DNA from: Symbiotaphrina buchneri
Taxonomy: Eukaryota; Ascomycota; Symbiotaphrinales; Symbiotaphrinaceae
NCBI GenBank assembly: GCA_001599915.1
Contig: BCIG01000018.1
Span: 496,001 to 560,000, forward strand
DNA length: 64,000 nt
Reading direction: 5' to 3'
Part shown: in pieces, positions 1 to 64,000 of the stretch
How the letters are laid out: each line of letters begins with the position of its first letter
Numbering within the stretch: the first letter of the stretch is position 1
The notes under the pieces: generated by a model
Told to the model about the DNA's origin: nothing
The model's database searches: none
Seen by the model: the letters and a program-made list of their open reading frames with translations, nothing else
Program-made: the position numbers and the translations under genes

Positions 1-341
1 TGGTGCGCATCATCAGGGACAAGATCCTAAATCATCTCGTAAGATGGCCCCACCCGACATCGAGTCCCTTTCCCTGGCAGGCATGGCTGAGCTCTTGACA
101 GGGTGCTGAATGGGTGCCTCTGGTTATTGTCGGTAACAAGAGCGATCTTCGCCCGGAGCAGCGACAAGTCTCCCCAGAGGATGGCAAACGACTTTCGGAA
201 GAGTTTAAATGTGGCTGGACCGAGGCCAGCGCAAGGTACAACGAGAATGTAAGCAAAGCTTTTGAGCTCATGATTGCGGAGGTCGAGAAGGCACAGAATC
301 CCAGTCAACCTACTGGCGGCAACAAGTGCAACGTGATGTGA
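1..341 (+). CDS. Rheb-like small GTPase, C-terminal part (5' end outside window)
   Basis: This is the C-terminal portion of a Ras-superfamily GTPase of the Rheb/Rhb1 type, which in fungi acts upstream of TORC1 and affects arginine/lysine uptake. The exon at 1-38 reads VRIIRDKILNHL, an intron spans 39-101, and the last exon runs 102-341. The G4 guanine-specificity motif is seen as GNKSDL, and the G5 region as TEASAR, where many GTPases have SAK. The protein ends in CNVM, a CaaX box expected to be farnesylated, which anchors Rheb to endomembranes. The P-loop and switch regions lie upstream of the window. The Rheb assignment rests on the spacing around NKSDL, the helix EEFKCGWTEASARYNENV and the CaaX end; another Ras-like protein is less likely but not excluded. 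Confidence 0.8.
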
Positions 342-1177
342 CGGAGCAGTCGCGGCGCCTGGACTCTGGGCTTTATCACGTCCAGTCTCCCTCATGACGT
401 GCAGAGCAAGCCATGAGCTGGGGATAGAGCTTGGAGACCGCGGAGCGGAAGAGCCGAGCAAACACATTCGGCAAGGGACCTTTGCGCCTACTAGAACCAG
501 CGTCCTCTCGGCGCATAAGCAGACCAACAGCGGACGGAGAGGAATGGCATGGAATAATGAAAGACATTGATGAGCACTCTTGAGTCAGACTTCCGAGGAC
601 ATCGGAGTGGTGCGGAAAAGGCCGTCATAACATATCGATGGCCAACGAAGGCCTTCTCTTTTTCTGATTATTGTATGCAACGCCGTACGTCCATGACTGA
701 GCGACGAAGGAGGTCTTGATCTTGTCATATGTGACTAAGGTACTCACCCGAATTGAAGTGGATATAACAAGTGAAGCAGTGTAGATTCAGTATTGGCCCG
801 CCAGAGAGAGCTCTTTGTATAGAGGACCTGCAAGATGCTGCTTTGAAGCTGAGCTGCTGCAATGGAATCAATCACAGCGTCGTCGTTGATAAATAGGTAC
901 TGTACCTTATACTGGTATCAGTGGTAGGGTAGGTGCACGGTGGTGTACCCTTTGTAAAACGAAGCCATGGCAAGCAAGCTCAAGTGCTGCCGAACCCTTT
1001 TTTGACCTGAGATTCCCCACCAGAAATCAAATGACACACGCACCACCACATTTAGTACTCGGAGTCATCACTGGACGTCTCCATTCCCTCCACTTCTCTA
1101 TCTGCGACTGTTCCCGACCGTCCAACGGGAGACTTTTTACACCACACCACGCTTGAACCATTGGCTGCATCGACGCC
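342..1177. other. Intergenic: Rheb 3' region and SerRS promoter
   Basis: 836 bp with no supportable gene. The short open frames on both strands lack any family resemblance. It must hold the Rheb 3' untranslated region and the upstream region of the seryl-tRNA synthetase. Confidence 0.6.
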
Positions 1178-2925
<1,748 letters not shown>

Positions 2926-3709
2926 AGCGGCGGTATCCCTGTGTTTCGCAGACGGGGAAGTTCAGGAGCATCGCACAGCGCCCAGAAGAGTGACATGACA
3001 ACACTCTTTGCATGTCACAAGTGGAAATCGCATGCGCGCGACGGACGACCTCTGGTACATTATAGGAGTCCAGTGGTTGAGGGCGTAAGCAGATCCAGGT
3101 GGGATCCGTATCGGCGTCTCTTTGTGCTACCGTACTCATCCTACGCTCATGGTCCCCCTATTTTCGCAAGGACGAGAGTGATACGGTATCCTAGGTACCT
3201 TACTATGTAACTTGTACCCGAACTTGCCGAGCTTGCCTTGGCCGCATAAGGTATTTATTGCAACTGTACCTATTTTAGGTAAGTTCTAGGTACTTGAGGT
3301 ATCTCAGGTAGGTAGGTACCTTACCTGTAGCTACCAGGTACCAGCTGCTCGCTGCTCACTCCACTTCACCCCAGCTACCATATCCTATGGTCCACCTACC
3401 AACCCTCAAACATATTCTGCAGTATACCGCAGTACTGGTTGTATGCTAGGCCGGCCAACGGTGCAGTCCCGCCGTGTGCCTAGGACTCGTCTCAGCTCAA
3501 CTTCTCGAGTATAAGCTCGTCCATGCCTCCGCACAAACACAAACGCTGGCTAGCTGATTCATTGGAGGTTCCAGTGAATGCTTGGTTGAGTTGACGACAT
3601 GGTCGTTTGAGGCCCACATAGGCTCCCGCGGCAAGTGGAGGACGTATCGTACCACGCAGCTGGCAGAGATGCTGCCTACCAAGCATACCCTCTGCGAGAC
3701 CTGTCCGTC
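2926..3709. other. Intergenic between SES1 and the C78 peptidase gene
   Basis: 784 bp without a supportable gene. The centre carries a dense cluster of GGTACC/AGGTA repeats (listed separately). An in-frame ATG at 3635 could extend the downstream protein by 25 residues, but the ATG at 3710 places the first zinc finger close to the N-terminus. Confidence 0.6.
3183..3352. repeat. GGTACCTTACC-type repeat cluster
   Basis: Repeated short units such as CTAGGTACCTTACT, AGGTAGGTAGGTACC and CCAGGTACCAG, many of them self-complementary around GGTACC. They belong to the dispersed family found in most intergenic gaps of this window. Confidence 0.7.
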
Positions 3710-5387
3710 ATGGAACCTGAAGCGGAACTCTCGTGCCCTCTCTGTCGCTTCACCGACAGCTCTGTCGACATCCTCCAGCTGCATATTGATGCGCTGCATC
3801 CCTCGACATCTGAGATGAGCCCGGATGATGGCCGGCAACAAGGCTTGACGACAGGTGAAGAAGAGTGGTACAGCGCGCTTGATTGTGGACCTGAAGGATC
3901 CATACACTACGTGCTCTGTCCTGAGAGGGACTGCGAAGAGTACGTTCCTGCGCGTGAAATACAGAGCCACATGGACCTCCATAGTGCCGAAGGGCTGGCG
4001 CTGGCAGAGCTAGGCGTGGGTGACTATCGAAAACACCACAGGGAGAAGACTGCGGATGCGGGGGAACCACCGGCCCATCAGATGGCGGCTATGGAATCAG
4101 ATTCCCACCTACTCCGGTTCCAGGCGAGTGCTGCCAATCAAACCGTGAAGGGACAGGGGTGGAAACCTCTGAAAGAGTCCCTGGTGGAGAAGATCAGCAG
4201 CACTGTGCGGGGCCGATTAAGAGGCCCCAGTCATCAAGGTCCACAACTCGGGGTGCGCGATCTCCTCTTCGTTTACTTGTAGGAACGTTTCTAACCAATA
4301 CTGTAGAAGGCAGAACTCGGTCCCTATGCTAACGAAGAGAAGATGCCGAGGTGGCTGGAGGAGAGACTCCAGGAGGGCGCGAAGGTAACTGTAACAAATC
4401 AACTACGTCCTGATGGATCCATCGTCCGGGTTGAGGTTGTTGCCAATGAGACACGGGACTTAGTACCCATCATCTCACAACTCAGCGAGAACGATGAGTC
4501 TGTCAAGGAAGCCTACCTTTGCCATTCTGGCGTGCAACACGTGCACAAACTGCCACGGGAGGGCGGTTTCTGCGGTATGTTAGCCTCCATCTCCGCTAAT
4601 ATACCATGCTGAGCAACGTATGTGTCTCAAAAGGTTACAGAAATATCCAGATGATGATCTCGTTCCTACAGGCGGCGCATTGGCAAGGCCATCAACACTT
4701 TCCTGGAAGGATCCCAACCATTTTTCTACTTCAGGATATGATCGAAGCTGCCTGGGACAAGGGCATCAACCAGGCAGGAAGGACTGAGACTGGAGGCATT
4801 AAAGGGACCAGAAAGGTTGGGGTACCAGGTCTGCATGTTAATTTTCATCTGACAAAACTATCCTAGTACATAGGAACCTCAGAGGTAAGTGTCGCTATTA
4901 GTCCCCGGGGCATCAAGAAAGCCAACACAGGATCCAGGCGCAAGCCCTCTTCGTCAGCCTCAACATTCGGTAAGTGGAAGCCCAAATCTAGCCATCCAAG
5001 AGCAGGCTGTGATTAACGGACGCTAGCTGCGAAGCTGATGCATTTCGTGGTGTCAATCCAATAGCGTCCGAGAAATTGTACGACGCCATGGAGTCTTATT
5101 TCCAATCTGGAGTTGAGGCTTCGGAAGTAAGCAGGGTCAAGAATACGAGTCTGCCTCCGGTATATTTGCAGCATGCAGGTCATTCATTGACTGTGATCGG
5201 GCTGGAGAAGAGAGTTGACGGATCTCGGAATTTGCTCGTCTTCGATCCTGTTTTCAAACCTTCCGCTGCAATATTACGTCTCCGCAATTCCAGCAGGAAG
5301 CAGGCACGCCCGGGATCGTTGCTGAAGGCGTACCGCCGTGGTTACAATTATTTGCGGAAATACTCGGAATTCGAGATACTAAAGTAG
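3710..5387 (+). CDS. Zinc-finger C78 peptidase (ZUP1/UFSP family, likely K63-specific deubiquitinase)
   Basis: Cysteine protease of family C78. Members with N-terminal zinc fingers (human ZUP1, fission yeast Mug105) cleave K63-linked ubiquitin chains. Six exons (3710-4252, 4307-4574, 4634-4815, 4867-4884, 4938-4969, 5027-5387) join in frame to 467 residues. Two C2H2-type fingers lie near residues 9-33 (CPLC...HIDALH) and 70-95 (CPERDC...HMDLH). The catalytic domain starts with GGFCGYRNIQMM, which contains the nucleophile Cys. It continues with DMIEAAWDKGINQAG, YIGTSEAQALFVSLNI, the catalytic His in QHAGHSLTVIG and the Asp in LLVFDP. All three catalytic residues are present. Exon 4 is only 18 nt (YIGTSE). 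Activity on UFM1 is not indicated, and the linkage specificity is inferred from family members, not visible here. Confidence 0.85.
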
Positions 5388-5939
5388 GTGCTACTATCAT
5401 TCGTCCTTCTGATCCAGTCCTTACTCGTCTCTATGAAGGCTGGCATAATTGTTGGTCGAGAACCGCAGCTATCGACGCGCACACCCCTCAAGTCAGTGCG
5501 GGATCCGTTGGTTGCAATGGGGATGGTGAGCATTGAGCGCCTGGATTTGAGAATTGGCCCGTGGACAGTGAGATGGGCAATCAAGTGACACAAGCAAGCA
5601 GGGTGCAGCAAATAGTGGGATAGAGTGCATTGCAGTGCGGCGTTATGGAAGCCATCTCCCGACCACAGAGTCTCCGTTCATCAGCATCAAGTTCTGGAAT
5701 CATTTATTTAGAACTTCGTAGTAGTATGATGCTGCTGCCCTGCCATTCTTTGGCGATGTCGGCTGCGCGCTCTGCGTAAGGGATCTCCGAAGACTCAGTC
5801 TTATGAACGAATCCACCCCTCTCTCCTCTCTCCTTTCTCTTCGCCTCCTTCACCACAACAAGCCAGGCCGCGACCCCCGCGGATCTTGAGGGAATCTGCC
5901 CCGGTCTTGTCGTTCGCAGGCAGTCTAGGGTGCGTCAGC
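5388..5939. other. Intergenic, with pyrimidine-rich HAM1 leader
   Basis: 552 bp without a gene. Around 5815-5855 there is a strongly pyrimidine-rich stretch just ahead of the HAM1 start, as is common in fungal promoters and leaders. An in-frame ATG at 5886 would add 18 residues to Ham1; the ATG at 5940 is preferred because homologues begin near [12 protein letters not shown]. Confidence 0.6.
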
Positions 5940-6973
5940 ATGGCGCCCAAAACGCTCAACTTCATCACGGGCAACAAGAACAAGCTGGCCGAAGTGAAAG
6001 CGATCCTCGGAGACGTTGTTGAGCTGCACAGCCAGAATGTCGACCTGCCCGAGATGCAGGGCAGCATCGAAGACATTGCTAGCGACAAGTGCCGGCGCGC
6101 GGCCGATGCGGTACGACACCCCGAGACGCTCCCTTTTCTACCTTTCCTGCCTTTCTACCTTTCCTGCCTCTCTCCCTTGCTGTCCGAAACCCCGGGGATC
6201 TCGTCAGTCTTGGATCTTGGATCTTGGACCATTGAATCCTGCCTTTTGACTTTGCGTCTGCTGACTCGGTGCCTCCTGGCCCTCGAACGAAGATTGGCGG
6301 GCCCGTCTTGACCGAAGACACTTGCCTGGGCTTTACAGCTTTGAGGGGCCTACCAGGGCCGTACATGTACGTTGTGCTCCTACAGAACCGTGGTTACCAG
6401 CACGATACGATCCTTCCACTACGGATCCGACGCAGGACAGCGCAGTCTGGAGTCCACCTAAGGCGCAAGGGCATCACAGGCTAAACATTCTTCACTTTGG
6501 CAGAAAATGGTTCCTTAAGGACATTGGCCACCAAGGCTTGAACAATCTTCTGGCAGCTTATGACGACAAGTCCGCTCAGGCAGTGTGCACCTTTGCCTAC
6601 TCAGCAGGCCCAGGCTCCACGCCCATCATCTTTCAAGGCCGCACCGACGTATGTATCTGCATCCTCCAGCCTGTTCTCTGGTCCCGTCCCTTCCGTCTCC
6701 TTCCACTCCATTCGCGCCCAAGCCGCCTCTGACCGGCCTGTAGGGCAAGATCGTCCCTGCCAGAGGCCCCTTGAACTTCGGTATGCTCGCAGCCCCTTAG
6801 CCACGGCACGTATCGTCATGCAGGCTAGCTTACCACCATGCTTAGGCTGGGATCCCATTTTCGAATACGAAGGCAAGACGTACGCGGAGATGGAGAAGGC
6901 GGAGAAGAATGAGATCTCTCACCGGTTCAAGGCACTTCAAAAGCTGAAGAAGTGGCTCGAGGAGTCTACCTAA
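5940..6973 (+). CDS. HAM1: Inosine triphosphate pyrophosphatase (Ham1)
   Basis: Hydrolyses ITP, dITP and XTP to monophosphates and so keeps deaminated purines out of nucleic acids. Five exons (5940-6110, 6293-6366, 6504-6648, 6744-6780, 6846-6973) join in frame to 184 residues, the usual family length. Family motifs are present in order: [12 protein letters not shown] at the N-terminus, [20 protein letters not shown] with the metal-binding acidic residues, [18 protein letters not shown], and the C-terminal [10 protein letters not shown]. The first intron (182 nt) and the second (137 nt) are longer than most here. The stop lies 33 bp from the stop of the convergent FAP7 gene, so the two transcripts probably overlap at their 3' ends. 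Confidence 0.95.
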
Positions 6974-7006
6974 TTTATCTCTGCACCGTCACCTCGAACG
7001 GTCTGG

Positions 7007-7651
7007 TCACGATGTGGCCGGCTCGTTGTCCACCTTCCAGTTTTTGATCCAAGTCTCGATCCTGCCGACATTGCTCTCCACCTCGTCCGCCTCATTGCTG
7101 TACAGTTCCACGACAATCTCCGGATCGTACGAGTCCCGCGCTTCCTCCAAAATGACCTCCATAATCTCTGCGTCGAGATTCTCCTGTAGTTTATGATCTG
7201 GGTAACCTCTGTGACATATCATGAGTATAGCTCTTGCCTCCGCGACAACATAGCCTTAAGCGTACCTTGCTTTCAAGCGATCATACAGAATAGTCGAGTC
7301 GCACCGCAGTACGACGACAAGGTCGATACAGCTCTTTGGGAAGAGATCGCAGGCATGCCACTCAATTATCCTGCCACCATCCTTCACCTCGTCTTCGAGG
7401 CAATCCAAGAGCTGCATCTCCGGTTAGCACCTGCTTTCCGCCCCATCGCCGCTGGAACCTGGTCATGCCTTGTCCTCGTCCACTATCCAACTCATGAATT
7501 CCTCATCCCAGCCCTCGTGACATTCGCGCTCTTTCACCACCTGATTGATGGATAGGTGCTTCAAACCAGTAGTGCTTGCCAGCAGCTCGCAGTGACTGGT
7601 CTTTCCCACGCCGGGAGTGCCCGTGATGATGATGTTGGGCTCGCGTCTCAT
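7007..7651 (-). CDS. FAP7: Adenylate kinase isoenzyme 6 / ribosome assembly factor Fap7
   Basis: Small nucleoside kinase-like ATPase (human AK6/hCINAP) needed for final maturation of 20S pre-rRNA in the small ribosomal subunit through Rps14. Three exons read on the minus strand (7469-7651, 7266-7411, 7007-7208) give 176 residues, the normal length. The P-loop is GTPGVGKT near residue 11. IVDEDKLLDCLEDE, IIEWHACDLFPKEL and the LID-like segment AVRLDSTILYDRLKARGY match the family, followed by the C-terminal ETWIKNW. The intron at 7412-7468 has a GC donor (AAG|GCATGA) and an AG acceptor. The junction is fixed by the gap-free match to family members, so this looks like a true GC-AG intron. Both introns are 57 nt. 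Confidence 0.93.
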
Positions 7652-8375
7652 GGGTAAGAATCGAGGAGGAACATGGGCTGGCTCAAACGGGGGAGCTCTA
7701 TGGCAGACGTTGGCAACATGCCCTAAACGAGACAGACGTACTTTGGAGCGCCCGATGAGACTTTGGTGCCATGATTCCGAAGATTAGAAAAGTTTCGCAT
7801 TATTCTGCTGCTGCTCACGGCTTTCTCCGGCTCGATTAGATCCCATCTAATCCATCTAATCAATCAACCGTGCCTACTAAGCTCACTGTGAATGTCTACA
7901 CTGCCAGCACAGCTGCTCATAGCTCACAAATATGAAATCTCTTGGTTAAGACTGATCAACACTCTGTCTGTCTTCGACGTTTCATTGAGATCCTCCAGCC
8001 TCTCGTTCGCGTGAGAGCGTCCACCTTTGGCGGTCCAACCCGCTAGTTTTATGTACATGCGTCTAATTAGCTAGATCAGATACTTTCCACTTCCTCTATG
8101 CCCAAAGACTCAAAGCTCAACGAGCAATTCGGGCCCAAACTGCAGAAACCGCTGCTCATTGACACCATGTCTCAACCAGTATCCATCCTGCACAACGCCT
8201 TCAACGATGATCGAGAACCAAAATCCGAACGGCTACCGGCTGACATGAGCGGGTCCGTCTATTGTTAGTCGTGTTGACAATCCAAGGGAACAACGACTGA
8301 AGCTGTAGCCATCGGTGGCAGTGATGCGCGAAATCTCAAGAGCGTTTCAGAAGTGGGTCTTGGGGGTGATTCCGC
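7652..8375. other. Intergenic: FAP7 upstream region and myosin V 3' region
   Basis: 724 bp. Upstream sequence for FAP7 reads leftward and the myosin 3' end lies at the right edge. A tandem-like ATCTAATC motif occurs near 7842-7862. A 56-codon open frame at 8098-8268 (+) is listed separately. Confidence 0.5.
8098..8268 (+). CDS. Possible small protein, 56 aa, unknown
   Basis: Open frame starting with ATG (MPKDSKLNEQFGPKLQ...) and ending at a TAG, too short for a confident call. It is hydrophilic, has no signal peptide or membrane segment, and I recognise no family. It faces the 3' end of the myosin gene, 107 bp away. A poor GT donor near its end could splice it onward without adding more than a few residues. 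It may be chance. Confidence 0.2.
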   Translation: MPKDSKLNEQFGPKLQKPLLIDTMSQPVSILHNAFNDDREPKSERLPADMSGSVYC

Positions 8376-11300
8376 CTAGACACCGTCGACATCGCTGATG
8401 GCAAGGCCGTGATTCTCTGTCGGAATCTCAGGAGTCGCTCCGTAATCCACATTTTCTTGCTGAGCGGCCGCTTGCGCTGAGACGATCTCCGCAATGCGTT
8501 TCACACGAGGTGTCTGGAGCCCTAAGATGGGATTAGCTTGTCCTATGATATCTAGCAGGGTAAAAGGCGCCTACAAGAAGGAGTGTATGTCTCGAGCGCC
8601 GTAATGGCCCGAGGTTCTGCGATCTCGTACGGACCGCTGTCGTCCATGTCGACGGCAGCAAGGAGCAGAACATCGCTCTTTTCTGTCACTCGAGAAGCTA
8701 CAGCTTTCATTATTTCCCCGTTGATGGGCTGTTCGTAATCGGCTACAAGGTATTGATTGAGTAGTTTCTGTATCTGGTTCGGTGAAAGCCTATAATACCA
8801 TGTAAATAAGCGAATAACCAGCATAGAAGAGTGATAGAGCATGCTTACATCCAACATATGTCTTGGATGATTTCGATGTCGTTCAATGTTGCTTTCTTGA
8901 GTTGCAACAACTTCGTAGCTTGCTGAGGAGCAGTTAGTATCCGGTACCATGGATGATGATAAGGAGAAGGAAGAAGGACGCACCATCAGGTGTTCAAGTT
9001 GCAAAGTCCCTTCCGGCATGTCGTGACTTTTACACCACTCCTCAATGCGTGTGATGTTATAGTTAATCTGCAAACCTCTTTTCCACGACAAGAAATTCCT
9101 TCTCATAAGAAGATCGTTGAACGCTGTCACGCCGACAAGCCTTAACAGTTCTGTCACAGTCTGTGTGATAATTGAGTCCTCCAGATAATACGCCTTCATG
9201 GCTTTGAAGACATTGTTTAGCAAGCTCAATAGATTGTCCATGCTAAAGGCCGGGGTAGAGCTGGACTGCAGCAACTTCCCCAGAAATCTGTTGCTCTCAT
9301 TCGTCACAAACCCAGGCAGGCTTTGAGATTCGATGATAGCGGGTACTATCATCTTGTGTAACTTTTTCTTCAAGACTTTCATCCAGGTGTGGTAAATATT
9401 GAACTCGAGACTTTCCAGGTCATGCTTCGCGATCTCGAGGAGGCGGTCATATTCGTAATTTTCGGTCTTCTGAGCCACATACCAATCTTCCGCCAGGAAA
9501 ACGAAGGACAGCATCTCATGCACATTCGATAGCCAGAATGCTCCAGGGTTTATGGCCTCGTCGCCATCATGCTGCATAACTTCCTGCTGGATGCACTGCA
9601 TGACAGTTGCTAGGAAACGCTCAGATTCTTTTACAAATCCATTATTCCACATCTCTGACGTGACAAGATTTATGAGGTACGCAGGGAATAGAACCTCTTT
9701 CTCCATGGGTGGGGGAGTAGTGCCCGGAGCAGGAATCCTCAGATTTCTTATCAGGCCCATGGTCACCTCTTCATTCAGTCCCTCTTCATCTGCCAACAGG
9801 ATCTCAAGCTCCATTTCCACATTGTCAAAAGCAGGGCTGAATGTCGACCCTGACAGATTCTGGCGATGGAGATTTGTCCCAGTGACAGCCATGGAAACGG
9901 GCCGCGGATTGTACGCCCCGCTGAGACGGTCGGTGTCTACACGCTCGGCACCCGCGCTCCGTCTCTTGGGCTTTTTGGAGGACACCAGGTTGATGAGGCC
10001 GTTGGTTGGAGCCTGATTGATCACACCATTTTGCAAATCACCGTTGACCGGAACTGCGCGACGTGCCAGCTCCAATTGATCCTGGAGCTCAGCGAGCTGC
10101 TGCCGCAGAGATGCCTTTTCACCTTCGTGGACCTGGCCTGCCTGCTTCGCTTTCTCCAGCTCGAGGGACGTGACCCTCAGGGATTCTCTAAGCACCTTCT
10201 CTTCGGCTTGCAGCCGTTTCACATTAGCGGAGGATTCCTCAAAGTTTTGCTGCACTTTACGCAGCTCATCTTCCATAGCTGCTAGACGAGCCGCTGCTAT
10301 GCCGGCTTGGTTAGCTTCGGCCTGCAGCTCTTTGGATCTAGTTTCCAGGGCATTATGGCGCTGTTTCCAGGATTTGAGTTGATTCTCATAATTCTCGACC
10401 TGGGATGATAGCGTCCTGTTCTCCCGCTTCATGGTACCGAGCGATTGTGTAAGCTCCACAACCTTGTTCTCAAGCTTATAGGAGATTTGCTTCAGATCGC
10501 GGGCTTCCTCGCGAAGTGATTTGTAGGCTCGGCGAGCTTGCTTCCCCCTCCAGAGATTCTGTATGATGACGACTTTTCGGCGATATTGTCTCCAAGATCG
10601 CATCTGTCTTCTTGACCTCCAAGTCCTCTGGATTGCGATTGCAGCGTTGCCCACTCGTGTATCCAGTATTGCCCTACGACAGAGATACCCTTTCGCCGCG
10701 GCCTGGAAACGGATCGTGCTGTTCCTGACGCAGTAGTACTTCTTTCTCTCCGTGTAGCCGCGCCATGATTTTTGTATTGTTGTCGCAGCCTTCGTGCGTC
10801 GAGCGTCTTCTGCTCTTCTGCGGGCGAGATGACCCCTGACTGTTGCTTGAAATAAGAGAATGGAACTCCTAGCTTCCAGATACTTCCGCCGATAATACTT
10901 GCACCGGAGGTTCTTCTGGATCATGATCGCGCAATCATTCAATCTGGAAGTACGGAGATTCTCTAGAAAAGCAAGCATCCCCGCACGGAAGAAGATTTTC
11001 GTAAGTCCAAGTTGATACTTATCTAATTCTTTGTTGGTTCCAGCACCCAGCGCTCGACTGAGAATCGTATTGGCCATCTCACGGATTTCAGAAGTCCAGG
11101 CTGACGACGGGACGAGCATGTAGTATCGCAGAGCAAACTCTTCATATGTCCAACGAGTGGGATAACCGGCGCAACTAATGCGAACGGTCTCCAGAACCCC
11201 ACATGCGCGAAGCTGGCTCAGCACCATTGGTCCTTCGAACTTCCATGGCTCTTTGCCCTCATTTGGCTTGATACAGCGTATATAATGTACATCGGTCGAA

Positions 11301-13459
11301 TTGATCGTCTGCATCAGCTCGATGAGCGAGGATTTGAAAATACCGCCCAGCGTAGGCTTTCGAGCGACTGCAACGCCGATGCGGCGGCCTGGAGCGGCCA
11401 CCGCGCGAGATGACGCCACCGCTGCCGAGTCTTTTTCTCGCACCGCGGATGCTGCATCCAACACTTCGCGCAAGAATTTATTAGAGGAAGCCTTTAACAC
11501 TTCCATATGCTCATCTGGCACTGTATCACGGTTCTTATCTATGAAGCCATCCGACTCGTACGTAACATCGACAGCGTAATGGCACACATTAAATGCCGAC
11601 TTTCCAAAACGGGGTTTCTTGTAGAACCTGTTCTTGTCGCCAGCAAAATTGTGATGCAACTTCGTCACGAATTGTTCATCAGAGCCCATAGGCAAGCGTG
11701 ATTCCTCATCAAGCAGAGCTAGTATTCCCAACTTGCCCTCGATGAGATCAATGCAAGGCTGGTTGTCCGAGAAATCGATGAAAGTCCAGTCAATCTGCTC
11801 CCGTAAATATTCTTCCTGCTCCAGCTTGAAGACGTGTTGATTGAACTCTTGTTGTAACTTCTCATTCGCATAATTAATGCAGAATTGTTCGAAGGAATTC
11901 TTCGCAAAGTGCTCGAACCCGTAGATATCCAACACTCCGATGAAAGAAATAACTCGGCTCAGCACATCTTCTGTGGCAAGACTGTGATTGATGACGTCGA
12001 CCAGCCAGTCGAATAGGCTGGAGTAGATGAACTTTGAGACAGAATCTCGCACGACGAAAGCTTGCTGTTGCGTGAGATTCGACATTATCTTCTCGCCGCG
12101 CGTAATTAGCTGCTTCTTGACAGTCCATTTCGCAAACTCATTTGCATCTATCCCAAGCATCTTACTTGCTCGAACCAGGGATGGCTCGGTGGGTGAAAGA
12201 ACAGAGTCCGTGCGTGAAGCTGTTATCTTGACGTTTCCTAAGTGCAGAAGAGCAGCCAGGATTCGGAAGATCTCAGCCTGTTTCTCCTGGCTGACGCCAA
12301 TCGTTGACAAAGAAGCCCGCGTGGCTTGTAAATCAGCCTTGTCATCCACCCCTTCTATGACTGGAGAACCCCCTTGATTTAAGTAATCGAAATGCTCGAC
12401 GGGAACCAGTCCCAGTTCCTCGCGCTCCTGCTCGTTGGCACCGGCTACTAATTGGTAGAAGATATGATAATTCCTTTCCTTTAGCGGCTGAAAGACGAGC
12501 CTAGAACGCTCAAGCAGATATGTCCTTATCCTGGCTCCTATGATCTCCGTTCTCTGATCGAACATTATCTCGATATACTTTCCGAAACGGGACGAGTTGT
12601 CGTTCCTCGTAGTTTTGGCATTCCCGAATGCTTCCATAATAGGGTTTGTGGCAAGTATCTGTTCTTCCGTCTCGCTCATAGCGTCAGCCCGACCTTTCGA
12701 TCGCTTTCCGGGCTGATCCGAAGACTCTCTGGTCGCAAAGTATCTCATAATGTACTTCGCACTGACTGTCTTCCCCGCCCCAGACTCGCCAGACACTACA
12801 ATGGTCTGATTCTTTTTGTCACGGAGCATGTCCCTGCTACCAGTCAGAAACAGTTGTACATTATTGTTGAAAAAGTGCATACGCAAAGGCCTCTTCTGCT
12901 ATAGCGAACAGATGAGGCGCCTGTGAAGACCTTTGCTTTCCAGCATAGACTTGAACCATGCCCGGTACGTAGAGAGAATCGACCCTGGCGAAGGGATTAG
13001 TGGCTATCAAGACGATGCCACTGTATGTATATATTTCTTTCTGCGCATAGCGCAGCCGGATGGCTTGTAGAACTAGAGCCAACCTTCAGCTTTCCACAGA
13101 CCTTCAGGCTCAAATTCCGAGGCATACCTGCAGGCTCGTTCAGATGTGACAGGTTGGTCAGGTCATCGCTGGCTTCCAGCATGGCCGGGTTCATGAGCGG
13201 TGGGAGGCTGCCATTGGCATGGTCTTGCAATGCCCCTACTGTAGTCTCTATTGTTTTCGACTTCAAGGGTGAAGTACCTCAGCACTCAAACGATCCATAC
13301 ATCAGGGGTTGAGGGAAGACCCACTTGACCGTTGGCCAACTGAAGAACTAACTTGACTTTGTCTCCTTCCACAACCTTATCCCGCACTTCTGAGGCAATC
13401 CAGCCTTCAGTAGGGTCGGGCTGCCATGCCCTGGTGCCGACATCGTAGCTGTGCGCCAT
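8376..13459 (-). CDS. MYO2: Class V myosin heavy chain (Myo2/MyoE type)
   Basis: Actin-based motor that carries secretory vesicles and organelles to hyphal tips. Seven exons on the minus strand (13325-13459, 13128-13260, 12883-13072, 8984-12836, 8849-8922, 8575-8789, 8376-8521) join in frame to 1581 residues. It starts MAHSYDVGTRAWQPDPTEGW, as fungal Myo2 proteins do. The motor has the P-loop GESGAGKT, switch I NAKTTRNDNSSRFGK, switch II DIYGFEHF and the actin-binding CIKPNE region. Six IQ-like repeats follow (for example IQKSWRGYTERKKYY), then a coiled coil and a C-terminal cargo-binding DILUTE domain ending near MDDSGPYEIAEPRAITALETY. The three C-terminal introns are fixed by the family sequence EEWCKSHDMPEGTLQLEHLM continuing into QATKLLQLKK. 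The protein looks intact. Confidence 0.96.
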
Positions 13460-14400
13460 GGGACTTCCCCAGATGCAGCTACGGAAACCGTCGTGGATGG
13501 CCGAGCCTCGGTGGCTCTGACCTTCGGCGTAGTCTTGTCGCGGCTGTTGGCCAGATCAAAAAGGGAGGAGACAACCCCGGGAGAAGAGAAATAGATCGAT
13601 CTGGCAGGTGAAAATCCCGGAATGGTCGTTGATGTTGGACGGGGAGGGAAATTGATGCTGGGCCATTGCAGAGGCAGGGGATGAGGAGCTAAATAGTTTA
13701 GGATACAGTAAGGGGACAGACGCGAAAGTATCGCCAGGCTTATCGAAACAGCTGTCACTCCCGGGCAACCCCTGGACCAACAGCCCGCAAGCTACGGCAC
13801 ATCTATCCTCAGCAGCCATTGCGGTTAACGTGAACTGCCTCAATAGTGATTAAGCCCATAGAACATGCCAATAGTGATGTGCATGTATGGATTTCTCGTC
13901 ACTTGCGGTCGTTCTCACCGCGTCAGTCTCATCTACATCGTCCCGCACATCAGGGGGCTTCCAACCCGCGCGAGATGCATCTACGAAAGTATTTTCAAGG
14001 GCGGCGCACAATTCTTCAGGGCAACTTTGGCGTAAGTGGAAATTGATATTGCACGAGAATTTGCTCGTCCAGAAGATCTAGTGGACATATCAGGCGTAGA
14101 CCAATCCTGGAAAGCTTGATTGCACCCAGAGGATAATACGGCCTCTTGACGCCATACTCTCTTATCAAAGGGATAGAGATGAAAGAAGCAACGGAGGCGG
14201 TACCGCCTCACGATGGCTACTATCTCACCAGTAGATATCGTAGGACTATATTATACTCGCCGTTGCAGAGGACCTTGTCGGTTGGGAATAAGGCTGGTGT
14301 CTTCCTCCCTCGGCAGGCGGTGGACGTGTTCCTCAGGGGGCGCGGAGGAAGCGTGCTGAACAGAGAGTACCTGGGTACTCACACGAAGTTATGGAAAGGC

Positions 14401-14430
14401 AGGTGCAGGCGGGTGCAGGCGGGTGCAGGC
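14401..14430. repeat. 10-bp tandem repeat, three copies
   Basis: Three head-to-tail copies of (A/G)GGTGCAGGC, the first differing by one base, directly followed by TGTACCTTACAGGTACC of the dispersed repeat family. Confidence 0.85.
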
Positions 14431-14433
14431 TGT

Positions 14434-14576
14434 ACCTTACAGGTACCTGTTCGTTGGCATCTGTAAGTACCGTTTCTTAATCTCCATTCACGATGAAATC
14501 TACCGAAAATAAAGGCAGTCGTCCATACAAAACCATTACATACCTTACCTTACGTTTCCACTGAGGTAAGGTAGCC
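14434..14576. repeat. TACCTTACCT repeat cluster with a perfect inverted pair
   Basis: TACCTTACCT at 14541-14550 and its exact reverse complement AGGTAAGGTA at 14564-14573 are separated by 13 bases, so a 10-bp hairpin can form. A further CCTTACAGGTACC unit lies at 14434-14450. Confidence 0.8.
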
Positions 14577-14942
14577 TACAAAGTGTTCCTCCCTTGGAGA
14601 CTTGGAGTGCTGTGGTGGGTGTTCTAGTCCAGCCTAAGGCGAGCTAGCGCTTTGCACCTTCGCCTTTTTTGCCTCAGCAAACTTCCATTTCCTACAGGCC
14701 CGCACCCTGTCCCTCTGCAACTTTCACCGTCCCATTTCGGCGACATCCCATCCCCTTCCCTCCTGCGTTTCCCTCACCACTGCGAATAACAGCCTCCTTG
14801 GCACCAGAAGAGTTCCCCGCGGCGTGTTGTGGCTGCACTTTGCGAGGTTCATCGATCGCCTGTCGTGACCACTTCACCGTCCTCACCCCGCTACTTTCTG
14901 CAATCGTCATTCAGACCAGCACCAAGCGTGACCGTATCTAAG

Positions 14943-16403
14943 ATGTCGGAACCTATTCGCAACAAGAAGCTGGACCTGCCTACCGCACCGTGAGTGCTCT
15001 CCCCGATTCATGGCCTCACTGTTCTTCTGGAACTGACGCGGAAATTTTATCGCAGGACGCCACAAAACACTCCTGCCACCAATGCTCCAATCTCATCTCA
15101 TGCGCAACAGCCAGGAGTATCCAGCATCAAGGAAGGTATGTGCCACCCATCTGGTCCTATAGTGTCTCAAGGGACGCTGACTGACTCGGACATATTTGCG
15201 TCCAGAGGACTTTGATCGTGCGGCAGCGGCATCCATCTTTGCACAGAACCCGCAGCTAGTGTCCATGATCCAAGGTAAACTTGGGTCATTAGTTGGACGC
15301 TCCTCCGGCTATATTGAGTCTCTACCAGCTCCAGTTCGCCGTCGTGTGGCCGGTCTGAAGGGTGTTCAAAAGGAGCATGCTCAACTCGAAGCCGAGTTTC
15401 AGGAAGAAGTTTTGCAACTGGAGAAAAAGTATTTCGCCAAATTCACTCCACTTTACGAGCGACGTGCCAAGATCGTCAATGGTGCGGAAGAACCTAGTGA
15501 GGAGGAGGTGAAAGCTGGGGAGAGCGAGGAGGAAGGTGAAGAGGTTGCGGCCACCGAAGGCGAGAAAGAGGAGCAGGCAACAGAGGACCCGCGCGGTATT
15601 CCGGAATTCTGGTTGTCAGCTATGAAGAACTCCGTCTCTCTCGCCGAGCTCATCACCGATCGGGATGAGGCTGCTCTCAAATTTCTGACGGATATCCGGA
15701 TGGAATATCTTGATCGGCCCGGGTTCCGCCTGATCTTCCACTTTGCCCCTAATGAGTTTTTCAGTAACGAGACCATAAGCAAGACTTACTACTACCAAGA
15801 GGAGAGCGGATATGGTGGAGATTTTATCTACGACCATGCTGAAGGGGATGTGATCGACTGGAAACCAGGAAAGGATCTGACAGTGAGGGTTGAGAGCAAG
15901 AAGCAGAGGAATAAGAGTAAACAGCCCTTCTACGTGGTTTTTTCGTACCACCTGTGACAGTAACTGACTGCTAGCAACAGATACGAAGCAGACTCGTGTT
16001 GTCAAGAAGACGGTGCCCACCGAATCTTTCTTCAACTTCTTTTCGCCTCCCAAGCCTCCAACTGGCGAGGATGATGACGTTGCTTCAGATATAGAGGAAC
16101 GTCTGGAGCTTGATTACCAACTTGGGGAGGACATCAAGGAGAAACTCATCCCTCGAGCTATCGATTGGTTCACAGGAGAAGCTTTGCAATTCGAGGAGCT
16201 GGATGAAGACCTCGAGGAAGGGGATTTTGAGGACGAGGACGATGAGGATGAGGATGAGGACTACGACCATGACGATGACGAGGAGTCGGAGGACGAGGTA
16301 TGTTGAATTAACCCGCCAGATAACTCTCATGTCCTAGACCTGACACGTCCAGGATGATGGCTCAAAGCCTAAACAGGAAGCAGCAGAATGCAAACAGAGT
16401 TGA
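14943..16403 (+). CDS. NAP1: Nucleosome assembly protein 1
   Basis: Histone H2A-H2B chaperone that also shuttles histones into the nucleus. Five exons (14943-14989, 15056-15135, 15206-15916, 15981-16297, 16353-16403) join in frame to 401 residues. The NAP domain runs from about residue 45. It has the long dimerisation helix ([20 protein letters not shown]), an acidic insert, and [12 protein letters not shown], followed by [13 protein letters not shown] very acidic tail of Asp/Glu follows, as in yeast Nap1. The last 51-nt exon encodes [16 protein letters not shown]. The ending CKQS resembles a CaaX prenylation box, as in animal NAP1 proteins ending CKQQ. If the final intron is retained, translation stops after two codons (VC) and the CKQS end is lost. 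Confidence 0.95.
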
Positions 16404-17170
16404 AGGGAGAAAATAGACGTTGGGCCACGGTGCTGTTAGTCTCGAATCCGGCAGAGGCAATGTATCGGAAAGCGTATCGATAGTCTACAGCGTCGGCTTA
16501 TTCTGAGCGATATTGAAAGAAGTGCACCTGTGAAACGCACAGGATATGGGATGCGAGTGCTGCCAAACAAGTACTGTTTTTTTGCCTTCATGCATAATGA
16601 TCATAGCTCTTAGCAGACCCTCGTAATGTGAATGAGATGGGGTTTCTTTTTCAAGCGCCTGGGTTGAAATGTGTGGATCCTATGTCAAGTCCGACTGGTG
16701 AGTGCTTCCTAATGAAATTATAACATGATCCTTGTTGGAGGGAACCTGAGAAATTCAGTACCTTATTTATCTACAGCAAGACCCACTGTCGTTGAACTTT
16801 CGTACATGCCGCATAAATACCTCAGTACCGGTACCTTACCTTACATTGCCGACCCTTATCCTGAGTTGAGCTTGTGTCAACCCCCAGGGAGGTCACTTAC
16901 CTACCTTACCTTTCAAGGGTACAGGTACCTTAAGGAAGGTACCTTAAGGTAAGGTGGGTATTCGTACCGTACCGGGTATTTCGGAGTCCAAAGGCTCTGT
17001 GGGCGCCTCTCGTCGTATTAAGCAAGGTGACGTGTTTTTTTACGCGGTGACTCTTCTCAATCCAAACCAAATCAACCCTTTTTTTCCTGGCTATTTTGAT
17101 TTTCTGTGATCCATTCGGATGCAGACGACCCATCCTCTTACCATCTCGTCCCTGACACAGTCTTCACACA
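16404..17170. other. Intergenic: NAP1 3' region and serine-pathway gene promoter
   Basis: 767 bp, no gene seen. A repeat cluster occupies 16816-16975. The last 200 bp before the next start are pyrimidine-rich. Confidence 0.6.
16816..16975. repeat. GGTACCTTAAGG repeat cluster
   Basis: Two exact copies of GGTACCTTAAGG at 16924-16935 and 16938-16949, each containing the palindrome CCTTAAGG, together with GGTACCTTACCTTAC and CTTACCTACCTTACC units. Same dispersed family as in other gaps. Confidence 0.8.
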
Positions 17171-18942
17171 ATGGCCTCATCTGCGCGAGAGATACCATCA
17201 ACCATGCAAGCTCTGTCTAGGAGAGTGTCCGCGAGTCTGGACCTGTCCACTTCCACCTCCCCTACCTCGGCCTTCCATTCCCCGCCGTCGAGCTTTGGAG
17301 GGGGACGAGTGAATCGAACTCCTACTGCGAAGCAGTTAAAACCATTTGCAACAGAGGACATCAAGATCTTATTACTTGAAAATGTGAATAAGACGGGGCG
17401 TGACCTGCTTGAAAGTCAAGGATACCAGGTCGAGTTCCTGAAAACCTCCCTACCTGAAGATCAGCTCATTGAGAAAATCGGGTGTGTGGCGCCCTACTCT
17501 TGTCTCAGATAGCATAATTCTTACAAACTTTCCAGAGACGTGCACGTGGTTGGCATTCGGTCAAAGACAAAGCTTACGGCGAAAGTCCTTCGGGAGGCAA
17601 AGAACTTGATAGTCATAGGTTGTTTCTGCATCGGCACCAATCAGGTCGACTTACAATACGCTGCGAAGCATGGGATTGCAGTGTTCAATTCACCATTCAG
17701 CAACTCTCGAAGCGTCGCTGAACTTGTCATAGCGGAGATTATAGCGCTTGCCCGGCAGCTCGGCGACCGCTCAAACGAACTGCACCGGGGGACTTGGAAC
17801 AAGGTCAGCAATCAATGTTGGGAAATTCGCGGCAAGACGTTGGGTATGTCTATTGCCCATAGCAAACCAATTGTACTCCCAGCGACTTCCTCTGACAACA
17901 TAGCAGGGATAATCGGGTACGGCCATATTGGATCCCAACTATCTGTTCTCGCGGAAGCCATGGGGATGTCTGTCATCTACTATGATGTTGTCAACCTCAT
18001 GGCTTTAGGAACGGCCCGGCAAGTTTCCACCCTGGATGAACTCCTTGGCGGAGCGGACTTTGTCACCTGCCACGTGCCAGAGTCGCCAGAGACCAAGAAT
18101 TTGATGGGCAGGGAGCAGTTCGAACAAATGAAGTCCGGCAGCTATGTGATCAATGCCAGCCGTGGTAGTGTAGTCGACATTCCAGCCTTGATCGACGCAA
18201 TGCGTTCTGGAAAAATAGCGGGAGCTGCACTGGATGTCTATCCAAATGAACCAGGGGGCAACGGTGACTATTTTACAAATGACCTGAACCCTTGGGCTGA
18301 GGACCTCCGATCGTTGAAGAATATAATACTCACCCCCCATATTGGAGGAAGCACCGAGGAAGCGCAAAGCGCAATCGGTATCGAAGTGGCAGATGCACTA
18401 ATTCGTTACGTCAACGAAGGTGCAACACTAGGAGCTGTGAACATGCCTGAAGTTCATCTGCGGTCTTTGACCTCGGACGAGCCGAATCATGCTCGTGTAT
18501 GTAAAACAAATCTTCAGGTTGGGCGTCGACTAACGTTAGACCGCAGGTCATCTACATTCATCACAATGTCCCTGGAGTTTTACGGAAAGGTATTTTCGTT
18601 AACCCCGCTATGCCTTGGAGTTGCTGCAGCCTGACATTTCATAGTCAATGAGATTTTCGCCGAGCATAATGTCGATAAACAAATGACAGATAGCAGAGGA
18701 GATGTGAGTTTCACATGCCCCCGTTGCCCCCCTTGCCACCCAACGGTACGGTACTGACGGCTTCGTGTCTGAAGGTCGCCTACCTCATGGCTGATCTTAG
18801 CAACGTCAATCTCAACGAAATCAAGGACCTCTACGAAAGCTTGGAAAGCCTCAGTTGTAGGTTGCTTATGTCAACGTTCTTCCAGCCATTGCTGACCCAA
18901 TCGTCCGACAAAGCACGTATAATGACTAGGATCCTATATTGA
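17171..18942 (+). CDS. SER33: D-3-phosphoglycerate dehydrogenase (serine biosynthesis)
   Basis: Oxidises 3-phosphoglycerate with NAD to phosphohydroxypyruvate, the first step of serine synthesis in the cytosol. The N-terminus is a Ser/Thr-rich extension of about 55 residues, then DIKILLLENVNKTGRDLL. The substrate domain has NSPFSNSRSVAELV, and the Rossmann motif is GIIGYGHIGSQ. Catalytic residues lie in INASRG (Arg), DVYPNEP (Glu) and LTPHIGGST (His). The C-terminal ACT-like domain (VIYIHHNVPGVLRKVNEIF, AYLMADLSNVN) is split over short exons and ends with MTRILY. About seven exons; one intron (inside LG|IIGYGH) has a length divisible by three and no stop. The symbol follows the yeast SER3/SER33 pair; which paralogue is closer cannot be told. 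Confidence 0.93.
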
Positions 18943-19754
18943 TTGGCTGAAGCCTTCCCTTGCAGCCGAGCCAATGCTTAGGCCAAGGTGCCAGACCCAT
19001 TGCTTTGTGTGCGGGGTGGAGCTATATTGGAGTCGAATAATTGACGCGGCCGGTGCGTTCTGCCTTCAACAGGATCATTCGGCAAGTATTCCCCGGATCC
19101 TCCGGGTTGAGGGCAGAAGCTCTTAACATAATTACCTAGTGAGCCTTCGGGAAACACGACCACCTTGATTGGCGTCAGAGGCTACTAAACTGCCAGGTGC
19201 GGTTCATCAGCAGGCCGTCGCGTGCTGGATGAGATGGATCTGTCGGATATCTGCGCCTGATGGGGTGGGAAAAAAAGGTACCTGCATAAATATAAGCATA
19301 CTGATACCTGCAACCTCAGTACCCTTGATTCGTGAGGAAGGTGCCCAGGCAGCGTAGTCCACCTTTACCATGAGAAAGACAGCGAGACGTCTTGCCTAAC
19401 CTGGACTCAGCTGCTCAGTTTTGTGCCAGTTTCCCCCAAGCCGCTTGGGCCCTCCAGAGATGTGGTCATGTAAGGTACCAGGTAAAGTAAGGACGTAAAT
19501 TATGACTTTGTTACCTTACCGTAAGGTACTGAATTTATCAAATGCAGGTGCCTACTCTAGGTACCTTAGACCCTCGCCCATTTATTCGCCGTGTACGACA
19601 TGCGTGCCAAGCCTTGTCTGTCGGTGGTCCCTCCATGAACTAACACACGGCGGATGATCGTGCCCGTAAGCTCCAATGTACGATCCGGCGTCATCGCTGC
19701 AGTTCTGAGCCAATTCTTTGTAGACTGGGATGTGCTCGGGCTGGCAGAACCACA
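18943..19754. other. Intergenic upstream of the P5B ATPase gene
   Basis: 812 bp. No open frame with family resemblance. A repeat cluster lies at 19466-19570. The rest looks like untranslated and promoter sequence. Confidence 0.55.
19466..19570. repeat. TACCTTA/TAAGGTA repeat cluster
   Basis: TACCTTA at 19512-19518 and TAAGGTA at 19522-19528 form exact arms around CCG. Flanking units are GTAAGGTACCAGGTAAAG and CTAGGTACCTTAG. Confidence 0.75.
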
Positions 19755-22700
19755 ATGAATGGTACAGGTGAAACGCCTGTGCAGCGGCCGCGCCGCAGCA
19801 GCTCGCGCGTCACTGCTCAAAGCAGCCAGAGCTATGGACAACTATACCGCCGTGATTCCAACAGGAGCACGTAAGCTCTGCCCTATCAGTTCTCACTCGA
19901 TGAAAGAATTGGGTTTGCTGACTCCCTCAGTGCTAGTTTCATCAGCGATGTGGAGATGGCTCATGACGAGGTGAACTACCGGGACACTTTACTTCGTTCA
20001 AGTTGTCTTTGGAGCTGATGTGCCTACACAGGTCTTTGCTGGGCCTATTTCGGAGAGTGTGCCATCAAGCACAACAGGCTTTGCGCATCGTCGGTCGAGG
20101 GCCGATTCTACAGCCAGCTTCACATATTTCCAAGAAGAAGAGGATGCGTTCAATTGGTCCGGAGATGATGAGGCAGTGTTTGACAGTGAAGATGAAGATC
20201 AACCGACGGCACTCGAAGTTGATCCTGAAGCAAATGGACACGATGGTGAAAGACGCAGGTCCTCCGTCCGTTCGGGGGTTTCAGCTGAGCATCCGCTGTT
20301 GGCCCGGAATGATTCCGCCAAGACCGATACCAGCGGACATGGCAGGGTCGGCCGCTTGAGTCAGAAGTTGTATATTTCAACAGAAGATTTGACTATAGTC
20401 ATTGCGGGCTTTACGACCAGTTTCGTTGGGTACGCGATTTACCTGGTTCTGTGTCTGACAACTTTTGGATTGGGTTTCCTCATGTTTCGTTGGCTCCCAC
20501 GCTGGAGGGTGCGACTCTTAGGACGGCCCACCTCTTTAAGGTACTGCTCCTGGGTGGTCATCGAGGTGAGCCTACCGTCCGGGAGGAATCGACCCAAAAT
20601 ATCCGCTAAACGGGGCCAGAACCAATGGGGGGAGTTCACGATACACGAAGTAAAGAAAATACCTTATGGCCGACCTTTGACGACGGTGTTTGGTTCCCAA
20701 GGTCTTGCCCGTTTTCTTGAGCCCGACGAGGACGAAGATCCCATCATCGATGTTCTCGCTTATGTGGATTATCGTTACATCCGTTTTTGCTACCACCCGT
20801 TAAAGGACAAGTTTGTTCTGAACAACAGCTGGAAGGATCGATCCAAATTGGACTGATGTGAGGACAATCCGAACTGGAATCGATGGTGAGGAACAGGAAA
20901 ATAGGGAGCGCGTGTTCGGGAAGAACCAGATCGCAATTGAACAGAAGAGCGTTCCTCAACTGCTCTTGGATGAGGTATTTCTCGCTCGTGATATGCTTGT
21001 GAAAAATGCAACGGCTTGTGAAAGGCCAGAGGCTAAGATATTCCAGGCGTTCCACCCGTTTTATGTTTTCCAGATCGCGAGCCTGATACTGTGGTCACTT
21101 GACGAATACTACTACTACGCTGCTTGCATTTTTGTAATCTCCATGGTAAGTATCATAACGACGCTTATCGAGATGCGCACGGTACGTCCCACTTCCATAT
21201 ATGCTTTAAGTGAAAGCCTAACGAATAAGACCATGAGACGGCTCCAAGAAATATCGAGATTTGAATGCGATGTCAGGGTATTACGCAAGGGTTTCTGTAA
21301 GTCAACGTTTGATTATCCCCGTACCGAGAAGCTGCGCAGGATATGGACTGATGTTCCTGTAGGGCGGTATGTTGCGTCCAGCGACTTGATGCCCGGAGAT
21401 GTATATGAAGTTACAGATCCATCTCTTTCACAATTCCCAAGTGATGGTCTATTGCTGGCGGGAGACTGTATTGTCAATGAGAGCATGTTGACCGGTAAAC
21501 ATGTGCCAATCCATCGATCAGCCTTGTGAATGCTGAAATGATTAGGCGAATCGGTACCGGTATCAAAGGTGCCTGCGACAAACGAGGCCTTGCAGCTACT
21601 GGATCTTCGAGCCTCATCGGTCCATCCGGATGTTGCGAAGCATTTCCTTTTTTGTGGAACCAAGATAATAAGGGCCAGGCGGCCTCAAGGCGACACCGAT
21701 GACGAAGCTGTCGCCCTTGCTATGGTTGTTAGGACGGGGTTCAATACGACAAAAGGAGCGCTCGTGAGATCCATGTTGTTCCCAAAGCCATCTGGCTTCA
21801 AATTCTACCGTGATTCATTTCGTTATATATCCGTAATGGCTATTATTGCATTACTTGGTTTCGTAGCCTCCTTTGTCAACTTCGTCAGACTTAAGGTATG
21901 CGTTCATTCTTTTGGATGACGGACAGGTTCTGACTTATCCTAGCTGGCATGGCACCTCATCATTGTGCGTGCACTGGACCTGATCACTATTGTCGTACCA
22001 CCTGCTTTACCGGCCACCCTGACTATTGGGACCAATTTTGCCTTAGCGAGATTGAAGAAACGGCAAATTTTCTGTATTAGTCCACAAAGGTATGTCTCTT
22101 GGATCATTTACGAACGTGGAAACTAAAGTTGTCTTAGAGTCAACGTAGCCGGCAAGCTTGATCTGGTTTGCTTCGACAAAACAGGCACCTTGACGGAGGA
22201 GGGGCTAGATGTACTTGGAGTACGGGTTGTGCAACGACCTGATAACAGGCGCGTCCTGTGGAAATGCTTTTTCGCAACCATCGCTAATTCATCCTTAGAT
22301 TCAGCGATATTTTGACGGATGCATCCGCTATAGTGCCATCGGCCCCATATGAACTTGACCCCACTGTTGACTACTCCGTACATCAGGCCATTCTAGGCAC
22401 GATGGCGACGTGCCATTCGCTAAGGGTAGTTAATGATGAGCTATTAGGCGACCCTCTAGATGTCAAGATGTTCGAGTTCACAGGCTGGTCATTCGAGGAA
22501 GGGGAGAAGACTGGCCAGTCTGAAGAACAGGAGCAGAGTAAACTATCACCATCTGTCGCAAGGCCGCCGGCGGGGTTCCAATACGTTTCGGGCTCTCAGT
22601 CCGATACTGATAAGGTATGTGGTATCCGAAATGGAAGATAACCCATTGACATCCGAGCAGCGTACCGCTGTTGAACTTGGAATCCTCAAGTCCTTCGAGT

Positions 22701-24825
22701 TTGTGTCTCAACTCCGAAGAGCAAGCGTGATAGTACGACAATATGGCGCTGCCGGAGTAGACGTGTATGTGAAGGGCGCCCCGGAATGCATGAAAGACAT
22801 ATGCAATGCCAACAGTTGTAGGTGTCTCGAAGAGAGAAATCAGCTTTGGCTTGCTGATGCCCAATATAGTTCCGACGGATTATGATGAACTGCTCAACTA
22901 TTACACGCACAGGGGTTTCCGAGTCATCGCATGCGCAGGGAAACACATTTCGAAACTAAATTGGGTCAAAGTCCAGAAGATGAAGAGAACTGAAGCGGAG
23001 TCAGGATTAGACTTCATCGGATTCATTGTGTTCGAGAATAAGTTGAAACCGACCACTACTGGTGTCATTGACGAACTGAGCAATGCTGGCATTCGCAAGG
23101 TCATGTGTACAGGTGACAATATTCTGACGGCCATCAGCGTCGCAAGGGAGTGTAACCTTATTGACCGGAGTGCTCATTGCTTCGTTGCTCATTTTAACGA
23201 AGGTATAGTCTGCCTATCCCAGGCATGTCCAGGTGTTGACAGCATTAGGGGACCATCAGTCGCCTAAAGCTAGGCTTTGCTGGGAAAGCATAGACAATCC
23301 GAGCTTTCAGCTTGATGAGATGACGTTGCTCGTATGCGTTCGCAGTGTTTTCTACTTAATCTCCGCTCTGGCTGATGGCCGATAGCCTTTACCCCCTCCA
23401 GCAGAGGAGGATGCCTCCTTGCCTTACGACATTTCCAATCTGCGGAATTACTCTCTTGCGATCGGCGGCGATGTGTTTCGCTGGATCATCGACTTCGCGA
23501 CGGAAGAGGTGCTCCACAGGGTTAGATACCATTGGCATATGCCTTACCTGGCACTGCTTCTAACGAGATTACAGATGCTTGTTCGGGGGCAGGTATTTGC
23601 ACGGATGTCGCCAGATGAAAAGCATGAGCTAGTCGAGAAATTGCAAAGCATTGACTACTGCTGTGGCTTTGTGGGGACGGAGCGAATGACTGCGGTGCTC
23701 TCAAGGCTGCTGATGTCGGAATATCATTATCTGAGGCAGAGGCTTCAGTGGCTGCGCCCTTTACCAGCAGGATCTTTGATATTTCTTGTGTACCACAGGT
23801 GATCCGGTAGGAACTTGAACTTACTGGTGTCCCACCGATCTTGTACTGACATCATGTAGGGAGGGTCGTGCGGCCTTGGTCACGAGCTTTAGCTGCTTTA
23901 AATACATGAGCGTCTACTCAGCCATTCAATTCACGTCTGTGAGCTTTCTGTACGCATCAGCTTCAAATTTAGGAGACTTCCAGGCAAGTGGCGTCGGACG
24001 AGCGGGCTCGGGCGTCAGTCACTGATTCGTTCCAGTTCCTATTCATCGATCTACTCCTGATCCTTCCTATCGCTATATTTAGTAAGGCCTGCATCTTGCT
24101 TGACTTTTACCGTTCTGACCAGCCGATAGTGGGGTGGGCAGGGCCATATCCGGTGCTGTCACGCAAACGTCCGACGGCAAGCTTAGTATCGCGTAAGGTC
24201 TTGACACCTCTTCTAGGCCAGATCGCCATATGTGTGCTCCTACAGTTTATAGGATTTCAAGCAGTGCGGAAACAGAATTGGTACAATTATTGCATCTCCA
24301 GACGCCGTCTCCCGCGTATTGATTGGTCATACTAGGTACATTCCTCCAAAGCTGAAACACAACAAGTCCAATATCAAGAACTCGGAAAACACCACACTCT
24401 TCCTACTCTCTTGTTACCAGTATATCTTTGCTGGAGTCGTCCTCAGCGTCGGACCGCCTTTTAGAGAGTCCATGACTTCTAACGGTGAGGAGCTTGTGAT
24501 GAAAATGGTAGAAAGTCCGATGGCTAATATCCTGATAGTACCATTCGTCGTCACAATTGTCGTGGCTCTGCTCTTCTCTACGTACATGCTGTTCGATCCT
24601 GCGCACTTCCTGTACAAGCTTATGCAGTTGACCAAAATCTCCATGCGTTTCAGGATGTTCCTCTTTCTCCTGGCGATAGTTGGCTTCGGGGTGTCTTGGG
24701 TCGCCGAGAAACGTCTGCTACCCCGATTGGCAAGGCTATTGGGCCATTTGAAAGACAAGTTGTTTCCGCACAGACGCAAGGTTCGGAAGCGGTACAAGTT
24801 ACTACTAGAGGAGATGCGCTTTTAG
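19755..24825 (+). pseudogene. YPK9: P5B-type ATPase (Ypk9/ATP13A2 family), frame broken at two places
   Basis: P5B ATPases sit in the vacuole/lysosome membrane and in animals export polyamines. About 20 introns; exons read MNGTGETPVQRPRR..., the P5B motif [11 protein letters not shown] in the membrane segment before the catalytic Asp, [23 protein letters not shown] (phosphorylated Asp), KGAPE, and about ten hydrophobic membrane segments. Two breaks are visible. At 20836-20843 GATC is doubled (AAGGATCGATCC where NSWKDPNWTDV needs AAGGATCC), adding 4 bases. At about 23668-23671 one T is missing from GGCTTT(T)GTGGGGACGG, so the GDGAND motif is encoded one frame off. Everything else, including all splice junctions, is conserved. 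This may be a recent pseudogene or two assembly errors; I cannot tell from the sequence. One intron (after NLGDFQ, near 23983) has a GC donor (CAG|GCAAGT). Confidence 0.85.
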
Positions 24826-26468
24826 GACGATGCAGGCGAGCTGTGGCTGTATCCTTGTATTGTACTGAATAGAAGCCGCATTTTGCCTGGAGTTGTCTCG
24901 CGTACATTCCAGGATAGAACGTTGGTTTTCCGGTGTCTTGGGCACCACAAGAAAACCAATGGTGATTCAGAAATGGACTGCTCTGTCAAGATCGGAAGTT
25001 CGATGAGGATCTGTTGTTTCGGGTCTACCAGGATCATGGCGGCCGTGGAGCGGAGACGCCCTACTAGACTGCTCGTGGACAAACGGCCTACAAACGACCC
25101 CCACGCACGCGGCACCGAAATTGAAGATATGTTCGTCGTTCTATGATTCAGATACTCGCGGTCAACAAAGGTAGAGATAGGAGCGTAAGCCGTCTGTATT
25201 CCTATGCTTTCAACAGCTGTTGAGTCGGAAAGGTAGAGCCCCATAAAAGATGATACGCGCTGCAAGAAATCTCCGCAACATGACGGTGACTACATGCATG
25301 GACGGAGAGGAAGCATCATCGGTAGAAGTATTTTCATCCGATCGTGAGGTAAACAGCGGTAACCATCGCTAGCGGTGTAATCCCACTGCCCCAACCAATT
25401 TCCGACTTCCCCAATTAGTGAGAGCTCAGATGCACAGACGGCAGGTGTCAAAGTAGCCCCACGGGTGTCCCGCGTCGTCCCTTCCAACAGGATGCAGCGC
25501 CTTCAATGTTCCCAAGGGTGCTTCCATCCCAGTAAAGCCGGCCCATCCTTCTTCGCACGGTACATTAACTGCGACATGGTTCAGCGGATGACTTGAGGCA
25601 GCGGGATGGGAGATGGCATACGAAGAACCACATGCTGGCTCCTAATATCGTGGCAGAGTATCTGTAAAGGGGGCGCGGCGGATGTATGTGGATTGGGTGG
25701 TTGTGGCCGGCCATGGTTGCCCTTCAAGAAACGCAGCAAGCAATTGTCAGCCTGGAGGGTCTGATTTGAAGCTCGAGCTAGGGCTGCCCTTACCAGATGA
25801 GTGGCAGACGAAGAGGAGGGACACGCTGGTGGGCAAAAGCGAGAGGTCAGGTCTCTGCGGGTTGGCGAAGTCTCGAGAACTCAAACGTTGGTGTGGAGTG
25901 GAGTGCACTTAAGCTCGCTGCCAAGCCTTGTCCGCCGATCGCTCTCCGTCACCAGGGACCGTCAGTGACCAGTCAGCCTTAGCCGGTGGCCCGTACGGAG
26001 TACATGTTCGTAGGTACCTTACCTAAGATAAGATACCTAACGTAAGGTAACCACTTATCTTTGGTACGGACTTTCGGTACCTTACCTACCGTACCTACAA
26101 TACTTACCTTACCTTAGGTAGGTAACCTTTCATTGCCTTACCTTCTATTATGATCACGGTGACACCATCTCTCTTACCTTACCTTGCTCTTGTCGTCTCT
26201 GGCACATTCACCGGTTTTCGCTGTGCTCAGATTCCTCAATGGATAATCGACGATTCGAATCCGCTTCGCAATAGCATGACTGAGCACGATAGATGTCAGC
26301 GGGCGGTACCTACTGTTGTGAGACGCATAACAGTACCTCGCTGCAGCCGCAGCTACTGCTGCGACTTCCTTGACTTCCTCGCCAGCTTCTCCAGTTCCTG
26401 CGACGCGGGCTTCGCATGATCAAAGCCTTCATCCCCGCCGCGCATCAAGAGATTGCCTTCGACAATCT
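24826..26468. other. Intergenic between the P5B ATPase and BUR1
   Basis: About 1.6 kb without a recognisable gene; open frames here are short and dissimilar to anything I know. A strong repeat cluster occupies 26009-26185. The final 200 bp probably include the BUR1 leader. Confidence 0.55.
26009..26185. repeat. TACCTTACC repeat cluster
   Basis: Dense mixture of TAGGTACCTTACCTAAG, CCTAACGTAAGGTAACC, CTTACCTTACCTTAGG and CTTACCTTACCTTGC. Many neighbours are mutually reverse-complementary. Same family as the other clusters. Confidence 0.8.
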
Positions 26469-28575
26469 ATGAGGCCTCCGGCATCTCCCAACATGGCCAC
26501 GTCGAGGACAAGCCACGGCGCTCTCATCGAGCCGCAACGAAAGCAATTTAGCAAGGGACAGATGGGAAACAAACCGCTCGAAAGACTTGAGAACGGCCGC
26601 CCCCGTTTCCGCGGGTGCAGTGGCATACATGATTATGAGCTATCGGGAAAGCTTGGCGAGGGCACGTTTGGGTATGTAAAGCCCAGCTTGGGCCGAGGCC
26701 GGGCTGCCTCCACTGACTCGCCATGTACGATCCAGAGAAGTGTATAAAGCTCGGGCGCGTAGGACCGGAGCTATGGTCGCCATGAAGAAGATATTGATGC
26801 ACAACGAGAAGGATGGGGTGAATAACCCCACCGCTTGCTTTCTTGTGTTCGAGACTAACGGGTCTTCTAGTTTCCAATCACCGCCTTGCGCGAGATTAAA
26901 TTGTTGAAGCTGCTCTCTCATGTGAACGTGCTGAAACTGGAAGAAATGGTCGTTGAACGCAAAACGGGTTAGTCATAGCAGATCATATTGCGTACGGGTT
27001 GCTTATCAGTATCTCGTCCATCAACAGAGGGCAAGAGAAAAGCCATCATGTACATGGTGACACCATATATGGAACATGATCTCTCTGGCCTCCTCGAAAA
27101 TCCCAGCGTGCGCTTTACCGAGCCGCAAATCAAATGTTACATGCTCCAACTTCTTGAGGGAATGCGATATCTGCACGAAGTATATCCCGCATGCCCTGAT
27201 GTATCCTCGGCCGGTCGCTGACACAACCGCCGCGAATGTCCAGAACAAGATATTACACCGAGATATGAAAGGTTTGTGCATGACCCCGGCATGTTCGGCG
27301 TGGATATTGACAAATGGTTGCTCAACCAGCTGCGAACCTGCTCATCAACAACAAGGGTATCCTACAGATTGCGGATTTCGGGCTTGCGAGACACTACGAT
27401 GACCCCCCACCGCAAAGAGGGAAGGGTGGAGGTGAAGCTCGTCGGGAGTACACGACGGTGGTGGTGACGCGTTGGTATCGACCTCCCGAGCTGCTCTTAC
27501 AACTAAGGAGGTACACCACAGCTATTGACATGTGGGGTGTAGGGTAGGCCGCATCATCATTCCTTTCTCCTCATGTTTCTAATTGACACCGTTCTCAGCT
27601 GCGTCTTCGGAGAGATGTTCAAGGGTAAGCCGATCTTGGCAGGAAATAGCGACTTGAATCAGGCTCAGATCATCTTTGACCTCGTGGGATCACCTACTGA
27701 AACAAACATGCCGGGTTGGAGCCAGCTGCCGGGGTGCGAAGGCGTAAAATCCTTCGCTCCCCGCCAAGGCAATCTAGCTCAAGTCTTCAAAGAGTCAGTA
27801 TCTGAACCCGCTCGGCTTGTACCTTTGCCTGACCGACTCCTTGTATGATAGACAAGGACCCGCAGCAATATCATTACTTAGCGAGCTCCTGAAGCTGGAT
27901 TGGCGAAAGAGGATCAACGCTATAGATGCTCTAGAGCACCCCTATTTTCGAACTGATCCTTTACCGGCGAGACCGGGCGACCTTCCTCAGTTTGAGGACT
28001 CTCATGAGTTGGACCGAAGGAAGTTCAGGGGCCAAAAAGCGCCACTTCCCCCGGCCCCTGCCGGGGGCACGGTAGGATTGGGGGGTCGGGGAGACTGGTC
28101 TGGCGGACGCGGAACGACGAATGGCTCGCGGCCACACATCCACAGCACGAATAGCAGAAGGCCAGGGCACATGCCGGCTCAGGGAGGATACGAGAGCAGG
28201 ATCCCGGGCGGACATCATCTCGGACAACGGGGGATGCAGCCGGCCGCCTCGACCCATCGACCGCCTTGGTCGCGCGATGGGACATATACTAGAGGAGGAC
28301 CGGAGACCGTCGGCGACGACCGCGAGCGGACGAACTCACGAACGTACCGACCGCCAGGTGCGAATCCGAGATCTACGGACACGTACATACCCAGTTACTC
28401 GGGGGATGGGAGTCGAGGTCGGGTGGACCGGCCTGACCGCGACTTCCACCACTCAGACCGGCGAGAACGGCCACCTGCCGATGGCGGAAGAGGACGGAGT
28501 CGGAGTCCGATGGCAGACAGGGTCACGGAGCGGGATCGGGAACGGGATCGCGAGCGGAATCTCTATCGCCGGTGA
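26469..28575 (+). CDS. BUR1: Bur1/CDK9-type cyclin-dependent kinase
   Basis: Nuclear kinase that with cyclin Bur2 phosphorylates the Pol II C-terminal repeat and Spt5 to promote elongation. Nine exons. The kinase domain shows [14 protein letters not shown] (ATP loop), VAMKKI (Lys), a cyclin-binding helix [12 protein letters not shown] (a PITALRE-like signature of CDK9/Bur1), HRDMKAANLL (catalytic loop), DFGLAR and the T-loop end [13 protein letters not shown]. The C-terminal about 200 residues are rich in Gly, Arg, Pro and Ser/Asp ([14 protein letters not shown] at the end) and lack a fold I recognise, as in fungal Bur1. The start is uncertain: ATGs at 26469 and 26493 are both in frame, and an upstream open frame without a stop extends further. 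Confidence 0.93.
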
Positions 28576-29796
28576 TCGCGTTGCTTCTATGGAAGGTCAT
28601 TGCCCCAAGATGTGCCCGTTTCGATCTGTGCTGGGCAAATGGTGGGATGGGCGAATGCATTGGCATCATCTGGCGTTTGGTTTGACTGTGGTTGTCTCTC
28701 ACCCGGTCGGCGAGCAGGGATGAAAACACGGGCGTACAGGATCTGCTTAGCTCGATCGGTCAGTCTATTACTGAGGGCCGCGGGACCATGACGCTTTCGT
28801 TGGAACGAGTCGAGCATTGAGTTAAGCTAAGGCAGGTAGTCCATGACGAGAGCGGGATGCGTGACATGTAGGTAGGAATTCGATGCAAGCTCGCTGGTTC
28901 AAGCACTCAGGGACCTTACGTTCAGGGTAAATGTACGGACGGTACGGTGTACTCCTAAAGAGCGGTCGTCCAATAACTACCTTAAATAAGGTAATAGAAG
29001 GGATCCTAAGGTCAGGTACCTCCTTCGTACCTGAATTAGAGCTTCTTTACCGGCAACCGGGAGAGAGTCTGACCAGGAACCGATCCAAGGGCTTAAGGTA
29101 AGGTAAGATTACCTTAAGGTAAGGTACCGCAATCGGAGTCCGCCGCGGGTCGAGTCGGTCGACCTACTTAAAGTAAGGTACGGTACGGTGAACCTTACGG
29201 ACTGGTCGGACACTTTGCGGCAGGAAACAAAATTTTTCTTTGGAAAAGATCAACCCCCACAGATTATCATTATTATCATAAGTCCCGCTGAATATCAGAG
29301 TCCGTAAACACTAAGGTTACAAGGAGTATTTGATCGTAAATTTAATAAAAATAATAATTCACCACCTTAAGGTAGTTTAGCTATGTCCTATAGTACCAAT
29401 TATTCGTACGCTCATCATCATCATCCGCCGCCGATTGCGCACCACCAACGGGGCAGCGTCCCTTCACCCCTCTCCTTCTCCCTTCTCCCCTCTGCCTCTC
29501 CCTCTCTCCCTTCTCAGTTCACGGTTCGCAGTCAATGATCATATATAGGCACAGGCTGGCTCATACCATACCATCACCAGCATTCTTATCGCTTACCTTT
29601 GCCTTGCGTGACCAAACCCCAATCTTGTGATGCCTCCTGACTCATCATTCCCCACCATACTCGGACTGTGATATCTGCCACTGGGATTCCCTCGCTCGTC
29701 TTATTCGTTATCGGTCCCCCTCGCTGCTCGTCTTTGGCTTGATCGGACCTTCCCAGTTACCCTCATTGCGACTGCTCTTGTGCAGATCCACCGGCC
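28576..29796. other. Intergenic between BUR1 and the aspartokinase gene
   Basis: 1.2 kb. 28600-28800 is open on several frames but shows no family. 28915-29190 is a repeat cluster. 29230-29360 is AT-rich with ATTATCATTATTATCAT-like runs. 29450-29520 is a pyrimidine-rich promoter or leader stretch. Confidence 0.6.
28915..29190. repeat. AAGGTAAGG repeat cluster with 14-nt palindrome
   Basis: Several TTAAGGTAAGGTA units. TTACCTTAAGGTAA at 29109-29122 is a perfect 14-nt palindrome. Others are AAGTAAGGTACGGTACGG and AAATAAGGTAATAG. Same dispersed family. Confidence 0.8.
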
Positions 29797-31665
29797 ATGG
29801 GTTGGGATGGCCTGCAAAACGGGAACCACGAGGCCGTGCCGTGCCCGTCATCGGCATCCGGATCGCATGCAGACCTTTCGTCCCCAAGCCGCAACCCCAT
29901 GCATGAAGGTTGGGTCGTACAAAAATTTGGCGGAACCAGCGTGGGCAAGTTCGCTGTGAACATCGCCGAAGACATCGTCCGGTTCGTTACAATCTTTTAT
30001 CTTTCTCCTAGCAAGTTTCCTGTTCACGCGTACTTCCGTTCCAGCGTTGCCCTTGATGGACACTGACCTGCGTCGCATCCTCAGGCCCGCCTTGAAAGGC
30101 AATCGCATCGCCGTAGTCTGTTCGGCACGCAGCAGTTATTCAAAGTCTGAAGGCACTACCAATCGGTGGGTTGAATCGCCATTCCATTCTTGTCCCCCGA
30201 TCAGGGCGGACTTCTTGATTAAGGGCAGACATTAACACTTTCGTGCTCCAGCTTATTGCGTGCCGCCCGGGAAGCAGAGAAACCAGGCTCGACGCAGTAT
30301 CAGAAGATGATTGAAGTGATTTGCGCCGATCACATCCAGGCGGCTCGGGAGCATATCAAAACTCCTGGCATTCTGCAACCTGTCATCGACGCCTTGCGCG
30401 CGGAATGCGAAGACCTCTCCGTATTTCTAGAAGCGACGCAACGGGTCGGGGAAATCAGCTCGAAATCCGAGGACAAGATAGTCAGCAAGGGAGAGAAACT
30501 CAGTTGTCTGTTTCTGGCCGCATTGCTTCAGGACCGGGGCGTTGATGCACAATACGTCGACTTGTCCAATGTGATCACGTTCCAAGTCACACAAGGCCTC
30601 ACTCCAAAGTTCTACGAAGAATTGGCTGCGGCGGTGGCACGGCAGGTGGAAGCCTGTGGCGATCGTGTTCCTGTCCTAACGGGCTACTTTGGTCCGGTCC
30701 CAGGAGGATTACTTGATAAGATTGGCAGGGGTTATACCGACCTTTGTGCTGCTCTCGTTGCTGTGGGGTTGAAGGCCGCAGAACTTCAAGTATGGAAGGA
30801 GGTGGATGGCATCTTCACGGCCGACCCAAGGAAAGTCCCGACGGCTCGGTTGTTGTCAGCAATCACACCGGCAGAAGCAGCAGAGCTGACGTTTTATGGA
30901 TCTGAGGTCATCCATCCGTTCACCATGGAGCAAGTCATCCGGGCGCGGATTCCCATAAGGATCAAGAACGTGATGAACCCGCGTGGCGATGGTACAGTCA
31001 TCTTTCCCGATTCCGCGGCTGAGATGGATCCAAACGCGCCTGGCCATGACGCTCGACTCTTTCGGACCCGGAGTTCCCAGGTCCTTTCGCAGTTGGTGGG
31101 GCCGAAACGGCCTACGGCTGTTACGATCAAGCATCGCATTCTGGTCATTAACGTGCACTCGAACAAACGCTCTTTGTCCCATGGGTTTTTTGCCAAGATC
31201 TTCTCGACCCTGGATAAATGGAGGCTGTCGGTGGACCTCATTGCCACCAGTGAGGTGCACGTATCCATGGCCCTCCATTCGGAGTCGGCATTGTTAAGCG
31301 GAGGCGGTGAGGATGTGGTCAAGATCATCGACAAGGATTTGCGGGGCGCGCTGGGGGAACTGCGGGAGTACGGTACCGTGGACATTATCCCGAACATGGC
31401 AATCTTGAGCCTGGTAGGAAAGCAGATGAAAAACATGATTGGCATTGCTGGTAGAATGTTCTCCACCCTGGGCGAGAACAATGTGAACATTGAGATGATC
31501 TCGCAAGGTGAGGAGCTCCAGGGTCTCGCGGCTGCATGGGCAAGGCATTGACTGACTGTGCATCTAGGGGCGAGCGAGATCAACATCTCTTGCGTTATCG
31601 ATGAGAGGGATGCTGATCGAGCGATCAACATCCTTCACACCAATCTCTTCACCTTCTTGGAGTAG
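29797..31665 (+). CDS. HOM3: Aspartokinase
   Basis: Phosphorylates aspartate, the entry step to threonine, methionine and isoleucine in fungi. Four exons (29797-29981, 30085-30165, 30252-31507, 31568-31665) join in frame to 539 residues. After a hydrophilic N-terminal 35 residues the signature VQKFGGTSVGKFA appears. The kinase domain includes LTGYFGPVPGG, GRGYTDLCAALVAVGLKA and WKEVDGIFTADPRKV. Two C-terminal ACT domains follow (ITIKHRILVINVHSNKRS region and IIPNMAILSLVGKQMKN), which in the family mediate feedback inhibition by threonine. The end is INILHTNLFTFLE. The third intron is retained in one long open frame as a short alternative end, but the spliced form matches the family. Confidence 0.95.
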
Positions 31666-33752
31666 GTGGTAGGTTTCGTCGGCATTTCGGAAAACCAGGC
31701 GTTTGGGAGTGACACGATCTAGACGGTGCGCAGTAGACGGTAAGCATTTCGAACGGGCATCGTCTCTGGTATCTATTTTTGCATTGCATGGTTCAGAAGC
31801 GTGTCTCAAAAAGTACTGTCTTCTCTCTATCTATCTGCACTTGAAGGGGCGAGCAATGGACAGATCACAGTGAGACGATCTGGCAAAGGATATTCCCCTC
31901 AGAGACCGCTCCGTTTTAGAGACCTTGTGTGCAAGGCATATGAGGGAATGATGAAGGCGACATTTCGCGTTTCTCACCGCCACGAAGGTCAAAGACCTTT
32001 TTGGTTTTCTGGTGATGTTACGGGATCGGCGGGCTCATGAGAAGGGTACAGCACTCTGTGTAGATTATGCCATAACATACGAGATACCTGAATCGCGACG
32101 GTCAAGTGTACGGTGTTACAGGAGGCGTCGTGATGCTTGCACCCTTGAGCGTATTCGTACTCTGGACTAACCTGCCGAGCTGCCACCGGGGTTTGAATCA
32201 AGCGAGTCGCAGAGGTCACCGTATGATCACACATCTCAAATGATACGGTCGCGCACAGATACCAAGTACCGTAAGAGTTCGAGATGATCAGCTCGCCAAG
32301 CCACTTTCGAGCAAGTTTACCTGACTCGCTTAGTAACGTGCCCACTCGGTGACTCGTACCTTATTCGTGGAAAGGCGGCCCCCACAAAGTAAACAAACCG
32401 GACGCGTGTGGACGCGTCACGACGCGCCCGAGACGATAGAAGCAGGATGCAGACGAATCTCCCGAGTGTTGCACCACTCCACCAAATAATACCACACTGT
32501 GGACGACCGCAAACCAACGAACCGAAGCCATGCTATTTCAAACATTGTATAAGTGAGTCTAATGGTCCAAATTCCTCCGAGGGGGTCCATTGCCCGTCAG
32601 CGCCATATCAATGCTAGTGTCATCATCATGATCTATCGATGGCTCAATGGTCGAGACCAAGGAACGGCGTACTCGTTCGTAGAAGCCTAGACCATTGCTT
32701 GCCTGCAGTCTCTAGTCTCTATGCACCGACCAGATAGTACCTTGATAGATCAGGTACCTTACATATCTCTGCCCTCAATGATGATGGATGGAATGGTACT
32801 TGTACAACAATGGATGTCCCGTGCCGGCCCGGCTGCGATAAGGTAGCTTCCATGTACTGTACAGCGGTGTCCTACAAATGCGGAAGGAATAATGGCTTCG
32901 TCGGTGTACATGGACAGGATGATGCATCATGTATGGTGGCCCTTCTTCCCCCGATCAGACCTGGTCACACGTCACTCGCCCGGTTGGTTGTAGCTTGCGT
33001 TCCTCGCCAAACCGCGCCACCTTTTTCTTCAAGGTCGTGCGGTAGGTACCTGCTGTAACGTCTTCTCTGCCTGGTTTTACAGAGCGCAGAGTGAGGAGTA
33101 CGGGGTACCTCTTACCCTCCCTCCTTCTGCCCAGTCTTCCCGCTTACCACTTACCACTTACCACTTCCCACTTTCCCACTTCCCACTTCCGTCTTCCGGC
33201 TTCCATCTTCCCACATCCCACTTCGCCCATCAACAGACTCGCCTTTGCTCAAAGCTGGCCTTTCTGGAGTCAACTGCCTCCAGCCTATCCTCGCCGCGTC
33301 TCTTCTACTCGTTGCTCAACATATGCTTCCGCGTCCTCTCACATCCTCGCTCAACCCCATTTGGTTGGTCATCGCCTCCTAAGCGGTAGGCGCGCTAAGG
33401 ACGTGCAGTCGTTCTCACCTCGTCGCGTTGGCAATCCAACCCAGAACAACCTCTCGTCCCGCCCATCCTCCGCCGCCGATTCAGCTCGGCCGCATTCAAG
33501 GGCTCAACGTCGTTGTACCACTTGCTCACCTAATAGCTTCTGGCCCTCCAACCTACCCGTCCATGAACCTGGTCGATGTTGCGTCTCGACCCATCCTGAC
33601 AGCAGAGCTCACAAACCACGTGAACTGGACTGCTGCGCTCCGCAGGAAGCAGTCTCAGTTATTCTGAGAAACATCACGTCCCGACGCGTATCTGTGCCTC
33701 AGACGCGTGTTCGACTTCAGCAGAGTTCAGTTATCCGTCTTCTTTACACCGC
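31666..33752. other. Long intergenic region upstream of the forkhead gene
   Basis: About 2.1 kb. No gene recognised. Short repeat-family units occur near 32735-32765 and 33040. 33100-33240 is a pyrimidine-rich tandem array (separate entry). The region 33240-33750 is likely the forkhead 5' leader, which contains a short ATG frame at about 33562-33667. Confidence 0.55.
33141..33235. repeat. CTTACCA/CTTCCCA pyrimidine-rich tandem array
   Basis: Degenerate 7-bp units CTTACCA (three in a row) grade into CTTCCCA and CTTCCGT/CTTCCAT units on the plus strand. It lies about 520 bp ahead of the forkhead start. It could be a promoter pyrimidine tract or a simple repeat. Confidence 0.75.
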
Positions 33753-35918
33753 ATGATGGCTTCCACGCGTCCAAATCCATTTTTGCAGATCTATCAGGAC
33801 GCCGAGACTTCTTTCGAACACGAGCGGATACCATATCATGATTCAGGTCTCCACCCTCTACAACCCGTGGGAAACAGTTCCTTCAAGCGAAATGGTGCCT
33901 TGAATCATGCAGCAGCTGGTCACGGCCGGCCTTCACCGTCCAAATCGTCGGCTACAGTGGCTTCTCCTCCGAGGGCTCTTCTGAACAACAACTTCAACCT
34001 CATCTCAATCCCTCCTCCACATCCAAGTAATGCAGTGTCCGCGTCACCGGTCAAGGGACCATCGCTCGGCACATACGATGCATCCGCTCTTCGGCGTCCA
34101 CAGAAGGTCTTGTTCAGTACGTTTCCGAACCCGAGGCCTCTGGACAAGGAGAACTTCCACCCAATGCCACCGTCCAGTGAGAATTTCGCGGAGTTCCCAG
34201 ATCCTATTACGACTCAGCGAAACTCTGTCAAGCGCGTCCTACTCGAAGGTCCAGCGCTCCGCGAGCGGCCTAGCAAGAGATCAAAGAAAGAAGAAGCGGT
34301 AACCCATCAGCTGCCGGAGCCTGAAGATATGCCCCTTGTCGAAGACGACGGCTCGAAGCCGCCATACAGTTATGCTACTCTGATTGGAATGGCTATCTTG
34401 CGCGCACCCAGTCGGCGTTTGACCCTGGCACAGATCTACAAGTGGATTTCGGATACTTTCTCTTACTACCACAATGCCGAGACTGGATGGCAGAATAGTA
34501 TTCGCCACAATCTCAGTCTAAACAAAGCCTTCGTAAAACAGGAGAGGCCGAAAGATGATTCCGGTAAAGGGAATTACTGGGCGATCGAACCTGGCATGGA
34601 GGTGCAGTTCTTGAAAGACAGAGGACCACGTCGTCTCTCCGCTGCTATACCTGCTGCGGCTACCGGCCACTCTAAGAAAGAAGCATCTGCTCCCTGCGAG
34701 CCGTCTCCTCCACTGGGTGTCCGAATTGAACGTCTCACATCGACTGACCGCGAAATGAAACTTCGGGCGGAGCTAGAACTGTCCTCAGACGCAACGCTGC
34801 CGGCCTCGGACCCACCGTTGCACGAGCTGCAAGATGAGCAGGGCATGCCCCCTCCCTCGTCGCGCAACATCCATTCCTCGCCGCCACAACTGATTCATTC
34901 TTCTCCACCGGTCGCACAGCATACATCAATGGGTCTCCAAGGCACGCCGCCTCCCGTTCAAGGTGTTTCATCTACAGCGCAGGCCGTACGGTCCAGGAAG
35001 CGCAAGCTGCTCCAAGCAAATGACAGCGGATATTTCTCTTCGATTGAGTCTTCAGCGTCTAGACCACAGCCGGCTCGAAACTTTCTCAATTCCGACCTGG
35101 ACATCGATCGTCCTCTTATCAAGCGTGGACGTGCTGAAGAAGAAATCGCACGTATCCGCCATTCTTCACATGATAGCCCCACCATGGCACGTGGACTCGT
35201 GAAGCAGTCTCTCACCTCTTCCTCGCCGCTCCGTCACTTCGACAGTTCACAGATGCTCCCTCCGCTGACGCCTATTGCGGCTATCAAGTTCCCTGCGAAG
35301 GCACCAAAGTCTGCATCTCCTAACACCCATTTGCGCAACCACAGGGACAAAGTCAAGGAACTGGTTGGCTCTCCGCTACGCAACGTAGGAATTTTGACCG
35401 ATGACCTCCCATGGAGTCCTGCCTTCAACATCGACGACGAGTCATACGGGATGGACGAGCCTCGAATTGGGGCCCATGGGGAATTGGATATATTCGCCCC
35501 GAACGCGGAAGACATATTTTCCAGACCGTCATACCTCTCTCCCACCAAGCATTCGGCAAAGCGTCCTCGACTCGATCGAGCCAACACTACCGCAAATGTC
35601 TTGGGTGACGGCAACAACAATATTAACCATTTTGCTAGTCCTGCCGTCGTCGGCCGGGCGTTCACTGCGACGCAAACGCCCTATACCAATCTCTCTCCCA
35701 GCAAATCCTACTCCTTTCAGTCCAACATACTCGATCTTACCCAAGACGACATCTTTGATGGGGATCTCTTCATGGATGCGACGTCACCTGAAGACGATGT
35801 TGACATCCTGCGAGGCTTTCAGAAGATTGGCAAGGGAAAGGAGGACCACGTCTCCCCCAATCCTCGCCCCAGGCCGAAGCTTGGTGTGATCGGTAGAAGC
35901 TTGACCTCACGCTTCTGA
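33753..35918 (+). CDS. Forkhead transcription factor (Hcm1/Sep1-like)
   Basis: Single-exon gene of 721 residues. The forkhead winged-helix domain lies at about residues 200-290: KPPYSYATLIGMAILRAPSR, LTLAQIYKWISDTF, WQNSIRHNLSLNKAFVKQ (recognition helix) and GKGNYWAIEPGME. No FHA domain is seen, which argues for the Hcm1/Sep1 group rather than Fkh1/Fkh2; members of that group regulate S-phase, mitosis and septation genes. The rest is low-complexity, rich in Pro and Ser, with several SSPP/TPP sites that could be CDK targets and basic KRSKK/KRPR stretches that may be nuclear signals. Two adjacent ATGs (33753, 33756) could serve as start. Lack of introns contrasts with most neighbours. Confidence 0.92.
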   Translation: MMASTRPNPFLQIYQDAETSFEHERIPYHDSGLHPLQPVGNSSFKRNGALNHAAAGHGRPSPSKSSATVASPPRALLNNNFNLISIPPPHPSNAVSASPVKGPSLGTYDASALRRPQKVLFSTFPNPRPLDKENFHPMPPSSENFAEFPDPITTQRNSVKRVLLEGPALRERPSKRSKKEEAVTHQLPEPEDMPLVEDDGSKPPYSYATLIGMAILRAPSRRLTLAQIYKWISDTFSYYHNAETGWQNSIRHNLSLNKAFVKQERPKDDSGKGNYWAIEPGMEVQFLKDRGPRRLSAAIPAAATGHSKKEASAPCEPSPPLGVRIERLTSTDREMKLRAELELSSDATLPASDPPLHELQDEQGMPPPSSRNIHSSPPQLIHSSPPVAQHTSMGLQGTPPPVQGVSSTAQAVRSRKRKLLQANDSGYFSSIESSASRPQPARNFLNSDLDIDRPLIKRGRAEEEIARIRHSSHDSPTMARGLVKQSLTSSSPLRHFDSSQMLPPLTPIAAIKFPAKAPKSASPNTHLRNHRDKVKELVGSPLRNVGILTDDLPWSPAFNIDDESYGMDEPRIGAHGELDIFAPNAEDIFSRPSYLSPTKHSAKRPRLDRANTTANVLGDGNNNINHFASPAVVGRAFTATQTPYTNLSPSKSYSFQSNILDLTQDDIFDGDLFMDATSPEDDVDILRGFQKIGKGKEDHVSPNPRPRPKLGVIGRSLTSRF

Positions 35919-36609
35919 CTTCTTTCTCATTGTGCATGCAATAGCACCTTGAATAGCAGGATATTGTTCCTCGCGCACGAAGTCACGCATGGTTAGCGTT
36001 GATGACTGTATGCATTGATAATGCCAGCAATGTTTCTCTGGTTCGGTAATGGTGTTTAATGCGCCCATTTTCTGCTGTTGGTGTTCTTTGCGTTAGGGTT
36101 TGTTCTTGCTTTTGACTTCGCTCATTATTGACGCAGGCAGGAGGGGTATGCATGAATAACGGTGCTATTGATGAAGGAGACATGGCGCTCTGGCCTTGTT
36201 CTGGATGTTTCAGCATCGGCGCTTGGAACATTGGAAGTAGGCGTTCTGAGTCTGATCCATTCTTTGGTTAGAGGGCGTGGCGACGACCCCGCATCCAGCC
36301 ATTAGGGGGGTAGCTCCTTGAGTTGACACAGTGTTTTCATGATTCGAAAAGATTATGTCGAGAACGACATGTGTGTGACTAGAAGAATAACAATGACAAC
36401 CTGGTCAGGACTTATTTTGGTTCGTGGGATGCAGAAATGGGTATCATGCGAGCGCCTTGTTCCCTATAGCTTCCCAGTTAATAACGCAAAGTGCCAAGTG
36501 ACCAAAACGCCTCGAAATGATGCCATCAATCAAGCCGTAGAGGCTGTTTGCCACGTAGTCGCCAGGAAACCCGTGCGAATGTTCCCACCCTAACGGCCCA
36601 TGTGGACAC
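35919..36609. other. Convergent 3' region between the forkhead gene and BUD31
   Basis: 691 bp between two converging genes. I see no coding region; presumably two 3' untranslated regions. Confidence 0.6.
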
Positions 36610-37207
36610 TTAATCGCTTGAAGAACAACCTCTGCATCCGCAATTGACACATTCGATAGTCTGATCCTCCTTCAACTGCGCCTTGGGCACCCGACAGATG
36701 CAGGTCGCGTTGAAATTGGTCTCTTTGGTTTGTATGCAGCGCAGACAGCAAAGCTAGACACGGGCGGGTCAGTCCGGTACAACAATGTCTCGGATTTATG
36801 GTTGCCACGGAGGTCAGGACTAACCTTTTCGTACCCTTGTTTCTTCCATTTCGCAATCAGATTGGCGTCCGCGTACCCGTTCTTTAGGAGATAGTCGTAC
36901 AGCTGCTTCGAGATGGCTTCTTTCTCGTAGTAGAGATCGTAGATGTAGCGCGAACCTGATGATTTTAGATCCATGTCAGCGACAGCCACGCGCAAAGGGG
37001 CAAAGGTACGAGGAGCAGTCTGCGGGGAAGCATACGCTGATGGCTGATCTGGAAAATGGGCCAGAGGACTTCGTGCTTCTTCTTGCCCTCATGCGAGGCA
37101 CTCTCCGCATCCTTCATCTTATTGCTGAATTCCAGGAGCGTGTCTTCGATGTCTTCGAAACCGTCCGGCGGCGGCTTACGGTTTCGGCTGCTCCGAATCG
37201 GAGGCAT
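36610..37207 (-). CDS. BUD31: Bud31/G10 pre-mRNA splicing factor
   Basis: Component of the activated spliceosome. Three exons on the minus strand (37036-37207, 36825-36955, 36610-36753) join in frame to 148 residues, the normal size. The N-terminus [20 protein letters not shown], the middle [20 protein letters not shown] and [20 protein letters not shown], and the Cys-rich zinc-binding end [14 protein letters not shown]...CICRV...[11 protein letters not shown] are all characteristic. All nine C-terminal cysteines expected of the zinc clusters appear present. It shares a 416-bp divergent promoter region with the NDUFA6 gene. Confidence 0.95.
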
Positions 37208-37623
37208 GGCGGCGAGTTGCCTGGCGTCAGCTCTGTCGCAGCCCGAAGTAGATCAAGGGTGCGGACCGAAACGGTCAGTGATGGACGGTGCGAGTCTCTG
37301 CGAAACGCTGCTGGTTTTGCGGTGCTGACTCGGTGAGAGAGAATGGAGAAGGGTGGCTGTTGCATAAGGTACCAGCTCGCCAGGTAGAAGTTGAGAAAGT
37401 TCAGTCCGGCAAGAGCCGCAATTTGCGGTAGGCAAGGCAGGTCATACCTACAGGTACATATTTCGTACCTTTAGTCTGTTCTTGGCACTATCGTCCATCA
37501 ACCATCGACCATCGACCGTCGACCGTCGACCCTCGGCCCCGTCGACTTCGTTTGGTCGACTAGAACTGGTATACGACTGCATTTTGTGGAGGCCTCCCAT
37601 TCCTGGGCGTGGAACATCGCAAA
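37208..37623. promoter_or_regulatory. Divergent promoter region BUD31 / NDUFA6
   Basis: 416 bp between two divergent starts. It includes CAGGTACATATTTCGTACC of the dispersed repeat type near 37450 and a degenerate 7-bp tandem CCATCGA/CCGTCGA array at 37502-37536. No TATA or other element is clear. Confidence 0.5.
37502..37536. repeat. 7-bp tandem repeat, five units
   Basis: Units CCATCGA, CCATCGA, CCGTCGA, CCGTCGA and CCCTCGG in direct order, about 90 bp ahead of the NDUFA6 start. Confidence 0.8.
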
Positions 37624-38284
37624 ATGGTGATCAATGCGACTTATCTGGCGCAAAGGACTCGCGCCTGTAAGTGACATCAAGCCCGACGGCTGATCGGGCT
37701 TTGAAGTCACGATGCTAACGTCTCCATGTCAGCTGTGAGCTGGAATGACGCGAAACAGCGGGTCATCAAGTCCTATCGAGACTGGCTCCGTTCGGTCAGT
37801 TTTTTTGGAATCTCCGGCGGCGGGAAGGATTTTGACACGCTGACTGTCGGATGCGACCAACAGGCTCCCGAAGTGCAGCAAATGTACGGTCTCAACCTTC
37901 CAGTCTCAGCTTTACGAACCAAGATCCGCCAAGAATTCGAACGGCATCGATACGTGAACCAGCTACCGGTCGTGGATGTGTTACTCTTCCAGTCACATGC
38001 AGAATACCAGGTATGTAGATGGCTGCTCCAGGGAAGTTGCATACGTTGCATGGGAGGAGCCTTACGGTTTGCAACCGGCACCGGCTAATGTTGTCCTGCC
38101 CCAGGAAACATTGAATTACTGGAAGCAGACGCCACAATTGCTCAAGTACTTTAGAGCAGAGGAGGACCCAAGAGCACGATTACCCAACAACTTCATGGCT
38201 GGCTTTTTGGAGGTGAGACACGCCACACCTCAGGTGGCAGGTTGGAATAATTTCACTAACTACGATGTCCAGGGAAGGAATTAG
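37624..38284 (+). CDS. NADH:ubiquinone oxidoreductase subunit NDUFA6/B14 (LYR protein)
   Basis: Accessory subunit of mitochondrial complex I that sits on the matrix arm and binds acyl carrier protein. Five exons (37624-37666, 37733-37794, 37864-38010, 38105-38212, 38273-38284) join in frame to 123 residues. The LYR-type motif is [34 protein letters not shown] and [17 protein letters not shown] match the B14 family, and it ends FMAGFLEGRN. The last exon holds only four codons (GRN plus stop). No long presequence is seen, as in other fungal B14 subunits. Confidence 0.93.
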
Positions 38285-38394
38285 ACCCGTGCGAATATTG
38301 AATAACCAAGCAATACAAACTGTATCCGAGCTCGCTCCGGTCCGCCAAATCCAATTGTGCCATGCGCCATAAATGCAGTATTTCCCGAGGCCCG

Positions 38395-38991
38395 CTATGA
38401 TGCAGATGTGCCGAAAGTGTCCCTTGCTGCCGTGAATTTCTCCGTTACCACATCGCAGAGATCCATCAGATCATCGAAGCCCTTCTCCAATGCCTCGTAC
38501 GCTGTTGTGCCCTCTAGGTCCATCGCAAGCGGTCGGTCAGCCGGGCGTGTATGGCCGTGGATGCGGTGGCTTCACTTACCGTAGGTCTGGATGCGAACGT
38601 TCATCTTGGCCTCGGAGGGATGTGGAATGGAGTAACCGCAGAATTCGACGTCGGGGCTATCGGGAAGGTCAGCGAGCCTAGACAGGTAAAGCGGGGTGTG
38701 TGTCTGCATGGAGCCAGCGTACTTTTTCATGATCATGTAGCGGAGAGCGTTGCCCAAAGTATGGTCCTCTCCTTCAAATTCAAAAGATGCGGCCGTTTCA
38801 GTAGCGCCAGGGAGCTAGAGTACGACAGTAGACATGTCAGCTACTGACGCTGTCTAGGTGATTGGGGAGCAAGAGACGGGCGGGAAACTTACGACGCGGA
38901 TGCGTCTATCATCGGTGTCATACAGCGAAAGGGAGGCCTGGACGTCGGGCATGGCTTCATCGGTGGACGACGCCGCCGTTTGCGAAGGCAT
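38395..38991 (-). CDS. RPC19: RNA polymerase I and III subunit AC19
   Basis: Shared subunit of Pol I and Pol III that dimerises with AC40, equivalent to Rpb11 in Pol II. Three exons on the minus strand (38893-38991, 38580-38814, 38395-38513) join in frame to 150 residues. The core [20 protein letters not shown] and [20 protein letters not shown] is the Rpb11/AC19 signature, followed by the helix [18 protein letters not shown]. It is convergent with the complex I gene, with 110 bp between stop codons. Confidence 0.95.
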
Positions 38992-39067
38992 GCTTCTGGA
39001 GGACTGATTAGGACCGCCCTGTAGGGTAGGGTCGCAGTGCTATTGGCGTGGCTGATAATGCGAATAA

Positions 39068-39305
39068 GTACCTAAGGTAAGGTTCGTAGGAACAAATGGC
39101 AAGAATATTCAATGTGCGTAGGAGGTAAGGTAGTAGTAGTATCAATGATCTTCGGTCAAGTGGAATACCGTATGGACTGATGCTCTCGTCGAGGAAGGAA
39201 AATTCGGTGGTCGCTTATCTTATCGATCAGACGAATATGTAATATTTTCCGTCCATGTACTCCGTACGACGTACCGCACGGTAAGGTACCTTACCTTACC
39301 TCATA
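39068..39305. repeat. GGTAAGGTACCTTACC repeat cluster with 16-nt palindrome
   Basis: GGTAAGGTACCTTACC at 39280-39295 is a perfect 16-nt palindrome, the clearest copy of the self-complementary form of this family. CCTAAGGTAAGG lies at 39071-39082 and AGGTAAGGTAG near 39123. Confidence 0.85.
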
Positions 39306-40443
39306 CAGGCTGCACCGCTGAAGTATTCGTACTTGTATTTGTACTCTGTCCTCCGTCCTGCGAATCTCGGTATGTCATTCGTATCTCTCCCTCCCCGCTC
39401 AGCCTTACGGAAGGGTGCAAAACCGTGCAGAACTACCACACACGAACATTGAAGCTCAGTAAGGTAGGTAGGGTAGTAGTAAAGTAGTCGGGATTCAGCC
39501 TCTGTTCCTGTGCTCTTCCAGGGTCAGGGGAAACATTATATTCAACTCGTCTGTCTGATGTATCGCTACCTCCGGACCCAACAATAATAAATACCCAGTT
39601 AAAGGTTCATTGCTTCACGCTCATTCCTCCTCACGCCTGGAGGCTGACCAGTAAGTAATACGACGAGGATAATCCGATGTTGGATCAGTGGGACGCGGGC
39701 GCGTAGCAGAGTGCAGGAGAGGGTACCACGTCTTGTAGGTGTAAGTTTTCTCTGATTGGACCGTTCGAGTGAGGTAGGTGTACTTATCGCGGGATGGGGA
39801 ACTTGTAATCCAATTCCGTACGAGTACTACTTCGTGCCAGCTGCCCCTCACGAGTCTGCAAACTACTACTACTGTCTCAGCCTGGCGGTTGTTGGTGGTC
39901 CTTAAACTATTAATATTTCTCTTTTCGTCCCTTTGGCCCTGCTGTGTGCCCCTTTTCTGCTCTCTTTTCTCTTTCTTCTTTGGGCCTGACATCCCGACTA
40001 TTCATTCCTTCCATCTCTTCGGAAGACGACCAAATTTTTTATCTATCTGTTCAGGGTACTTTGAGCAAAAACAATGGCAGCATGGTGGTATTTCGTTGTA
40101 GGGTGAGTACGGGGTACGAAAGCAGGGGCCCAAGGGGAGGAGGAAGAGGGAGAGGAAGAGAGGTCCGTGGTGAATCCCTGACGGCGGCTTCGTTTCTGAC
40201 ACACGCCGACTTGCCGCCTTGGCCAGTTCTCGGTTCGCTAAGGCTTCGCGCGCGCAGCTCCGTGTTGGTTGGGCCCCTTTTTAGCCACCATACACACTCT
40301 CTCACACCGAGTACGGTCGGTAGAAGGAGACATGGAAGGAGAAGTTCTTGAAGACGTTGAATCGACATCAAGGTAGTCAGTCGTGCTCGACCACAAAAAC
40401 ATAGCCAAGTGTACGAGTGGTAAGGCCATAAAGTGATAGAGTA

Positions 40444-40545
40444 GGCAGGTGTACCTTGTCTTTTTACTCCTATCCTATCGTACCTGTAGCTTCGTAGGGC
40501 GTGGTGACTTTACCTAGGATAGGTACCTTCCTTACCTAAACATCT
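40444..40545. repeat. GTACCTT/AAGGTAC repeat cluster
   Basis: Units GGTGTACCTTG, TACCTAGGATAGGTACC and TTCCTTACC scattered over 100 bp. Less regular than the other clusters. Confidence 0.6.
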
Positions 40546-41106
40546 CAATCTCAAGCAACCGTCTCCCCCCCGTTTCGAAACCCACACACACTCACTCCAC
40601 ACGCTCGTTCACTCACAATCTACACGCACACTCCCTCACGACCCTTATACCTCCTCGGACAATTTCCTCTACCATCCTCCATTCCACCCTGCTTCACTCT
40701 TCTTCCCCTCTCGACGCAATTAACTGAAGCTCCCTTGCGCGCCACTTCACCCCCTCCTCTACCCTCCCTCTCCTTGCCTTCCCGTCCTTGACCTCGCCTC
40801 CGTTTCCCTTCCCCGCTTCCTCCTGTTGCTCGATCTTCCAGCCACCTGCCGTCTACCTTTCGCGGAGGAGACCGTTGCCTGCTGGTCTTTTGGTGCCGCG
40901 GATTGACCGCAACTGCTGCGAGGCTGGCCATTATCGACAAGGATAGGGCGACCGCTGCTTCCAGCACCACATAGCCAGCTTGCCTCACGGTCACCGTACC
41001 TGGCTTGGGAACAAGAGGAGAGAGCGAGAGGGCAGTAGACGGGACAAGATCGCAAAATCCTCAGCATTGGAATATACCGCCTCGTCAACCCCACTACGCG
41101 GAGACC

Positions 41107-42545
41107 ATGTCTACGGCGGTAGCGGTTTCTGTCCCCGCCGCACCAATTGCTCCCCGTTCGGCCGATCCGACCTTGAGTCCTCGGACAAGGCCCTTGGTCG
41201 TGCCCTCGCCACGTCCTTCTAGGAGCTCACCGGTGACTGACTCTCCGCCAGCCGGGGCTTTCGGCGCGACAGTGGATAATACCCCAGCCAAATCGGCGAC
41301 TGACGAGAAGACATCGCCTTCAATGTACGTAGTGCACATCCGCTCGCTGCCTATCATCCATGTGAAAGCTCAAGGCTAAGTTTGACCAGTTCGCGGAGCA
41401 ATAATGCGCCAAAGATCGTTGTGAAGAAGGAGAATCCTTCGTCTCCCGAGCTTCCGACTGCACGACATCGGCCCAGACGCCTCGACTTGTCTCTCGGTTC
41501 GTCGACCAGCCAAGCACCCACATCGGCGCGGCAGTCGACAGGTCATTTAACCTCCAGAGAGACTGCCGGTATGGCGATGCAGGATGTTGGCCTGGCTTGC
41601 CTGTCACCAGGATTTTCCACCCAGGACCCGGCCATGCGGGAGCAGCTACAGCGGAGCATTTCAGTGCGAGATCAACAGCGGAGTATTATCGAATCACGAC
41701 TGCAGAAAACCGCCAAATCCAGTGACGGTGGTGAGGGGCTTAGGCTGGGAGATCAGGCGAACGCTTCGTTGAAGACACCCTCGACGTCAAGGAGGAGGGC
41801 CCCTCCAGGTTTATCCATCGTTCCTCCGTCACATGAACAGTTCGCGAACGAGCGCGTCATCCAATCCGCCCCGCTCAATCAAACGTTCACAGGACGCCAT
41901 CAGCCGCATCCCCTGACGCGCCACGTCGGCCACCCCTCCTCCCACCTTTCTAACACCTCGCACATCCACCACCTACCTGCTACCCAGACCAACAATCGTC
42001 TTCCGCCGCTGTCAGATGTCTTTGGTGCTTCGGAAGGCCTGGTCGCGCACCGAGACGGACCCCCTCGACCCAGCTTGCCACACACCCAATCCGGATCAGT
42101 CTCGTCCCATTCCATCCACAGGTCCGGATTCCCCTCGCCCGGTCTACTTCCCGGTGGGAATCAACCACAGCCGCCAGAGAGACCGCGGGAATACCGGTCA
42201 GCCGAAGAGGCCGTGGCACTGCTGTCTGGCGGGCGTGAAGATCTCCTTCCTAGGATCGTGCACTATGGCGGCCATCAGCCGCCAACTCCTCCTTCCCCCC
42301 TTTTAGGCAACAATGCTACAGGAAATAAGATTGGACCATCTAATGGCGAATTCTTGCACACTGGTGCTCGGCGTCGAACTCGTGCTGAGTACGAAGGGGA
42401 CAATGGGAGCCCACCACTTGGCGGTGGGCCGGACGCACGTCGCGGACCCTTTGGCGAGGGCAGGAGTAGCCCGGAAACGCAGAGGCGGAAAAAGGAAGAA
42501 TTCCTTTCTCTTTGTTCCCAAGCCTGGGATTTGTTCCACTCATGA
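41107..42545 (+). CDS. Conserved fungal protein of unknown function, disordered, 457 aa
   Basis: Two exons (41107-41324, 41390-42545) join in frame. Composition is rich in Ser, Pro, Arg and His, with little predicted structure. Segments that look constrained rather than random are VKKENPSSPELP, QDVGLACLSPGFSTQDPAM, REQLQRSISVRDQQRSIIES, ANERVIQSAPLNQTF, YRSAEEAVALLSGGREDLLP, RIVHYGGHQPPTPPSPLL and the C-terminal QRRKKEEFLSLCSQAWDLFH. I recognise these as typical of an uncharacterised protein found widely in filamentous ascomycetes, but I know no established function. There is no signal peptide or membrane segment; basic clusters suggest a nuclear location. The start follows a long pyrimidine-rich leader. 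Confidence 0.8.
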
Positions 42546-43192
42546 AAGGTTGTTTCCTTGAGTAGTGGTTTATCATCCTCTGGGTTCGCGCTCTTGCAAC
42601 GATTTGGCCGCGGCTACCTATCAGGTGGCATGTAATCCACAGCTGTGGCCTTGGCCTGTTGAACTGTTTCGAGCGCTGTGGCAGTTTTCACGAGAGAAGC
42701 ATGGGTTTATGTAGAGCACGGCACCTGCTAATTGGGATTTCTGCTTGTGTGTGTTTAGAGGCAAGGGCATTTGACTGGGAGGAGTAATATAGGTTGGATG
42801 ACCGATTAGGTTGTTACGTTGCTTGTTTCTTCCCGTATCTCTCGCATCGCCTTCTCGGATGCTTTCTTCGTCTAATCATCTGTATTCACAAAAGATGTCC
42901 TCGGTAACTTCGTCTCCGGGTCTTCGCTGATAGCTTGCTTGACAAGGGATGGCCGTTCGCCGCATCACCCCAGATGGGCAACATTTTTAGCATTGTGAGG
43001 TGGTCGAAGTCACGTCGCCCTGCCAGCAGCGTAAGCGCTGTATTGCCCTCCCACCCGCCTCCAATCTACTCCTCAACCGTAGGTCCCTCCTGCAGGGGAG
43101 GTAGGGTGTAGTGTCCCACAGATTAGTCGGATCTTTCCACAGGGACCGCACCAAAGAGGCTAGAACAGCTTGAATGCCGTCAAGTGTAAGCT
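42546..43192. other. Convergent 3' region
   Basis: 647 bp between converging stop codons of the 457-aa protein gene and RRP36. Nothing coding is seen. Confidence 0.6.
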
Positions 43193-44317
43193 TCACGACA
43201 CTTGATCGTCGATGGATCTCCTTGCCGACGGCATGTTCTTCCTCTCCTTTGCGGCCTGCTTCTTCCGCCGTCGTTCCACGACCCGGTCCAGTTGTGCACC
43301 TTTGAGGTGGCCATACCGCTCGACCAACGCCAGGCGCTTTTGTTCCGCTACCATTTCGGTCAATGGATGAATTCAGCACCGCAATGGTGGACTTGAACCT
43401 ACATTTCTTGAGATAGAACGGTTTCTTGCCTTGCTTGATTAGCTCCTTCTCCTTTTTCCTGTGCTCCCGTATGATCTCCTGTTCTTTGTCTTTGGCTTCT
43501 TGTGCCTTCTTCTTGGATTCCTAACAGATCATCAGCACAGCCGTCTCTCTGAAATTCAGGTGCGGGGTTTGTACCATGGACATCAGAGCCCGCTTGAGCT
43601 GCGATTTCCGGTCTTCTGCTTTGGTCTTTTTGAGTTCCTCTTTAAGCAGGCGTATCTCCTCCTCCCGGTAGTCCTGCAGAAAGGAATAATTCCTCTTGAC
43701 TTTCAGCTCATCCACCCTTCCCGTTGCTGGATCAAATCGCGGGTCTCTTGGCACACGTTTTGCCAATGGAACAACCTCTCTCTTGCGCGAGACGGCCCTC
43801 TTGCTGGACATCTCTGCTGGTGCGTGCTTGCTGGTGCGACCCATTTCGCGGGTCGTTGAGGAGTTTCCAGAGCGCGCGGGCTTACCCTGTCCTGTTCCCT
43901 CTGTCTTGGCCGACTTGATTTCGTGCAGCCTTTCCTTCAATGATCTGATAGCGTCGTCGTGTGCAGCGGGCTCGTCAGATCCTCTTTTCCTTTTGCCCAA
44001 CGATGCTTGCGCCTTGGCGAGCGCGCCGAAGGATATGGAGCCAAGGTCATCTGTCAATGAAGCGGATGGCTCTGCCTCCAGGTCCTCGTCCTATTGTTGC
44101 GTTAGTACACCATATCTAGCTTTTATTCGGGACGTTAACGGACTTCTTCCTCGGTATCCGTCTCGCCATCGGGCCCTTCCTTTGAGGTCTGGGACGCTGC
44201 GTCGGTGGAGGCATCGTCCGACGACAAAGCTTCGCCTGAATCTTCTGCCTCCTCGCTGGATGCACGGAGTGCCCTTACCCTCCGCTCCAGAAGAGTGCGC
44301 GATGAATCTTGAGGCAT
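43193..44317 (-). CDS. RRP36: rRNA biogenesis protein Rrp36
   Basis: Nucleolar factor of the small-subunit processome needed for early 18S rRNA cleavages. Four exons on the minus strand. The N-terminal third is acidic (SSEEAEDSGEALSSDD, DGETDTEEEDEDLE). The conserved core is VPRDPRFDPATGRVDE, followed by NYSFLQDYREEEIRLLKEEL and the Lys/Arg-rich helix. The C-terminus KKPFYLKKSEQKRLALVERY followed by VVERRRKKQAAKERKNMPS matches the family only when the intron ending just before CGGAACAAAAG is removed. Without that splice the frame runs into unrelated sequence. It shares a 717-bp divergent upstream region with the NIF-like gene. Confidence 0.92.
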
Positions 44318-45034
44318 GATGCTTGAGTCGCTGCTTGGATGGCGGTCGTGCTGGAATTGTAGTCAAGGGCTGGTGCAACTGCAACCTTGCCTACCAGGCT
44401 CGCAGGTATTGTTCCATGTGGAAATCTCCTAACTGACCGGAGGCGCTAAGGTACACCGTGTACCGCCGCTTCCGCTTATCGACCACAAGCGAGTGTCTGT
44501 GGGCATGGTTCAGCCTTGCAGCCTTCCCTTATCTTATCAGCGAGCACTTTCCATTATTGATTGTACGTACCCCCGTACGGTACGAAGGAAATACGGTATA
44601 TATCTTTTACCTCGTAATTTAAGGGTCGCTCAATCCTATCGTCAACCCAACCCTCTGCCACACCCTCCGCTCGCCGTCTCTCACCCTGTCCATCATTCAC
44701 CTCCTCCTTGGCTGTGTACTTAACCTCCCTGGTTCTCTGCTGCCCCTCTCCTTACGTTGACAGTTCTTGCCACTTTCCTCTTTTTCATTTCGCTTTTCTT
44801 CTTCTCTACCACCTCGTCTCATTGCAGGGCCCGAGCAGTAATGGCAGGACAGTGCCAGGTACTGTCCCACCAAATGCCGTAGCGCTCCTACCTCAGTGAA
44901 CAAGGACCTCAAGTTTCTTTCCTACCTCTGGAATGCGCCCGCTCTCCTGCAGGAGGACTTTCCGTTTCACTTTCACCTCGGGCACCCCACGGCTCTGCCG
45001 GTCGCACTCGCTCACGGACATTCCAGCGCGCACC
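44318..45034. promoter_or_regulatory. Divergent promoter region RRP36 / NIF-like gene
   Basis: 717 bp. It holds AAGGTACACCGTGTACC and CCCGTACGGTACG self-complementary stretches and a long C/T-rich tract at 44640-44830. No TATA box is assigned. Confidence 0.5.
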
Positions 45035-46159
45035 ATGGCTAGTGGTGGGTTTGAGAAGGGCATCATCGCTGCTAAGCCACAGAAATCGGCGCAAGCTACG
45101 GATGGTTTCGGAGAATTGGATTTGCTACGGCTTCAGACCCTCAGCTTGTCCGGGGCGGAAAGTGAAAGGAAGGAGACTCCGAGCAATCAGCCTTCCAAAA
45201 CACCACCTATGCGGAGATCCGCACGACTCGCCAAACGTGCCATAGCTGGCACAAACGCTCAATCCAGCACTGCTCTGAAGGTTGACCCCAAGAATAACTT
45301 TCCTTCCACACCCGGCTTGCACTTGCGGTTAGTTGACTTCCAGTTGACCCTTGCACCTGACACGAGCTGATGACGCAGGGCTACAACGGGACGGAGAGCC
45401 AGGACGCCAGATGCTAGACCATCTCGAGACTCTAAGCTACCGGCCACCGTAACGCCCGTCTCGGCCCCAGTGCCGAGTGAAGCCTATCTCCTGCGGTCCC
45501 ATGTACAGCCAAGGGCGCTTGCGCAGCCTCAAAAGCTCCTGTTGATCCTCGACTTGAACGGGACGCTAGTGCATCGGCCAGATCGGAAGCGCTCAACACA
45601 CATTGTCGCGAGGCCCTTGTTGCCGGCCTTTTTCGACTACATACTGCAGCAGCACTGCGTCATGGTTTGGTCAAGTGCCAGGGAACAGAACGTTCATGCA
45701 ATGTGTAATCAAATTTTCGACTCCTCTCAACGTGATAGACTTCTTGCGATCTGGGGCCGCAACACCCTGGACCTGACAAAAGCCCAGTACAATTCTAAGG
45801 TCCAAGTTTATAAGCGCCTGGAGAAAGTATGGAGTGACGAGAAAATCGCTGCAGCTCATCCAGAGCATGGGAGTGGACGCCGATGGGACCAGACCAACAC
45901 CGTTTTGATTGATGACAGCTCTCTCAAAGCTGCCGCTCAGCCGCACAATCTGCTGCTGATACCCGAATTCGTGGGCTTGAAGGAGCAGATGGAGAATAAC
46001 ACACTCGAGCGAGTAATACGTTATCTTGACTTCCTCAAGCGTCAGGACAACGTCAGTGCATTCATTCGCCAACAACCATTCGAGCTCAATGCGGACCTCG
46101 GCTCGAGCGGTGCATTCGTGGCCAACCAGACAGAGAAAGCTGGCACACGGGAACACTGA
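45035..46159 (+). CDS. FCP1/NIF-like HAD-domain protein with Asn in the catalytic motif
   Basis: Two exons (45035-45327, 45379-46159) join in frame to 357 residues. The start ATG has a strong context (CACCATGG). The first about 140 residues are basic and disordered (MRRSARLAKRA). Then comes an NLI-interacting-factor/FCP1-like HAD domain: LLLILDLNGTLVHRPDRK (motif I), a VMVWSSAREQNVHAM segment (motif II, Ser in WSSA) and TVLIDDSSLKAAAQP (acidic motif). FCP1-type phosphatases use DxDx(T/V) with both Asp residues acting in catalysis; here the motif is DLNGT, so the second Asp is Asn. This variant is, as far as I recall, shared by a group of fungal NIF-domain proteins, so it may reflect a different or lost activity rather than mutation. 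Confidence 0.85.
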
Positions 46160-46679
46160 TCCCTACCTCTCGGGAGTGGCCATTACCACGGATAGGTACA
46201 CAGACGCGAAACCAAGATCCTCGGTCGACAATTCAGCAGCAGGAGCAGCTCGACTGACTTAATTTGATTGTCTGCAGTCCAGAATCCTATGACCTTGCCA
46301 GGACATGTTGTCAGTCTTAATCAGAGAGGCGGCTCAATTGGAAGACTTCAGAAATTATATAGGAAGATCTTCCTTCTCGGTCTGCTCATGGAAGCTGATA
46401 TGACAATGTCGGGACTGACGGTTGGCTCCGTAGCAGAAACACTGGCGATACTGTGTTGATGGCATGCATGCCACACAGCTACCGCAGACTACCATCGACT
46501 CCCGGTCTGTGGTGAAGTCCAGGTCCGTCGAGCTTGGAATGCTCCAAGATACATTGGACTTCGTAGAAGCGGTGGACTATCTGAACTTTTCCGCCACGAT
46601 TGCATCAGGGTACTCAGAGGCCAATCACCGCGGCTGGTTGATTCTGGTGGATCTGTGTCCAACCTTTGGTGCGGAAAGT
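46160..46679. other. Convergent 3' region
   Basis: 520 bp between converging genes. Small open frames here show no family resemblance. Confidence 0.6.
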
Positions 46680-47951
46680 TCAGTCACGCCATTTGACGAA
46701 GACTTCATCAGTCCTGTCCGACGTTAGCTTAGCCAATAGCATGAAGTTTCACACGGGTCATACCGGAATCGCTGCGTGCACGAAGAATCTGAGAAGTCCA
46801 TTCGTATTCCCTCGCCATATGCCAGCAGTCCTGCGTGTGCGATCATTATTCCATTATCAATGCAGAACCTCTCGTCGGTTGCGAAAACACTACCACCCCT
46901 CTCTGCAGCCATGAGGCCCATCATCTCTTGCAGACGCTCGTTGCAACCGACACCACCAACGATTAGGACCTGGTTAGATCCGACATGTGCCATTGCTCGC
47001 TCGGTTATCTCGACTAGCATGGCATATACAGTTTCTTGTAGAGTGAAACATAGGTCCTCTGGCGTGATAGGCTCTCCCGTCGTAGGATCAGTCCGCGAAG
47101 GATTTGCTTTCAGATCAGCCGCGATCAGGTCTATTGAGGCGAGTATGCCGGAGAAGGAGCAATCCATGCCCTTCACCGCGTAGGGTAGGTCAAGGAGATG
47201 CTTGCCTCTGAAGGTTATATAAAAGCATACATTAGGATTTGTCTTTGTTCAAGGAATCTGTTAGGCTTACCTTTTCGCCATCTGCTCAATGTTATAACCA
47301 GGAGCGGGATCATTCGAGATCTCCAATGTTCGAGCAAAGCGATCCAAGCAATTGCCGACCGCGATGTCAAGTGCCTCACCAAATATTCGGTATCTGAGCA
47401 TCAAACTTAACAGAAGTACTCTACCCGGAATCTGAACTCATATCGTACCTCTGTTCAGCATATGCAATGACCTGAGTGTTTCCACCGCTAACATACAGGA
47501 CCACGGGATTCTGCGCGCCGGTAATTTCTCTGCCCATCTCGATATCTGGTACTTGGTCAGTCCTGATATACAGTATGCGAGGGGACAATTGAGACTCACG
47601 CCCTACGCAGTGATTGACGCCTATCAAATCCTTGCCCCAGAGCAGGCTCAGCGTTCTGGCGGCCACAGCAACGCTCTGCAGAGGCGCACCCATTCCGGGG
47701 CCCTTCGTATAGCATATCACATCGATGTCCTTGAGTGAAACACCTGCTTCCTTGAGAGCCTGCTTGACTAGTTTGACGACCCAGGAGCGATGGTGTTTAG
47801 CAGTGTCCTTGGGGAGGAACCCCTCTCCCGGCGGTGAGACGAATGTATGACGAATATTGGAGAGGATCTGCGCGGGACTGCCTTTGCCAGAGTGAAGGAT
47901 GATGCCAACTCCCAGCTTATTGGCCGAGCCCTCAAGCCCAATAGCGATCAT
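46680..47951 (-). CDS. KAE1: tRNA N6-threonylcarbamoyladenosine transferase catalytic subunit Kae1
   Basis: Catalytic subunit of the EKC/KEOPS complex, which adds the threonylcarbamoyl group to A37 of ANN-decoding tRNAs. Five exons on the minus strand. Motifs seen: [33 protein letters not shown] (metal-binding His), [22 protein letters not shown] (second His motif), [35 protein letters not shown] and [13 protein letters not shown]. The C-terminus [13 protein letters not shown] is restored when the last short intron (ending near 46712) is removed, and the gene ends at 46680. No mitochondrial targeting peptide is present, which fits cytosolic/nuclear Kae1 rather than Qri7. It faces the SET-domain gene head-to-head. 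Confidence 0.95.
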
Positions 47952-48344
47952 GGTGTAAAAGAGGTGAAGGAGACGTCTCTTTTTTGACTGGAGGACGTGG
48001 TTGATGTTGTTATCACCGTCGAGTCTACATTTTCTGCCGGGCTGTCGGACGCTAGGCGTTCACCGACTTTGCATTTGCCGTAATTAATTGGATAGCAAGG
48101 ACTTCGGGTTGTGGGGTACGAAGTACAAAGGGAATCGCCGAACTTTACTATGATTATTACCCCAACCTAAGGTACGGTAAGGTCAATAATTGGGTCTCTC
48201 CTCTCTTTTCTCCCTTCATCTTTTCCTGCGCAGTCCCTGATACACTCCCGCTGGGCCCCTACTCAGCTCCTCTACTTGGGTGAAGAGCCGATTGTAGTCT
48301 GTCTGGCTTATCTTCCAGATTCCGTCCCCTCCGCGAATTCTGCC
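47952..48344. promoter_or_regulatory. Divergent promoter region KAE1 / RKM4-like gene
   Basis: 393 bp shared between two divergent starts. CCTAAGGTACGGTAAGGTC of the dispersed repeat family lies near 48166-48184, and CTCTCCTCTCTTTTCTCCC just downstream. No other element is assigned. Confidence 0.5.
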
Positions 48345-49731
48345 ATGGTTCCACAAGATGACTTCCGAGCGAAGTCCGACGCTTTCATCCGCTGGTTGCT
48401 CGCCCATCCATCAGCATCAATCAACCCCAAGATAGCACTGGCGGACATGCGTGCCCACGCAGCAGGCCGTGGCGTAGGTGCGTTATTAGGTTCATGTGTA
48501 CCTTGCGCTCCGATCACACCAGGGTCTGTTAAACTGACTCGGTTTTGTTATCTCTCCAGTCGCCCTAGCCCCACTGGACGAAGACGAGGAGCTGTTCTCT
48601 GTCCCACGCACGAGCGTCATGTCCGTCGAAAATTCAGAATTACCTTCAAAACTTCCCGATATCTTCCAGGAACTCGACCCATGGCTGGCTTTGGTCTTGG
48701 TTCTCATGTACGAATTCTTGCTCGGCCCCGAGTCCCGCTGGAAGCCATATTTCGATATCTTACCTGACACTTTTGATACCCTCATCTTCTGGTCAAAAGA
48801 GGAGCTCGATGAACTGCAAGGCAGTGCTGTCTTGGACAAGATTGGCAAGGCCGACGCAGACGGAATTTTTCGAGCCAAGCTCTGGCCCGTTGTGAAGGAC
48901 CATCCTAGGATTTTTAAGACGACGTCGATGCCGGAACTCGACGAAACAGCGGCTGTAATACTGGCACACCGCATGGCCTCTGTCATAATGGCCTATGCTT
49001 TTGATATTGAAAGCTCTGCAGAGTCTAAAGAGGTGGACGAGGAGGGCTACACCTCCGAAGTTGAAGATGAAGATCTACCTAAGGGGTTGGTCCCTTTGGC
49101 AGATATGTTAAATGCCGATGCTGACAAGAACAATGTACGCCGCTCGGACTCTCATACAGCTGAACCTGTACAAGGTTACTAACGTTGAAGCAGGCCCGAC
49201 TGTTCTATGAACCGTCTTGTTTGAGCATGCGAACTTTAAGACCAATCAACGGCGATGAGCAATTGTACAATGATTATGGGAGTTTGCCTCGTTCCGACAT
49301 GTTGCGACGCTATGGATATATTACCCCAAGTTACGCTCAATACGATGTGGTAGAAGTCAGCACCGATATAATAATCAATGTGGCTGCCGAGAAGGCCGGC
49401 TTTGACGCAGACGAATTGCAAGCCAGAGTACGGGGACCTATCTTACCAGCATTGTTCTGGGACTAACTTTCGCTAGGTGGATCACTTGCAAGATCAGGGC
49501 GTTTTAGAGGATGGCTATGATCTCTGCCACATGACAGAAGGCGCCCAGTCGTTCCCCTCGGAATTGCTGGCGCTCATCAATACGATCCTGCTTCCTGGAG
49601 ATCATTACGAGAGACTTGTCGGGCGTGGATCTCTACCCAAGCCTACGGTCTCCGCCGCGGTTTCAGATGTCCTCCGACAGGTTGCTATCAAGCGCCGGTT
49701 GGACTATCCCACTACTATAGAAGCTGATTAG
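48345..49731 (+). CDS. RKM4: SET-domain protein-lysine methyltransferase (Rkm4-like) with premature stop
   Basis: Rkm4 methylates a lysine of ribosomal protein eL42. Four exons (48345-48477, 48560-49134, 49194-49427, 49477-49731) give 398 residues. The split SET domain includes ELDPWLALVLVLMYEFL, LVPLADMLNADADKNNARL, LRPINGDEQLYNDYGSLPR and SDMLRRYGYITPSYAQYDVV; the NDYG and the downstream Tyr of the SET pocket are present. The C-terminal Rubis-like substrate-binding domain continues to YPTTIEAD and then meets TAG at 49729-49731. Beyond it the same frame stays open for 51 more codons (SMLEDPSLPKRKRLAIEVRL, GEKQILEEVIRL ...) and ends in TAG at 49885-49887. That sequence looks like the normal family C-terminus, where Glu would be expected at the stop. 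A single GAG to TAG change would explain it. The SET domain itself is intact. Confidence 0.85.
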
Positions 49732-49887
49732 TCAATGCTGGAAGACCCATCGCTGCCTAAACGAAAGCGGCTTGCCATAGAAGTACGTCTGGGAGAGAAA
49801 CAAATCCTTGAAGAAGTCATTCGACTTGCTGAGCAGGGCTCGATAGCCACGGCTGGCAATCGGAAACGGAATGAAGCCCACGATTAG
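49732..49887 (+). other. Family-like C-terminal extension of the Rkm4 homologue beyond the TAG
   Basis: 51 sense codons in the same frame directly after the TAG, ending in a second TAG. The sequence (KRKRLAIEVRLGEKQILEEV) has the Arg/Lys/Glu pattern of the C-terminal helix in related SET methyltransferases. This suggests it was or is translated with the preceding gene. Confidence 0.65.
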
Positions 49888-50276
49888 CAGGGCGCTAAGA
49901 GACAGAAGCAAGCTTGATATTGAACACGCAATCCAATGTCACTATATTTCTGGACCGGGTTTAGAACTGCTGCACACAATTTCCCGCTGGACACAGTCAC
50001 TAGAGCACATGTGAGGAACGTTGAAATGTTTCCATATCATTTCAACTCTAATATACAAGCTCCATGGAGCTGCTGACGCTTTCTATCCCGTTCTTCGACG
50101 CCATCGCGGAATATGGTACAACAAATGCCCTAGTTATCAGGGGAAGAGTGACTCCCGAAACGCCGTATGCATCAACTTCATTCCCGGGTCCAGGCTTGAT
50201 TTGCTGCCTTTGTACCCAAACAATGGACAGCTCCAACACGATGAGAATAAACAAGGGATGCGTTTCGGCCTCATAA
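49888..50276. other. Convergent 3' region
   Basis: 389 bp between the Rkm4-like gene and EPL1, no coding sequence seen. Confidence 0.6.
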
Positions 50277-52184
50277 TCACGAGGAACCGGCTTGCGGCGT
50301 CGCCTGTGCTATAGCACTATCAAGCTGAGAACGTCGCACAGCTTGAGCTTGGGCCGCGTGATGAGCTGCATCGCGGTTTTGAGCGAATATAGACGCACGA
50401 TACCGCATACTGAGTGGATTATAGGGGTCTATCCTGTATATCTGTGGATCATCTTCGTCATCCTGATCGTACTTGTACCTGTCAAGCACCATATCATCGA
50501 TCCCTTCAGTCGACAGCAACCGCCAACCTCTTCGATCTATCATCATGCGTCCGCCTCTGCCTATTCTTCGACGAAAAGAAGGTTGGCACGCCAGCGGCCC
50601 GTCGAATGAAGGCGACGAGTAGCGCACCGGGACAACATTCTCTCTACCATGAGATGGTGATGCAGTGGCTTGCAAAGCGTCCATCGGACTCCCCGAAGAC
50701 GCTGATCCGGGAGGCGTAGGTAAGTATTGCGTGATGGCCGTCCGAAAACCTGTGCTGAACTCGTCTTCGGGAGGTGGCGTCAACGGCGCCAATGTCATGT
50801 CTGTATATCCCTTGTTCCACATTTTGTGCTGTGTTATTTTATTTTCAATCTCCCGTTTTATCTCGTTTTCTTTTTCTGCAAGTGTATCCTGCAGTAACAC
50901 GAGGTCTGCTTCCGGTGGTCGGCCCTCTGGACGGCCGGGCAAGCGCAACTGAGTCGTGCTTGGCCGTTGGCCCTGCGTTGGTTCAAGGGCTTTCTTTTTC
51001 TGCGGCTGCACCATGTGAGCCAACAATCCAGCATTGATATGGTCGGGGAAGCCCACCTTCTGGGTGATCAAATCTTCGTCATCTCCTTTGATGCCAAGCT
51101 TTCGCTTGGTCTCCTTAACCTTCATGTGTTGCTCGAAGATTTGTCGGTCTACAGCAAGCACCTCTCTCCGAGTCATTTCTCGTTGTTTTACCATTGCAAC
51201 CAGTTGCCTCGCATCTTCTAACTCTTTCCGGAGCTTCTTGAGTTTCTCGGTGCTCTGTGCATCACGGCCACGGGTCTTGCGGACTTGCCGCACTTCCCGG
51301 CGGCGGAAACAGACATATGGATCCGCATCGTCGGTATCTTGGCCAGTCTCAAACTACTTGTGGTTGGCAATGGTCCTTCAAGAGGGGTTACAAAGTGGGT
51401 TTCTCACCTTAAGCTCCGGCGTCAGACTCCTGTTCCCCCTCTTGAGCCGCTGAGACTTCCAATGCTCATAGATATCTTTGGCAAAGGCTCTTGCGTCGTC
51501 AGGCAGGGTGTCGTCAAACGCAGTTACCATGTCATCATAAGACAGCACAGCGGTGTTATCTATGGAGGCGTATGGCTGCTTGGAGTGGGAGGTCTGTTCG
51601 AAGAAGTTCATCACCTCCTCAAACTGATCCTCCGAGCACTGAGAGCTGGCCGGTCTCCCAGCATTCAAGGACTTGAGAAAGGCCTCATCCTCACTCGTCA
51701 TACAATAGGGACATCCGCTGCAGTCCTCGACTGTGGAGGAGAAGCGAATATATGTCGCAGGTTGGGAGAAGCGGAGGGGATATAGTCGGTCATATTGGAT
51801 CGAACTCGCGATGGCGTCCGGTGTTGGGATGTAGATCTGAGCAACCTTTCCGCCGATGGCAGCCGCCTGCGAAGCCGAGATGGCTGCTTGAAGATGATGC
51901 TCCTAGACAAGGCGAACGGAGTCAGCACATCCAACCTGCATCTGCTAGATCTGATATGTTCACAAGGTATGTCACGTGACACTTCCGAAAAGGGGAAGGC
52001 GTGGGCACAACGAGCGGGTATGACCTACGATCTCCTCGCCCTTCTCGACGCCCGTCTCAACCTTTGGTATATTTCGCTGTGCATCGTCGTCGGCCTTTTC
52101 GACCTGGTCCTCACGTAGGATCTGGAGGGTTTGTTTGGTGGAAAGCTTGCGTTGGCGGAACCGGGGTTGCGTGGAGCGCGTCAT
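50277..52184 (-). CDS. EPL1: Enhancer of polycomb-like protein 1 (NuA4 subunit)
   Basis: Scaffold of the NuA4/piccolo histone H4 acetyltransferase, binding Esa1 and Yng2. Three exons on the minus strand: 52029-52184, then 51902 down to the intron near 51360-51410, then to 50277. The N-terminus MTRSTQPRFRQRKLSTKQTL leads into the EPcA region: VAQIYIPTPDAIASSIQYDRLY, then CSGCPYCMTSEDEAFL, the ENL-like segment and YVCFRRREVRQVRKTRGRDA. The C-terminal half is mostly disordered, with coiled-coil-like KLKKLRKELEDARQLVAMVK and an acidic/Tyr-rich patch DRYKYDQDDEDDPQIY. The second junction is fixed by TPELK continuing into FETGQDTDDADPYVCF. The 126-nt first intron is longer than most here. Confidence 0.93.
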
Positions 52185-52608
52185 GGGCGGAGGTGGTATT
52201 ATGGGAAGGCCAGGTGGCCGGTGGACGACATGAGAGATGTCACCGCGACCAACCAGGGCAAAATGGGTATCGATCGAAAGCGCTCGAGCCGAGAATGTGT
52301 AAAATCGCGTTGGAAACGGCGGCCGATGGCTGGACGGGATGAAAACGAAGTTTTTCGCTCGTCCAGTGAGCGAGGTGAGGTTGCGGAACTGGCGCGAGAT
52401 ACTGGTGTGGCAGCGGGTGTTCGCTCCCTTCCTTTGCCCACCACGGCCGACCGCAACCCTCGGCGCCCCAGAGTCCACCCACCCAGCCAATCACCGACAC
52501 TCGCTTCTGAGCGCCTTGCCCGAGCCGGAATGGTGCAATACCCCAGTCATCCGATGGTGATATCAATCATCAATCAACCGTAACAATAACCAGTGATGGA
52601 TGATCAGG

Positions 52609-52644
52609 TAGTACGAAGCAGTACAGTAGTACGAAGCAGTACAG
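52609..52644. repeat. 18-bp tandem duplication
   Basis: TAGTACGAAGCAGTACAG is present twice in exact direct order. Each unit contains GTACNNNNCAGTAC half-sites. Confidence 0.9.
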
Positions 52645-52735
52645 GCTGCTCCTCAGTGAAGACAGGTAGACGCACTGCTGAAGTAGCGACACCAACTTCA
52701 GGCTACAATTTGCCAGTCTAGGTAGATACAAAGTA

Positions 52736-52978
52736 CTCAGCTTTGGGATAAGGTACCTGTAGGTAGGAAGGTGTACACTCACCACTTAGAAATACCGGTG
52801 CAAATGGATGGAAAGCAGGGTAACCTCCTTATGGTCCAAGTAGCTTACTATTATACTGTACAGCAATGCAGAATAATTGTGATGATTTCATCCGAAACTA
52901 CTGTTGCCGCCTAAGTTGAGGTACGTTAGGTACCACGTACGGTGCACAGTGTATTCGTAGGTAAGGTACGTAGGTGTA
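52736..52978. repeat. Dispersed GGTACC/GTAAGGTA units
   Basis: AAGGTACCTGTAGGTAGG, TTAGGTACCACGTACGG and GTAGGTAAGGTACG, spread over 240 bp ahead of the calcineurin B start. Confidence 0.65.
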
Positions 52979-53163
52979 TTTTGTAGTGCTGGATTGGCCA
53001 CAACCTTTCAAAGCTACTTGTACTGAGGGACAAGGGATTTGCCGTGCTCAGCTCTCAACTGCTTCAAAGGTTCCCCTCCTTCTCAACCAACGGCCCCAAG
53101 CTACCATCACCACTCCCGCTATCACCATTACCTCCAGCCCATAACCCGTCGCCACTCGTCATC

Positions 53164-54150
53164 ATGGGGAACGCCAACTCTCAGATGCTGGAGAATATTG
53201 TGCAGGGCTCGAATTGTAAGAGGTTTGCCCTCTCCGACCCTCTGCTCCTGGCTACTGACGAGAACGAATGATGTGCAGTCGACCGCGATGAGGTCGACCG
53301 CCTGCGCAAGCGCTTCATGAAACTGGACAAGGTCTGCAATGTCCAACTTACGCCTCCAGCGCTCTCCAATACAGGCCCCGCTCACTGATGCGCGATGCCA
53401 GGACAATTCAGGAACGATTGAGCGGGATGAATTCCTCAGCCTGCCCCAGATCTCGTCCAACCCTTTGGCCACCAGGTACGCTCGCTGGCGGCGGCCGCCA
53501 CAGGCCCATTGCTCGACCCTTTTGCTCACCTTGGACTCTTGTCTCTTCCAGGATGATCGCCATTTTTGACGAAGATGGTGGGGGCGACGTGGACTTTCAG
53601 GAGTTCGTCTCCGGGCTCAGTGCGTTCTCAGGCAAGGGCAACAAGGAGGAGAAGCTCCGGTTCGCGTTCAAGGTGTACGATATCGACAGGGACGGCTACA
53701 TCTCCAATGGCGAGCTCTTCATCGTGCTGAAGATGATGGTGGGCAGCAACTTGAAGGATCAGCAACTACAACAGGTCCGTGGCAGGCTGCACCCGAGCGC
53801 TAGAAATCCCCTTCATCGCTTGTGCCATTACTTTGCCTTGCTTGCTAGAGAGCTCGGCCTGGATCTATTGCTGACTTGCACTGTACGGCTGCAGATTGTG
53901 GACAAGACCATCATGGAGGCTGATCAAGACCGCGATGGAAAGATCAGCTTCGAGGAGTTCACGAAGATGGTGGAAAATACAGACGTATCCATGAGCATGA
54001 CCCTTGGTAAGTTCTCCTACATGCGACAGCTGATATAGTTTCGGGGGCGCAAAGCAAGAGCTTTGACGTTCCGGCATGGTTTCGCCATATGTTTGGGCTT
54101 TATGAGATCTCTTGTGCTTGAATTCTAACATATGCTCAGATGCATTTTAA
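53164..54150 (+). CDS. CNB1: Calcineurin regulatory subunit B
   Basis: Calcium-binding regulatory subunit of the Ca2+/calmodulin-dependent phosphatase calcineurin. Six exons (53164-53215, 53279-53331, 53402-53475, 53552-53774, 53895-54006, 54140-54150) join in frame to 174 residues, as in other fungi. MGNANSQ is an N-myristoylation signal (Gly2). Four EF-hands are visible: [36 protein letters not shown] and [12 protein letters not shown], all with the acidic loop positions. The C-terminal [13 protein letters not shown] includes the family tail. The last exon holds only 11 nt. Confidence 0.96.
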
Positions 54151-55110
54151 ACCAACTATATTAAGCCAAGTCCATGACTTTATGCGCGCGTGGGGGAAAG
54201 CTGAGAGAAGGGACCAATGGGTCGAATCGGCCATGGAGAAGATAGGGTGGAAGGGGGCCATTTGGAACAGTCTATATGATACCCGATTAGGTAGCGCTCG
54301 CGCTCCCTGTGTCTTGCCATTGCTCGACTAGATACGGAGCGGACCGTGACGCAAAGGAACGTTTTGGTGGTAGCTTCCGCTATACATTCGCCCCGGTCTC
54401 GCCCTCCCCCGTGCTCTTGCATCGTCCTTGTCCCTATAACCGCTTCAAGACAGGACCTGTTATGGCCCGAGGGTGTGGTCATATCTGCCAGGGGAAGGTG
54501 GAGTTCGGGGTCCGAGCCTCGGGCAGCCTGAGCCTCTTGAGGAACGGGGCGATTAATACTACGGGTGTTACTTTACAAGATTGACGTACAGACAAAACAA
54601 TACATATAATCCACCCCAACCGTGCACCGCGCCAGACCGTCGGTCGCCTCGTACGACCACGCCAGGGTTATTGCACAGATTAGTGCAGTACTTCGTACAA
54701 TGCGTCCATCAAGACCCCCAGGACTCACCGCCCGGCTTCCCTTCTCAAATTCCTGTGATCCTGCCACATTCGAGCAGTGGAAATCTTCCAGAGTACGCGG
54801 CCACCAACGGGATAGTTGTCCGCTTAGACCAGTTCCGCAGCTGCCTGAACTGTTCGCCGTTCAACCCTAGTGCCACCGTCTGTTGACTCTTTATACATTA
54901 CCAATACAATGATGCCGGCGGGGCCCAGATATTCACCAGCCAGCTGGTTGCGTACGGCCCCACCCCGCCAAAGAAGGCCCTGAAGCAATCTACAGTGCAC
55001 CACACGCCCCGCTCTTGTGCACCCCCTTGCCCTGTAAACTTCCAGTCGGCCTCTATTAATTGTTACAAAGGAAAAGCTGCGTGACCGCGGGATCCACATT
55101 GTGGGGCATT
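54151..55110. other. Convergent 3' region
   Basis: 960 bp between converging genes, long for 3' regions in this window. Open frames at 54309-54886 (+) have no family resemblance. No repeat-family units stand out. Confidence 0.55.
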
Positions 55111-56769
55111 CTAGCGACCTGGAGACGATGGGCGCGCCCGCCGCAGCGGCGTTGACGACTGGCCTGCTTGTGTATTGGCGCCGAGGTCATTATCCACGAG
55201 CAGCGTCAGGCAATTCACCAGCACTGCCGTGTTATTTCTTAGTTTCATGTTATGTTTTTCACATGCACCGCAGCGGCCAAAGAGGACACTCACTTGTGAC
55301 GATCTCTTCCTCCCATACACCCATCTGATAGTCCACCAACCCATATCTCTCCATACCATCGCACAGACGGACAAGCTCTGTTCCCATCCTCTCAAGGAAT
55401 GTCTCCGTAAGGATGTTTTGCGGTGGGACAGGTCGACGGCCTGTTTGCAATATTTCTTTGGTCATATCGTATTGTCGTTGGAGCGTGGCAAGCCAGCAGG
55501 TATTGAACTCATCCCAGAGCTTGAGACGGTCGTCCTGGAGTTCTTGCTCATCCCGGACAAGGCCTGCAAGTCGACTATGAGACTCTGTGTACCATGCTAA
55601 TGAGGGGTCCCGGGGCACTCACCTAGGTCTACTGCATGGGACAGGAGCCACTCCGTAACCTCCAAAAGCGATCGACCTGCCTCGGGCAGTCTGCCTGCTT
55701 GCGTGTTCTCAAATGTCTGTTTCAAGATGGTCTGGTACTGGTTGTAGGCATCGTCGTAGCTCGAGCTCTCCTCTCCTGATGGCTGCGGGGCCAACGTCTC
55801 ATGCGAACTACTCGGCGGATATACGGGCATTCCCGGTGCGTAAGAGGCCACGAGACCCGTCCGACCCGGTACGTCCTGCTGGGTGTAGGGCAGGGATGGA
55901 AAAGAAGGAGTTGCATAATGCGCAGGCACCGATGGTCCAGAAACGCCAGTCGGCTCGCTTGTAGAAAAGTACCGTGGCACGCCGGTGAACTGGCTTCCAA
56001 GTGCTTCGACTGCTGCTGACTGCCGCGGCGGGTACGGTTGCACAGGGTCGTACGGTAGACTCTGCGATGCCTGTTGCGAGAGAGTATACATCATACTCGG
56101 GCCGTACTGAGTGAACGTCTGCTGTCGCTGTGTTTGTTGTCCGTATTCCTCGGGGTACTGCATCGAGCCGCTCGACAGAGACGGTGTGGCAAATGGTTGC
56201 CCGCCTGTGTACCCATAACCATAACCTTGAGGACCTGGCTCTCTCGGCGGGGGTGCCATCACGGCCGGCGGACTTGATGGGAGCATAGCCGGCTGCCTGA
56301 AGCGGTCAGCTGGGTGGTCTGCTCCCGGACGCATGATGCTCGGACGATCGTCCAGAGGACCTGGATGGAAGGCAGGTGGTTCATCTTGCCCCTGATGTCG
56401 GCCGTCTCCTTCCATGCCCCAGCTTCGAGCCGGACGCGTTGTCGGCGCCGGAGGTGCGACGACAGACGCAGGCAGCGCTTTGGGTGACAATGGCGGACTG
56501 ACGTAGACTAAAGCCAGTTTGCACGTTTCGCACCCAGTACTCGGGTGTTGAGCTCGCGCACAGGGCGTCACACTCATTGAACTCGAGGAATCCTCCTGCG
56601 TAGTCGATGACGCCGATAAAACCTTGAGCTCCAAGCTGCATCGGACGATCTTATTAGCCTTACATGCATATGCAGCTACTGGCCGCGCACATGCTTATAT
56701 GCTTGCTTACCGATGCGCGTTAATATTCAGCAGTCTTCTTGTCAGCGACGGCTCTTGCACGCAGGGCAT
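55111..56769 (-). CDS. Uncharacterised fungal protein with Pro/Gln/Tyr-rich centre and helical C-terminal domain
   Basis: Four exons proposed on the minus strand: 56711-56769 (MPCVQEPSLTRRLLNINAHR), 56635 down to the intron near 55580-55627, then two short C-terminal exons ending at 55111. The middle 200 residues are low-complexity (YGYGYTGGQPF, QQTQRQQTFTQYGP). The C-terminal part is ordered: YQTILKQTFENTQAGRLPEA, SLLEVTEWLLSHAVDLGLV, RDEQELQDDRLKLWDEFNTC and MGVWEEEIVTMLVNCL. The C-terminal splice junctions were chosen because they join these helices without interruption. I recognise the C-terminal pattern as belonging to an uncharacterised protein common in filamentous fungi, but no function is known to me. 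The N-terminal exon and start are the least certain part. Confidence 0.65.
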
Positions 56770-59700
56770 GGGCTCCTGCACGATGCGCGATGGCACCGGT
56801 AGGAGAGAGCAGACGCGCCTAGGGCACTGCGGCACCTTTGCTTCAATCGGGAAGGCGGCAGATACCAGGATGATCCTAGCAAAGCATTGTTGCAACCAAG
56901 ATTGAGTGTGCCTGGGCAACTATTTCCTAAAAGAGCCCGTGTGAACTTTTGCAAAAAGCTCTTTCATGGGGAACCCGGGACTAGGAGATGGCTTGCTTAT
57001 GATGATCGAGACCCGAGCGGTCGGGCCCAGGGGCTGCAATCTTCCTGATCGAGGCACGCCAATTGCAGACTGGTGGATGACACCAGGAGCAAGCACCCTA
57101 GAGCGGGAGTAATGACGGTGCAGCAGAAGTAGCCTGTTATTCCCTGAATGAGGAAAAGGAGGCTGAGATGCGGGTAGTAACGGCCACTGCAAGCTCAGGC
57201 TCGCGGTCCCCGCGAGGCGGCACACCCAAGACTTCTGGCAAATGAAGCAGACACAAGTGTCTGTCAAGCAGTTTTCGACCTTGGGCACGCGACCTCGTAG
57301 AACTAGTGCGTCTCAAGTGCGCCGGGGGCGGCAGACCTGCGACACTGGAAGAAGAATGGACAATTTGGTTTGGCGGAAATGGAAGGTCCAGACCGGGAAG
57401 ACGGACGGTGCGTTCAGGGCGGGGCAGGATATAAAATTTAAGCAACACAGGATTGGTGGAGGGAAAAGAGGAAAGGCAAGGTGGTACAGAGACAGGTTCG
57501 AGGGGAGTAAGGAGAAGAGAGCTAAATAGAGGGGGGAAACAGTAGAGGTGTCAGTCGCAGAAAGAAAGAGGTGGCGGCGGCGGTGGCCGTGTTTTGGTGA
57601 TGGGTGCGGGTGGAGGTGGAATTGGAGGTGGTGAAGATGGTGGTGATGAGGTGGTAACAGCAGGAACAACGGTGGAGGAATGAGCCACCACAAGCCATGG
57701 TGCCATCTTCGACCCAAGGTCACGGACCTTGCTTTTGCTTGAATTGCAAGAGATGGGAGGGAGCTTTCCAACGTTCGAGAGATTGACAGGAAACGGGTCT
57801 AGGAGGGGAAAGGGAAAAGCACCGAGTGGTCAGTGCAGCAGATGAGAAACGTGAGGCGCGTGTACCTCCGGGGACTAAGCACTCTGGAAACGGACGGGAG
57901 GAGATCGGGGTTAGGGATGATTGTCTAGACTGCTGCTGATGCTCGCTGTTTTGTTGCATCTGGCCCCATCGATGCTGATGGCTGCGGCTTGACTCGCTGC
58001 CTTGGCCTGCTCTTCCATTGGGCTCGGCTTCAGGCTTCCACACCGAGCCAGTGTATGGGATTTTGGCTCCGGCTGCCGAGAATGTGTGTGTCTGTGTGTC
58101 TAATAGAAAAAAAAGCCGTTTCTGATATTGAATTGTCTGTAATTAATAGGATCCTTGGATTATTATTAGTATATTGGTATTAATATTAGCCTCACCCTTG
58201 GTATTAATGTGCAACAAGCAAGACCGTAAAGGAAAATGCGGCGAGGCAGGTCAGGTACCGATAGGTTGAAAGGGGGAAAAGCCGGGGAAGCGATTCTTTC
58301 TCTCTCTGTTTAAAATCGGCAAGTACCTTACATCGAGTACGGAATATAGTTGATACGATGTACGAACGAGGAGGTACCGTACCTTACGCACGCACGTACC
58401 TTCGTTGATCATTCTTACCCTTAGCATTCAAGCCCCCGACGGTCCTTTCATAATATTACTATTGTTAGCGTCGAAAAGGTCTAGGATGCACCTTAAGGAA
58501 GAAGCTATAACTAGTGGTACCTAAAGGTAAGGTACCTTGGGTTACAATTAATATTCGTGGCTGATACACGACCACAACCTCCATTGGACCTTGGACCTTG
58601 GCCCTTGGTTCAAGTGGCTGTTTGATCGTGAAACATCCTTGCATACCGTCTATCCAGCAAAAGTGTAAATTACCCGGGGCTTTGAAGTTCAAACATCCAT
58701 GACCGAGTACGACGCGAATCCGAAGCAGTCCTGAGGTGGCTAGACGTCGTTCTCCTCGTTGTTATTGTGCTGGTACATGTAGTACCTTAGTTTTGTAAGA
58801 CAAGTGACGGGTCCAAACAAGCCACCGGGTCAGACACACGGCTCCTTCGCCCCAGGAACCAGGAGGACGGGTCAGGTCAGTGGAGCGTGCAAACTTCCGT
58901 GCCTGAGGTCCGGGTGCGACTGTACCTTCGCTTTCCCTTGACGTGTCCTGTAAATAACAAACCCAAACATGCAATCCCATCTTGAAGCCACCGAAACAGC
59001 AATGCGCCCCTGATGTAATTCTCCGCCTCCTTCACATACATTCAATCAACCTACCTTAGCTAAGCTAAAGCGGAGGGTGAGACGTTGGGCAGCCAACGAG
59101 ATTAGATGAGAGAATCTGGTGCTGCTTGCCCACCTTCGTGCACGATCAATTGTTTTGCTTTTTGGTCCTTTGAATTGCGCCTTACGCCACGATTGGTCCT
59201 GAGGCTGGAACTTCAACCCTGTCTAGCGTCGGGAGGGGCACGCAGATCATCTCAGCGCCCGGGATCGTTTCTCCTTCTTCGAGCCTACGAAGATCCAGTA
59301 CGCGGTCTTGCACGAGCATCTATGGCGTCTACATACGTCTACATATCGCCCTGGACCGTTCGAACCCTTCATAATTCTCTACCCACCTTATCATAATATT
59401 TATGATGAAAGAAAATCTCACCAGGACCGTCTCCTCTTTCCGGCCCGAGCGCTGCGCATCAGGATTGGTCCAGCCCTGCACCCTTGCGTTTCAAGTCATG
59501 CGTCGTGTAGCGGGGAGTTTATATCCCGTAGCGTCTCCTTTTTTCGCCCGGTCGTTTCAGCCCAGTGACTTTTTCTCACCACAGTGTTCGCCATCGGAGA
59601 TTATCCATGATTTGGAGCCAGGAGAAGCGAAACACGCAAGTCGGTCCCCGGCAACAAAAAAGCGTGGTATGCTTTGCTTATGATACAGGTCCTTTGTAGA

Positions 59701-61037
59701 TGTTGTTGAGGTTGACACGAGTGTCATTTACAGAGCTGTGCCGGCTGATGACCCTGGACAGAACATATATGTGATCGATTTCTCTTTGCGGCCGACAGGG
59801 CCCCTGATAGCTCATGCCAGTCCATCCCCCGCAAACATATTATGCGTTCCATCGCGGCTCATGTGCCACGAATCCAGATCTGGCCCTTTCACGGGCAGAG
59901 CCAGCGGCAACATAATACCGCGGGCATGGAACTTATTGCCCCTCACGGCCGCATTGGGCAAACAACTCACACATGGTTTCCTAAATTCCCCCTCGGCGAC
60001 CTACAAACACCACTACTGGCCTACTTCACATCTGGGCTCAGTGGAAATGCAGTTCGGCTCGGAACCCGAGCACAGTGAGCGCAGCCAGCCTCACTAAGGC
60101 GAGATAGCAATCTGTTGGTAGTCTAGGTAGACGATGTATGGACACGTCACGTCAAGCTCCTAGTAAGTGAAGCCGCCAACTCGCCAGACGTCTGCTATTG
60201 TTCATGGTCATAGGCTGGGTAACCATGAGTACCTTACCTTAACGTTTGTTAGAAGCTTGGACTCCGGCAGATCGGGATTTGCCGGTGGTCCACGGCAGAA
60301 AGAATGCATCAAACCATGGTCAAAAGTATTAGCCTATCAGGAATCCCTACACCATATGCTCTTTTCTTCCTCTCCGGCAGTGGGAAGTTGGTATGGTACG
60401 GACCTCCAACTTTTCCTGAGGGGATCAGGAAAAAGGCAAAAAAGGCATAGCATGAGCACATTACAACAGTCATAGTTGATATGGCCCTTGCAGGCGTGGG
60501 TCTGCCGGCATTATTACGGAAAAGGGAAACAACGATTGCACGCACTGCCGACTAGGTCGGCCTCACGACCTGCCTTACCTTTCAGTTGGCAGGGGTATCC
60601 TGGCTAGGAGGCTTCAGCCCCGCTGATTGCTGGCAGGTCGAGTCTCGACTGCAACCTGTCAGCTCGCCCGGTCCTTGACATCTCAAACTCTGGACATGTA
60701 TAGCTGCCCGATGGCCCAGATTATTAGGTACAGCTCTACTCCGAGCGAGTTAATGGATCTGGCCCAGCGACAAGAACTTGAGGCGCGATGATCACCACTG
60801 ATGTATCAATGAGAAAAGATTGCCCTTTGCTTTGGGGGAGAAGTCATCCTTCCAAACATCACGGCTCAGGGTTGTGTTTAATTGTTGTAAAGCTTGGGTG
60901 CTTTCTACCCTTGATTATTGTGATCGACCATTCCCTGCCAGAGGTGATCATGTATATTTGAATACCTGCCCCCGGGACAGTGCTGCCTTCGTGCCTTCTC
61001 ACCCACATCTTCATTGTTGCCTCGTCGTACCCCGTTA
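56770..61037. other. 4.3-kb region without a recognisable gene
   Basis: Largest gap in the window. 57540-57660 is a GGTGG/GGAGG purine-rich stretch; 58081-58200 has TGTGTGTCTGTGTGTC and AT-rich TATTATTAG-like runs; 58246-58545 is a repeat cluster. Open frames exist at 57720-58043 (-, Gln-rich) and 59402-60097 (+), but none has family resemblance. The left part may be the 5' leader or extra 5' exons of the 55111-56769 gene. Confidence 0.5.
58246..58545. repeat. GGTACC/GTAAGGTA repeat cluster
   Basis: GAGGTACCGTACCTTACG, CGCACGTACCTTCG and CTAAAGGTAAGGTACCTTGG, the last containing the palindrome AAGGTACCTT. Same dispersed family. Confidence 0.7.
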
Positions 61038-62098
61038 CTATCTCTTTACCCAGGCTGGCATCTTTCTGGCCTTCAACTTTCCAGGCTTCTTCCGTTCCAC
61101 GCGCCGTGGATCGCGAGTTATGCACCCAGCTGTTGGAGAAGTTAGTGACGACTACCTTAGAAAACGAATGCGACTGGGCCTGTATGTAAACCCGAGGAGA
61201 CGAGCAACCGCCCTTCCGGAAGGGACAGAGGTCCATTACAAAGCAGGAAGCCAGACTCACCTCGTCGTAATGCCGGTTTTAGAGATGGTTCATGAACCAA
61301 AAGAGCCTTGGCAAGGGCCAACGTCAATGCTTCAGCTTGTCCAGTCAAGCCTCCACCCGATACTAATGCCCATACATTGTATTTGTCAACCCGCCCGGTT
61401 GATTTGAGAGCCCAAATGGCGCTCTCTCTATCGTGCAGACGTCCAAAGGCCCCAGTAAGAGACTTGCCATTGACCAGAACCTCACCGTCTCCTTCTACCA
61501 GCCAGACCCGTGCCGTGGATGCTTTCCTTCTTCCCACCCCCAATGCTCGCCCGTATTGGTCAAGCGTGCGTGGCTTAGGAATATTGCCGAAGGGGTTGAT
61601 GTCCCGTTTGTAGGCATCAAGAGCCTCTAACACCTCCGATGGCATCAGATTCGGATGTATATGGTTGAGTCTATGGAGTAATTGTCTGATCTTGTGATAT
61701 TTCGCGGCTTTCACGGATTCACCCACGACCAGCCTGTACTGTGCCAGAGTCTTCCAAGCTATACGTGGCGCGCTTCCCGGTGGGAGCACAGGGAGGGTCT
61801 GGTATTGTCGTAGCAGACTTTGTAAGTTCAGAAGGCTGTCTGTGAAGTCGGGTTTTCCAGTGAAGTAAGACGGTGACGCGGGTACCACCCTGAGCCTGCC
61901 GGCGTCGCTCTGCACAGCTCCAGATGGAGCATCGAAGTCAATTTCCGGTGCTGCAATTGCCCGGAATAGTGCGGTACTCGTGAACTGCTTTGACTGCGCC
62001 GGCCATAGTATCCGTCGTCTTGACGCATGTAACAGGTGGTGTCGAAGACCAACTCCGGTCCCTTTGCACAAGGTAAGAGGCCCCCATGCCGGTGGCAT
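61038..62098 (-). CDS. MRPS9: Mitochondrial small ribosomal subunit protein uS9m
   Basis: Mitochondrial ribosomal protein S9. Two exons on the minus strand; the first starts at ATG 62098 ([15 protein letters not shown]) and has a basic, hydrophobic N-terminus ([18 protein letters not shown]) typical of a mitochondrial presequence. The frame is open upstream only through a GTG, so the ATG is preferred. A mitochondria-specific helical region ([20 protein letters not shown]) leads to the S9 fold: [39 protein letters not shown] and [16 protein letters not shown]. After an intron the C-terminus reads [20 protein letters not shown] and ends PAWVKR, the conserved tail reaching the decoding centre. 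It faces the EF1B-gamma gene across 439 bp. Confidence 0.94.
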
Positions 62099-62537
62099 TT
62101 TCACTCGAGCACCACCGGCCTTTGCCCGCGAGATTGATAGCACTGGGGTCGAGGGAAGGCCGGGACAGATTTGAACGCGGTGACAACCGAGGGACGGTGC
62201 GCTATTGCCGCATCCCAGGCCTGAGTATCACCGTCTTCGTACGGAGGAGTAAGTGCACTTGCGTAATTCTTGTGGTGATTATTCTTCTTCTCCTCGAATA
62301 TGTGCACGGTGTAGAGCAACAAATAATGCAATAATTCGATTTGGTCGCAGCTCGGTCACGTGGTGGTTGTAAAGGGCCCCGGTGACTAGCGCTGTCACAA
62401 AATCTTCCCCCCGCCCACAAAAACCCACCGTGCGCCCTTTTCCTTCCTGTCACACTTTCAATCCCATTTCACCTCTTAACCACCAACTCCTTAGTCTTTA
62501 TCATCTACTGTGACCTCGGTCCGCCATCAGATTCACA
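62099..62537. promoter_or_regulatory. Divergent promoter region uS9m / EF1B-gamma
   Basis: 439 bp between divergent starts of a mitochondrial and a cytosolic translation gene. The EF1B-gamma side has the pyrimidine-rich stretch CGCCCTTTTCCTTCCTGTC about 110 bp upstream of its ATG. No other element is assigned. Confidence 0.5.
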
Positions 62538-64000
62538 ATGGCGTTTGGCAAGCTCTACACCTATCCGGTGCGTCTAATCACTAAACCCCCAATCCTCATT
62601 CGCCTGACCACGAGCTGACGGAGTAAACAGGGAAATCCCAGGTCTCCTGCTATCCTGGCGGTTGCCAAGGCAAACAACCTTGACTTGGAGGTCGTCCACA
62701 CCGAACCTGCCAAGGGCGTCTCAGAGGAATACCTCGAGATCAACCCTCTTGGGAAGGTGCCTGCGTTCGTGGGTGCTGACGGTTATAAACTCTATGAGTG
62801 CATCGCCATCGCGATCTACAGTACGTATCTCTTTTCCCGTCGAGGCATACTGTTCCTCTCTGCCCTGTCGTATCCTTTAGAGTGATGAGATATTGTATCA
62901 ATTTCAGTTATCCCTGTCTGAACAAGCTTGTTGAGATCATTAACTCTGACCTACTCATTCGTACTCAATTGCTGGAACTATCACGCATAAGTCAGGCCGC
63001 AGCTAATCCCGTTTCAGTCACCTCCCAGAATGAGAAGACCACCCTTCTCGGAAAGACCAAGCAAGACTATGCCTCTATTCTGAGGTGGATGTCGTTTGGC
63101 AACTCCGAGATCCTGCCTGCTCTAGGTGGCTGGTTCCGGCCTTTGGTCGGTCGTGATCCATACAACAAGAAGAGCGTCGAGGAGGCCCAGAAGACCGCTC
63201 TGAAGGTGGTCGGTGTCCTTGAGAAGCACTTGCTGGTGTCCACTTTCCTCGTTGGTGAACGGATCACCCTGGCCGATCTTTTCGTGGCTGGTACGATCTC
63301 CCGCGGCTTCCAATTCTTTTTCGACAAGAAGTGGCGCGCCGAGAACCCTAACGTCACCCGATGGTATGAGACTGTCTACAACCAGCCCATCTACTCAGCT
63401 GTTGTCGATAAGCTCGAGTTCATCGACGAGGCTATCAAGAACCAGCCGCCCAAGAAAGAGCAGACTCCTGCGAAGAAGGAGCAAGCCCCTAAGGCTGCCC
63501 CTAAGCCCAAAGCGAAGGAGGCGGAGGAGGAAGAGGAGGAGGACAAGCCGGCACCTAAACCAAAGCATCCTCTTGAGGCCCTTCCCAAAGCTTCCTTGGC
63601 ACTGGATGATTGGAAGCGGAAGTACTCCAACGAGGAGACTCGCGAGGTTGCTCTGCCCTGGTTCTGGGAGCACTTCAACCCCGAGGAATACTCCTTGTGG
63701 AAGGTGGACTACAAATACAATGATGAGTTGTCGCAAATCTTCATGACCTCTAACTTGATCGGTACGCGTGGAGGACCTTCCGCGGCTTTACTATGGTACT
63801 CTCTTACTAATCTTCTCGTAGGGGGTTTCTTTGCGCGCCTCGAGGCCAGCCGCAAGTACATATTTGGAGCAGCATCCGTATATGGCGTTGCTGGTGACTC
63901 CCTCGTGACCGGTGCCTTCGTCGTGCGGGGCCAGGAAGCGCTGCCGGCCTTCGACGTGGCTCCCGACTATGAGAGTTACGAGTTCACAAAATTGGATCCC
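62538..64000 (+). CDS. Translation elongation factor 1B gamma (3' end outside window)
   Basis: Structural subunit of the eEF1B nucleotide-exchange complex that recharges eEF1A with GTP. Exons 62538-62567, 62631-62820, 63018-63761 and 63822 to the window edge. The N-terminus MAFGKLYTYPGNPRSPAILA begins a glutathione-S-transferase-like domain (EEYLEINPLGKVPAFVG; GERITLADLFVAGTISRG). A Lys/Glu/Pro-rich linker (KKEQAPKAAPKPKAKEAEEE) follows, then the conserved C-terminal domain LALDDWKRKYSNEETREVAL, PWFWEHFNPEEYSLWKVDYK and GGFFARLEASRKYIFGAASV. The second intron (197 nt) is unusually long for this window. The last part of the C-terminal domain and the stop are missing. Confidence 0.96.

Follow-up and report, generated by a model that had tools for sequence, protein, structure and literature searches.

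The only P5B-type ATPase gene that we found in the assembly (23.38 Mb in 82 contigs, the basis of all genome-wide counts below) has its reading frame broken at two places, and we favour its interpretation as a young loss-of-function allele in which at least the first break, a doubled GATC, is real. We put the probability of this reading at roughly one half, a weight that is our judgement and was not computed. It is slightly likelier than the reading in which the assembly consensus is wrong at both breaks and the P5B pump of the organism is intact. The gene lies in a 64-kb stretch of DNA (C18:496001-560000), which was analysed as a whole and is called the window hereafter. Its gene content and its short introns point to a filamentous ascomycete. 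Coordinates of the features can be found in Table 1.

A P5B-type ATPase gene with two frame breaks

Each exon was modelled individually by visual inspection and with the help of CtYpk9, the pump represented by PDB entries 7op1, 7op3 and 7op5, which we take, following PMC8233418, to be Ypk9 of Chaetomium thermophilum. The gene model contains 20 introns of 46-72 nt. The gene matches the Pfam families PF12409 (P5-ATPase), PF00122, PF00702 and PF00690, and the P5-specific N-terminal domain is present in the piece upstream of the first break (PF12409, E 8.7e-42). The P-type motifs TGES, DKTGTLT, KGAPE and GDGAND are all encoded; the first three had been noted as in order in the sequence-only reading of this DNA. 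The M4 signature is given as PP(A/V)xP(A/V)x for P5B and PP(E/D)xPx(E/D) for P5A ATPases in PMC5837089; the window gene reads PPALPAT, the P5B form. The best three PDB sequences for the piece between the breaks are CtYpk9 chains. Judged by these features, the gene belongs to the P5B family, Ypk9 type, and the earlier assignment to the Ypk9/ATP13A2 type holds. Vacuolar location and polyamine transport are putative properties of its product. Neither Rfam, at the gathering threshold, nor a tRNA scan gave any match in the 64-kb window.

The gene does not form a single continuous open coding sequence. Its CDS, from the ATG at 19755 to the TAG at 24825, is 3999 nt long and a multiple of three, in agreement with the proposal that the two changes sum to +3. 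Read as given, it encodes 308 aa (303 native and 5 foreign) before the TGA at 20854-20856, with 46 stops across the whole CDS, the final stop counted. The doubling of GATC at 20836-20843 was recovered (GATCGATC is present there), and the second break was located at the T run 23668-23670, before GDGAND, as predicted. The three pieces separated by the breaks (A, B and C; 303, 730 and 332 aa) line up one after another on CtYpk9: piece A ends at residue 347, piece B corresponds to residues 348-1091, and residue 2 of piece C falls at 1093. The pieces flanking the doubled GATC therefore abut, and pieces B and C are colinear. When spliced and read in its own frame, piece B has no stop in 730 codons, for which the chance is about 6e-16 at 3/64 per codon.

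The frame is indeed shifted between the two breaks, over a region that probably covers the transmembrane helices and the A, P and N domains. However, the shifted region would not be translated, because the stop begins 11 bases after the GATC repeat. An imperfect 26-bp tandem repeat (20841-20892, 1.9 copies) starts inside the doubled GATC and may have favoured slippage at this site. No hairpin was found at the first break, where single-strand folding is ordinary (z -0.53).

The gene could also be alive by altered processing, for example if a cryptic 46-nt intron at 20783-20828 restored the frame past the doubled GATC. Such an intron does appear in the path of our composition model when frame jumps cost 18 nats or are forbidden, and introns of 46 nt are present in the same gene. 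Nevertheless, its donor is poor, the stretch to be removed aligns with CtYpk9, so that conserved residues would be lost, and the second break would need a bypass of its own. We consider a rescue of this kind very improbable.

Table 1. Positions of the P5B gene, its frame breaks and introns, neighbouring genes and composition-model calls (window coordinates unless a locus is named)
Feature	Position	Strand	Remarks
P5B-ATPase (Ypk9-type) gene	19755..24825	+	21 exons, 20 introns, CDS 3999 nt, two frame-break sites
GATC direct doubling, first frame break	20836..20843	+	exon 4; flanking pieces meet at CtYpk9 residues 347/348
Premature stop TGA	20854..20856	+	codon 309 of the reading as given
Region in shifted frame	20844..23667	+	spliced, own frame open for 730 codons; carries TGES, DKTGTLT, KGAPE
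T run at second frame break	23668..23670	+	immediately 5' of GDGAND
TGES motif			split by intron 7
GDGAND motif			right after second frame break
Intron 10	22249..22298	+	50 nt, GC-AG, off-consensus GC donor GCGCGT
Intron 17	23984..24035	+	GC-AG, donor GCAAGT otherwise consensus
Two further introns	24082-24129, 24485-24538		recognised only once the C-terminal piece was compared with CtYpk9
Seryl-tRNA synthetase	1178-2924	+	no frame break seen
Class V myosin	8377-13459	-	no frame break seen
NAP1	14943-16402	+	no frame break seen
Kinase, presumably Bur1-type	about 26470-28575	+	no frame break seen
eEF1B-gamma	62538-64000	+	no frame break seen
Explained calls	6237, 6407, 6587, 13081, 19992, 38013; L004:5210, L012:127, L018:1068, L030:6387		
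The nine other calls	52394, 52551, 56519; L003:6885, L004:5449, L008:4931, L011:9254, L030:2434, L031:9783		

Copy number and constraint

No second P5B copy was found in the genome among the 17 candidates, all of which were scored. The sole long second match, considered as a compensating P5B, was rejected: it is a P5A (Spf1-type) ATPase (C5:739112-741178) with 32% identity to the middle piece. Both genes belong to the P5 superfamily, but the P5A gene stays open, with no stop, over a stretch of 997 aa. It is not a P5B replacement, because it reads PPELPME where the P5B gene has PPALPAT. Fungi are described with one P5B isoform (PMC5837089).

CtYpk9 is colinear with the window gene over the catalytic core and the C-terminus; 443 of the 730 residues of the middle piece are identical, and two stretches of the N-terminal region align. 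The pump CtYpk9 is intact and its structure has been solved (PMC8233418), whereas the window gene is frame-broken twice. Human ATP13A2, a P5B ATPase of the same family (e.g. PDB 8iem), can be aligned to residues 5-730 of the middle piece and is diverged, with 284 of 726 positions identical. We used these three sequences, with ATP13A2 as outgroup, for a relative-rate count that stands in for dN/dS and is insensitive to a handful of changes. It gave 41 sites unique to the middle piece and 50 unique to CtYpk9, with 234 identical in all three, and hence no sign of the relaxed constraint that would follow a loss. Any loss would therefore be very recent, since the middle piece evolved no faster than the intact CtYpk9. 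Together with the whole catalytic motifs, this bears out the early description of the loss as very recent, and on the evidence of the compared sequences the P5B gene was maintained by selection until very recently.

Frame breaks in neighbouring genes and elsewhere in the assembly

Among the 24 predictions in the window, ten conserved neighbours were examined, and none of these ten showed a frame break. Pfam domains are continuous in the class V myosin head (2-679 of 679), NAP1 (1-266 of 266) and the seryl-tRNA synthetase (1-107 of 108 and 1-179 of 179). Kae1 and eEF1B-gamma each match Pfam in two stretches, which we read as an in-frame intron retained in the prediction. In Ham1, SerA, Bur1, aspartokinase and Rrp36, doubtful stretches were inspected by eye against the general sequence pattern of the family, and no break was seen.

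Other frame breaks do occur in the assembly, which makes consensus errors a live source of the two P5B breaks. An S6K/AKT-like AGC kinase on contig C11 (67531-68306) has a frame break in the catalytic loop (L034:1143-1350, near 67920). Both halves of this AGC kinase match the same chains, e.g. 6g76, up to and from the break, and an intron would not fit between the two rows (net -1 nt); this break may be either a consensus error or a real event. It was flagged in a count over eight families, in which only neighbouring match rows were compared and a pair was flagged when its rows differed in frame and, once trimmed, were less than 30 nt apart. The 308 rows, with 150,438 profile-covered bases, gave one flagged pair, the C11 kinase; the figure is a lower bound, as breaks near domain ends are missed. 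Candidates were scored in full for TCP1 (24), HSP70 (19) and SNF2 (44), and in part for kinases (127 of 166), DEAD (37 of 67), sugar transporters (9 of 284), MFS (9 of 385) and ABC (19 of 93). A kinase pair on C37, 38 nt apart, was left out as a probable intron.

Three more breaks of single-base type, in coding stretches within 240 kb of other loci, are credible by eye (L002:6971, L008:4443 and L018:2333). The pieces around the L002 and L018 breaks have no usable match in Pfam or PDB searches, which weakens them as examples of error. The motifs that we read there are presumptive, and L002:6971 could instead be a weak 46-nt intron. The 304-kb sample also holds two isolated single Ns, one of which separates an A run from a C run, and a stretch of 692 Ns that may also be masked sequence; none of these lies in the window.

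As an error meter the composition model is weak: it found one of the two known P5B breaks and never called the second. At a penalty of -7.5 it made 23 calls, which by our own reading comprise the first P5B break, the three credible breaks, ten calls for which introns, a gene start or a different open frame can account, and nine others. Eight frame-jump calls were made at -10, including the first P5B break and a false call at 19992 in the same gene; at -14 and -18 both of these were gone and no frame-jump call was left. The coding part of the model's paths came to 35,592 bases for the window and 134,560 bases for the other loci (240 kb).

If the background is one unexplained break per 150,438 domain bases, the probability of finding two in 3999 nt is about 3.5e-4, which rises to about 3.7e-3 if the three unconfirmed breaks are counted over the 134,560 coding bases. 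These values argue against two errors in one gene. They are not decisive, because, over thousands of genes, errors alone should produce a few genes with two breaks. The T-run break had been suspected to be an error; it resembles one confirmed and three unconfirmed single-base-type breaks elsewhere, a fit that does not by itself decide between error and real event.

The doubled GATC as a string

The string GATCGATC occurs twice in the 64-kb window against 1.5 expected, a count reached by 43 of 100 shuffles. Genome-wide there are 541 copies, against about 548 scaled from the shuffle mean of the window, beside 398 of TCGATCGA, 184 of CTAGCTAG and 340 of AGCTAGCT; the GATC phase is thus somewhat commoner than the TCGA phase of the same unit (398). 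The 304-kb sample holds 4 copies against 4.9 expected, and 5, 6 and 5 of the other three phases against 5.1, 4.0 and 3.7. The doubled GATC is unremarkable as a string, because tandem 4-mers as a class exceed the order-3 expectation (1509 against 1185). The significance of GATCGATC lies in its place in a conserved frame.

GATCGATC is also the filled-in DpnII junction in Hi-C, according to PMC6952475, and the doubling could be an artefact of restriction fill-in or of Hi-C ligation (DpnII/MboI) carried into the assembly. The excess of GATCGATC expected from filled-in DpnII/MboI ends is absent both genome-wide and in the 304 kb, so that this origin is very doubtful. The doubling had been suspected to be real from the outset. 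This is slightly favoured by the lack of such an excess and by the ten conserved neighbours without a break.

A short GATC-rich repeat ends a coding stretch at L004:5500-5700. The 692-N stretch lies at L004:8142-8833, flanked by copies of a different repeat.

GC donors

The splice junctions, about 20 of which had been described as all in order, number 40 (20 introns), and they are in order except that the donor of intron 10 is off-consensus. In this intron the conserved frame is kept only with the GC donor GCGCGT; use of the GT at 22253 would break it. GC-AG introns make up 1.009% of fungal introns (PMC7072748), and at this average the occurrence of GC donors in two of the 20 introns has P = 0.017. 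Of the 198 model introns in the 304-kb sample, 2 have GC donors, in a composition model that penalises GC. The GC donors of the P5B gene may be ancestral; that of intron 10 may alternatively be a third lesion.

Discussion

We propose that the P5B gene was under selection until very recently and was then disabled. The doubling of GATC in exon 4 would be a real small tandem duplication that shifts the frame and brings in the stop 11 bases later, so that only an N-terminal product of 308 aa would be possible. Going by the CtYpk9 layout described in PMC8233418, this product would probably retain the N-terminal domain but have none of the ten transmembrane helices and no A, P or N domain, and the broken mRNA would be a target for decay. 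The T-run break could have hit the gene when it was already dead or, with about the same likelihood, could be a consensus error.

Several observations favour a loss, among them that both breaks fall in one gene, against none in ten conserved neighbours; that the 4-bp doubling is unlike the single-base breaks seen elsewhere; and that two of the 20 introns have GC donors, one of these off-consensus, an oddity of substitution type that indel errors do not explain. On the other side, no decay is visible beyond the two indels and the 730-codon piece has no nonsense codon. This weighs against a loss, because a dead gene should gather substitutions too, and the unrelaxed constraint likewise suits an intact gene behind two consensus errors. 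Such errors are a serious possibility that we rank somewhat below the young loss. If they are the cause, conserved genes in this assembly contain indels that break the frame, and pseudogene calls made from it need reads.

In a narrower and more tentative form of the proposal, which we hold to be clearly less probable than a young loss as such, independent hits have just removed the sole P5B gene of the sequenced isolate: the GATC duplication, the T-run deletion and perhaps a weakened donor of intron 10. This would imply that vacuolar polyamine/Mn handling recently ceased to be needed or was selected against, in the organism's setting or in culture.

YPK9 is called non-essential in yeast (PMC3311584), a point in favour of a loss; the P5B gene is an ordinary gene whose loss is tolerated there. 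We found no report of P5B/YPK9 loss or of a P5B pseudogene in fungi in an open-access library, although one may still be described. If the young loss is real, the allele would be a natural, fresh knockout of what is apparently the organism's only vacuolar polyamine/cation pump of the Parkinson-linked ATP13A2 family, and could be used for asking when a P5B pump is dispensable.
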